NCBI GenBank assembly: GCA_027080995.1
Contig: JALWNT010000083.1
Location: 1-40,824 of the forward strand
Direction: 5' to 3'
DNA: 40,824 nucleotides
Origin: Campylobacteraceae bacterium
Lineage (GTDB): Bacteria; Campylobacterota; Campylobacteria; Campylobacterales; Sulfurovaceae
A model generated the notes under the pieces. It saw only the letters and a list, made by a program, of their open reading frames with translations. It was not told the origin of the DNA and searched no databases. The first letter of the stretch is position 1. The number at the start of each line of letters is the position of its first letter. Shown one piece after another: positions 1-40,824 of this stretch. The position numbers were made by a program, and so were the translations under genes.

Positions 1-4998
<4,998 letters not shown>

Positions 4999-5018
4999 TC
5001 ATCGTCCTTTACCGTGTG

Positions 5019-5040
5019 AAGGGGGCGGATGTCCCTTTTT
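5019..5040 (+). terminator. Possible weak terminator after rpoC
   Basis: A short stem AAGGG/CCCTT (5019-5023 with 5033-5037) is followed by a T-run to 5040, 20 nt after the rpoC stop. The stem is only 5 bp, so it may be leaky. It separates rpoBC from the rpsL promoter just downstream. Confidence 0.4.
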
Positions 5041-5062
5041 GTCGTTAGCATCTTGCTTTTTT

Positions 5063-5097
5063 GTTTTTAACTTCTTTTAATCAATTTTAACTATAAT
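5063..5097 (+). promoter_or_regulatory. Campylobacterota-type sigma70 promoter of rpsL-rpsG-fusA
   Basis: A perfect -10 hexamer TATAAT lies at 5092-5097. In place of a -35 box there are phased T-tracts (TTTTTAA, TTTTAA, TTTTAA) about 10 bp apart, which is the established promoter style of Campylobacter and Helicobacter sigma70. The predicted transcription start is near 5104, giving a leader of about 117 nt before rpsL. Confidence 0.75.
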
Positions 5098-5118
5098 TAC
5101 GGCCTATTTTTCCGTCGG

Positions 5119-5161
5119 TACACCTCGGCCGAGAGTTTTGTGAACTTTCGATCGAGGTGTA
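5119..5161 (+). promoter_or_regulatory. Structured rpsL leader hairpin (candidate r-protein leader)
   Basis: A 43-nt hairpin lies within the rpsL 5' leader. The outer stem TACACCTCG (5119-5127) pairs perfectly with CGAGGTGTA (5153-5161). A 2x2 internal loop follows, then an inner 8-bp stem CGAGAGTT/AACTTTCG with one G-U pair and the loop TTGTG. It begins about 15 nt after the predicted transcript start and ends 59 nt before the rpsL start codon, so it is in the mRNA. No T-run follows, so it is not a terminator. Autoregulation by a ribosomal protein is the obvious hypothesis but is not shown by sequence alone. Confidence 0.7.
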
Positions 5162-5220
5162 GCCACCCGGATTCGATTCTCGAGAGAGAAAAAAACATTT
5201 TTGAACGAAAGGATACTGAT

Positions 5221-5592
5221 TTGCCTACTATCAACCAGTTGATCCGCAAAGAGCGGAAAAAGGTGATCAAGAAATCGAAATCACCGGCACTCGTAAACTG
5301 CCCCCAGCGTCGCGGCGTCTGCACCCGCGTCTATACCACGACCCCCAAGAAGCCGAACTCCGCGCTTCGTAAGGTCGCAAAAGTCCGCCTTACCAGCGGC
5401 TTTGAAGTCATCTCCTACATCGGAGGAGAGGGCCACAACCTGCAGGAGCACTCCATCGTCCTCGTCCGTGGCGGACGGGTCAAAGACCTCCCCGGTGTGA
5501 AGTATCACATCGTCCGCGGTGCGCTGGATACCTCCGGTGTCGCTAACCGGAAGCGTGCCCGCTCCAAATACGGAACCAAGCGTCCCAAGTAA
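5221..5592 (+). CDS. rpsL: 30S ribosomal protein S12
   Basis: S12 is part of the decoding centre of the 30S subunit. The protein is 123 aa from a TTG start at 5221 preceded by GAAAGGAT. An upstream in-frame ATG would add 27 residues that no S12 has. It begins [14 protein letters not shown] and carries [10 protein letters not shown] and [11 protein letters not shown]. The streptomycin-determining lysines in [10 protein letters not shown] and [11 protein letters not shown] are both present, the wild-type sensitive form. The Asp in VKDLPGVKY is the residue methylthiolated by RimO, which is encoded at 19.6-20.9 kb in this same window. It leads the operon rpsL-rpsG-fusA. Confidence 0.97.
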
Positions 5593-5599
5593 GTTGGGA
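5583..5599 (+). other. Hairpin spanning the rpsL stop codon
   Basis: TCCCAA (5583-5588) and TTGGGA (5594-5599) form a perfect 6-bp stem. The loop GTAAG includes the TAA stop of rpsL, and ATTTTC follows. It could act as a weak attenuator or mRNA-processing site between rpsL and rpsG. Confidence 0.45.
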
Positions 5600-5636
5600 A
5601 TTTTCGGCCAGCGTCGCGGCCTCGCCGCCAATCCAG

Positions 5637-5667
5637 GCCCGCTCGTCCATCCTTCGTGGAGCCGGGC
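5637..5667 (+). promoter_or_regulatory. rpsL-rpsG intergenic stem-loop, possible S7 site
   Basis: GCCCG (5637-5641) pairs with CGGGC (5663-5667), and the stem can continue through CTC/GAG with small bulges to a loop around TCCTTCG. It lies in the 112-nt rpsL-rpsG spacer, the position where E. coli S7 binds the str mRNA to repress translation. No sequence homology to the E. coli site was established, so the role is inference. Confidence 0.35.
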
Positions 5668-5689
5668 TTGAGTAAATCGTTTCGATTGA

Positions 5690-6172
<483 letters not shown>

Positions 6173-6187
6173 GACCAAGGAAAGAAT

Positions 6188-8269
6188 ATGCCCAGATCAC
6201 ACCCTATCGAAAAAGTACGCAATATCGGAATCGCGGCGCACATCGACGCCGGGAAGACCACCACCACCGAACGGATCCTCTTTTACACCGGCGTCAGCCA
6301 CAAGATCGGTGAAGTCCACGACGGTGCCGCCACGATGGACTGGATGGAGCAGGAGCAAGAGCGCGGGATCACCATTACCTCCGCGGCGACCACCTGTGAA
6401 TGGAAAGGCGTCCAGATCAACATCATCGACACTCCGGGCCACGTCGACTTCACCATCGAAGTCGAGCGCTCGATGCGTGTCCTCGACGGCGCGGTCGCCG
6501 TCTTTTGTTCCGTCGGTGGCGTCCAGCCCCAGTCGGAGACCGTCTGGCGCCAGGCCAACAAGTACCACGTCCCCCGTATGGTCTTCGTCAACAAGATGGA
6601 CCGTACCGGTGCCGATTTCTTTGAGGTCGAGCGCCAGATCAAAGACCGCCTCAACGCCAACCCCGTTCCCATCCAGATCCCCATCGGTGCCGAAGAGAAC
6701 TTCAAGGGTGTCGTCGACCTCGTCGAGATGAAAGCGGTCATCTGGGACGACGATCAGAGCCTGATGGGTCAAAAGTACGAAATCGTCGACATCCCCGAAG
6801 ATTTGGTCGAACTGGCCGAAGAGTATCGGGAAAAGATGATCGAAGCAGTCGCGGAGACCAGCGATGAGCTTCTCGACAAGTACATGGAGGGCGAAGAGCT
6901 CACCAAAGAGGAGATCAAAGCAGGCCTCAAGCAGGGATGCATCGACTTGAGTATCGTTCCGATGACCTGCGGTACCGCCTTTAAGAACAAAGGGGTCCAG
7001 ACGCTTCTCGACGCGGTTGTCGACTATATGCCGGCTCCGACCGAAGTCCCCCCGATCAAGGGACAATACGAAGACGGCACCGAAGTTCTCGTCGAGTCGA
7101 CCGACAACGGCCCCTTCGCCGCGTTGGCGTTCAAGATCATGACCGACCCCTTCGTAGGGCAGCTCACTTTCATCCGGGTCTACCGCGGGATTTTGAACTC
7201 CGGTTCTTATGTCTACAACACCAGCAAAGATAAAAAAGAGCGGATCGGTCGTCTGCTGCGGATGCACTCCAACAAACGCGAAGAGATCAGCGAACTCTAC
7301 GCCGGAGAGATCGGCGCCGTCGTCGGCCTGAAGTATACGCTCACCGGTGATACCCTCGCCGACGAGAAAGACAAAGTCATCCTCGAGAAGATGGAATTCC
7401 CCGATCCCGTCATCTCCGTCGCCGTCGAGCCCAAGACCAAAGCCGACCAGGAGAAGATGGGTGTCGCTCTGCAAAAACTGGCGCAGGAGGATCCCTCTTT
7501 CCGTGTCACCACCGACGAAGAGTCCGGGCAGACCATCATCTCCGGAATGGGCGAACTTCACCTCGAGATCCTCGTCGATCGGATGATGCGGGAATTCAAG
7601 GTCGAAGCGGAAGTCGGCGCACCTCAGGTCGCTTACCGCGAAACGATCAAAGCTCCCGTCAACCAGGAGTACAAGTACGCCAAGCAGTCCGGCGGACGCG
7701 GACAGTACGGTCACGTCTTCCTCAAGATCGAGCCCCAGGAGCAGGGTGCCGGGTACGAGTTTATCGACGAGATCAAGGGTGGTGTCATCCCCAAAGAGTA
7801 CATCCCTGCCGTCGACAAGGGTATCCAGGAGGCGATGCAGCGGGGTATCCAGGCTGGCTACCCTGTCGAAGACGTCAAAGTCACTCTCTACGACGGAAGC
7901 TACCACGAAGTCGACTCGTCGGAGATGGCCTTCAAACTGGCCGGATCCATGGGCTTCCGTGAAGGAGCCAAGAAAGCCAACCCCGTCATCCTCGAGCCGA
8001 TCATGAAGGTCGAAGTCGAAGTCCCCGAAGACTATATGGGTGACGTCATCGGTGATATCAACAAGCGCCGCGGACAGATCAACGGAATGGGCGACCGTGC
8101 CGGCAACAAGATCGTCGACGCCTTCGTCCCTCTGGCCGAAATGTTCGGTTATTCCACCGACCTGCGTTCTATGACGCAGGGGCGCGCGACCTACGCGATG
8201 GAGTTCGATCATTACGACGAAGTTCCCTCCAACGTCGCCAAAGAGATCATCGAAAAGCGCAACGGATAA
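6188..8269 (+). CDS. fusA: Elongation factor G
   Basis: This 693-aa translational GTPase drives ribosomal translocation and, with RRF, recycling. The G domain shows G1 AHIDAGKTT (residues 17-25), the switch I region ending in [11 protein letters not shown]3 DTPGHVDF (81-88, with His85) and G4 NKMDR. The C-terminal domains IV and V follow, including [11 protein letters not shown] and the [18 protein letters not shown] block. The length is full. The start at 6188 has AAGGAAAG upstream. No tuf gene follows, unlike in E. coli but as in other Campylobacterota. Confidence 0.98.
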
Positions 8270-8270
8270 T

Positions 8271-8346
8271 GAAACGCTTTATGGCGTTTCAAGTTAATAG
8301 TAAATAATTTTGGAAGCGTCACGTTGTGACGGCTTCTATCTTTTTG
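8271..8346 (+). terminator. Tandem hairpins and terminator after fusA
   Basis: A 7-bp hairpin GAAACGC/GCGTTTC (8271-8277 with 8284-8290) directly follows the fusA stop. A second stem GAAG-CGTCAC/GTGACG-GCTTC (8313-8336, one bulged base) ends in TATCTTTTT. The second one has terminator form on the plus strand and overlaps the last codons of the convergent thpR gene, so it could serve both genes. Confidence 0.65.
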
Positions 8347-8816
8347 TAAATGGCTCCGTTGGGGCATAGATCGCTTTCGTAGAGTGCAATTTCCGTTTTT
8401 ATCTCTCCAATAATCTTTTCTCTATATATTTCTAAAAGCTCTTTATAGCCTCTCCAGTTTGTTATTCTTTTGATTCGGCAGAGTGTCACGTGGGGAGTAA
8501 ATCGATAGAGTTCAAATCCCATACGCCGTATCTCGGCCGCTTTACGGTAGAGTACCTTCGCTTTTGATTTTGCGTAGAAGATATGGGGAGGATGTCCAAA
8601 GTTTCCTACTCCTTTGAGCGAAGCGGGACAACTAAGAGGATTGAGCTGACGCAGTCGTTCCCTCCACGGCGCGGCCGAGGGCTGCTCTCCGAGAAAAATC
8701 CAAGTCAAGTGGAGATTTGTCTCTTCGACCCATTTCCCCTCCACTACTTTGGAGAAATCCTTCTGGAACGAAGCATAATCATAAAAGACAATTGGTGAAG
8801 CGATAAAAAGACGCAT
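8319..8816 (-). CDS. thpR: RNA 2',3'-cyclic phosphodiesterase (2H family, LigT/ThpR-like)
   Basis: The product is a 165-aa 2H phosphoesterase, a family that hydrolyses 2',3'-cyclic phosphate RNA ends and was first described as 2'-5' RNA ligase. The start MRLFIASPI is chosen at 8816 because the open frame upstream adds 21 residues without family resemblance. No clear Shine-Dalgarno is seen. The two catalytic HxTx motifs are present: HLTW near residue 36 and HVTL near residue 114. It converges on fusA and is divergent from aroK. Its last codons lie inside the fusA terminator. The substrate in the cell is unknown. Confidence 0.85.
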   Translation of the reverse strand: MRLFIASPIVFYDYASFQKDFSKVVEGKWVEETNLHLTWIFLGEQPSAAPWRERLRQLNPLSCPASLKGVGNFGHPPHIFYAKSKAKVLYRKAAEIRRMGFELYRFTPHVTLCRIKRITNWRGYKELLEIYREKIIGEIKTEIALYESDLCPNGAIYKKIEAVTT

Positions 8817-8851
8817 AGCATATTGTGCCAAAAGATATACCGTTGATTCTG

Positions 8852-8857
8852 TATAAT
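8852..8857 (+). promoter_or_regulatory. aroK -10 box
   Basis: A perfect TATAAT lies 43 nt before the aroK ATG, with TTGATTCTG just upstream. It is the likely aroK promoter in the 84-bp divergent gap to thpR. Confidence 0.55.
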
Positions 8858-8900
8858 CTCTCTCATACAAAATCATCACAGCGATTCAAAATGGAACGAA

Positions 8901-9431
8901 ATGAAAAAAGACAACATTCTTCTCATCGGATTTATGGGAGTAGGCAAAGGGACAACAGCCAGAGCCTATGCCAAAAAGTACGGTATCTACAACATCGATA
9001 CCGACGATCTTATCGAATCCAAAGAGAACCGGAGAATCCCAAAGATTTTCAAAAAAAAGGGTGAAGCCTATTTCCGGAAACTCGAGCAAGAGACAGCCGA
9101 CTGGATCGAGTGCTGCGTGCAAGGGACCCTGATCAGCTGCGGCGGAGGGTTTTATCAGGTCGAGAACCTTAAAAAATTAGGAATCATTGTACTGCTAGAT
9201 GCCTCTTACGACTGGATCTATAAGCGTCTGAGTACCGCCAAAAATGCCAAAAACAAATTAGCAAAACGTCCTCTTTTCTCCGAGCCGAAAAAGGCGAAAA
9301 AGCTCTATAGCCAACGGGAAAAGGCCTATAAAAAGATAGCCGATCTAGTGATCAACGTCGAAGACAAACACCTTGACGAAATATTGGAAGAGATTCGGAA
9401 AGGGGTGGAGAAATTGAGGGTTGAGGGTTGA
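8901..9431 (+). CDS. aroK: Shikimate kinase
   Basis: This enzyme phosphorylates shikimate with ATP in the chorismate pathway. The 176-aa protein shows the P-loop GFMGVGKGTTAR (residues 10-21), the shikimate-binding IDTDDLIE, the FRKLE segment and the CGGGF loop, plus a lid region RPLFSE. The P-loop reads GKGT, as in adenylate kinases, rather than the GKS/GKT usual for AroK. The C-terminal residues and stop codon are written by a heptanucleotide repeat (TTGAGGG units from 9414), so the tail KLRVEG is probably an acquired ending. It has its own promoter upstream. Confidence 0.9.
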   Translation: MKKDNILLIGFMGVGKGTTARAYAKKYGIYNIDTDDLIESKENRRIPKIFKKKGEAYFRKLEQETADWIECCVQGTLISCGGGFYQVENLKKLGIIVLLDASYDWIYKRLSTAKNAKNKLAKRPLFSEPKKAKKLYSQREKAYKKIADLVINVEDKHLDEILEEIRKGVEKLRVEG

Positions 9432-9448
9432 GAATTTTGGATTTTGGA
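9414..9448 (+). repeat. Heptanucleotide tandem array at aroK 3' end
   Basis: Five 7-nt units read TTGAGGG, TTGAGGG, TTGAGAA, TTTTGGA, TTTTGGA. The first units overlap the aroK reading frame and supply its stop codon. It is one of at least nine period-7 loci in the window. Confidence 0.75.
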
Positions 9449-9491
9449 TTGAAAAGCCTGACAATGATTACCGGCGGAAACAAACGACCCG

Positions 9492-9719
9492 CTACCCACT
9501 CTTCCTCTCCAATTGTTCGATCCCCTTGTAGAGAGCCGTGAGGATCCCGAAGACGATCATCGTCGTGAAGATGCATTTGGGAGCCTGGTCGGCGAAGGTC
9601 CCGCCGCTGCGAAAGATATAAACCAGGAGAGCAAACCACAGGCCCACCATCCCGACCGCTACCACCCGTTTGAGCCAGCGATAAATCTCTGTTTTTTTTG
9701 TATCGGTATCCTGTTTCAT
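9492..9719 (-). CDS. Small two-helix membrane protein of unknown function
   Basis: I do not recognise this 75-aa protein. It has a charged N-terminus (MKQDTDTKKTEIYRWLKR), a hydrophobic segment VVAVGMVGLWFALLVYIF and a second one around CIFTTMIVFGILTALY, then a charged tail KGIEQLERKSG. This predicts two transmembrane helices. It is divergent from ispA with only 54 bp between the start codons. No Shine-Dalgarno precedes the ATG. A TAAAAT box (9726-9731, minus strand) lies 6 nt upstream of it, so the transcript may be leaderless. Confidence 0.65.
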   Translation of the reverse strand: MKQDTDTKKTEIYRWLKRVVAVGMVGLWFALLVYIFRSGGTFADQAPKCIFTTMIVFGILTALYKGIEQLERKSG

Positions 9720-9742
9720 CCGGGCATTTTAACCTATTTTGT

Positions 9743-9748
9743 TATAAT
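9743..9748 (+). promoter_or_regulatory. ispA -10 box
   Basis: A perfect TATAAT lies 25 nt before the ispA ATG, with T-rich sequence TTTTAACCTATTTTG upstream. It faces the minus-strand TAAAAT box of the small membrane gene, making a compact divergent promoter pair. Confidence 0.6.
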
Positions 9749-9773
9749 CCCCCAAACCAATCGAAAGCAGGCG

Positions 9774-10637
9774 ATGCAGGATTTCGAAACCTTTTTGGCC
9801 GACCATATGCCGACGGTCGATACGTTCCATCCCCAATACAACGAAGCGCTGCAGACGATGCTCCTCGCGGGAGGCAAACGTTTTCGCCCGCGGCTGCTGC
9901 TGGGCATCGTCGAAGCGTATCAGCCACTCTTGCTGGAGTCGGCGATGCACCCCGCCTTGGCGTTGGAAGTCTTCCACACCTACTCCCTGATCCACGACGA
10001 TCTTCCCGCAATGGACGATGCGGCGCTGCGCCGCGGGCATCCCACACTGCACACCCGCTACGACGACGCTCTGGCGATTTTGGCGGGCGACGCGCTCAAC
10101 ACCCACGCGTTCGAGATTCTCGCTCAGAGCCCCTTTCGCGCCGACGTCCGCATCGAGCTGGTGCGGATCCTGGCCAAAAACGGCGGCAGCGGGGGAATGG
10201 TCCTGGGCCAGGCGATCGATCTGCATTTCGAGAAACACCCCCTGCATCTTGATGAGGTGCTCGAACTGCACCGGAACAAGACCGCCAAACTCATCGCCGC
10301 GTCGCTGGAGATGGGGGCCGTGATCGTCGGCCTCGAGCTCCCCGTACGCCGGGCGCTCTACGATTTCGGTATCGAGCTGGGCCTGCTCTTCCAGGTACAA
10401 GACGACATCCTCGACGCGACGCTAAGCAGCGAAGAGGCCGGAAAACCGACCAACCACGATCAGGACAAAAACAGTTTCATCACCCTGCTGGGTCTGGAGG
10501 GGGCTCAGGCTTACGCCGACGGGCTGGCCGAGAGCCTGGAGGAGCGTTTCTCCGGCTTCGAAGCGCCGCTGCGAAAAGCGCTGGAGCCGCTGATGCGGCA
10601 GTATCTCTTCCGGCACCGCACTCCGGTGAAAAAATAG
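9774..10637 (+). CDS. ispA: Polyprenyl synthetase (farnesyl/geranylgeranyl diphosphate synthase)
   Basis: This enzyme condenses IPP with allylic diphosphates to make short-chain prenyl diphosphates. The ATG at 9774 gives 287 aa. The open frame continues 87 codons upstream but would cross the promoter and the divergent gene. The first aspartate-rich motif is DDLPAMDD with the following RRGHPT, and the second is DDILD within QVQDDILDATL. The GKPTNHDQDKNSFITLLG segment is the variant typical of Campylobacterota IspA. It is followed by tkt, the order also found in Campylobacter. It feeds quinone and undecaprenyl synthesis together with IspG, encoded at 34.4 kb. Confidence 0.93.
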   Translation: MQDFETFLADHMPTVDTFHPQYNEALQTMLLAGGKRFRPRLLLGIVEAYQPLLLESAMHPALALEVFHTYSLIHDDLPAMDDAALRRGHPTLHTRYDDALAILAGDALNTHAFEILAQSPFRADVRIELVRILAKNGGSGGMVLGQAIDLHFEKHPLHLDEVLELHRNKTAKLIAASLEMGAVIVGLELPVRRALYDFGIELGLLFQVQDDILDATLSSEEAGKPTNHDQDKNSFITLLGLEGAQAYADGLAESLEERFSGFEAPLRKALEPLMRQYLFRHRTPVKK

Positions 10638-10658
10638 AGGAGAAAAACCGATGCGCCG

Positions 10659-10730
10659 GTGGGGTGCGATCTGGACAGCTGGGCAAAAGGGATACCTCCC
10701 GGCCTTTCCGCTGTCCAGATCCCACCCCAC
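10659..10730 (+). repeat. 21-bp inverted repeat in the ispA-tkt spacer
   Basis: Left arm 10659-10679 and right arm 10710-10730 are reverse complements at 20 of 21 positions, with one C-C mismatch at 10667/10722. The 30-nt loop can form an inner AAAGG/CCTTT stem (10686-10690 with 10703-10707). The structure starts 22 nt after the ispA stop and ends 34 nt before tkt. There is no T-run after it, so it does not look like a terminator. It could be a processing site, a cis-regulatory RNA or a small palindromic insertion. It also lies inside an open frame that is not the true tkt start. Confidence 0.85.
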
Positions 10731-10764
10731 GGATGGACAAGACGAGCAAAGAAGGATAAAAAGA

Positions 10765-12744
10765 ATGTCGAACGAAATGCGCAAAAAAATGGCCGATACG
10801 ATCCGCTTCCTCGCGGCGGATATGATCCAAAAAGCCAACAGTGGCCACCCGGGCGCCCCGATGGGCCTGGCGGACATCGCCGTAGTGCTCGGCGAACATC
10901 TGCGCCACAACCCCAAAAATCCCCACTGGCTCAACCGCGACCGTCTGGTCTTCTCCGGCGGCCACGCCACGGGCCTGATCTACAGTCTACTCTACCTCTG
11001 GGGCTACGATCTGAGTATGGAAGACCTCAAAAACTTCCGCCAGCTCGGCTCCCGAACGCCCGGGCATCCCGAATACGGCCACACGCCAGGCGTGGAGATC
11101 ACCACCGGCCCTCTCGGGCAGGGAGTCGCCAACGCCGTGGGCTTCGCGATGGCCGAAGCCTACACCGCCAACAAAGTCAACTCCCCCACCTGCAAGCTTA
11201 TCGACCACAAAGTCTACTGCTTCTGCGGAGACGGTGACCTGGAAGAGGGAATCAGCTACGAAGCGTGTGCCCTGGCGGGTCGCTTCGCCCTCAAGGATCT
11301 GATCCTGATCTACGACAGCAACCACATCACCATCGAAGGGGAAACCTCCATCGCCTGGAACGAAGATATCGAAAAGCGTTTCGAAGCCCAGAACTGGAAG
11401 GTGATCAAGATCAACGGCCACTGCTACGACGAGATCGACGCGGCCCTTACCGAAGCCAAGGCCAGCGACCGTCCCACCATCATCGTCGCCAACACCATCA
11501 TTGGCCGCAAAGCGGTGGGCTTGGAAGGCAACCACGAAGTGCACGGCGCCCCCCTGGGTGAAGAGGTGATCAAAGTCTCCAAAGAGAAGGCCGGCTTCCC
11601 TCCCGAGGAGAGCTTCTACGTCCCCGAAGACGTCCTGCTGCGCTTCCGCTGTGCCGTGGAGCAGGGGGAGCTCTTTGAGAAGGAGTGGAAACATTTGCTC
11701 AAGCAGGCTCCATTCGCGGAGCAGAACGAGGCGCTGGAGCGGCTCTTGCATCCGAACTTCGAGGCGATCGACTGGCCCGATTTCAGTGAAACTCCCGAAA
11801 TGGCGACCCGCGACAGCAACGGCCGGATTCTCAACGCGATCGCCCGGGCGATCCCCGGCTTCCTGGGGGGCAGCGGCGATTTGGCCCCCTCCAACAAAAC
11901 CCACCTCAAAGATATGGGCGATTTCCCCCAGGGCAAAAATATGCACTTCGGGATCCGCGAACACGCGATGGGAGCCATCACCAATGCGATGGCCCTCTAC
12001 GGCACCGTCATCCCCTTCAACGCCACCTTCTTCGTCTTCAGCGACTACCAGAAGCCCGCCGTACGGATCGCGGCCCTCTCGGGCATTCGCAACTTCTTCG
12101 TCTGGACCCACGACAGCATCGGTGTCGGCGAAGACGGCCCCACCCACCAGCCCATCGAGCATCTGAGCCAATTCCGCGCGCTGCCCGACTTCTACGTCTG
12201 GCGCCCCGCCGACGCGACGGAAAACGTGGAAGCCTGGAAAGCGGCGCTGAAACTCGACAAACCCCAGGCCTTCGTCCTGAGCCGCCAGAAACTCAAAACC
12301 CTCAAACCCCAAAAAGACTTCGGCGACGTAAGCCGCGGAGCCTACATCGTCAAAAAGCGCGAAGGGGCGGTCCTGACGATTATGGCCAGCGGTTCGGAGC
12401 TGATGCCCTCTTTGCAAGCCGGCTGCTTCCTCGAGCAGATGGGTCTGCCTGCCAACATCGTCTCGGTGCCCTGCTTCGATCTCTTCGACGAGCAGGACGC
12501 AGCGTACAAAAACGCCGTCATCGACCCCGCGACCAAAGTCCTCGCCGTCGAAGCGGCCCGGGGGATCGAATATTACAAATACGCCGACGATGTTCTGGGG
12601 ATGGAGACTTTCGGCGCTTCAGGCCCCGGCGGAGAGCTTTTCAAACATTTTGGCTTCACGATCAAGAACATCAAAGCCCGCGCCGCCGCGCTGATGGGAG
12701 TGGAGAACAAAACGGTCACGATCGAAAAGCTGGGAGAAGCGTAA
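10765..12744 (+). CDS. tkt: Transketolase
   Basis: This TPP-dependent enzyme of the non-oxidative pentose phosphate pathway moves two-carbon units between sugar phosphates. In an autotroph it also serves carbon metabolism. The start MSNEMRKKMADTIRFLAADM at 10765 follows AGAAGGATAAAAAG and gives 659 aa, a normal length. The motifs are NSGHPGAPMG, TTGPLGQGVANAVG, the TPP-binding GDGDLEEG, the second-domain VWTHDSIGVGEDGPTHQPIEH and the C-terminal GASGPGGELF. It lies 127 nt after ispA, separated by a long inverted repeat. It converges on the 12,987-14,279 membrane gene. Confidence 0.97.
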   Translation: MSNEMRKKMADTIRFLAADMIQKANSGHPGAPMGLADIAVVLGEHLRHNPKNPHWLNRDRLVFSGGHATGLIYSLLYLWGYDLSMEDLKNFRQLGSRTPGHPEYGHTPGVEITTGPLGQGVANAVGFAMAEAYTANKVNSPTCKLIDHKVYCFCGDGDLEEGISYEACALAGRFALKDLILIYDSNHITIEGETSIAWNEDIEKRFEAQNWKVIKINGHCYDEIDAALTEAKASDRPTIIVANTIIGRKAVGLEGNHEVHGAPLGEEVIKVSKEKAGFPPEESFYVPEDVLLRFRCAVEQGELFEKEWKHLLKQAPFAEQNEALERLLHPNFEAIDWPDFSETPEMATRDSNGRILNAIARAIPGFLGGSGDLAPSNKTHLKDMGDFPQGKNMHFGIREHAMGAITNAMALYGTVIPFNATFFVFSDYQKPAVRIAALSGIRNFFVWTHDSIGVGEDGPTHQPIEHLSQFRALPDFYVWRPADATENVEAWKAALKLDKPQAFVLSRQKLKTLKPQKDFGDVSRGAYIVKKREGAVLTIMASGSELMPSLQAGCFLEQMGLPANIVSVPCFDLFDEQDAAYKNAVIDPATKVLAVEAARGIEYYKYADDVLGMETFGASGPGGELFKHFGFTIKNIKARAAALMGVENKTVTIEKLGEA

Positions 12745-12750
12745 GTCAGA

Positions 12751-12764
12751 GAGGAGTGAGGAAT
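12751..12764 (+). repeat. Heptanucleotide repeat after tkt
   Basis: Two units, GAGGAGT and GAGGAAT, begin 6 nt after the tkt stop. The same pair occurs as its reverse complement (ATTCCTC, ACTCCTC) after ppk at 25,061, which ties the two loci to one family. Confidence 0.6.
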
Positions 12765-12827
12765 CTGCTTTTTCACTCTTTTTGTTTCTTTGGATTCGAT
12801 TTTCTTCAAAATATTTTTGTTGAGATC

Positions 12828-12970
12828 CGTAGGTTTGGCCCCGCCAAACGTCTCCTGGGACAATTTATTTTTTTTGAGGGAAGATTCTCTCTTCGATAAA
12901 GCACTTCCGAAAAACCCCGTAGTCTCGTAGAAGGTCTGTCCCCGTGACGTTTGACACGGTCAAACCTACG
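12828..12970. repeat. REP-like palindrome pair in the tkt/membrane-gene convergent gap
   Basis: Two 7-bp hairpins with 3-nt loops lie in inverted orientation: GTTTGGC-CCC-GCCAAAC (12833-12849) and GTTTGAC-ACG-GTCAAAC (12949-12965). Their flanks also match when one is reversed: CGTAG before and CGTC before a GGGACA after. Together they bound a 143-bp non-coding stretch within the 242-bp gap between convergent genes. A third related copy lies at 17,632-17,664, again between convergent genes. The form resembles REP/RAYT-type palindromes. No RAYT transposase is present in the window. Confidence 0.6.
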
Positions 12971-12986
12971 TTTTACACCTTGCTTG

Positions 12987-14279
12987 TCACATTCCCCCGA
13001 AACTTCCCATATCAAAACGCTCGCCGGTCTTTTGTACGTGGAGATAGAGGTGCCAGGCACGGTAGATGTTGACGGCGATCCAGGCGAAGGAGGCGCCGAG
13101 CAGTATCCCGGCCAGGGGCCATAGACGCGAATCGAAAGCGGCGACGAGGGCGACGAAAATCGTCGTCGAATGGATCGCGAGATGGCGCATCGCGTTTTTG
13201 GGGTGGATCACCTCGTGCATCATCGGCGCGGTGAAGTACCCCTGGGCGTTGAGGTGAAACCAGGTCAGAAACGGGACGATCTTGTAAGCCATAGCCAGGA
13301 CGACACTGAGGGCGAAACTCGTGTAAAGCACATAAAGCATCGTTGTCAAAGGCATTGACAAAACTGTCAGATTTCCGACGAGGAGAAGAAGCATAGCCGC
13401 GGCGAGAGAGCCCATCCCCAGGCGCCAGAACCAGACCGTCGCGTCGGTCAAGGGGCGTTGACGCATCGAAAGACGCCGCAGCGTCAGGAGCGCGTGGCTC
13501 AGGAGCAGCGCCGCGGCGAAACTCTCGATCCAGGGCTGCAAAGCCGGGGCGTTCAGTGCGGCGACGAGCTCGGCGGTGAGCGCCCCCGTCAGCAGCGCCG
13601 GCATCCATCGGGCGTAGCGCTTCGGATAGGGCGGCGTGACGTAGAACATTTCGATCACCTGGAAGCTGACGGAGACGATCAGCAGAGCGATCCACCCCAG
13701 CAGCCCCAGATCCAGGTGCAGCTGTTTTAGCGCGGGGAGATCTCCCCGCTCTATCCATCCTCCCAGCAGTGCAAGCATCCATCCTCCTACAATGACAAGT
13801 AGGAGGAGGTTGTAGAGGGAAAAGCCCATCCCCCGAGACGAAGGCGAATGGCTCGGCAAGCGATAGAGGCGCGAGAGCATCCGCACCGCTATTGGTAGCA
13901 GGCCGATACCCAGAAAGAGCAGAGCAAAGGCGTAGAGCACGGAAGAGGCCGTCGCAAAAGCGCTCAACAGAAAGATTGTCCCGAAAAGGATCGGATACAG
14001 GCTGCGGATCGCCGCTTTGACGGGATCGTGCAGCGCCACCCCGGCTAAAACCGGGAGCATCTGGAAAAGCGCCCCCAGCATAAAAGAGAGCATCACTCCC
14101 AGCGTCAGCATATGCGTCAGAATCAAAGCGTCCGGGGTGGAAGGATCCACGGCCGGCGCACCGGCGAAGAAGAGCCAGATCCCGGCGGCGATTCCCCAGA
14201 GGGAACCGGCCAGAAAAAAACGAAAGATCACGGAGATCGGCGGTGCCTGATCGAGGGAGAGTCCGCTGTTTTGGAACAT
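12987..14279 (-). CDS. Polytopic membrane protein, heme-copper oxidase/NnrS-like
   Basis: This 430-aa protein has about 12 hydrophobic segments spread over its length. It starts at an ATG (14279) with a strong AAGGAGCC Shine-Dalgarno. His56 lies in ILTHMLTLGVMLSFMLGALFQ, and further membrane or loop histidines occur in KQLHLDLG, TWFHLNAQGYF and MMHEVIH. This spacing recalls heme-ligating membrane proteins such as NnrS or subunit I of heme-copper oxidases and NO reductases. I do not assign it to one of them. It is the last gene of a minus-strand cluster with hemerythrin, DUF2249 and FmdE-like genes, which points to NO or oxygen handling. That role is inference. Confidence 0.6.
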   Translation of the reverse strand: MFQNSGLSLDQAPPISVIFRFFLAGSLWGIAAGIWLFFAGAPAVDPSTPDALILTHMLTLGVMLSFMLGALFQMLPVLAGVALHDPVKAAIRSLYPILFGTIFLLSAFATASSVLYAFALLFLGIGLLPIAVRMLSRLYRLPSHSPSSRGMGFSLYNLLLLVIVGGWMLALLGGWIERGDLPALKQLHLDLGLLGWIALLIVSVSFQVIEMFYVTPPYPKRYARWMPALLTGALTAELVAALNAPALQPWIESFAAALLLSHALLTLRRLSMRQRPLTDATVWFWRLGMGSLAAAMLLLLVGNLTVLSMPLTTMLYVLYTSFALSVVLAMAYKIVPFLTWFHLNAQGYFTAPMMHEVIHPKNAMRHLAIHSTTIFVALVAAFDSRLWPLAGILLGASFAWIAVNIYRAWHLYLHVQKTGERFDMGSFGGM

Positions 14280-14343
14280 AAGGCTCCTTTTCTGTAATTT
14301 TCTGTTTGAGACGCCGGAGGAGACGGAACGAAAAGCGCGCCTC

Positions 14344-14610
14344 TTATGCCTGAGGCCCGCTTCCGGAGAGAAACTCTTCGAGTCTGACCTCCCGGTTTCG
14401 GCTGATCAGGATATGCCACTCCCCCTTTTCGTCGCGACGTTCCAGGGTATTGAGGCCGTGCTCGCGGGCCAGGGCCATCAACGGGACGGGTTCGCGGCGG
14501 TGCAGCATATAGAGATAGCTCTCTTCATCCAATTCTCGCAGGATCGCGATCGCCCTCTCGAGCGGCTCGGGGTGTTCCATCTCTCTGGCATCGAGGAGAC
14601 GGCAGGTCAC
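14344..14610 (-). CDS. DUF2249 domain protein
   Basis: This 88-aa protein has the DUF2249 pattern: LDAREMEHPEPLERAIAIL, then LDEESYLYMLHRREPVPLM, an AREHGLNTLERRD block and a final EWHILISRN strand. The fold is TusA-like (SirA-like). The GTG start overlaps the hemerythrin stop as GTGA, so translation is coupled. DUF2249 genes are often found next to hemerythrin, NnrS-like or cytochrome oxidase-like genes in denitrifiers, and the same holds here. The biochemical role is unknown, and no Cys suited to sulfur transfer is conserved apart from Cys3. Confidence 0.8.
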   Translation of the reverse strand: MTCRLLDAREMEHPEPLERAIAILRELDEESYLYMLHRREPVPLMALAREHGLNTLERRDEKGEWHILISRNREVRLEEFLSGSGPQA

Positions 14611-15047
14611 AGCTCTACCTTCTCCATCTTTTCGACCAGATCGCTTTTTTCCGCAGGAGGGAGGACGCGGTCACACATCGCGTAGAGCATCTGCTCCTCT
14701 TTCATATTGTGTTGCTGCAGGAGGATCATCATCGATTCGGCGAGTGAAAGGTAGGCGTCTCGATCCTGTTTTTCGATCGCCTCGGCCATTTTGCCCACCA
14801 GTCCGCGGACCTGCTCGTGCTCGAAGCGCATCACCTGGGTCGGCCCTTCGCTCGATCCCGTTTTGGCTTCAAAAGCGGGGAAGAGCTCCTCCTCCTCTTT
14901 CTTGAAATGTTTCAAGGTTTCGTTGGCGAAATCGAGAAAGGCTTTCTCCGCGGCCTCCCACTCCCCCGAAGCGGCCAGTTTTTCCGCTTCGGCGAAGAGG
15001 CCGTCGCAGGATCGGTGCTCGTGGGTCAAATAGTTGGATATCTGCAT
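14607..15047 (-). CDS. Hemerythrin-like protein
   Basis: This 146-aa four-helix di-iron protein may bind O2 or NO. Candidate ligands are His9/His11 in the first helix, His47 with Glu51 in LKHFKKEEEELF, His77 in MRFEHEQV, and His113 with Glu117 in QQHNMKEEQ. This matches the hemerythrin HHE pattern of H...HxxxE...H...HxxxE. The start at 15047 has AAAGGAGC upstream. It is followed by DUF2249 with a 4-nt overlap. Related cytoplasmic hemerythrins of denitrifiers and of Campylobacter protect iron-sulfur enzymes or respond to NO and oxygen. Confidence 0.88.
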   Translation of the reverse strand: MQISNYLTHEHRSCDGLFAEAEKLAASGEWEAAEKAFLDFANETLKHFKKEEEELFPAFEAKTGSSEGPTQVMRFEHEQVRGLVGKMAEAIEKQDRDAYLSLAESMMILLQQHNMKEEQMLYAMCDRVLPPAEKSDLVEKMEKVEL

Positions 15048-15071
15048 CGGTGCTCCTTTGTAAGATGTGGC

Positions 15072-15689
15072 TTAGGCTTCGTCCGTCACCGCGGCGATTT
15101 TGCCCCAGAGCTCGGGAGTGGTAAGCATCGCTTCGACCCTTCCCTGCCAGAGCTCCTGGAATTTCCGCCGCTCTTCGGGCAGCGCTTCCCCGCGCAGCGC
15201 CTTTTGCATCAGGGGCATCATCTCGGGAGAGCCGCCCACGACGGAGGTGTCCAGGCGGAGGCTGACGGTCGCGCCGGTATCGAGGCGGCTTAGGCGCAGG
15301 TCTCCCGCGATCTCGGAGACGCCGTAGTGCAGCAGGCCCCGTCGGCTGAAGGCGCCGCCGATTCCCGCGAAACCTCCCTCGTCCCCGGCGCCGCAGACGA
15401 AAGCGATGACGGTCCCTAGTACTCCGGTGACCCCCGCGCTCTTCTCTTCACGCATTTCGACCCGGATCTTGCTGCGTTCGGGCAGGCTGTCGGGGCCGTA
15501 GAGGTGCTGCAGGCCCTGATGGGCGAGGAGGAAAGCTCCGGCTACGGTGGGGCAGGAGTGGCCGGCGAGTTTGACGCAGTCGAGGTAACGGATCTCCACG
15601 ATCCCCTCCCCGAACGCACCAAGAAAATCCCCGAGGGGATCGTAAAGGCGGAAGACCGGAGCCCGGTCGAAAAAGTCTGGTGTCTGCAT
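15072..15689 (-). CDS. FmdE-like domain protein
   Basis: This 205-aa protein begins MQTPDFFDRAPVFRLYDPLGDFLGAF. The ATG at 15689 has AAAGGACAG upstream, and an upstream in-frame extension of 25 codons is rejected. The motif LAGHSCPTVAGA (from residue 41, with His44 and Cys46) is the FmdE-family metal/thiol signature named after formylmethanofuran dehydrogenase subunit E. The organism has no sign here of methanogenic C1 enzymes. It is the first gene of the cluster FmdE-hemerythrin-DUF2249-membrane protein, so a role in that NO/oxygen-linked unit is inferred. A TACAAT box at 15723-15728 (minus) may be its promoter. Confidence 0.7.
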   Translation of the reverse strand: MQTPDFFDRAPVFRLYDPLGDFLGAFGEGIVEIRYLDCVKLAGHSCPTVAGAFLLAHQGLQHLYGPDSLPERSKIRVEMREEKSAGVTGVLGTVIAFVCGAGDEGGFAGIGGAFSRRGLLHYGVSEIAGDLRLSRLDTGATVSLRLDTSVVGGSPEMMPLMQKALRGEALPEERRKFQELWQGRVEAMLTTPELWGKIAAVTDEA

Positions 15690-15722
15690 AATCTGTCCTT
15701 TGAAATGTCGATCCTGATTTCG

Positions 15723-15728
15723 ATTGTA
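15723..15728 (-). promoter_or_regulatory. Likely -10 box of the FmdE-hemerythrin cluster
   Basis: TACAAT on the minus strand lies 33 nt before the ATG at 15689, within CGATACAATCG. No clear NssR or FNR-type operator was seen nearby. Confidence 0.4.
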
Positions 15729-15773
15729 TCGAGAGAGGCTCTTTTCCAGAGTGACTCCCGTCAACGCTTCAGC

Positions 15774-15788
15774 ATTTTATGCTAAAAT
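15774..15788 (+). promoter_or_regulatory. Promoter region of the thioredoxin-like ferredoxin gene
   Basis: A palindrome AGCAT-TTT-ATGCT immediately precedes TAAAAT (15783-15788), which is suited as a -10 box 43 nt before the ATG at 15832. The palindrome could be an operator. Confidence 0.4.
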
Positions 15789-15831
15789 TCCTTTGAAACC
15801 AGACAAAATTACTCAGAATTAAGGAGTTTCC

Positions 15832-16212
15832 ATGACCCAAGCAGGAATGCCTCAGCCCGCCTACTACATTTTCAAGTGCCAGCAGAGCGCCCCTCCGGGG
15901 ATGCCCAAGCCCAGCTGTGTCCGCCAGGACGACCCCGAGAGCCAGCAGCTTTTCCAGCATCTGGCGCAGCAGCTGATGATGAAAGGCATCATCGGCACCG
16001 TACAACCGGTCCAAACCGGCTGCCTCGGCCGCTGCCAGCAGGGGCCCGTGATGCTCGTAGAGCCCGGCCATACGATGTACGTCAATCTCACCAAGGAGAA
16101 GATCGACCGGATCATCGAGGAGCATATCCTCGGCGGCAAGGTCGTCGAAGAGTACGTCATCCCCGAAGAGTTCTGGGGCGAGCCCGTCTCCCCCTCGGAG
16201 ATTGCACGCTGA
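15832..16212 (+). CDS. Thioredoxin-like [2Fe-2S] ferredoxin domain protein
   Basis: This 126-aa protein has a ferredoxin of the thioredoxin-like type. The four cluster cysteines are visible: one in YYIFKCQQS, one in PKPSCVRQD and the CLGRC pair near residues 61-65. The following QGPVMLVEPGHTMYVNLT matches the strand after the CxxxC in this family. Such domains also occur as a NuoE subunit core, but here the protein is stand-alone. The start has AAGGAG at a good distance. It is monocistronic, with a strong terminator 11 nt after the stop region. It is divergent from the FmdE-hemerythrin cluster. The electron partner is unknown. Confidence 0.85.
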   Translation: MTQAGMPQPAYYIFKCQQSAPPGMPKPSCVRQDDPESQQLFQHLAQQLMMKGIIGTVQPVQTGCLGRCQQGPVMLVEPGHTMYVNLTKEKIDRIIEEHILGGKVVEEYVIPEEFWGEPVSPSEIAR

Positions 16213-16240
16213 GGCGACGGATGCTGCCGTCGCCCCTTTC
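16213..16240 (+). terminator. Terminator of the ferredoxin gene
   Basis: GGCGACGG (16213-16220) and CCGTCGCC (16227-16234) form a perfect 8-bp stem with the loop ATGCTG, followed by CCTTTCG. It starts 1 nt after the stop codon. Confidence 0.7.
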
Positions 16241-16242
16241 GT

Positions 16243-16248
16243 TATAAT
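16243..16248 (+). promoter_or_regulatory. -10 box of the panD-ybaB-ankyrin operon
   Basis: TATAAT directly follows the ferredoxin terminator and lies 88 nt upstream of panD. It is the only good promoter in the gap. Confidence 0.55.
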
Positions 16249-16285
16249 TGAGGAGGACAGAAGAGAGGGCTCCGTGAGCTTTGCC

Positions 16286-16306
16286 TTCTGAACTCTGAAT
16301 GTCTGA
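16286..16306 (+). repeat. Heptanucleotide array upstream of panD
   Basis: Three units read TTCTGAA, CTCTGAA, TGTCTGA. They lie in the panD leader between the -10 box and the start codon. The third unit is degenerate. Confidence 0.5.
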
Positions 16307-16336
16307 TTCATCAGGCCGAAAAAGGAGAACGATCGA

Positions 16337-16705
16337 ATGCTGATCACGATGCTGCAGAGCAAAATCCACCGCGCGACGGTGACCGACGCCAACCTCGATT
16401 ATGTGGGATCCATCACGATCGACCGGGAGCTGCTGGAAGCCTCCGGGATGCGGGTCGGGCAAAAGGTGGACATCGTCGACGTGAACAACGGGGAGCGCTT
16501 CTCCACCTACATCATCCCCGGAGAGCGGGGGAAGCGGGAGATCTGCCTCAACGGTGCGGCCGCGAGAAAGGTCCACCGCGGCGACAAAATCATCATCATC
16601 GCCTACGCGCAGATGGACGAAAAGGAAGCGGAAAGTTTCCGGCCTAGAATCGTCATCGTCGACGACGACAATACGATCGCCCAGTCCTTCGAGGGGCTGG
16701 AATAG
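16337..16705 (+). CDS. panD: Aspartate 1-decarboxylase proenzyme
   Basis: PanD makes beta-alanine for pantothenate and CoA. The 122-aa protein starts [16 protein letters not shown] and self-cleaves between Gly24 and Ser25 (YVGSITID) to form the pyruvoyl cofactor. The same position is used in E. coli PanD. The conserved [18 protein letters not shown] and [10 protein letters not shown] segments follow. The ATG at 16337 has AAAAGGAGAACG upstream. It is first in an operon with ybaB (18 nt gap) and an ankyrin gene. The length is usual. Confidence 0.96.
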
Positions 16706-16723
16706 CACCGAAAGGAAAACGCG

Positions 16724-17041
16724 ATGTTTGAGGGACTCGATCTGAACAATATGGGCAAGATGATGGAGGAGATGCAGGCGAAGGCCCGAGAACTCCAGGA
16801 AAAATCCAAAGAGACGATCCTCACCGCCAAGGGCGGCGGGGGAATGATCCAAGCCAGTGCCAACGGCGCGGGAGAGATCGTGGACATCAGCATCGACGAT
16901 TCGCTGATGGAGGACAAAGAGTCGCTGCAAATCCTCCTGATCAGCACCCTCAACGATCTGATGAAAATGGTCGAAGACAACAAAAAATCCCAGGCGATGG
17001 GACTGCTAGGGGGCCTCAACCCCTTCGGAACGGGCCAATGA
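16724..17041 (+). CDS. ybaB: YbaB/EbfC family nucleoid-associated protein
   Basis: This 105-aa small dimeric DNA-binding protein has the family signature NMGKMMEEMQAKARELQEK helix, then TAKGGGGMIQASANGAGEIVDISID and a C-terminal helical part. YbaB/EbfC proteins bind DNA and affect nucleoid organisation. Outside Campylobacterota the gene is typically next to dnaX and recR, but here it lies between panD and an ankyrin gene. The stop overlaps the next start as ATGA. Confidence 0.92.
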   Translation: MFEGLDLNNMGKMMEEMQAKARELQEKSKETILTAKGGGGMIQASANGAGEIVDISIDDSLMEDKESLQILLISTLNDLMKMVEDNKKSQAMGLLGGLNPFGTGQ

Positions 17042-17619
17042 AATCCCGGGAGGCGATGGAAAAGCTCCTTGAAGCGATCGAACGGGACAATCTCGTCGCC
17101 TTGCGAAAAATCCTCGAAAGCGGGGAGGTGGACCTGGGGGCCGATGTCGTCATCGGCGAAGAGTACGAGATGGATGACCCCGACGAAATTCCGCTGCTTT
17201 TTTATCTCCTGATGAAGGGGATCAGCCTCGAAGCGCTGAAGATGCTGATCGATGCGGGCCTGGATATCCACTACATCAACCGCGAAGGGCTCGGCGCCCT
17301 CGATGTCGCCATCAAATACCGCCGGCCCGACGTCGTACGCCTCTGCAAAGAGCATGGAATCAGTCTCAGCGAAAGCCGGCGCAAAAGCGGAATGACTCCC
17401 GTGATGCTCGCCGCCGCGTTCAACGACAGCGAAATGGTGAAATACCTGATCGAAGAGGGCGCCGACATCAACGGTGTCGACCGCTTCGGGATGACCGCGC
17501 TGGATTATGCCAGGAAAATGGGACAAACCCGCGTCAAAGAGTATCTCGAAAGCCTAGGAGCCCGGCACGAACTCTATCCCGATAAAGAGGATTCGAACGC
17601 CAATAAGGCATCCGAGTAA
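17038..17619 (+). CDS. Ankyrin repeat protein
   Basis: This 193-aa protein contains about three to four ankyrin repeats. The clearest is GMTPVMLAAAFNDSEMVKYLIEEGADINGVDR, then FGMTALDYARKMGQTRVKEYLESLGA. Degenerate repeats precede it around LEALKMLIDAGLDIHYINREGLGALDVAI. Ankyrin repeats mediate protein-protein contacts. There is no signal peptide, so it is cytoplasmic. Translation is coupled to ybaB (ATGA overlap). The acidic segment GEEYEMDDPDEIP near residue 39 may be a loop. The partner is unknown. Confidence 0.88.
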   Translation: MKSREAMEKLLEAIERDNLVALRKILESGEVDLGADVVIGEEYEMDDPDEIPLLFYLLMKGISLEALKMLIDAGLDIHYINREGLGALDVAIKYRRPDVVRLCKEHGISLSESRRKSGMTPVMLAAAFNDSEMVKYLIEEGADINGVDRFGMTALDYARKMGQTRVKEYLESLGARHELYPDKEDSNANKASE

Positions 17620-17631
17620 CTCCGTGAATCT

Positions 17632-17664
17632 CTCCTGGGACGTTTGACTGGGCCAATAATTTAT
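17632..17664 (+). repeat. Third copy of the REP-like palindrome
   Basis: TCTCCTGGGAC is an exact 11-bp match to 12,851-12,861, and it is followed by GTTTGACTGGGCCAAT, a decayed version of the GTTTGRC-N3-GYCAAAC hairpin, then AATTTAT. It lies in the 41-bp gap between convergent ankyrin and rnhB genes and runs into the rnhB stop. Confidence 0.5.
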
Positions 17665-18293
17665 CCCTCGGCGAAAAGGCCGGGAGCGTTCCGCTCCGTC
17701 TTGATCCGGAAAGAGCGGCGGTGAATGGGGCAGTAGCCGTAGCGGGCGATCGCCTCGAGATGCGTGCGTGTGCCGTAACCTTTGTGCCGCTCGAAGCCGT
17801 ACTGGGGCCAGCGCTCGGCGTAACGGAGCATCAACCTGTCGCGGGTGACCTTGGCGAGGATGCTGGCCGCACTCACCTCCCGGACTTTCGCATCGGCTTT
17901 GACCTGCGTGGCGATGCGGGAGACTCCGTAGTTGCTGTTGCCGTCGAAAAGGAAGCGGACATTGTCGGCCCCGAGAACCTCGACAATCTCCTCAAGCCCT
18001 CGACGCAGACAGAGGGAGAGCCCCTCCGCGTCGATCCGTTGGGCTTCGATGATGACCAGATGGTACCGGCTGCGTTGCACAATGCGCTCGTGGAGCTTTT
18101 CGCGCTCTGTTTCACTCAGCATTTTGGAGTCGGCGAGTTTGTAGACTCTTGAGGTCAGGATCACCCCCGCCATCACAAGCGGCCCCGCCAACGGGCCTCT
18201 GCCGGCTTCGTCGATCCCGCAAAGCAGCCATTTCCCCTCTTCTTCTTGCATTTCATCGAAAAGATTTCCGGTTTTTTCCGTCGTATTAACCAC
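17661..18293 (-). CDS. rnhB: Ribonuclease HII
   Basis: RNase HII removes RNA from RNA-DNA hybrids and single ribonucleotides from DNA. The 210-aa frame starts at a GTG (18293) behind a GGGGGTG Shine-Dalgarno-like stretch. An ATG at 18251 (MQEEEGKWLLCGIDEAGRG) is the alternative. The active site is visible as GIDEAGRGPLAGP (Asp and Glu), FLFDGN (Asp) and SAASILAKVTRD (Asp). The C-terminal HKGYGTRTHLEAI.RYG.CPIHRRSF block is typical. It is the last gene of a minus-strand run after rimO and tilS, but a 113-bp gap with a hairpin separates it from tilS. Confidence 0.95.
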   Translation of the reverse strand: MVNTTEKTGNLFDEMQEEEGKWLLCGIDEAGRGPLAGPLVMAGVILTSRVYKLADSKMLSETEREKLHERIVQRSRYHLVIIEAQRIDAEGLSLCLRRGLEEIVEVLGADNVRFLFDGNSNYGVSRIATQVKADAKVREVSAASILAKVTRDRLMLRYAERWPQYGFERHKGYGTRTHLEAIARYGYCPIHRRSFRIKTERNAPGLFAEG

Positions 18294-18349
18294 TGATACA
18301 CCCCCGATTGGCCGATAGTTAACGAGTTTTCCCTATACTTTGAGTATCA

Positions 18350-18373
18350 GAAGGTCGGTGCGGGTCGACCTTC
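18350..18373. terminator. Hairpin between tilS and rnhB
   Basis: GAAGGTCG (18350-18357) and CGACCTTC (18366-18373) form a perfect 8-bp stem with an 8-nt loop. It lies 34 bp after the tilS stop. It has no long T-run on the minus strand, so termination is uncertain. Confidence 0.45.
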
Positions 18374-18406
18374 CGAGACTCCTTGTTTTCATTGCGAAAA
18401 GAGTTT

Positions 18407-19522
18407 TTACTCCTTGTCTCTTTTCGATTCCAAAAAATCATTACAGTCCAAGAATGAATCTTCCGCGAATGCGGAAGTCTTTGGTCGCTGCGTTATCTGC
18501 AAAATTCCTCTTTTCCCGGTTTTTTTTATCAAAGTGGACGGATCGATCTCCTCCGCATAAAGATACGGACGGATTTTCGGAGGGATCCCGAGACGTCGAC
18601 AAAGTTCCCGGAAAGATTTCGGCATCGTCACCCCTCGCTTATAAGGAGCAAGATAGAGCATCCCTTCTTTAACCTCCACGGCCCAGCGCCTGCCGACGAC
18701 GAGAGACTCTCCTCTCTCGATTCGCTCACGCTCCGCCGCACTTAGAAGATACCCTTCTCTTTTGAGAAGCCTATCGGCGGCTCGTGATGCCGCTGATGGA
18801 CTTTGGAGTTTCACGATCCAAAGATCGCCGAATCGCCGACTCTCTCCTATCTCCCCAAGCAGTACCCGACGATCACGATCGAGATAATCGAAAGTCCGTC
18901 GTATTCCCGAAGCGTAACGCGCCATCAGCGCATCACCGAATTCCGCCGCAAGGCGGTTGCGTTCATAGTGGTGATCGGCATTGCTCGCATCTTCGAACCA
19001 GGAAATCCCCCTCCCCTCCAGATAATCACGCAATTGAGCGCGGCTTTGGCGAAGTAGAGGACGAAGAAGACGATAGCTTCGTCCAGCACGGGTTTGGCGC
19101 ACGCTGCAGACTTCCATCCCCGCCAACTCCATCGTGCCCGCTCCACGGATCATCCGCATCAGAAACCACCCAAGGCGATCATCGAGCTGGTGCGCCGTCA
19201 GAAGTGTTTCGTAGCCGTATCTCTCGATCAATGATTCAAAAAATTCATAGCGAAACCGTCTCGCCTCCGCCTCGAAATTGCTCTCCCATTTCGGCGCACG
19301 TAGGATATGGGCCCGCAGTCCGTATCTATCTGCCAGCTCTTCGGCTGCCCTCACCTCCTCTTCCGCCTGCTCCCGCACACCGTAATTCACCATTGCGATA
19401 TCGAAATCAATCCCGTTTTCCAGGAGCAGATGAAAAAGGGCGGTAGAGTCGAGACCGTGGGAAAAAGCCAAAAGGTTTTTTCCCGTAAGAAATGAGAAAC
19501 AAGGCTCAAGGAACGATTTCAT
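18407..19522 (-). CDS. tilS: tRNA(Ile)-lysidine synthase
   Basis: TilS converts C34 of the AUA-reading tRNA-Ile to lysidine using ATP and lysine. The 371-aa protein from the ATG at 19522 starts MKSFLEPCFSFLTGKNLLAF. A TTG at 19558 is the in-frame alternative, and neither has a clear Shine-Dalgarno. The PP-loop reads SHGLDS (residues 21-26) instead of the usual SGGxDS. Campylobacter TilS also departs here, so this is a lineage trait more than damage. The HQLDDRLGWFLMRMIRGAG block and the ISWFEDASNAD segment are present. It follows rimO as in Campylobacter. Confidence 0.92.
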   Translation of the reverse strand: MKSFLEPCFSFLTGKNLLAFSHGLDSTALFHLLLENGIDFDIAMVNYGVREQAEEEVRAAEELADRYGLRAHILRAPKWESNFEAEARRFRYEFFESLIERYGYETLLTAHQLDDRLGWFLMRMIRGAGTMELAGMEVCSVRQTRAGRSYRLLRPLLRQSRAQLRDYLEGRGISWFEDASNADHHYERNRLAAEFGDALMARYASGIRRTFDYLDRDRRVLLGEIGESRRFGDLWIVKLQSPSAASRAADRLLKREGYLLSAAERERIERGESLVVGRRWAVEVKEGMLYLAPYKRGVTMPKSFRELCRRLGIPPKIRPYLYAEEIDPSTLIKKTGKRGILQITQRPKTSAFAEDSFLDCNDFLESKRDKE

Positions 19523-19531
19523 TTTTTTAAA

Positions 19532-19545
19532 AGTTGACAGTTGAC
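19532..19545 (+). repeat. Heptanucleotide repeat upstream of tilS
   Basis: Two perfect AGTTGAC units lie 10 nt upstream of the tilS ATG (minus strand gene). Confidence 0.5.
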
Positions 19546-19613
19546 GCTTTGAACGCAAAAGATAAGTAGTCGAAAGAGTTCTTCGGAATCTGTGCTGATC
19601 TCCGGAACCATCT

Positions 19614-19627
19614 CCTCATTCCTCATT
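19614..19627 (+). repeat. Heptanucleotide repeat at the rimO stop codon
   Basis: Two perfect CCTCATT units cover the rimO stop (19616-19618) and last codons. The unit is the same heptamer as ATTCCTC at 25,061 in another phase. Confidence 0.55.
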
Positions 19628-20929
19628 CAAAAGAGTTGCGAGCAAATATTCCCCCGCCTTCTGCGTGATCTTCGCCCGGTAGAGGCCTCCGACTTTTACC
19701 TCCAGATCGTTCGTGTCATTGACCAGGACCTCCCCGTCGATCTCCGGAGCCCAGAGCAGAGGACGAGCGCTGAGTAGATACTCGTGCTCTTCGCTTGGGC
19801 CGTCTATGGCCAGTTCGACCTCTCGGCCGACCATCGCGTCAAGAGACTTTTCCCGTGCGCTCTTCGCGATCTCTCCTAGAACGGCGGTACGTTCCGAGAT
19901 GATCTCTTCGGGGAGCTGCTCCATTGTGTAAGCATCGGTATTCTCTTCGTTGGAATAGGCGAAGACGTTGATCCGGTCGAAGCCGAACTCCGCCAGAAAG
20001 TCGCAGAGTTTCTTGAAGCTCTCTTCACTCTCCCCCGGATGACCCGCGATGACAGACGTTCGGACGAAGCTCCCCTCTTTCGCACGCATCGCTTCGAGAA
20101 GCTCGCGCGTTTTTCCCTCCCCAAAGCCTCGCTTCATCGTCTTGAGCACCCGATCGTCGATGTGTTGGATCGGCATGTCATAATATGTTTGAAAAATTGA
20201 ACTCGCAGAGATGGCGTCGATGAGTTCAAAGGTCGTAGTACTCGGATAGAGATAGAGGATCCGAGCGCTTCGGACTCCCGGGATCAGCTCCACATGACGG
20301 ATCAAATCGATGAGCCCATCTTTCAACCCCATGTCCCGACCGTAACTAGAACTGTCCTGAGAGATGAAACTGAAGTCGTAAAAGCCCTTCTGAGTCAGTG
20401 CGGAGACCTCGGCGACGATGGAGTCGATGGTGCGTGAGTGCAGCCGCCCTTTGAAGGAAGGAATAGCGCAAAAAGAGCAGTTTTGATTGCATCCCTCGGC
20501 GATTTTGATGTAGGCGTGATAGTTGGAACCGGTGATAAGACGCGGGGATTTCTCCGTGGCCAGATAGACTTCGGGGCTGAAACTGCTCTGTTTTTGTGCG
20601 ATCAATTCGTCGATACGCTCATAATCCCCCACACCGGTAAAGATGTCTATCTCGGGCATCTGCTCGGCCAGCTCCTCTTTGTAACGCTCACTCAGACAAC
20701 CACTCATCACCAATAGGGAGTCCTCTTTGCGTCGGCTATGCAGATCGAGGAGCGTAGCGATCGACTCCTCCTTGGCCGCCTCGATAAATCCGCACGTATT
20801 GACGATAATGACGTCGGCTTCCTCGGCATCATCTGTGAGGTCGTAATCGGCCAACTTCCCAAGCATCACTTCGCTGTCGACAAGATTTTTGGTGCAGCCA
20901 AGGCTGACTAGGTGGAGTCTTTTGGGCAT
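19616..20929 (-). CDS. rimO: Ribosomal protein S12 methylthiotransferase
   Basis: RimO is a radical SAM enzyme that adds a methylthio group to the conserved Asp of S12. The ATG at 20929 has AAAGGATCC upstream and gives 437 aa. An in-frame ATG at 20953 is less likely. The N-terminal UPF0004 domain holds cluster cysteines in SLGCTKNLVDSE, VNTCGF and MSGCLSE. The radical SAM motif is GCNQNCSFCAIPSFKGRLHSR. The C-terminal part is a TRAM domain. The substrate Asp is present in rpsL of this window. The last codons and stop lie in a heptanucleotide repeat. tilS follows 93 bp downstream. Confidence 0.95.
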   Translation of the reverse strand: MPKRLHLVSLGCTKNLVDSEVMLGKLADYDLTDDAEEADVIIVNTCGFIEAAKEESIATLLDLHSRRKEDSLLVMSGCLSERYKEELAEQMPEIDIFTGVGDYERIDELIAQKQSSFSPEVYLATEKSPRLITGSNYHAYIKIAEGCNQNCSFCAIPSFKGRLHSRTIDSIVAEVSALTQKGFYDFSFISQDSSSYGRDMGLKDGLIDLIRHVELIPGVRSARILYLYPSTTTFELIDAISASSIFQTYYDMPIQHIDDRVLKTMKRGFGEGKTRELLEAMRAKEGSFVRTSVIAGHPGESEESFKKLCDFLAEFGFDRINVFAYSNEENTDAYTMEQLPEEIISERTAVLGEIAKSAREKSLDAMVGREVELAIDGPSEEHEYLLSARPLLWAPEIDGEVLVNDTNDLEVKVGGLYRAKITQKAGEYLLATLLNEE

Positions 20930-21021
20930 AAGGATCCTTTTTTTCGTATTCAATATTAGGTGATCTATAATCCGAAGTGGTTTTTTCAGTAGCTATCGAA
21001 TTTTCTCAGGAAGCTCGTTAT

Positions 21022-21044
21022 TCGGGGCTTGATCTTGGCCCCGA
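21022..21044. repeat. Hairpin in the rimO/lipoprotein gap
   Basis: TCGGGGC (21022-21028) and GCCCCGA (21038-21044) form a perfect 7-bp stem with a 9-nt loop. No T-run follows on either strand. It lies between two minus-strand genes and may end the lipoprotein transcript by stalling only. Confidence 0.4.
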
Positions 21045-21146
21045 TTCCTTCGGTATCTACACACAACCTACATTCTGCATCACATCAAGAGGGAGATAAA
21101 AGCTCATCGCTTCCGGTTCTTTAGAAAAACCGATCAAGAATAACTA

Positions 21147-21380
21147 TCAGTCATCATTCTCTTTTTGTCCGGAGACTTCTCCTCCGATTCCGAAACCGTT
21201 TCCCAACTCTTTTTCAAAGCCGATGGTTGTCGTCGCTCTATTTTTCACATCACAGCCGCGATCCGCTTCGTAGGCAAAACCTATTCCGCCCCAGAAATCT
21301 GCCGGAGGTGTCGGCTGTGTAGCACATCCACCCAATATTATCAATAAACAAAACGATCCGTATATAACTCTTGTATTCAT
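21147..21380 (-). CDS. Mini-porin-like lipoprotein (truncated paralogue of the adjacent porin)
   Basis: This 77-aa protein has a lipoprotein signal MNTRVIYGSFCLLIILGGC with Cys19 as the lipidated residue. After it, PADFWGGIGFAYEADRG and TTTIGFEKELGNGFGIGGEVSG align with the mature N-terminus of the full porin encoded 170 bp upstream (SADFWGQIGFRYEWND and VVLGVEKQLAYGFGFGAEIAGW). The match ends at the stop, so only the first two or three beta strands are kept. It could be a decayed duplicate or a stable small lipoprotein. A TACAAT box with extended TGG lies 6 nt before the ATG, and no Shine-Dalgarno is seen. Confidence 0.75.
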   Translation of the reverse strand: MNTRVIYGSFCLLIILGGCATQPTPPADFWGGIGFAYEADRGCDVKNRATTTIGFEKELGNGFGIGGEVSGQKENDD

Positions 21381-21386
21381 ATCGGG

Positions 21387-21392
21387 ATTGTA
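21387..21392 (-). promoter_or_regulatory. Extended -10 box abutting the mini-porin start codon
   Basis: TGG-TACAAT on the minus strand ends 6 nt before the ATG at 21380, which would place transcription start on the A of the ATG. There is no Shine-Dalgarno. Confidence 0.5.
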
Positions 21393-21511
21393 CCATCATT
21401 AGTGAGATGAAGACGAATTTTCGAAAACTGATGATTATATACTGATATTCACGTGGAAAAAGGAAAAAATGATGAATATTTATGAAGGTTAGAAAGAATA
21501 GGAAGCGGGAA

Positions 21512-21527
21512 TGAGCCGAGAGGCTCA
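21512..21527 (-). terminator. Terminator of the porin gene
   Basis: On the minus strand TGAGCC-TCTC-GGCTCA forms a perfect 6-bp stem with a 4-nt loop, 22 nt after the porin stop. A moderately pyrimidine-rich tail follows. Confidence 0.6.
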
Positions 21528-21549
21528 CCCCTCTGTCGCACTGCGAGGA

Positions 21550-22791
21550 TTAGAACTTGTAGTAAGCCTCGACACGGACACGCTGCTTGTCAAGAGTAGG
21601 AGCAGCTTCGTACTTCTCACTCCAGTAGCGATACTGAACGCTGGAGTTGATACCCGCAACGGTAAAGTTGTAACCGATGCGTCCACCGAAGGTGTTGTCA
21701 TGGTCACCAGCTACAGAGTTGTCGTAGTCAGTGTAAGCCAGTTCACCCCAGAGCTTTCCGACAGGAAGCTTGTAACCGGCAGTGACACGGGTTCCCCACT
21801 GGCTGTAACCGAAGGCGGCATCTCCACCGAAGTGTCCGCCGATAGCGTTACCCCAGAATGCGCTGGTGCCCAGTCCTGTACCGGCAGTTTTCAGGCTGTA
21901 GTCACCGTCGTTGATGTAGTCAACATACAGAGTGGCATCCAAATCACCCCACTTGGAACCGACTTTTCCAGCGATACCGAAAGTAGCGTCAGTGTTGGTA
22001 AAGTCTCCGTCAACATAAGCAAGTTGCAGACCTGCAGTCACAGTATCGAAGTTGCTAACAGCGCTTCCCCACAGGGACCACATATCTTTCGCTTTGGGGA
22101 GAAGATAAGTGCCGTCATACTTGAAGTTTGCCTTGGGGAAATAGTATCCACTAGCAGTCAAAGTGGTGTTGGCAAGAGACTTATTGATCGCTGCCAGCAT
22201 CCAGATACCAGAGTGACCGGCACCCAGCTGAGTCGTATGCCCTTCATTTGCTCCGTTAGCAACCCATGCACCAACCAGTGTGGTATCGGCAAGGTCAGTA
22301 TTGGCGATAACAATTGCGTCGTAAGCGATATCAAGTACGCCTGCAGAACGGTCAGACCATGCCCAGGGAGAAACCGCCTTGGGGAGAGCCTGGCGACCGG
22401 CTTTGATCGCAGTGTTACCAAAGGTATAAGTCAGGTATGCCTGAGAAACCTCAGCGCTGGTTGCTTCCGTACTACCGTCACCAATCTCGCCACTAACGGC
22501 AGAGAGATCAGCGATGTCGAGACCGAAGTCGCTCCATCCGGCAATCTCAGCGCCGAAGCCGAAGCCGTAAGCAAGTTGCTTCTCGACACCCAGAACTACT
22601 GTGGTAGAGAATTTGTTGTTCTCGCTGTCACCCAAACCATAAGCTGCACCGTTGTCGTTCCACTCGTAACGGAAACCGATCTGTCCCCAGAAGTCTGCAG
22701 ATGCGGGTGCTGCAGGCTCTACGGGAGCGATGTCGCCACCGGCGAAGATAATAGCCGATGCTGCCATCGAGAGTAAAAGTCCTTTTTTCAT
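21550..22791 (-). CDS. Opr-family outer-membrane porin
   Basis: This 413-aa outer-membrane beta-barrel has a signal peptide MKKGLLLSMAASAIIFAGG, a short Pro/Ala-rich linker and then SADFWGQIGFRYEWND. Alternating hydrophobic strands rich in Tyr, Trp and Gly run to the C-terminal RVRVEAYYKF, whose last Phe is the BAM recognition signal. Features such as AIKAGRQALPKAVSPWAWSD are typical of Campylobacterota Opr porins. The start at 22791 has AAGGAG upstream and the frame upstream is discounted. A near-consensus promoter suggests strong expression, so this may be a major outer-membrane protein. The substrate is unknown. Confidence 0.9.
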   Translation of the reverse strand: MKKGLLLSMAASAIIFAGGDIAPVEPAAPASADFWGQIGFRYEWNDNGAAYGLGDSENNKFSTTVVLGVEKQLAYGFGFGAEIAGWSDFGLDIADLSAVSGEIGDGSTEATSAEVSQAYLTYTFGNTAIKAGRQALPKAVSPWAWSDRSAGVLDIAYDAIVIANTDLADTTLVGAWVANGANEGHTTQLGAGHSGIWMLAAINKSLANTTLTASGYYFPKANFKYDGTYLLPKAKDMWSLWGSAVSNFDTVTAGLQLAYVDGDFTNTDATFGIAGKVGSKWGDLDATLYVDYINDGDYSLKTAGTGLGTSAFWGNAIGGHFGGDAAFGYSQWGTRVTAGYKLPVGKLWGELAYTDYDNSVAGDHDNTFGGRIGYNFTVAGINSSVQYRYWSEKYEAAPTLDKQRVRVEAYYKF

Positions 22792-22821
22792 TTGTAACTC
22801 CTTGTTTTTATTTACAAACGT

Positions 22822-22851
22822 AGTATAACACGTTTTTGAGAAGAATGTCAA
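22822..22851 (-). promoter_or_regulatory. Near-consensus sigma70 promoter of the porin
   Basis: On the minus strand TTGACA (22846-22851) is spaced 18 bp from TATACT (22822-22827), 31 nt before the porin ATG. This is one of the few promoters here with a true -35 box, in line with high expression. Confidence 0.75.
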
Positions 22852-22906
22852 TGAAATTAACGAGATTCCAACTTTTTATTAACGAAAAAGAAACAGACTC
22901 GACAAG

Positions 22907-22927
22907 GATCCCCCAAAAGTTGGGATC
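22907..22927. terminator. Hairpin downstream of the SspB-like gene
   Basis: GATCCC and GGGATC arms (within 22907-22927) pair with two bulged bases around the loop. It lies 64 bp after the SspB-like stop and 56 bp before the porin -35, so it may insulate the two genes. Confidence 0.45.
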
Positions 22928-22990
22928 TTTCTATATAAAAAGAGAGAAAACAGTTTTCATTCGAAGAGAGAAACGGTTAACGACGGACGT

Positions 22991-23440
22991 CTATTTCTTC
23001 TTTTTTTTGAGAAGTTTAAGGTTTTCGGGATTCTTGAGCAAAGCTTCCATAGAGCGGGAGGGATCGGGAGCCGGGGATTCGGGGGCCGTTTCGGCGACGT
23101 TGACGGCGATGGGAAACTCGTCAACGTAGATCTGCTTGATCGCCAACAGGGGAATGGTCACCCAAGAGCCGTAATTCTCTTCTCCGAACCCGGCTTCAAA
23201 ACGCAACGCATCCTTTTCCAGAAAGCTGCTTTCATAGGTATAGCCGCTGAGAATAAAAAGAGAGACATCGTGTAGGCGCTTGCGAATCTCTTCGGGGAGA
23301 GGAGGCTCGAAGTCAACGGCATCGATCTGGGCGGCAACGGCAAATTCCACTCCATTGTTCAAAAGGAAATCGATCGTTTTGTAGAGGTATTCCTGCTGAA
23401 GGTGACGATATTCGTCCGTTTGGAAAAGATCCAAAGGCAT
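22991..23440 (-). CDS. SspB-like ClpXP adaptor
   Basis: This 149-aa protein matches the pattern of SspB, the adaptor that delivers ssrA-tagged proteins to ClpXP. Residues 17-41 (EYLYKTIDFLLNNGVEFAV) correspond to the first helix and strand. LFILSGYTYESS is followed by EKDALRFEAGFGE (75-87) and VTIPLLAIKQIYVDE (94-108), as in the E. coli NDEVRFNARFGG and VPLAAVLAIYA segments. A Pro/Glu-rich linker (118-127) leads to the basic-hydrophobic tail NLKLLKKKKK. E. coli SspB ends in the ClpX-binding tail ALRVVK after a similar linker. The start has AAAGGAAC upstream. Identification rests on pattern reading only. Confidence 0.7.
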   Translation of the reverse strand: MPLDLFQTDEYRHLQQEYLYKTIDFLLNNGVEFAVAAQIDAVDFEPPLPEEIRKRLHDVSLFILSGYTYESSFLEKDALRFEAGFGEENYGSWVTIPLLAIKQIYVDEFPIAVNVAETAPESPAPDPSRSMEALLKNPENLKLLKKKKK

Positions 23441-23527
23441 AATGTTCCTTTACATTCTAAGGGATTAATCCCCGTTTTTAAATTGAGGGTTTTTAAAGAT
23501 TGAAACAATGGGCATTCAAAAGCCCAA

Positions 23528-23548
23528 ATTCCGGATCGCACCCGGAAT
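23528..23548. repeat. Palindromic repeat of the ATTCC-N-GGAAT type
   Basis: ATTCCGG (23528-23534) and CCGGAAT (23542-23548) flank a 7-nt loop, within a longer context that reads CGTCATTCCGGGTGCG on the minus strand. This is the form of dispersed palindromes such as Neisseria dRS3 (ATTCCC-N8-GGGAAT). It lies in the 286-bp gap between EI24 and the SspB-like gene, which holds no other gene that I can see. Confidence 0.6.
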
Positions 23549-23726
23549 GACGTAGGTCTTTCTCAGGATTTTCAATTCAATGAATCCTATCACATGGATC
23601 ATTAGAGGGAGCTCGGGTAGGTTACTTTTTTTATCTTTGCCCGAAACGCTTATAAAATTTATATTTAATGTAAGTCTTTTATAGGCGCCATCCAAAACAT
23701 CGGTAACGCTTTTCAAGACGCATGAC

Positions 23727-24416
23727 TCATGATTTTCTATTTTCGGGAATCCCATTTGCCAATAGATAATGCAAAAAGAGTATCTGCGCAAAGAGGGGTG
23801 CGAAAATATTCAAAAGAGGAATATAATTGAAAAGTGCGGCGATCATCGCGATGAGGCCCGCCTTTTTCGCACGCTGTTTCAGGACTTTCGGATCAGAGAT
23901 GAAGAGAGATCCCACATCATAGACCGTCGGTTCCTTGAGCAGAATCGACCAGAGCCAAAGCATCCAGAGCTGCCCGAAAACCGGCACGAAGATCAATGGA
24001 AGTGTCAGAAGGAAAAGAAGCAGAAAAACGATCGACGCTTTGAGCGTGTAGTAGATCGACCGGTGAATCGCCGCGGAGCCGACGGGTCGGATTTGCGGAT
24101 ACTCCCGGGCCGCCAACTGAAGAATCAACTTTTCACTAAAAAGGGACGTAAGCAGAGAGATCGTCACGACAATCAACGCATACCCTGTCGCCAGAGCGGC
24201 CAGAAACGCTCCGCTTTCTTGAAACCAGTGCCATCCGCCCACTCCGGGAATCATTGCGATGTAGGCTGCCACGAAACGCTCGAAAGGCCCCCACCCTACC
24301 CAGAGTACCGTCACCCAGAAAAGGAAGGACCCCAATCCGACCTTCAAAATAAACCCCAGTACCGAGGGACTCAATATATCACGCAGTGCCCGTCCGAGAA
24401 TCTTTGTAAAATTCAT
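23727..24416 (-). CDS. EI24/CysZ-like membrane protein
   Basis: This 229-aa integral membrane protein begins MNFTKILGRALRDILSPSVLGFILKVGLGSFLFW and has four to six hydrophobic segments. The pattern around AREYPQIRPVGSAAIHRSIYYTLKASIVFLLLFLLTLPL and the C-terminal ALFNYIPLLNIFAPLFAQILFLHYLL fits the EI24 domain shared with the sulfate transporter CysZ. No cysteine genes are near, so sulfate uptake is not implied. The start ATG overlaps the stop of the gamma-CA-like gene (ATGA), so the two are coupled. The longer open frame running upstream is a shadow of that gene. Confidence 0.8.
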   Translation of the reverse strand: MNFTKILGRALRDILSPSVLGFILKVGLGSFLFWVTVLWVGWGPFERFVAAYIAMIPGVGGWHWFQESGAFLAALATGYALIVVTISLLTSLFSEKLILQLAAREYPQIRPVGSAAIHRSIYYTLKASIVFLLLFLLTLPLIFVPVFGQLWMLWLWSILLKEPTVYDVGSLFISDPKVLKQRAKKAGLIAMIAALFNYIPLLNIFAPLFAQILFLHYLLANGIPENRKS

Positions 24417-24979
24417 ATGCTTCCTTTTCGATCTGAGGATGTTCCGCCCTTCCGGTACTCCCGCATAAACGCCACATACCGTTTCGCCGAAGCGTAGAGC
24501 TCCGCGACCTCCTCCTCGGTCAATTGACGCACGACTTTCGCCGGAGAGCCGACGATCAAAGAGCGCGGGGGAAAGACTTTGTTCATCGTCACCAGCGCCC
24601 CGGCGCCCACGATCGACTCCCGCCCGATGACCGCCCCGTCGAGAATCGTCGCACTCATCCCGATCAGGCAGGCATCCTCGATCGTGCAGCCGTGCAGCAT
24701 CACCCGATGGCCGATCGTCACATCGTTTCCTACGATCGTCGGATGCCCGTCGCTTTTGTCCGGCTTTTTGTAGTGGGTGACGTGAAGCATGCTCAGATCC
24801 TGGATATTGGTCCGATCGCCGATGCGGATGCGGTGCACATCCCCCCGCACGACCGATCCGAACCAGACCGAAGAGTCCTCCCCGATCTCCACATCGCCGA
24901 TCACCACTGCACCGGGCGCGATCCAGCTCCCAGTGCCCAAGAGGGGTTTCATCCCCTGATATTCCAAAATTCTCGGCAT
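24413..24979 (-). CDS. Gamma-carbonic-anhydrase-like left-handed beta-helix protein
   Basis: This 188-aa hexapeptide-repeat protein is of the YrdA/PaaY/gamma-CA type. Repeats run from GSWIAPGAVVIGDVEIGEDSSVWFGSVVRGD through TIVGNDVTIGHRVMLHGCTIEDACLIGMSATILDGAVIG. The three histidines that bind the metal at the trimer interface are in SMLHVTH, IGHRV and MLHGC. A C-terminal helix packs against the beta-helix. It could be an active carbonic anhydrase or a ferripyochelin-binding-type homologue. The start follows AAAGGAGTAC. It is coupled to the EI24 gene. Confidence 0.88.
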   Translation of the reverse strand: MPRILEYQGMKPLLGTGSWIAPGAVVIGDVEIGEDSSVWFGSVVRGDVHRIRIGDRTNIQDLSMLHVTHYKKPDKSDGHPTIVGNDVTIGHRVMLHGCTIEDACLIGMSATILDGAVIGRESIVGAGALVTMNKVFPPRSLIVGSPAKVVRQLTEEEVAELYASAKRYVAFMREYRKGGTSSDRKGSI

Positions 24980-25010
24980 ATTCGTACTCCTTTATTTTAG
25001 TCGCAAGCAC

Positions 25011-25041
25011 AGAGCTTCGCTCTTCACGTCGCAAGTCGCAA
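25011..25041. repeat. Hairpin plus heptanucleotide repeat upstream of the gamma-CA gene
   Basis: AGAGC-TTC-GCTCT (25011-25023) is a 5-bp hairpin with a 3-nt loop. It is followed by two GTCGCAA units (25028-25041), and another GTCGCAA copy lies on the other side at 25000-25006. Confidence 0.5.
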
Positions 25042-25060
25042 GTGTTTCACCTATCGAAAA

Positions 25061-25084
25061 ATTCCTCACTCCTCATTCCTCACT
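25061..25084. repeat. Heptanucleotide array after ppk
   Basis: Units ATTCCTC, ACTCCTC, ATTCCTC and a partial ACT lie 8 nt beyond the ppk stop (minus-strand gene). The same units, reversed, follow tkt at 12,751. Confidence 0.65.
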
Positions 25085-25091
25085 ATTTTCA

Positions 25092-27197
25092 TCAACTTTC
25101 TTTCAAGAGTTTCTCCGCCAAACGTTTGACGTAGTTGCGATCTCCCCCGCTGCGGCGTTTGCGGGAACGATCGTAGAGTTTGCCGACGTACTTCTCCAGC
25201 AACTCCTGCGAATCGACCGGTTTTTCACCTTCGGCGGGGAGAACGCGGTGATAATTTCCCTCGGCATCCAGGACCCAGCGCAGTTGATTGTCCGCCAACT
25301 GCAGCGTCAGGATCTGTTCGATCCGCTCGGCAAGCGGCTTTTCGACGATCGGCGTCATCAATTCGATGCGACGGTCGAGATTGCGGGGCATAAGGTCCGC
25401 ACTGGAGATGTAACAGCCCGGATCGTCATGCTTGAACCAGAAGATCCGGGGATGCTCCAAGTACTTGCCGATGATACTCGAGACGGTGATGCGCTCGCTC
25501 ACCCCCTCCACACCCGGGCGCAGGCAGCAGATCCCCCGGATGATCAGATCGACCCGGCATCCCGCCTGACTTGTCCGGTAGAGCGCACGGATGATTTCGG
25601 GATGCGCCAGGGAGTTGGCTTTGAGGATGATGTGCCCCTCCTCGCCGTGGGAGGCCTCCTTTTCGATGAGGCGCAGCAGGCGGGGCTTGATCTGGGTCGG
25701 TGACATCGCCAGGGTATGCAGCTTCGTGTGGGTGGAGAAGCCCGTCAAAAAGTGAAAGAAGCGGGTCGCGTCGCTGTTGAACTCTTTGCGGGCCGTAAAA
25801 TAGCTGATGTCGGTGTAAATTTTGGCGGTTCCGGGATTGTAGTTGCCTGTCGCCAGATGCAGATAGCTTTTGAGCCGCCCGTTGCTGCGTTTGATCACCT
25901 GGGCGATTTTGGCGTGAACCTTGAGGCCCGGGATGCCGTAGACGACGTGCGCTCCCGCCTCTTCGAGCTTCTTGGCCCATCGGAGGTTGTTCTCTTCGTC
26001 GAAACGGGCTTTGAGCTCCACGAGTACCGTCACTTGCTTGCCGTCCTGGGCGGCATCGATGAGGGCTTTGACGATGGGGGATTTGGTCCCGACCCGATAG
26101 AGCGTCATCCGGATCGCCAGCGTCTCAGGATCCGCGGCGGCCTGCTGGATGAAGCGAACCACCGGCTCGAAACTCTCGTAGGGGTGATAGAGAACACTGT
26201 CTTGCTGCTCGATCGCCCCGAAGATCTCCTCTCGGTCGAAAGGGGGCAGCACTTTGGGGTTGTAGCTCGGCAGCAGCAGATGCGCCAGCTCTTTCTCCCC
26301 CACGATCTGCCAGAGCGCACCAAGGTTGAGGGGAATGGAGCGGTAGTAGTAGATATCCCCCTCCTCCACTTGCAAGTGCCCGTTGAGAAAATCGACGAGA
26401 TCCGGCTCGGCATCTCCGGTAAGCTCCAAGCGGACGATCTGCCCCTTGTTGCGGCTGCGCAACCCCTCCTCCATCATCTCCAGGAAATCATCGGCCTCCT
26501 CCTCTTCGATCGCCAAATCGGCGTTACGGGTGACGCGAAAAGGGGTGCTGGCGATTTTGCTGTAACCGGGGAAAAGGTCGCCGATGAAGTGCTCCACCAC
26601 ACTCTCGATCGGGATGAAAGTCTCCTCCACTTTCAGAAAACGCGGCAAGAGGCGGGGGATGCGCACAAGGCCGTGCTTGATGTTGCCGTCGGCGTCGCTG
26701 AGCTTGACCGCGAGACCGAAACTGAGATTGTTCAGGTGCGGAAAAGGGTGGGTCGCATCGATGGCGATAGGCAGTATGACCGGATAGATCTCGTCGTAAA
26801 AGGCTTCGCGCATCTGCGCCTGGGCCGCCTCCCCCATCGCTTCGAAAGGACGGATGGATACGGCATGCTCCTCCAATTCCCGCATAATCGTGTTGTAGTT
26901 TTTCTCCAGTTCGATCTTTTCGCGGTGCAGATAGCCCCGAATCGCCGCCAACTGCTCCGCCGGCGTCATCCGGTCCGGCCCCGTCTCCTGGATCCCCGCC
27001 TTGTAGAGAGAGATGAGTCCGGCGACCCGGACCATATAGAACTCGTCGAGGTTGGTCCCGTAGATCGCGACGAATTTCAGCCGCTCCAGCGGCGGCAACT
27101 CCTCCCGGCGCGTCTGGGCCAGAACCCGAGTGTTGAACTGCAGCCAGGAGAGTTCACGGTTGATGTAGAGAGAGGGGTCTTTCAGATCGATGCTCAT
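25092..27197 (-). CDS. ppk1: Polyphosphate kinase 1
   Basis: PPK1 reversibly makes polyphosphate from ATP. The ATG at 27197 has GGAGTACCT upstream and gives 701 aa, a usual length. The N-terminal domain starts YINRELSWLQFNTRVL. The head domain contains HPFPHLNNLSFGLAV. The catalytic C-terminal PLD-like halves carry the phosphorylated His in GLKVHAKIAQV and the second His in KYLEHPRIFWF. LHLATGNYNPGTAKIYTDISYFT and YISSADLMPRNLDRRIELMTP are also present. The basic tail RKRRSGGDRNYVKRLAEKLL is somewhat long. The frame upstream of 27197 crosses a palindromic element and is rejected. Confidence 0.96.
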   Translation of the reverse strand: MSIDLKDPSLYINRELSWLQFNTRVLAQTRREELPPLERLKFVAIYGTNLDEFYMVRVAGLISLYKAGIQETGPDRMTPAEQLAAIRGYLHREKIELEKNYNTIMRELEEHAVSIRPFEAMGEAAQAQMREAFYDEIYPVILPIAIDATHPFPHLNNLSFGLAVKLSDADGNIKHGLVRIPRLLPRFLKVEETFIPIESVVEHFIGDLFPGYSKIASTPFRVTRNADLAIEEEEADDFLEMMEEGLRSRNKGQIVRLELTGDAEPDLVDFLNGHLQVEEGDIYYYRSIPLNLGALWQIVGEKELAHLLLPSYNPKVLPPFDREEIFGAIEQQDSVLYHPYESFEPVVRFIQQAAADPETLAIRMTLYRVGTKSPIVKALIDAAQDGKQVTVLVELKARFDEENNLRWAKKLEEAGAHVVYGIPGLKVHAKIAQVIKRSNGRLKSYLHLATGNYNPGTAKIYTDISYFTARKEFNSDATRFFHFLTGFSTHTKLHTLAMSPTQIKPRLLRLIEKEASHGEEGHIILKANSLAHPEIIRALYRTSQAGCRVDLIIRGICCLRPGVEGVSERITVSSIIGKYLEHPRIFWFKHDDPGCYISSADLMPRNLDRRIELMTPIVEKPLAERIEQILTLQLADNQLRWVLDAEGNYHRVLPAEGEKPVDSQELLEKYVGKLYDRSRKRRSGGDRNYVKRLAEKLLKES

Positions 27198-27245
27198 AGG
27201 TACTCCGATAGTTAAGTAGGATTCGAATCTTCTCGAAAAACAACC

Positions 27246-27353
27246 GGTTTCACTCGAAGCTAAAGGCAGCCGCCAATGAGAAGCGTCAGCGAAGCCGTGA
27301 AGGCTGCGCACCCCTTCGGGGCAGGCGCTCCTTTGTCGCCATCGAGTGAAACC
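27246..27353. repeat. MITE-like inverted repeat between uvrB and ppk
   Basis: GGTTTCACTCGA (27246-27257) is exactly inverted at 27342-27353 (TCGAGTGAAACC). The pairing continues inward with AAAGG (27262-27266) to CCTTT (27330-27334), AGC to GCT and GCC to GGC with single-base bulges. The core holds CCCC-TTC-GGGG at 27311-27321 and an AGCC-GTGAA-GGCT hairpin. The whole 108-bp element can fold into a long branched hairpin. It lies 12 nt after the uvrB stop and 48 nt before ppk. No target-site duplication is clear. A folded intergenic RNA is the alternative to a MITE. Confidence 0.65.
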
Positions 27354-27364
27354 TATCTAAAATC

Positions 27365-29353
27365 TTACAGTTTTTTTATTTTCGCGATCTCATCCCGCAG
27401 TCGCGCCGCCTCTTCGAACTCCAGCTTTTTCGCCGCGGCGAGCATCTTCGCCTTGAGTTCTTTGACGAGGCGCTGGCGTTCGGCTTTGGGCATCTTCTCC
27501 ATTTTGGCATGGCGGTTGTAGAGTTCGCCGGGTTCGGAGACCTTGAGATCGGTGTCGAGCTCCCGAACGGTGGTCGTAGGGGTGATGCCGTGACGTTCAT
27601 TGTGCTCCATCTGCTTGGCACGCCGCGCCTGGGTGACGGCGATGCAGCGTTCCATCGAAGGGGTCACCTTCTTGGCGTACATCAGCACTTTGCCGTGTAC
27701 GTTGCGCGCGGCGCGCCCGGCGGTCTGGATCAAGGCGGTTTCGCTCCGCAAAAAGCCCTCTTTGTCGGCATCGAGGATCGCCACGAGGCTCACTTCGGGC
27801 AAATCCAACCCTTCACGCAGCAGGTTGATCCCCACCAGCACATCGAATTCCCCGAGCCTCAGGCTGCGGATGATCTGGTTGCGCTCGATGGCGTCGAGGT
27901 CGGAGTGCATATATTTGACCCGCAGGCCCAGGTCGTTGTAGTAAGTCGTCAGCTCCTCGGCCATCTTCTTGGTCAGCACCGTCACCAGAACCCTCTCGCC
28001 CCGCTCGACAACCTCCTTGATCCGGTCGTGGAGGTCGGCCACCTGATTCTCGCTGTCGCGGACTTCGATCTCGGGGTCGAGCAGCCCCGTGGGGCGGACC
28101 ACCTGTTCGGCGACAACGGCGGAGTGCTCCATCTCCCACTCTCCGGGCGTTGCGGAGACGAAGAGGTAGTGGGGGGCCTTGTCGATATACTCTTCGAATT
28201 TCAGCGGCCGGTTGTCCAGGGCACTCGGCAGCCTGAAACCGTACTCCACCAGCACCTCCTTGCGGCTGCGGTCTCCGGCGTACATCCCCCGAAACTGCGG
28301 CAGGCTGACGTGGGATTCGTCCACCATCACGAGATAATCTTCGTGCATCGCCTCAAAATAGTCCAGAAGCGAATAGGGAGTCTCTCCCGGCTTTTTGCCG
28401 GTCAAATGGCGGGAGTAGTTTTCGATCCCCTTGCAGATGCCGGTCGTCTCCATCATCTCCAAGTCGAACTCGGTGCGCTGCTTGAGACGGGCGTACTCCA
28501 CCATCTTCTCCTGGGATTCGAACCACTTCAGCCGCTCGGCCAACTCCTCTTCGATGCTTTTGATCGCCCGGGCCATCTTCTCTTTGCCGACGATGAACTG
28601 ATTGGCACTGTAGAGGGTGAACTCTTTGAGCTCGGCCACCTTCTCCCCCGTCAGAGCGTCGAAACTGACGATCGCCTCCACCTCGTCACCGAAAAATTCG
28701 ATCCGGTAGGCCAACTCTTCGCTGTAGGCGGGGTAGATGTCGATCACCTCCCCGTTGACACGGAAATCCCCCCGGTCGAAGAAATCGTCATTGCGTTTGT
28801 AGCCCATTTCGACGAATTTGAGCAGGAGTTCGCGCTGATTGTACTCTTCGCCCACCACCAGCTTCTGGACGATGCTGCGGTACTCCTCGGGGCTCCCCAG
28901 GCCGTAGTTGGCGCTGACGGAGGCGATGACGATCACATCGTCGTGGCTGAGCAGCGACGCCGTGGCGCTCAGGCGCAGGCGCTCCAACTCCGCGTTGATC
29001 GAGCTGTCCTTTTCGATGAAGAGATCCTGGCGGGGGATGTAGGCTTCGGGCTGATAATAGTCGTAATAACTGATGAAATATTCGACATGGTTGTTCGGAA
29101 AAAAACTCTTGAATTCACTGTAGAGCTGCGCCGCGAGGGTTTTGTTGTGCGTCATGATCAGCGTGGGACGCTGGGTCTTTTCGATGATCCGGGCCATCGT
29201 ATGGGTCTTGCCGGACCCGGTGACACCCAGGAGGGTCTGATATCGGTTGCCCGCCAGGATCGAGGCGCTCAGTTTTTCGATCGCTTCGGGCTGGTCTCCT
29301 GCAGGCGCATAAGGTGCATTGACTTTGAACACTCTCTTCCTTTGGGGGGTCAT
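27365..29353 (-). CDS. uvrB: Excinuclease ABC subunit B
   Basis: UvrB is the damage-verifying helicase-like subunit of nucleotide excision repair. The chosen ATG at 29353 ([25 protein letters not shown]) gives 662 aa. ATGs at 29380 and 29386 would add 9 or 11 residues, and the Shine-Dalgarno does not decide. Walker A is [10 protein letters not shown]. The beta-hairpin region is [12 protein letters not shown], the DEAD-type box is [10 protein letters not shown], and the helicase motif VI is [18 protein letters not shown]. The C-terminal UvrC-binding domain ends [19 protein letters not shown]. It is followed by ppk on the same strand. Confidence 0.97.
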
Positions 29354-29403
29354 TGATCTCGGCAGGCGATTCCTCCCCATCTCCATTCAACCGGCTTTTC
29401 GCT

Positions 29404-29409
29404 ATTATA
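29404..29409 (-). promoter_or_regulatory. uvrB -10 box
   Basis: TATAAT on the minus strand lies 51 nt before the chosen uvrB start, and transcription from about 29397 would include all candidate start codons. Confidence 0.5.
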
Positions 29410-29416
29410 ACAAAGA

Positions 29417-29434
29417 GCGTTGCCTTCGCAACGC
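29417..29434. repeat. Hairpin in the uvrB/zapB-like divergent gap
   Basis: GCGTTGC-CTTC-GCAACGC is a perfect 7-bp stem with a 4-nt loop. Its stem and right flank (GCAACGCATTCC) resemble the hairpin at 34,358-34,372 (GCAACGCTTCC), so the two may be one repeat family. Confidence 0.5.
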
Positions 29435-29484
29435 ATTCCGTCATTATTGACTTTTGAAGATGAAGTTTGAAAGAAGGATTTTCG

Positions 29485-29778
29485 ATGACCGCACTGGACA
29501 AACTGAAAGAGAAAGTAGAGAGTTGGAAGAAGAGGATTGCCGATCTGGAGGCGGAAAACGAAGCGTTGCGTAATGCCAATATGGAGTTGACAAGCGAATT
29601 GCAGCATTGCAAAGAGAAAGATCATCAGGAACTTGAAGCTCTCCGAGACGAAAACGCTTCTCTTCAGACCCAATTGAAAGAGAGAGATGAACTTATTGTC
29701 GCTCTCCGTGCCGATCTCGAGACCAAAGATGCCGAGATCGAAGCGATCATCGCCAAGGTCGAAGCACTTCTCGACTAA
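29485..29778 (+). CDS. ZapB-like coiled-coil protein
   Basis: This 97-aa protein is almost entirely coiled coil with a heptad pattern, from MTALDKLKEKVESWKKRIADLEAENEALR to AEIEAIIAKVEALL. The ATG at 29485 follows AGAAGGATTTTCG. A TTG 18 nt upstream is less likely. Its size, composition and the downstream gene suggest a ZapB-type FtsZ-ring-associated factor. Low-complexity coiled coils cannot be assigned by eye alone, so the name is an inference from context. Transcription diverges from uvrB. The next gene lies 34 nt downstream. Confidence 0.6.
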   Translation: MTALDKLKEKVESWKKRIADLEAENEALRNANMELTSELQHCKEKDHQELEALRDENASLQTQLKERDELIVALRADLETKDAEIEAIIAKVEALLD

Positions 29779-29812
29779 AAAATATTTTCTCTATCACCAA
29801 AAAAGGATTTTC

Positions 29813-30025
29813 ATGAAAGATCTTGTTCTCACCGTCGACGGAACCCGTTTTCGCGTCAAAGGCCTTGACAACGACTTTGCCGCTTACGTCGAACGCAACC
29901 TCGAAGAAGCCGGCATCCATTTCAACCGCGACAATCCCGCCGACAAACTTTTCAACGCCTATCTCCACCTCGCCGCACGCTCCTACGACTACGAGAAAGA
30001 GATCGAACAGATCATCGAAGAGTAA
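29813..30025 (+). CDS. ZapA-like small protein
   Basis: This 70-aa protein begins MKDLVLTVDGTRFRVKGLDNDFAAYVERNLEEAG, two beta strands then a helix. It continues with the helix NPADKLFNAYLHLAARSYDYEKEIEQIIEE. This is the ZapA order (beta-beta-alpha head and a helix with an LxxxAALNIA-type segment), and LFNAYLHLAARSYDYEKEIEQ resembles that segment. It is shorter than E. coli ZapA by about 40 residues because the long C-terminal coil is missing. The start at 29813 has AAAAGGATTTTC. Pairing with a ZapB-like gene supports the idea. An unrelated Campylobacterota-specific protein remains possible. Confidence 0.5.
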   Translation: MKDLVLTVDGTRFRVKGLDNDFAAYVERNLEEAGIHFNRDNPADKLFNAYLHLAARSYDYEKEIEQIIEE

Positions 30026-30056
30026 AAACCCTTTCTCTTCATTTATGAGTCCTTTT

Positions 30057-30073
30057 CCAGATAGCAAATCTGG
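30057..30073 (+). terminator. Hairpin after the zapA-like gene
   Basis: CCAGAT-AGCAA-ATCTGG forms a perfect 6-bp stem 31 nt after the stop. An AT-rich but not T-only tail follows, so terminator function is uncertain. Confidence 0.4.
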
Positions 30074-30127
30074 ATAATACGATTCTAATTAAATTCCCTT
30101 TAAGAAAAGAATCTGTATCATAGGACT

Positions 30128-30153
30128 GTGAGAATTGTCTCACGAGATTTTTT
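30128..30153 (+). terminator. Terminator-like hairpin immediately before the first pilin RBS
   Basis: GTGAGA-ATTG-TCTCAC (30128-30143) is a perfect 6-bp stem followed by TTTTTT at 30148-30153. The AAGGAG of pilin 1 starts 2 nt later. The placement allows premature termination or attenuation of the pilin transcript. A TATCAT box at 30116-30121 just upstream may instead start transcription inside it. Confidence 0.6.
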
Positions 30154-30166
30154 CAAGGAGTTTGTT

Positions 30167-30544
30167 ATGAGACGCGGTTTTACTATGATTGAATTGATCT
30201 TCGTGATCGTGATTATCGGAATTTTGGCGGCGGTGGCCATTCCCAAACTGGCAGCGACCAGAAATGATGCAACCGGTGCAAAAGTGGCCAACAATCTGGC
30301 GACATGTATCGGAGATGCAGGAGGTGCTTATTTGAAAGATGGGAACTTCACTCTTTCTTCTGTTGCCTGTACATCAGGTCTGAAAGCGAACGGTGAAGCT
30401 TGTTATACACTGAGCAAAAATGACGCGAATGGTCAGCTTACCGTTACCGAAGCCGGTACAGGAAAAGCGTGCGCTGAAGCACATCGCATCAGCGAAGAAA
30501 ACAATATGTCAGTTAGTGGTGGATCAAAAGTACATCAGTTCTAA
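30167..30544 (+). CDS. Type IV pilin/pseudopilin-like protein 1
   Basis: This 125-aa prepilin starts MRRG-FTMIELIFVIVIIGILAAVAIPKL. Cleavage by prepilin peptidase would be after Gly4 with Phe as the new N-terminus and Glu at mature position 5. The hydrophobic helix is followed by a small domain with four cysteines (in LATCIGD, SVACTSG, GEACYTL, GKACAEAH), likely two disulfides. It ends with EAHRISEENNMSVSG. The ATG at 30167 follows AAGGAG. It is paralogous to the next gene. Function as a pilus subunit, or in type II secretion or DNA uptake, cannot be separated by sequence. Confidence 0.88.
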   Translation: MRRGFTMIELIFVIVIIGILAAVAIPKLAATRNDATGAKVANNLATCIGDAGGAYLKDGNFTLSSVACTSGLKANGEACYTLSKNDANGQLTVTEAGTGKACAEAHRISEENNMSVSGGSKVHQF

Positions 30545-30969
30545 ACTTCTCTCTTAGAGAGTAGATTTTATACCTATTCCTGTTGAAAAGCAGGAATAGG
30601 GTATTTCATTATTATATGTAGATATTAATAAAAACTTCCTCAATTTACATTTGAACTTATCCATCTAAAAAAACAATATTAACAGAAACTATAGAGGCTA
30701 GAACTTTCTATTCATAATTTCAATTCTCTTAGAAATATGTCATTATTATTGGAAATTATACTTGAGCTTGTTAATTCATAATAGCCATCAGAGATTCAAA
30801 ATACTAAATTGCTATTTCTCCTATCTTCATACAACAATAAGCCAGCTTTATAAAATTGAATCTACAGCTTTACCTAACTAAATATTAAGAATTTATTAAC
30901 ATACTCTAGATCTAAAAGTTTGGAACTGTAATCTATACAAGATTGATTGGGATGAAAGGATAATACAAA
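30545..30969. other. AT-rich intergenic region between pilin genes 1 and 2
   Basis: This 425-bp stretch is far more AT-rich than the core genes. It begins with a CTCTC-TTA-GAGAG hairpin and a strong stem-loop at 30573-30600. The rest (30610-30930) holds no open frame with a ribosome-binding site and no recognisable RNA gene. A TATACA box at 30934-30939 may start the second pilin transcript. I see nothing else in it. Confidence 0.6.
30573..30600 (+). terminator. Stem-loop after pilin 1
   Basis: CCTATTCCTG (30573-30582) and CAGGAATAGG (30591-30600) form a perfect 10-bp stem with the loop TTGAAAAG, followed by GTATTTCATTATTA. It is a good candidate to end the pilin 1 transcript. Confidence 0.65.
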
Positions 30970-31353
30970 ATGGGGCATAAAGCATTTACAGTGATTGAAA
31001 TGATCTTTGTCATAGCAATTATCGGTATTCTTGCAGCAATAGCGATTCCTTTACTCTCAGCAACATCCAATGATGCAAGAGGAGCAAAAATTGCACACGA
31101 CCTTGGGGTTTGTATCAATGATGCAGGATCTCGATACATGATGAAAGGTGATTTTGAAGGAATAACCCAAGCAGGAGTAAATCAGACACCCAGCTGTAGA
31201 CATGCAGATCTTTGTTTTAATTTTATCGAAGTAGACAGCAACGGTTCCCTTACTGTGGTAAGTGATCCTGCAGCTACCGATCCAGTGTGTCAAGAAGCGC
31301 ATAGAATTGCATCACAGAATAGAATGGTGACATCACATACTATAAATTTTTAA
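30970..31353 (+). CDS. Type IV pilin-like protein 2
   Basis: This 127-aa prepilin has the leader MGHKA-FTVIEMIFVIAIIGILAAIAIPLL. The residue before Phe is Ala, not the usual Gly, so processing by prepilin peptidase may be slower. Four cysteines (GVCINDAGS, TPSCRHAD, DLCFNF, DPVCQEAHRIA) match those of pilin 1, and the ends EAHRIxxxNxM are shared, so the two are duplicates. The gene is distinctly AT-rich compared with its neighbours. The start has AAAGGATAAT at a suitable distance. A role in minor-pilin or surface variation is inference. Confidence 0.85.
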   Translation: MGHKAFTVIEMIFVIAIIGILAAIAIPLLSATSNDARGAKIAHDLGVCINDAGSRYMMKGDFEGITQAGVNQTPSCRHADLCFNFIEVDSNGSLTVVSDPAATDPVCQEAHRIASQNRMVTSHTINF

Positions 31354-31491
31354 TAATATTATCTGAAAAATTGAGTGGGCATCATTTCATCATCTATTCT
31401 GACATCAATTCAAGATACACGGTATAATAAACGTTTAAGTATCCAGGTTCTAAGAGAAGTACGAAATGATGATTTTCAAAAGGAGCCAAAG

Positions 31492-31908
31492 ATGATAGAA
31501 AGGCCAATAGGCATGAAAAATAAAAAAATGAGTCGTGGTTTTACAATGATCGAAATGGTTTTTGTCATCGTAGTAATCGGGATTCTTTCGGCAATAGCGA
31601 TTCCGAAGTTTGCCATGACCCGAAATGACGCCATCGTCACCAAAGCAAAAACGACAATCGCGGCTCTGCGTTCAGCCATAGGCATGGAACACCAAAAGCA
31701 GATCCTTCGCGGAGATTTCAACGACATCAATCTCTCTACGGCCATCGGATTATTGGATTACGGCTTGGACAGTGAACGATGGAGTACCGATACGGCCAAC
31801 AATACGCTAACCTTCACCGCTCCCGATGGGAAAACCTGTGTTTTTAAGCTTCAGAACAATCGCTTGACAAAACAAACCTGCGCAGTCGAAGGGTTGAATG
31901 ATCTGTAA
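31492..31908 (+). CDS. Type IV pilin/pseudopilin-like protein 3
   Basis: This 138-aa prepilin has a longer leader, MIERPIGMKNKKMSRG, before FTMIEMVFVIVVIGILSAIAIPKF. The ATG at 31492 has AAGGAG at the right distance. An in-frame extension from 31375 is rejected. The body contains IVTKAKTTIAALRSAIGMEHQKQ and only two cysteines near the C-terminus (GKTCVFKL, KQTCAVEG), so it belongs to a different branch from pilins 1 and 2. This TKAKTTIAALRSAI form is frequent in Campylobacterota next to priA. It ends 50 nt before priA. Confidence 0.88.
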   Translation: MIERPIGMKNKKMSRGFTMIEMVFVIVVIGILSAIAIPKFAMTRNDAIVTKAKTTIAALRSAIGMEHQKQILRGDFNDINLSTAIGLLDYGLDSERWSTDTANNTLTFTAPDGKTCVFKLQNNRLTKQTCAVEGLNDL

Positions 31909-31943
31909 ATTTCGGAAAAAAATCGGGGACAAATCCGAGGAAG

Positions 31944-31952
31944 TGCTATAAT
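31944..31952 (+). promoter_or_regulatory. Extended -10 box abutting the priA start codon
   Basis: TGC-TATAAT ends 6 nt before the priA ATG at 31959, so transcription would start on the A of the start codon. No Shine-Dalgarno lies at a useful distance. Confidence 0.55.
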
Positions 31953-31958
31953 GCGCCG

Positions 31959-33878
31959 ATGATGGATCCGGTCCCTAAACAGTGCGAGAAAAAATACTAT
32001 TTTGACGTTGTAATTCTGCGTTCTGCAGCCCCTTCGCTTACTTACCACTACCATCAAAAGCTTCTCCCTGGACAAACCGTAGAAGTAGAGATTAAAAATC
32101 ACCGTAAAAAAGCCGTCATCCTTCGGCAATGCGAAACAGCCCCATTTGAAACATTACCGATCAAGCAGGTTCTTGACTATCATTACGAGGAGTGGCAACA
32201 AGAAAGCGCCCGGTTTATCGCCGGTTATTATTTCTCTTCTCTTGGAGAATCTTTCGCTCAAATCCTCCCCTATCCCATCGCAACACGAAACAAAGAGATA
32301 AATGTAGAGAGAAGAGAGGTATCAAAAGAGGGGGAGACTCTCAAAACTATGCAAGATATTTCCCTCCCTAACCTGAGCGCATTTCAACAAAAAGCCTACA
32401 GCGCCCTTTGCAAGAGGAAAAACGCTCTACTCTTTGGGGTCACCGGCTCAGGCAAGACCGAACTCTACATCACCCGCATGGCCGAAATGCTCACAAAGGG
32501 TAAAAACTGCATTCTCTTGATGCCGGAGATCGCACTGACGCCGCAGATGGAGCGACGACTCAAACGCTATTTTGGAGAGAGTGTGGCGCTTTGGCACTCT
32601 CGGTTGAGCAAGAAAAAGAAAGAGGAGATCCTCGAAGGAATCCACGGAGGGCGGATCCGCATCGTCGCCGGAGCTCGTTCGGCTCTTTTCGTCCCCCTGA
32701 AGGACCTGGGGCTCATCATCGTCGACGAAGAGCACGACGACAGCTACAAAGCGATGACCCGTCCCCGCTACCATGCCAGAGATCTCGCTCTGTATATCGG
32801 GCGACAAAGAGGAGCCCAAGTCTGGCTGGCCAGCGCGACTCCCTCGGTCTCCAGCTTTGTAAAACATCCTGTCGTTCGTCTCAAAGAGCCCTATATACGG
32901 ACAAAAAAAGAGTACCGCTTTGTCCCCGGGGACACGCTGACACCGACGATTCTCGACGCTCTGGCCGTAAACTACCGTCGGGGAGAGCAGAGCCTGGTTT
33001 TCGTTCCCACCCGGGCCAGTTTCAAATACCTTTGGTGTGAAGCTTGCGGACGCACCCATACCTGTCCCTACTGCTCCGTGGGAATGAGCCTCCATCGCCG
33101 CCGCCGCCATCTGCGCTGCCACCACTGCCACTACACCGAACCGATCCGGGAGAGTTGCCTACACTGCGGACACGCTCCGCTCAAGAGCGACCGCATCGGT
33201 ACCGAAGAGGTCATCGAAGTGATCGAACGTGCGATTCCCGGAATCCGCGTCGAGCAATTCGACAAAGACGCCATCACCACTCCGGGCAAACTGGAAAAGG
33301 CCCTCCGACGCATCGAAAAGGGAGAAAGCGATGTCATCGTCGGTACTCAGATGCTCAGCAAAGGGCACGACTACCCCAACATCACCCTCAGCGTCATCAC
33401 CGGACTCGATTATCTGAGCGGCATGGGGGATTATCGTGCCCGCGAACGTGCCGTCGCACTGCTCCATCAAATCGCGGGACGAAGCGGCCGGAACAAAGAT
33501 GCGCTGATTCTTATCCAAAGCGCTCATCCCGATGCGTACAAACCCTATCTTCATGACTACGAAAACTTTCTGCGGGATGAGAAAGAGTTTCGACACCTGG
33601 GAAGCTATCCGCCTTTCACCCATCTCGCCCGTCTTCTCATCGCGCACAAAGAGGAGGCCAAAGTCGCCGCCAAAACCCGGGAACTCGCAGAAAAGCTCCA
33701 CGTTTTCCCGGATATCGAAATCGTCGGCCACGGCCCCGCTCCTCTCGAACGCATCGCCGGAAAATACCGCTATACGGTTCTGCTGCGCGCCAAAGCCAGA
33801 AAACCTCTGCTTCAGGCATTGCACGCGGTCGCCGAGCGGGGAGTGGAGATCGATATGGACCCGGTCGAATTCTCTTGA
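31959..33878 (+). CDS. priA: Primosomal protein N' (replication restart helicase)
   Basis: PriA reloads the DnaB helicase at stalled forks. The 639-aa protein has an N-terminal DNA-binding part, Walker [10 protein letters not shown], the DEAH-type DEEHD box, and LASATPS. The zinc-binding segment is CEACGRTHTCPYCSVG followed by CRCHHCHY- and CLHCG-type pairs. The helicase C-terminal motif is GTQMLSKGHDYPNITLSVI and IAGRSGR. It is shorter than E. coli PriA (about 730 aa) because the N-terminal domain is reduced, as usual in this phylum. It may be translated from a leaderless mRNA. Its stop codon sits in a 14-bp palindrome next to a heptanucleotide array. Confidence 0.95.
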   Translation: MMDPVPKQCEKKYYFDVVILRSAAPSLTYHYHQKLLPGQTVEVEIKNHRKKAVILRQCETAPFETLPIKQVLDYHYEEWQQESARFIAGYYFSSLGESFAQILPYPIATRNKEINVERREVSKEGETLKTMQDISLPNLSAFQQKAYSALCKRKNALLFGVTGSGKTELYITRMAEMLTKGKNCILLMPEIALTPQMERRLKRYFGESVALWHSRLSKKKKEEILEGIHGGRIRIVAGARSALFVPLKDLGLIIVDEEHDDSYKAMTRPRYHARDLALYIGRQRGAQVWLASATPSVSSFVKHPVVRLKEPYIRTKKEYRFVPGDTLTPTILDALAVNYRRGEQSLVFVPTRASFKYLWCEACGRTHTCPYCSVGMSLHRRRRHLRCHHCHYTEPIRESCLHCGHAPLKSDRIGTEEVIEVIERAIPGIRVEQFDKDAITTPGKLEKALRRIEKGESDVIVGTQMLSKGHDYPNITLSVITGLDYLSGMGDYRARERAVALLHQIAGRSGRNKDALILIQSAHPDAYKPYLHDYENFLRDEKEFRHLGSYPPFTHLARLLIAHKEEAKVAAKTRELAEKLHVFPDIEIVGHGPAPLERIAGKYRYTVLLRAKARKPLLQALHAVAERGVEIDMDPVEFS

Positions 33879-33890
33879 ATTCGACCGGGT
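33859..33890 (+). repeat. 14-bp perfect palindrome over the priA stop codon
   Basis: ACCCGGTCGAATTC (33859-33872) and its exact reverse complement (33877-33890) are separated by TCTT. The left arm is coding sequence for the last priA residues (DPVEFS). The stop TGA is at 33876-33878. There is no T-run afterwards. The right arm is an inverted copy of the gene end, placed directly next to the heptanucleotide array. Confidence 0.9.
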
Positions 33891-33893
33891 GAT

Positions 33894-33921
33894 GAATGGT
33901 TAATGGTGAATGGTGAATGGT
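33894..33921 (+). repeat. Heptanucleotide array (GAATGGT), left border of the S23 cassette
   Basis: Four units read GAATGGT, TAATGGT, GAATGGT, GAATGGT. The same heptamer occurs in opposite orientation on the other side of the S23 gene. Confidence 0.85.
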
Positions 33922-33929
33922 TTTGGTAT

Positions 33930-33946
33930 GCTTTTCTGCGAAAAGC
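33930..33946 (+). repeat. Left inner hairpin of the S23 cassette
   Basis: GCTTTTC-TGC-GAAAAGC is a perfect 7-bp stem with a 3-nt loop, 8 nt inside the left heptanucleotide array and 38 nt before the S23 start codon. Confidence 0.75.
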
Positions 33947-33984
33947 TTCTATCTTAAATTGGAAAAAATTGGATTGCGGGGCAA

Positions 33985-34335
33985 ATGGAGACGAGTATTG
34001 AAGAGTTGAGTTATCGCTTTGCATTGCGTATTGTAAAGCTGAATGAAGCGCTTCAACGTCACCAGCATTATGTTCTGTCAAAACAGTTACTTCGATCCGG
34101 TACTGCGATCGGCCCACTGGCTGCGGAGGCACAATATGCTCAATCAAAGCCTGATTTTATCCACAAACTCCAAATAGCATTGAAAGAAGCCAACGAAACA
34201 AGATATTGGCTGCGCCTATTGCGGGATAGCGGCTATATCGACTCTGATCTTTTCAGCAGTCTATTGTCGGAATTGGAAAGTATCATTCGAATTCTGACAC
34301 GTATCGTCAACACCAGCAAAAAGAATCTGCAATGA
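33985..34335 (+). CDS. Four-helix-bundle protein of the S23/IVP (Avd-like) family
   Basis: This 116-aa protein is a member of the 23S rRNA-intervening-sequence protein family. Its signatures are [55 protein letters not shown] and a final helix. The usual IGANxxEA after RSGTAIG reads IGPLAAEA. The fold is a pentameric helix bundle related to Avd of diversity-generating retroelements. The function is unknown, though nucleic-acid binding is likely from family knowledge. It is an accessory gene set between two core genes (priA and ispG) and framed by mirror-image heptanucleotide arrays and hairpins. Its start has only GGGG upstream. Confidence 0.88.
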
Positions 34336-34357
34336 ACTTACAAATCAAAATAAAAAT

Positions 34358-34372
34358 CGTTGCAAGGCAACG
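34358..34372 (+). repeat. Right inner hairpin of the S23 cassette
   Basis: CGTTGC-AAG-GCAACG is a perfect 6-bp stem with a 3-nt loop, 22 nt after the S23 stop and 8 nt before the right heptanucleotide array. It mirrors the hairpin at 33,930. Confidence 0.75.
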
Positions 34373-34380
34373 CTTCCACA

Positions 34381-34415
34381 ACCATTCACCATTCACCATT
34401 CACCATTCACCATTT
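34381..34415 (+). repeat. Heptanucleotide array (ACCATTC), right border of the S23 cassette
   Basis: Four perfect ACCATTC units are followed by ACCATTT. ACCATTC is the reverse complement of GAATGGT, so the two arrays are inverted repeats around the S23 gene. Confidence 0.9.
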
Positions 34416-34439
34416 TCTTCGGAGCCCCTCCGATGAAAG
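34413..34439 (+). promoter_or_regulatory. Hairpin covering the ispG Shine-Dalgarno and start codon
   Basis: CGGAG-CCC-CTCCG (34420-34432) forms the stem top. It extends outward with T-A, one T-T mismatch, C-G, three T-A pairs and a G-U pair to 34413/34439. The GGAG Shine-Dalgarno (34421-34424) is paired and the ATG at 34433 is within the stem. Confidence 0.65.
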
Positions 34440-35500
34440 AGCGTTATCCCACCAAAAAGATCTACGTGGGTGATGTGCCGGTAGGCGGGGATGCGCCCAT
34501 CTCCGTGCAGTCGATGACCTTCACCAATACCCGGGATGTGGAGGCGACGGTGGAACAGATCAACCGCCTGCATTTCGCCGGCTGCGACATCGTCCGGGTG
34601 GCGGTGCCGGAGATGGAGGATGCCCTGGCGCTCAGGGAGATTGTCAGCCGTGTCAACCTGCCGGTCGTCGCTGACATTCATTTCAATTACCGCCTGGCGC
34701 TCGAAGCGGCCAAATGGGTCGACTGCATCCGCTTCAACCCCGGAAATATCGGTGAAAAGAGCCGGATCAAAGAGATCGTCAAAGTATGTCAAGAGCGTCA
34801 ACTTCCTATTCGGGTCGGGGTCAACGCCGGAAGTCTGGAGAAGGAGTTTGAAGACCGTTACGGAGCCACACCCGAGGGGATGGTGGCCAGCGCCGAATAC
34901 AATATCAAGTTCCTCGAAGATTTGGGCTTTACCGATATCAAGGTTTCCCTCAAAGCCAGCGATGTGGAACGCACGGTGGAGGCCTACCGGATGTTGCGCC
35001 CCCGAAACGACTATCCCTTTCATCTGGGGGTCACGGAGGCGGGGACGCTCTTTCACGCCACGGTCAAATCGGCCATCGGCATCGGCTCCCTGCTGCTCGA
35101 CGGCATCGGGGATACGATCCGGGTCTCCATCACCGGAGAGCTGGAGAAGGAGATCGAAGTGGGCCGGGCGATCATCAAGGATGCCGGCCGGGCCCGGGAA
35201 GGCCTCAACATTATCTCCTGCCCCACCTGCGGCCGGATCGAAGCGGACCTGGTCAGCGCCGTGGCGGAGGTGGAGCGGCGCACGGCGCACATCAAGACAC
35301 CGCTCAATGTCTCGGTCATGGGATGTGTGGTCAACGCCATCGGTGAAGCCAAGCACGCCGATGTGGCCATCGCCTACGGCAAAGGAGCCGGCCTGGTGAT
35401 GGTCAAGGGCGAAGTGGTCGCCCGGTTGCCCGAAGAGGAGCTGGTCGACCGTTTTGTCGAGGAGGTGGAAAAAATGGCCACCGTGAAAGAGGAACAATAG
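34433..35500 (+). CDS. ispG: 4-hydroxy-3-methylbut-2-en-1-yl diphosphate synthase
   Basis: IspG (GcpE) is a [4Fe-4S] enzyme of the MEP isoprenoid pathway that converts MEcPP to HMBPP. The 355-aa protein starts [33 protein letters not shown] and contains [20 protein letters not shown] and [10 protein letters not shown]. The three cluster cysteines are in ISCPTCGR (CPTC) and [22 protein letters not shown]. It is the short two-domain form. It supplies precursors for IspA at 9.8 kb. Its ribosome-binding site lies in a hairpin next to the S23 cassette border. Confidence 0.97.
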
Positions 35501-35506
35501 ATAGGA

Positions 35507-35512
35507 TATAAT
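35507..35512 (+). promoter_or_regulatory. -10 box directly before the small membrane gene
   Basis: TATAAT ends 5 nt before the ATG at 35518. A weak AGGA (35503-35506) could alternatively serve as Shine-Dalgarno for readthrough mRNA from ispG. Confidence 0.45.
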
Positions 35513-35517
35513 TTTTT

Positions 35518-35748
35518 ATGGCAAATATTGATGAGATCAAAGAGATCTTGAATACTCTACGTGTCTGGTTGAGTTTGACAATCGGTATGATTGCTGTTAT
35601 CGGTGGAGGACTCATCAGGCGATATGATGCAAAAAAAGAGGATTGGATTTTCTATTCAGGATCGTTTTTGCTTTTATTATTGCTAATGGCACTTTTCTTG
35701 ATCATACGTCAAATATCGATCAAAACCAAAGAGATAAAGGATCTATAA
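35518..35748 (+). CDS. Small two-helix membrane protein, unknown
   Basis: I do not recognise a named function for this 76-aa protein. It begins MANIDEIKEILNTLRVW, followed by a hydrophobic helix LSLTIGMIAVIGGGLI, a charged turn RRYDAKKEDW, a second helix FYSGSFLLLLLLMALFLII and a basic tail RQISIKTKEIKDL. Both ends should face the cytoplasm. The codon use is more AT-rich than in ispG and dnaB, so it may be an acquired gene. Its stop overlaps the start of a 27-aa microprotein gene (TAATG), so both are translated together. Confidence 0.7.
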   Translation: MANIDEIKEILNTLRVWLSLTIGMIAVIGGGLIRRYDAKKEDWIFYSGSFLLLLLLMALFLIIRQISIKTKEIKDL

Positions 35749-35831
35749 TGGCAGAACTTATTTTTGTGGTGGCTGCAGTATTACTGGGTGCCGCGTTTAT
35801 TTATGGAAGCTTCAAGCTGGCAGAAGAGTAA
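35748..35831 (+). CDS. 27-aa single-helix microprotein
   Basis: The tiny frame reads MAELIFVVAAVLLGAAFIYGSFKLAEE. It starts at an ATG that overlaps the previous stop (TAATG), with AAAGG 8 nt upstream. Nearly the whole length is one transmembrane helix with small residues (AAVLLGAA) that could pack against another helix. The overlap and ribosome-binding site are the evidence that it is translated. It probably works with the 76-aa protein, but the role is unknown. A chance frame is the alternative. Confidence 0.55.
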   Translation: MAELIFVVAAVLLGAAFIYGSFKLAEE

Positions 35832-35861
35832 GAGTAATTGAAAAGCTATAGAAAAAGGAGA

Positions 35862-35878
35862 GTTTTGCAAAGCAAAAC
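35862..35878 (+). repeat. Hairpin upstream of the dnaB heptanucleotide array
   Basis: GTTTTGC-AAA-GCAAAAC is a perfect 7-bp stem with a 3-nt loop, 11 nt before the heptanucleotide array. The arrangement is the same as at the right border of the S23 cassette. Confidence 0.75.
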
Positions 35879-35889
35879 ATACAACAATT

Positions 35890-35917
35890 CTTCGCTCTTC
35901 GCTCTTCGCTCTTCACT
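35890..35917 (+). repeat. Heptanucleotide array (CTTCGCT) upstream of dnaB
   Basis: Units CTTCGCT, CTTCGCT, CTTCGCT, CTTCACT run directly into the dnaB-start palindrome. Confidence 0.85.
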
Positions 35918-35918
35918 T

Positions 35919-35954
35919 GATGTTCCATCACAAGGAGCCTTGTGATGGAACATC
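35919..35954 (+). promoter_or_regulatory. 16-bp perfect hairpin burying the dnaB start
   Basis: GATGTTCCATCACAAG (35919-35934) pairs without mismatch to 35939-35954 around the loop GAGC. The Shine-Dalgarno AAGGAG (35932-35937) lies half in the stem and half in the loop. The ATG (35945-35947) is entirely in the stem. The right arm is coding (MEHL), so the left arm is an inverted copy of the gene start. Confidence 0.92.
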
Positions 35955-37381
35955 TCTACAACCTCAACATCGAGCGTGCCGTCCTATCGGCCATCATCTT
36001 CGATCCTGAAATTTTCGAAGAGATTGCCGCACGACTTAAACCCGAAGACTTCTATCTCCCCTTCCATCAGCATCTATTCCGTGCAATGGAGCGGTTGATG
36101 AATGAGGAAAAACCCATCGACGAAGAGTTCCTCCGAAAAGAGCTGCAAAAGATGGGAAAATTCGAAGAGCTTGCGATGGTGGAGGTCCTCTCCGCCAACC
36201 CCATCACCGATACCAAAGCCTACATCGAAGAGATCAAAGCTCTCGCCTCCAAACGCTCCTTGGTTACCCTGGCTACCGAAATCAAAAAACTCACCGTCGA
36301 AGAGAATCTCGAAGCGATGGAGGTGATGGATCGGGTGGAGCAGAAACTCTATGAAATCACTCAAGAGAGCGTCAGTGAAGATTTCCGCGGCTCTCCGGAG
36401 ATCACCGTCGCAATGATGAAAGAGATCGAACGCCTCAAAGCGATGGGCAACTCCAAGCTTATCGGCGTCGACACAGGTTTTCGCAATCTCAATGATCGTA
36501 CCAGCGGTTTCGGCAAGGGGGACCTGGTGATCGTGGCGGCGCGGCCGGCGATGGGAAAAACTGCCCTCGTCCTCAATATGGCGCTTCGGGCGATCGAACG
36601 GGGAGAGGGAGTGGCTTTTTTCTCTTTGGAGATGCCGGCGGAGCAATTGATGCTGCGGATGCTTTCGGCCAAGACGTCCATCCCCTTGCAGTCTCTGAGA
36701 GTAGGAGATCTCAACGACGAACAGTGGAGCCAGTTGGCAGCGGCAGTGGACGATATCTCCCGACGCAAACTCTTTGTCGACGACGGAGGCTATGCGACGA
36801 TCCATCATGTCCGCTCAAAACTTAGAAAACTCAAAATGCAACATCCCGAAATCTCTATGGCCATCATCGATTACCTTCAGTTGATGAGCGGAGAGGGAAG
36901 TCGCGAAGGGCGTCAACAGGAGATCAGCGAAATCAGCCGGGGACTCAAACAGCTGGCCCGGGAACTTGAGATGCCCATCATCGCCCTGAGTCAGCTCAAC
37001 CGCTCTCTTGAATCCAGGGAGAACAAACGTCCGATGCTCAGCGACCTCCGGGAATCGGGGGCGATCGAGCAGGACGCCGACATCATTCTTTTTGTCTATC
37101 GAGACGATGTCTATCGGGAGGCCAAGGAGAAAGAGAAAGAGATGAAAGCCAAGGCCGAAGGTAAAGAGTACAAAAGTACATTCCGCTCAAAAATGGAAGA
37201 GGAGACCGAGCTGATCATCGGCAAACAGCGAAACGGCCCCACCGGAACGGTGGATCTGATCTTTCAGAAACGCTTCACCCGTTTCGTCGACGCCGACAAG
37301 GGAAGTAGCGGCTTCGAAGTCGTTTACGAGGAGGGAAACATCGACATGAGGGAGGGGACGATCGACCTCCCGCCTATTTGA
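35945..37381 (+). CDS. dnaB: Replicative DNA helicase
   Basis: DnaB is the hexameric fork helicase. The ATG at 35945 is 7 nt from AAGGAG, and a GTG at 35942 is a weaker option. The protein is 478 aa with the N-terminal collar domain (NLNIERAVLSAIIFDPEIF), a linker helix, and the RecA-type domain with Walker A ARPAMGKTALVLN. Other motifs are FFSLEMPAEQLMLRML, IDYLQLM (Walker B) and PIIALSQLNRSLE, then DLRESGAIEQDADIILFVYRD. The C-terminal KQRNGPTGTVDLIFQKRFTRF is present. The sequence looks intact and essential. Its translation start is buried in a hairpin. PriA, encoded upstream, loads this helicase. Confidence 0.97.
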   Translation: MEHLYNLNIERAVLSAIIFDPEIFEEIAARLKPEDFYLPFHQHLFRAMERLMNEEKPIDEEFLRKELQKMGKFEELAMVEVLSANPITDTKAYIEEIKALASKRSLVTLATEIKKLTVEENLEAMEVMDRVEQKLYEITQESVSEDFRGSPEITVAMMKEIERLKAMGNSKLIGVDTGFRNLNDRTSGFGKGDLVIVAARPAMGKTALVLNMALRAIERGEGVAFFSLEMPAEQLMLRMLSAKTSIPLQSLRVGDLNDEQWSQLAAAVDDISRRKLFVDDGGYATIHHVRSKLRKLKMQHPEISMAIIDYLQLMSGEGSREGRQQEISEISRGLKQLARELEMPIIALSQLNRSLESRENKRPMLSDLRESGAIEQDADIILFVYRDDVYREAKEKEKEMKAKAEGKEYKSTFRSKMEEETELIIGKQRNGPTGTVDLIFQKRFTRFVDADKGSSGFEVVYEEGNIDMREGTIDLPPI

Positions 37382-37387
37382 TCCACC

Positions 37388-38647
37388 ATGCGCATCGACG
37401 ACGTCCCTCTTCTCGAAGGTCGACGGGAGTTTACGATCGCCCTCGTACTCTGGAGCGTTCTTTTTCTCGTACACCTCGCGTGGATCCACCGCTCCTACAC
37501 CCGCTTTGTGGACCGTCCGTTCGCGTACCTGCAAGGAATCGTGGTGCAGGTCTATCCTCCAAGAAGAGGTCACGACAGTCGCACGCTTCTGAAAATCAAA
37601 GCCGACAACGGTCTCTATTTCTATCTGCGTACCTCCCGTACGGATCTGCATTCAGGCGAGCGGCTGCGCTTGCAAATCTTTCCACGAAATCTCGGATTCT
37701 TCTCTTATCTCAAAGGCCCCTATCTCCCCGGACGGATCAAAGAGATTTATCCCGCAAAAGCCAACCTTGGCTCTCGATTGAGATCCTACATCAATCGCCA
37801 ACACCTACAAGCCGACGCCGCGGCTTTCTATCGGGCGATCTTTTTTGCAGATCCGATAGATCGAAAATTGCATGAAAAGATTTCCGCCCTCGGAGCCGGG
37901 CATCTCGTCGCCCTGAGCGGTTTGCATCTGAGTATTCTTTGGGGAGGGCTTTTTCTCCTGCTCACCCCCCTTTACCGCCTTTTTCAGACCCGATACTTCC
38001 CCTGGCGCTATGATCTCATCGATCTGGGCAGCTTCACTCTTCTACTCCTGGCAGGCTACCTCTGGCTGACGGGACCGCCTCCATCGCTCCTACGCTCCTA
38101 CACGATGCTCTCAATCGGCTGGGCGGCGCTACTTTTGGGTATCGAACTGCTGAGTTTTACCTTTCTCGGTGTAGTCGCCGCCCTTCTACTGCTCTACCAC
38201 CCTCGACTGGCACTCTCGCTGGGATTTTGGCTCTCCGTCTCCGGAGTTTTCTATATCTATCTTCTTCTACGCTACTGGGGCGAACGATCTCGGCGACTCT
38301 TCACAGTTTTGATTCTTCCTGTGGGGCTTTTTCTTCTGATGATGCCTCTGGGCCATTCCATCTTTCCGATCGTTTCCTCTTGGCAGGGCCTCTCTCCTCT
38401 CCTCTCGATCATTTTCCCGTTTTTTTATGCCCTCGAAATTCTTTTGCACCTTGTCGGTGAGGGAGGGGTCTTTGACAGCGCCCTGGAGTGGCTTTGGGCG
38501 CTTCCCCAATCTCTTGAATTGCGACCGTTGCCTCCCGGCTTCCTCCTCTTCTATATCCCTCTGTCTCTCTTATCCGTTCGCTATCGCTGGGCTTTTGTCC
38601 TTCTGCTGGGCGTTGCGGTAAGCGTCGGCGTCTGGCTCTATGCCTGA
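37388..38647 (+). CDS. comEC: ComEC/Rec2-family competence protein (short form)
   Basis: ComEC forms the inner-membrane channel for DNA uptake in natural transformation. This 419-aa protein has an N-terminal hydrophobic helix, an OB-like periplasmic part (YLQGIVVQVYPPRRGHDSRTLLKIKADNGLYFYL) and the competence domain with the signature LGAGHLVALSGLHLSILWGG followed by 8-10 helices. It lacks the C-terminal metallo-beta-lactamase domain of long ComEC, as in other Campylobacterota. It begins 6 nt after dnaB with no Shine-Dalgarno, so it is probably translationally coupled. The pilin genes in this window could supply the uptake pilus, which is inference. Confidence 0.88.
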   Translation: MRIDDVPLLEGRREFTIALVLWSVLFLVHLAWIHRSYTRFVDRPFAYLQGIVVQVYPPRRGHDSRTLLKIKADNGLYFYLRTSRTDLHSGERLRLQIFPRNLGFFSYLKGPYLPGRIKEIYPAKANLGSRLRSYINRQHLQADAAAFYRAIFFADPIDRKLHEKISALGAGHLVALSGLHLSILWGGLFLLLTPLYRLFQTRYFPWRYDLIDLGSFTLLLLAGYLWLTGPPPSLLRSYTMLSIGWAALLLGIELLSFTFLGVVAALLLLYHPRLALSLGFWLSVSGVFYIYLLLRYWGERSRRLFTVLILPVGLFLLMMPLGHSIFPIVSSWQGLSPLLSIIFPFFYALEILLHLVGEGGVFDSALEWLWALPQSLELRPLPPGFLLFYIPLSLLSVRYRWAFVLLLGVAVSVGVWLYA

Positions 38648-38660
38648 GCGTTCACCGACC

Positions 38661-39044
38661 TCACTCCCATCCGTCCCTTTGGGCATGTTTTCGGTGCTTC
38701 TCTTTTCGGTAACTGCTTCGGTTTTTCATTTTCTGGAGACGATTGAGATTGCTCATCTCCGCTTCGCGGACCTCTTCGAGGCGGTGCGCATCAAAACGGG
38801 CGCCATGCCACTCTTCCTGCAGCCGACGATAGTGGGCTTCACTCTCCCGTAGATACTCGGTATCGAGCCGGATCGTCTCCATCTCATCGAGTTTTTTCAT
38901 CAGCTCATCGAAACGGTTGAGCAACTCTTCGGCTCTCGTCTCCGGATTTCTCAGAAAACGAAAGAGGTTTTTCCCAATCTTTTCAAGCTGTGCAATGTAT
39001 TTTTGACGTCGGTATTTTTCGATCTGTTTCGGACTGTATTTCAA
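38661..39044 (-). CDS. Helical protein of unknown function
   Basis: I do not recognise this 127-aa protein. It is highly charged and predicted almost wholly helical, with coiled-coil stretches such as AEELLNRFDELMKKLDEMETIRLDTEYLRESEAHYRRLQEE. The C-terminal part is basic (RLQKMKNRSSYRKEKHRKHAQRDGWE). No signal peptide or membrane helix is present. A TTG start at 39044 lies 6 nt after the stop of the L,D-transpeptidase gene, with AGGA upstream, so the two are co-transcribed. It converges on comEC with a 13-nt gap. Its link to cell-wall genes is by position only. Confidence 0.65.
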   Translation of the reverse strand: MKYSPKQIEKYRRQKYIAQLEKIGKNLFRFLRNPETRAEELLNRFDELMKKLDEMETIRLDTEYLRESEAHYRRLQEEWHGARFDAHRLEEVREAEMSNLNRLQKMKNRSSYRKEKHRKHAQRDGWE

Positions 39045-39050
39045 ACGCGA

Positions 39051-39638
39051 TCAATCCTGAATCTCGATGGGTGTTCCGATAGGCACATGCTGCCAAAGAT
39101 AATCCATATCCTTGTTGGTGACCGCGATGCAGCCGTTGGTCCAATCATGACGCAACGTGTAGCTGTCACCGTGGCCGTCCCGGTTCCAGTAGGGTTGGGC
39201 GTGAATCGTAATGTAAGACCCGGGTTTAACCCCCAATTTTGCGGCACGTTCCCTGTCTTTGGCATTGGGATAATCAAGATAGAGCGCCCGGTATTTGATC
39301 GGATGACACCGTTTGCCAACAATGTGATATTTCCCGGTAGGAGTACGGAAATCCCCCTCCTTGATTTTCGGCCCCTTTGATGCATTCTTCCCGAGGGAAA
39401 CCGGCATCGTTTCGATCACTTTGCCGTGATGATACAGATACATCTTATGGCCCGATTTTCGTACAAGGATACGATCGACTTGTATGCCTTTGAGCTCTTT
39501 GCCTCCACTGACACAGTTGTTCAAGGGATACTGCCCCACTTCCCGCTTCTCATGGGGCCCGAAGAGACTGCATCCGGAAAGCAGTATAAGCAGAGAAACC
39601 GAGCCTGCAAGAAAAAAATTTTTCCCGTTTTTTTTCAT
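39051..39638 (-). CDS. L,D-transpeptidase (YkuD) lipoprotein
   Basis: This 195-aa lipoprotein has a signal ending LLILLSGC with Cys23 as the lipidation site. The YkuD catalytic region is seen as ITIHAQPYW (His146) and LRHDWTNGCIAVTNKDMDYLW, with His164 and nucleophile Cys170 in the TNGC version of the SHGC motif. It resembles YafK/ErfK proteins that crosslink peptidoglycan, attach lipoproteins or trim the wall. The ATG at 39638 follows AAGGAATAAA. It lies downstream of the NlpC/P60 gene on the same strand, so the pair looks like a cell-wall unit. Confidence 0.92.
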   Translation of the reverse strand: MKKNGKNFFLAGSVSLLILLSGCSLFGPHEKREVGQYPLNNCVSGGKELKGIQVDRILVRKSGHKMYLYHHGKVIETMPVSLGKNASKGPKIKEGDFRTPTGKYHIVGKRCHPIKYRALYLDYPNAKDRERAAKLGVKPGSYITIHAQPYWNRDGHGDSYTLRHDWTNGCIAVTNKDMDYLWQHVPIGTPIEIQD

Positions 39639-39693
39639 TTTTATTCCTTAACAAATTGAAATCGTACCATCGATTTTATCGTATTGATTCTTC

Positions 39694-40824
39694 TTAGTTG
39701 ACACGTCTTCCCCATTTGAAGCGTGCTCGATAAAATGGGTGGCTTTTAAAACTGGTAATCACGACTCGATGACGCGCACTGCTGGCGTGAATGAATTTTC
39801 CGTTGCCGATATAGATCCCCACATGGTTGACATATCCCCGTCGACTGCGAGAGGTGTCGAAAAAGATCAAATCACCTGGGCGAAGATTCCTAAAACTTAC
39901 ATATTTCCCATAATAGGCCTGCTTCCTCGAAATTCTCGGCAGTGTGATCCCTTTCGATTTTTTCATGACGTATTGAGTGAAACCTGAACAATCGAAAGAG
40001 CTGGGACCTTCGGCGCCCCAGACATAACGACGACCGAGATAGCGTTTGGCCGTACGGATAATCTCTTGTCCGGCTCCGCTGCCGAAGGAGCCGCCTGAGC
40101 CTTTCCCGTTGAGTATGGCCATTGCACTGTTGATCCGTTTGTTGGCACTCTTTTTCTTCTCTTTTCTCTTCGATGCCACCTTTATATGGCTCTTCTTTGT
40201 TTTTTGGACGATCTTTTTCTTTACAGATTTTTTGGCATTCGTCTTCGCTTTTGTGACTCTCCTCTTTTTTGCTTTTATTTTAGCAACGACTTTTCCTTCC
40301 TTCTTGGCTCGTGGGCTTTCGCTATATCCGACGATTAGCTTCATCCCGCTGTGAAGGAGCTCTCCTCTCTTTAAGCGGTTAATCTTTCGCAGTTCACTCA
40401 AACTCAGCTTTTCCCTGCGGGCGATATCCCAAAGGGTATCTCCGTGCTTCACTGTATAGTAACGGGGGGTTTTCTGAAGCTTTGGGGGAGATTGCGGTGT
40501 TTTCTTCTCGGCAGTTCCGGCTTTGACCATCAGTCTCTGTCCACGGTGAATGATGTATCCGTGACGCAATCCGTTGAGCCGACGGATCTGTCCGATCGTG
40601 ACACCGTAACGATCGGCAATTTTCCATAAAGTATCTCCGTGACGGACTGTATGATAGACGGGGGGAGTCTTCTTCTCCTTCATCATTCTTTTTTTTGCCT
40701 GTTTTTGCGGAATAATCCTCTTGATACGCTTCTGCCCTGGAATCTTCAAGACTTGACCGGGCTTAATGACATCGGTTGGTCTCAAACCGTTGAGTCCCAT
40801 TAGGGTATTGAGAGAAGAACGATA
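39694..40824 (-). CDS. LysM and NlpC/P60 cell-wall hydrolase (N-terminus outside window)
   Basis: The reading frame stays open to the window edge, so an in-frame ATG at 40800 is not the real start. Upstream codons add YRSSLNTL, the end of a first LysM repeat. Two more LysM domains follow (YHTVRHGDTLWKIADRYGVT and YYTVKHGDTLWDIARREKL). A long Lys-rich linker (AKIKAKKRRVTKAKTNAKKS and on) leads to the NlpC/P60 domain. Its catalytic Cys is in SSFDCSGFTQYV, with His in GYVNHVGIYIG and FIHASS. LysM domains bind peptidoglycan glycan strands and the C-terminal peptidase cleaves stem peptides. The linker is unusually basic and could bind wall polymers or DNA. Confidence 0.93.
   Translation of the reverse strand, partial: YRSSLNTLMGLNGLRPTDVIKPGQVLKIPGQKRIKRIIPQKQAKKRMMKEKKTPPVYHTVRHGDTLWKIADRYGVTIGQIRRLNGLRHGYIIHRGQRLMVKAGTAEKKTPQSPPKLQKTPRYYTVKHGDTLWDIARREKLSLSELRKINRLKRGELLHSGMKLIVGYSESPRAKKEGKVVAKIKAKKRRVTKAKTNAKKSVKKKIVQKTKKSHIKVASKRKEKKKSANKRINSAMAILNGKGSGGSFGSGAGQEIIRTAKRYLGRRYVWGAEGPSSFDCSGFTQYVMKKSKGITLPRISRKQAYYGKYVSFRNLRPGDLIFFDTSRSRRGYVNHVGIYIGNGKFIHASSARHRVVITSFKSHPFYRARFKWGRRVN

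Follow-up and report, generated by a model that had tools for sequence, protein, structure and literature searches.

Leaders ahead of rpsL form a multiform set, which includes terminator-type attenuators (PMC2965389) and the SAR11 rpsL motif (PMC2704228); we summarize them here from portions of the papers cited. The attenuators of Listeria, Xanthomonas, Pseudomonas and Rickettsia use alternative structures and end in a transcription terminator, and their authors stress that the forms have no common sequence or structure (PMC2965389). The SAR11 motif ('Candidatus Pelagibacter ubique') is located 5′ of rpsL and 3′ of rpoC and contains a covarying, variable hairpin within a three-stem junction, together with a near-invariant junction strand (J2-3), a conserved P3 loop and a P1 bulge. 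Its authors describe it as alphaproteobacterial and marine metagenomic only, with a ligand unknown to them (PMC2704228). In E. coli, the str mRNA carries an operator for ribosomal protein S7 between rpsL and rpsG, where control operates through RNA structure; outside E. coli, control of the str operon has been little studied, a gap that a review regrets for S7 (PMC10931766). A 2020 survey of ribosomal protein (r-protein) leaders reported lineage-limited, covarying RNAs before r-protein genes; in the portions of the survey considered here, no rpsL leader is among them, and its main text contains 0 occurrences of both Epsilonproteobacteria and Campylobacter (PMC7247131). Among the matches listed from the open-licence literature, none is an rpsL leader in Campylobacterota, which is weak evidence of absence.

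Here, we describe a real and apparently undescribed structured leader RNA of the Sulfurovaceae, found at the head of the rpsL-rpsG-fusA operon. The window (the whole stretch of DNA analysed, 40,824 nucleotides of contig JALWNT010000083.1) belongs to a family, f1, that also holds records of Sulfurovum and Nitratifractor. NCBI taxonomy places both in Sulfurovaceae, Campylobacterales, and we take f1 to be this family. All features discussed below are on the + strand. The rpoC gene ends at 4998, and the operon follows with rpsL (ribosomal protein S12, 5221-5592), rpsG (S7, 5705-6172) and fusA (EF-G, 6188-8269), the latter two named from their sequences. A -10 box and the leader hairpin lie between rpoC and rpsL. 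The sequence-only reading of this DNA had seen a good promoter here; the -10 box of a likely promoter, TATAAT, is present at 5092-5097, but a two-hexamer sigma-70 scan of 4500-6000 found no promoter. Promoters of Campylobacterota often occur without a -35 box. The TTG start of rpsL (5221-5223), which the same reading had pointed out, is correct and constant, as it is used at 102/102 family loci with a recognised rpsL start; at 33 loci of other families, the starts are GTG (25), ATG (5) and TTG (2), with one not recognised. As the same reading suggested, this start may also restrict initiation.

The hairpin at 5119-5161 is the core of a larger leader RNA with a closing helix (P1), near-invariant unpaired bases and a possible alternative pairing (P4). 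The earlier reading had described a 9-bp stem, a 2x2 internal loop, an 8-bp stem and a 5-nt loop, with coordinates that are exact: TACACCTCG (5119-5127) and CGAGGTGTA (5153-5161) form the 9 perfect pairs of P2, GC (5128-5129) and AT (5151-5152) face each other in the internal loop, CGAGAGTT (5130-5137) and AACTTTCG (5143-5150) form the 8 pairs of P3, including one G.U, and TTGTG (5138-5142) is the apical loop. The exact outer-arm sequences of P2 occur at a single site in the 1.97 Mb genome. The region 5100-5190 folds at -37.4 kcal/mol, as compared to -24.6 +/- 3.1 kcal/mol for 200 dinucleotide shuffles (z -4.2; 0/200 as good). A match to the family covariance model spans 5104-5200 and begins with CUAUUUU (5104-5110), the probable transcript start, whose U-run is kept in most relatives. 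P1 is formed by UCCG (5111-5114) and CGGA (5168-5171), as seen in the MAFFT alignment and in family covariation. It is followed by an unpaired segment, UUCGA in the window (5172-5176) and UUCAAU in most relatives, in which UU is found in 93/93 aligned leaders and one A in 92/93. Folding predicts a small hairpin, UUCUC-GAGA-GAGAA (5177-5190), that is present in some relatives only, and the ribosome binding site, GAAAGGA, lies at 5207-5213. The family loci follow a common plan: TATAAT and a short U-run come first, and then a stem whose sequence is free and whose 3′ side usually ends in GGUGUAA. CC and (C)AGAUUCAAUUC, or a variant of it, follow, and lastly a ribosome binding site of the GAAAGGA type and TTG.

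Pairing in this leader has been maintained by compensatory changes. Of the 13 genus loci, the 12 that are not truncated were aligned with MAFFT with no structural guidance and no fitting to a model (A1), resulting in 40 cells changed on both sides, compared with 14.9 in shuffles and at most 17 when the pairing was slid. A covariance model built from these 12 loci (R1) matched 62 family loci at the threshold used; an intermediate alignment (A2) held antisense matches, and the threshold was therefore set to exclude them, leaving the best 62 rows (A3). In these 62 family sequences, 337 cells changed on both sides (95.1 in shuffles), the covariation score was 0.686 (0.235 in shuffles, at most 0.158 when slid) and 90.6% of cells were paired (65.8% in shuffles, at most 53.1% when slid). 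Double changes were found at each of the 19 main-hairpin pairs. The total of 21 pairs with a double change is not exceptional, as 26/500 shuffles of A3 reach it. P1 is weaker than P2 and P3: double changes occur at 2 of its 4 pairs, and one of the 4 is unpaired in 15/47 scored cells (A3). At 34 loci in 33 genomes outside the model training, 118 cells changed on both sides versus 29.7, with 35 rows counted (A5), one of them an antisense row that was dropped from the strand and P4 tests. These further genomes were picked by their match to a second covariance model (R2), making this a test of pairing and not of frequency. The sequence-only reading had proposed a covariance model of relatives and a search for compensatory changes as the check on its central claim, a structured leader of the rpsL-rpsG-fusA mRNA, and both strongly support that claim. 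Sequence comparison demonstrates the structure, conservation, gene context and strand of the leader.

The element is widespread in the family and was found before rpsL. RpsL was located in 13/13 genus genomes, 106/120 family genomes and 194/199 order-wide genomes, from which upstream regions of 102 family loci and 33 loci of other families were taken. The models were given 100 of the 102 family loci; the two left out (L123 and L125) show the motif by eye. R2 matches 93 of the 100, with no match at L021, L024, L034, L067, L117, L119 and L124, among which L024, L117, L119 and L124 carry, by eye, what look like reduced or divergent copies. In a search of whole genomes with R2, 136/175 family genomes had a match at E <= 1 (79/90 of those of good quality), as did 13/13 genomes of the genus, so that the absence from close relatives named earlier as the outcome that would speak against the leader did not occur. 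The order-wide sample of 199 genomes gave 16 matches at E <= 0.05, 15 within the family and one in another family (G240, E 0.046) with no rpsL start nearby, while none of the 33 other-family rpsL loci scored better than E = 0.12. Among 40 further matched regions, 34 have an rpsL start just downstream, and the six without one have E values of 0.046 to 0.96; no rpsL is near the extra matches in G014, G041, G106 and G334 (E 0.35 to 0.96) or the match in G344 (E 0.25). In one genome (G324), the element is present on two contigs, each time ahead of an rpsL start. A motif-pattern search of a collection of genome contigs returned 95 stretches, of which 28 have an rpsL start within ~170 bases; among the matches listed (25 of the 28), 25/25 are from Campylobacterota. 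The 67/95 stretches without an rpsL start are expected of chance matches to a short pattern.

Reduction of the element can be seen within the family. It is reduced or not recognisable in L117, L124 and L067 (genus g11), L021 (g5) and L034 (g8), and in L117 and L124 what is left is a short hairpin and GATTTTATTC.

The bases directly ahead of the P1 3′ arm (5168) can also pair with the 3′ strand of the P2 base. In the window, this alternative hairpin (P4, 5156-5167) reads GGUG-UAGC-CACC, with the GGUG portion of the P2 3′ arm doubling as its 5′ arm, which makes P4 and the P2 base mutually exclusive. The arms differ among relatives (GGU/GCC, GGU/ACC, GGAC/GUCC, GGGUU/AACCC, GGGA/UCCC and GCUG/CAGC). 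A P4 hairpin of <= -1 kcal/mol with a loop of 3 to 8 nt forms in 91/93 leaders, versus 23% of letter shuffles and 17% of 1455 upstream windows, and P4 is possible in 93/93 when loops of up to 9 nt are allowed. When right halves were swapped among 53 distinct segments, the mean for own halves was -3.33 kcal/mol versus -1.76 +/- 0.20 (0/1000 permutations as good). In the further genomes, P4 was found in 34/34, and 19 distinct segments gave -2.96 versus -1.79 +/- 0.27 (0/2000 permutations); the statistics of these permutation tests ignore shared ancestry. A first chimera test gave a mean of -1.83 versus -3.15 for own arms, and 66.7% of 7182 different-arm chimeras still formed a hairpin of <= -1 kcal/mol, since GG and CC are nearly constant. 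A fixed-column count on A3, where many rows are out of register for P4, gave no excess: 468/500 shuffles pair as well. The register-free tests support a two-state switch, and the fixed-column test does not. Forcing P4 costs a median of 6.7 kcal/mol (range 0 to 19.7) relative to the P2 fold. P4 is most reasonably viewed as an alternative state that may exist and that binding of a partner could favour.

The leader has several points of likeness to the SAR11 motif, with which it shares the position 5′ of rpsL and 3′ of rpoC, the restriction to a lineage and a covarying, variable hairpin; the three-stem junction of that motif resembles the P1/P3/P4 form proposed here (PMC2704228). On comparison with the text description of the motif, the leader differs in that P3 directly adjoins P4 and the loop of P4 varies among leaders, and its junction form is a predicted one. 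The attenuators listed above also form alternative structures and differ in their terminator (PMC2965389), as none follows the stems here. An attenuator of this type was rejected for the leader: there is no terminator hairpin with a U-run, and no U-run after P2 or P1, so transcription attenuation is not a likely route. The lone terminator-like site within the leader, at 5115-5132, is a chance pattern and would interrupt P2. No Rfam 15 family reaches its gathering cut-off anywhere in the window, and the scores obtained are at chance level (e.g. 15.8 bits for Actino-pnp, against a cut-off of 47.7). The 2020 survey describes r-leaders that are comparable in being lineage-limited, covarying and placed before r-protein genes (PMC7247131).

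A second conserved element, which the sequence-only reading did not mention, lies apart from the leader in the rpsL-rpsG spacer (5634-5691), ahead of the rpsG ribosome binding site. Sequence comparison, which took in the window, L003-L057 and L285-L304, shows the arrangement CAGG-stem-TTGAGTAAATC-loop-GATTGAAG, and the core pattern is present at 31/33 family loci, in 20/20 further family spacers and at 19/21 loci of other families. By eye, AGTAAATC..GATTG is similar to AGTAATC..GATCAG, a portion of the S7 site in the 3′ part of 16S rRNA, and the element has no Rfam match in the window. It occupies the position of the E. coli S7 site (PMC10931766). This element, common to Campylobacterales, is the probable S7 operator, and its presence makes S7 a less obvious candidate for the leader's ligand. 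If so, one family would have gained the leader as an additional device. The leader was rejected as an S7 operator of the E. coli type, as it sits upstream of rpsL and not in the rpsL-rpsG spacer; what the two have in common is the operon and control through RNA structure, which for the leader is predicted.

Two other pairings were considered and rejected. The 5′ U-run (UUUUUC) could pair with the ribosome binding site (GAAAGG), and can do so at nearly all loci, since each of the two is conserved on other grounds; the pairing is lost, by eye, in about ten Sulfurovum-type loci starting with CCAAAAAU, with no matching change. The leader segment UUCAAUU could form seven pairs with GAUUGAA of the spacer, and here the spacer stays GATTGAAG where the leaders change, with no covariation. 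R-protein leaders often, although not always, resemble the rRNA site of their ligand. Four leader segments compared by sequence with the 16S rRNA of a genus member showed no excess likeness; this reference was used as the window's own genome gave no 16S match.

The leader shares with r-protein leaders that it is a structured, covarying RNA upstream of r-protein genes; such leaders are also bound by an r-protein of their own operon, which lowers expression, and this is predicted for the leader here. It is very probably a control element of ribosome production and most likely an r-protein leader, and autoregulation of the operon through it is plausible. Our preferred reading, which we consider probable, is that this cis-acting leader RNA of the Sulfurovaceae tunes how the rpsL-rpsG-fusA mRNA is expressed, with an r-protein (S7 or S12) as its putative ligand. 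That the leader regulates, the protein to which it would answer and a role of P4 as a working switch are inferences. Comparison shows that P1 encloses the long P2/P3 hairpin and is followed by the unpaired UUCAAU-type segment, with the ribosome binding site and TTG start ~35 nt further on. The 3′ strand of the P2 base may re-pair as P4, forming a P1/P3/P4 three-way junction, a step that is less firmly supported. Excess S7 or S12 could then bind around P1, the junction and the unpaired segment and favour one of the two folds, and binding may either reduce translation initiated at the TTG or shorten the lifetime of the mRNA. Points against this reading are that the leader element does not overlap the ribosome binding site, that its sequence shows no likeness to 16S rRNA and that the probable S7 site lies elsewhere. 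The probable S7 operator would stay in the spacer, with the leader giving the first cistron a direct control of its own. A bolder version, which we put forward tentatively and regard as unlikely, places a two-state switch at the start of the str operon: the P2 base and P4, both co-evolving, would compete, S12 (or a signal other than S7) would set the balance, and S7 would act on the spacer. If true, this switch-type leader would be new to the phylum and perhaps the first that responds to S12.

Among other explanations, the leader might be a 5′ stability hairpin whose sole role is to shield the mRNA from decay, with no sensing function. A long, stable stem near the likely 5′ end, free to vary in sequence while its pairing is kept, would suit this role. 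However, such a hairpin needs neither near-invariant unpaired bases outside the stem, nor a closing helix with changes of its own, nor a co-varying second pairing, and we find this account doubtful. Somewhat less probable again is an RNA switch or sensor that responds, via P2/P4 exchange, to a signal other than an r-protein (e.g. a metabolite, a translation factor or another RNA). The competition of two pairings for one strand is consistent with such a sensor, as is the separate spacer site that S7 seems to own, but strong, locus-checked matches are found only before rpsL, as an r-protein leader would show, and no Rfam riboswitch family matches. A DNA operator, an inverted repeat bound as double-stranded DNA by a transcription factor, is very improbable. 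The dyad does lie just downstream of the -10 box, yet its stem sequence changes freely while the pairing is kept, and the mRNA strand favours G.U over A.C cells: 184 vs 40 in A3 and 98 vs 18 in the further set, both from alignments fitted to a covariance model that prefers G.U, and, less strongly, 28 vs 14 in the unfitted A1. Equal numbers would be expected at a strand-symmetric DNA site, which places the selection on the mRNA. A chance hairpin without function has nothing beyond the commonness of two-copy inverted repeats in its favour and is extremely unlikely given the fold z-score, covariation in three sets and presence throughout the genus.

The leader is an RNA of well-defined form that one family has retained and that was not seen in the sister families sampled, and its neighbour is an order-wide element resembling an S7 site. 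This raises the questions of what leads a lineage to place another control point on the same operon and which protein reads it, and the competing P4 pairing offers a clear two-state model.

Variant leaders occur among the relatives. By eye, L097, L100, L104, L106, L110, L118, L121 and similar loci have CCAAAAAUC after the -10 box, versus the U-run CCAUUUUUC in most relatives. CCAAAAAUC is the reverse complement of AUUUUU and lengthens P1 at these loci (AAUCUG/CAGAUU), most of which also have an extra small hairpin inserted between GAUUCA and AAUUC (by eye). In another family (f16; L037, L048 and L135), inspection by eye shows a different short hairpin in the rpsL leader (e.g. AATACTCTA..TAGAGTATT) together with a shared CTACTGGAA stretch, which suggests that other lineages may have rpsL leaders of their own.

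Follow-up and report, generated by a model that had tools for sequence, protein, structure and literature searches.

The window, a stretch of 40,824 nucleotides from a Campylobacteraceae bacterium (GenBank assembly GCA_027080995.1, contig JALWNT010000083.1), raises a question at the end of its priA gene: why are the last codons followed at once by an inverted copy of themselves, and why does this copy stand beside an array of a heptanucleotide? The palindrome announced in the preliminary description is indeed there, and so is the inverted copy of priA coding sequence next to an array. The two 14-bp arms are 100% complementary with a 4-nt turn (span 33859-33890), the left arm belongs to the coding sequence for the C-terminal residues of PriA (..MDPVEFS*), whose stop codon TGA occupies 33876-33878, so that the right arm starts within the stop codon. 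After a gap of about 2-4 nt, the array, readable as GAATGGT or TGAATGG, begins at 33893. Window-wide, three perfect stems of at least 10 bp with a turn of at most 8 nt are found, two of them at most 4 nt from an array. In predicted RNA folding the priA stem reaches -26.8 kcal/mol on the + strand (z -3.6) and -25.2 on the - strand (z -6.2). The palindrome is a real, confirmed feature, and it is one border of an element of about 0.5 kb that sits between priA and ispG, in which inverted arrays of one heptamer enclose an Avd-like PF05635 gene:

33859..33872, + strand: coding arm ACCCGGTCGAATTC, the last priA codons (..DPVEF), from sequence and translation
33873..33876, + strand: turn TCTT, whose final T is base 1 of the priA stop TGA, from sequence and translation
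33877..33890, + strand: inverted copy of the priA end, GAATTCGACCGGGT, from sequence; in relatives only together with the element
33893..33921, + strand: left terminal array (GAATGGT)n, G-rich strand reading away from priA
33930..33946, + strand: left subterminal hairpin GCTTTTC-TGC-GAAAAGC with TTTTGGTAT before it (inner end motif), from sequence and a family-wide motif
33985..34335, + strand: PF05635 23S_rRNA_IVP gene (Avd-like four-helix bundle), domain match with E 1.5e-26
34358..34372, + strand: right subterminal hairpin CGTTGC-AAG-GCAACG, from sequence and a family-wide motif
34381..34414, + strand: right terminal array (ACCATTC)n, the reverse complement of the left array
34414..34438, + strand: ispG start-edge palindrome TTTCTTCGGAG-ccc-CTCCGATGAAA, with one T-T mismatch, including the ispG ATG (34433)

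The sole gene of this element encodes a 116-aa four-helix bundle protein. Terminal inverted repeats, as looked for in TIR transposons and MITEs, are present as matching inverted arrays around the PF05635 genes at priA and at L070, L074-L078, L080 and L083. Other PF05635 genes of the genus also lie between inverted arrays of one heptamer, the heptamer varying among elements, and many elements of this kind are without any gene. A typical inner end reads GCGTTGC-nnn-GCAACGC-ATACCGAAA-array, and in 67 of 160 cases an inner stem lies no more than 45 nt inward of the C-rich array, as against 3.6% at random. The word GCAACGCATACC is found in nine of the 13 genomes of the genus and is missing from G003 and G007, whose sampled stretches hold 0 and 2 arrays, respectively, and from G004 and G012. 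Three of these four genomes also have no PF05635 gene, and G007 has one. At the ispG border, the start-edge stem is shorter and imperfect in the window (10 of 11 pairs), and perfect in G001, G006 and G008. No direct target-site duplication is seen by eye at the priA/ispG borders.

A similar arrangement is found further downstream in the window, where the end of a second element meets the start of dnaB, an essential gene:

35862..35878, + strand: subterminal hairpin GTTTTGC-AAA-GCAAAAC with an ATAC motif, at the end of the second element
35889..35914, + strand: array of the second element, (TCTTCGC)n
35919..35954, + strand: dnaB start-edge palindrome with perfect 17-bp arms and a 2-nt turn, including the dnaB start

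Between ispG and this element end, the window carries two short putative membrane-protein reading frames (35518-35830).

Is the neighborhood of palindrome and array peculiar to these gene edges? Palindromes with arms of at least 10 bp lying at most 15 nt from a period-7 array were counted in sampled stretches of four array-bearing genomes, namely 230 kb of the window's genome (G000), where the stretches were picked around CATTCAC arrays and are biased in this respect, 400 kb of G011, where they were sampled at regular intervals, 334 kb of G001 and 207 kb of G008. In total, 22 near-array palindromes were found as against about 1.2 expected under random placement (8 against 0.54 in the window's genome, 5 against 0.08 in G011, 7 against 0.44 in G001 and 2 against 0.11 in G008). 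The 400 kb of G011 hold 35 period-7 arrays, as against 0-5 at periods 4-6 and 8-10. The edge palindromes lack a family consensus: each copies its own gene, and only the inner hairpin GCGTTGC..GCAACGC recurs. Among 54 edge stems, 39 are at gene starts and 15 at gene stops; 32 have no mismatch, and in 12 the turn measures 0-2 nt, which is too tight for a selected RNA loop.

Furthermore, the association has a direction. The C-rich strand points at the hairpin in 40 of 48 array-adjacent hairpins; seven of the 48 lie on the G-rich side, at least five of these being recurring inner hairpins of elements. Counted by array ends in the four genomes, hairpins accompany 27 of 161 C-rich and 3 of 161 G-rich ends, as against 21 of 8000 positions drawn at random. 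In the genus, about 17% of C-rich array ends bear an edge hairpin, and about 83% are without such a palindrome. Seen from the flanking gene on either side of the element, each 3′ strand leads first through the inverted copy of its gene edge and then along the G-rich array strand, which is what extension of the two 3′ ends of a break would produce; judged from this anatomy, the geometry would match the two 3′ ends of a double-strand break.

Comparison of 28 priA 3′ ends from relatives links the palindrome to the element itself. A perfect stem of 11-18 bp is found in five of them (G000, G005, G006, G001, and G009), all with the element, while the remaining 23 reach at most 7 bp. The preliminary description had predicted that the left arm should be conserved as coding sequence and the right arm present only with an array, and had named the same palindrome in array-less relatives as the finding that would speak against it. 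The left arm is kept as coding, the inverted arm occurs only where the element is present, and no array-less palindrome of this kind was found among the 28 ends. The priA end of G011 has an array with an imperfect stem, and in G008 priA is without a stem and an array with a perfect 14-bp stem is found at the ispG start.

The arms also differ between genomes together with the genes. At the same priA codons, G000 has GACCCGGTCGAATTC and G006 has GATCCTGTGGAATTT, and the inverted arm matches the own codons in each. Further examples are ispG (G006 versus G001/G008), dnaB (G000 versus G006), a dedA-like gene (G000 L016 versus G001 L126), and the gene of L138/L115. Where orthologous edges differ, the non-coding arm usually appears to follow each genome's own synonymous codons, although the independent cases are fewer than the genomes, because the edges of G005/G006 and of G000/G009 are copies of one transferred segment; the priA alleles come down to about four kinds. 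Such transfer is seen in the identities: between G005 and G006 the element is 96-98% identical and the 3′ part of priA only 65-69%, and between G006 and G001 priA is 93% identical and the elements are unrelated. The element has therefore been exchanged between species, with sharp edges near the palindromes. The priA/ispG cassette is also seen swapped among species in other forms, with another PF05635 gene (55% aa) and other heptamers in G001, and a geneless version in G011.

An extreme case is the other end of ispG. In G001, G002, G005, and G006, the ispG 3′ end reads GAAGTTGAGC-ggttg-GCTCAACTTC, in frame in G001 and G006. In the latter two genomes (L083, L091), the copied arm replaces the native ispG stop and is translated in frame, and the array provides the new stop; the protein ends with EVERLAQLQSE*, as against a different native end in G000, where no array is present. 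Judged from the sequences, this gene end seems to have been overwritten by a mutation rather than shaped by gradual selection for a hairpin.

Starting from the observed anatomy, the link to arrays, their orientation, the codon tracking, the lack of palindromes at element-free sites, and the exchange between species, we infer a break followed by fold-back and template-switch steps: on balance, the palindrome would be a border mark left by insertion of the element beside priA. A 3′ end at a break or at a stalled fork past the priA stop would fold back, copy 10-20 nt of the gene edge, switch to the G-rich strand of a heptamer array in an element elsewhere, and copy the element in. At ispG, the opposite 3′ end would go through these steps as well, so that this border would receive the heptamer in reverse orientation together with a gene-edge palindrome of its own. 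The arms may stay perfect through further template-switch correction and through recombination that moves the element with its borders. Perfect stems are known to arise by template switching in a single step, and also to be repaired and kept by it (PMC8794818), and the inverted copy at priA matches the adjacent sequence and is absent in element-less relatives, the pattern by which a template switch is recognized.

More tentatively, the elements may represent an undescribed class that inserts without a transposase of its own, broken 3′ ends folding back, copying the host gene edge and then being healed by copying in heptamer-ended elements; this is possible rather than probable, and if true, inverted copies of the target would be left instead of direct duplications. 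No Y1 transposase (PF01797) was found in G000, G005, G006, G009, and G002, though these genomes carry elements. RVT_1 is absent from 11 of the 13 genomes of the genus, including that of the window, and an origin from a reverse transcriptase or DGR, prompted by the Avd-like gene, was rejected because of its absence from the window's genome.

Or the stems may be selected RNA hairpins that shield priA mRNA at its 3′ end and control the translation of ispG and dnaB, with compensatory substitutions maintaining the pairing. In such a case the arrays would form a long paired stem, possibly an RNase III substrate, and the edge hairpins would guard the flanking messages. Indeed, the predicted stems are strong (z -3.6 to -7.4), in the predicted RNA fold the left and right arrays pair with an edge hairpin flanking each side of that stem (z -8.9), compensated differences are seen between genomes, and G-U mismatches are slightly in excess over A-C mismatches. 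This excess is, however, non-significant (GU 9, AC 5, and 15 of other types in the 54 edge stems, too few to decide on RNA selection), and the turns of 0-2 nt speak against a selected loop. Moreover, the benefit of a 17-bp stem over the start of dnaB is hard to see, and edges without an element have no stem at all. Selection on RNA is considered an unlikely origin of the palindromes.

Less likely again is a recombinase of the element that makes hairpin-capped flanking ends and opens them off-centre, resulting in long palindromic additions, which can be likened to P nucleotides of V(D)J recombination or hAT excision footprints. The palindromic nature of both borders of one element, the variable arm length (10-20 bp), and the lack of a visible direct target duplication at the priA/ispG borders are consistent with this scheme. 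However, there is no candidate enzyme, Y1 transposase and RVT_1 being absent from the window's genome; the one gene of the element encodes the small four-helix bundle protein, and many elements are geneless. An ordinary transcription terminator overlapping the priA stop by chance is highly improbable in spite of the strong hairpin at a gene end. The preliminary description had denied a canonical terminator for want of a T-run. Neither side or strand has one (GATGAATGG comes next on the + strand and CCATATCG on the - strand), the same structures are found at gene starts more often than at stops, and the hairpin is absent at priA of element-less relatives; an intrinsic terminator was rejected on the first two points. 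Chance or fold-back chimeras in metagenome assembly can hardly be credited, since, although the window comes from a draft assembly of 127 contigs and inverted chimeras do occur in assemblies, the same structures are found in the single-contig 2.1-Mb G011 (2,101,285 bases) and in many independent assemblies, with differing sequences at the same gene edges.

How far do the gene-edge copies at element borders extend beyond this lineage? In a set of 80 CATTCAC-heptamer loci taken from many phyla, two loci of Campylobacteraceae account for nearly all edge palindromes, and larger stretches of two Chloroflexota-type genomes and one Campylobacterales genome have no edge hairpin at 34 C-rich ends. A general property of heptamer arrays was ruled out, because the sampled arrays of the same heptamer in other phyla are without edge palindromes. 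The gene-edge copies look specific to this lineage as far as tested, and their absence in other phyla implies that the mechanism would need a lineage-specific factor. Thus, the earlier proposal that inverted duplication of gene edges accompanies array formation holds across many loci and genomes here, but not in general: the copies are confined to outer borders, and the arrays sampled in other phyla lack them. Apart from these, at three loci of unrelated bacteria (L181, L197, and L222) long palindromes close to CATTCAC arrays are faced by the G-rich strand, and may be terminators or repeats of another kind.

Intergenic regions of bacteria often contain heptamer arrays. According to the available passages on the G-rich heptamers of Xanthomonas and Nostoc (Rehm et al., 2015; PMC4692102), those arrays are, like the present ones, tandem with period 7, intergenic, and arranged in convergent inverted pairs, and their G-rich strand is in sense orientation behind stop codons and in antisense orientation ahead of start codons. 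The same rule, with the C-rich strand toward the gene edge, holds here. In contrast, these passages mention neither gene-edge palindromes nor mobile elements at the repeats, and the elements here have many heptamers, an inner hairpin motif, an enclosed gene, and G-runs of at most GG (as in GAATGGT and GCGAAGA), short of the 3-4 G of a quadruplex.

The borders resemble template-switch or quasipalindrome mutations, in which neighboring sequence is copied in reverse complement in one step and existing stems are perfected (PMC8794818; PMC7202029). Such mutations are known as scattered events, whereas here they would be recurrent, at the borders of one element class and at gene edges. Also comparable are the REP/REPIN systems with RAYT transposases, which have small hairpins between genes, in some cases with a conserved tag next to the stem, and in which TIR-flanked genes are called TIRtrons (PMC3733652). 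Membership in REP/RAYT or REPtrons was rejected, as there is no Y1 transposase in the window's genome and the edge palindromes differ gene by gene, with no sequence in many copies. The 23S rRNA intervening sequences with an IVP gene share the PF05635 family and a gene within inverted repeats able to pair; unlike these, the present element lies between the protein genes priA and ispG and ends with heptamer arrays. No rRNA match was found at the element in an Rfam scan, the best Rfam hit being far under its gathering score. In the open-access literature, neither work on heptamers nor work on Nitratifractor or on inverted duplications was found to describe such borders. The novelty lies in the combination of heptamer arrays and template-switch palindromes as borders of an exchanged element.

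Heptamer arrays act here as the ends of units exchanged between species, and their borders record the joining step as an inverted gene-edge copy whose orientation to the array is fixed. If fold-back is correct, the borders would amount to natural traces, across the genome, of template switching at the ends of breaks, and the origin of heptamer arrays would become testable. The border copies also alter real genes, as the C-terminus of ispG is rewritten and a 17-bp stem comes to cover the dnaB start. A denser arrangement is seen at L012 (3400-6350), where dense blocks of varied heptamer arrays, split by small hairpins, surround the genes of what may be a respiratory operon and seem to lie partly within them, for example ATCCAAA at 6052-6083 and 6268-6299.
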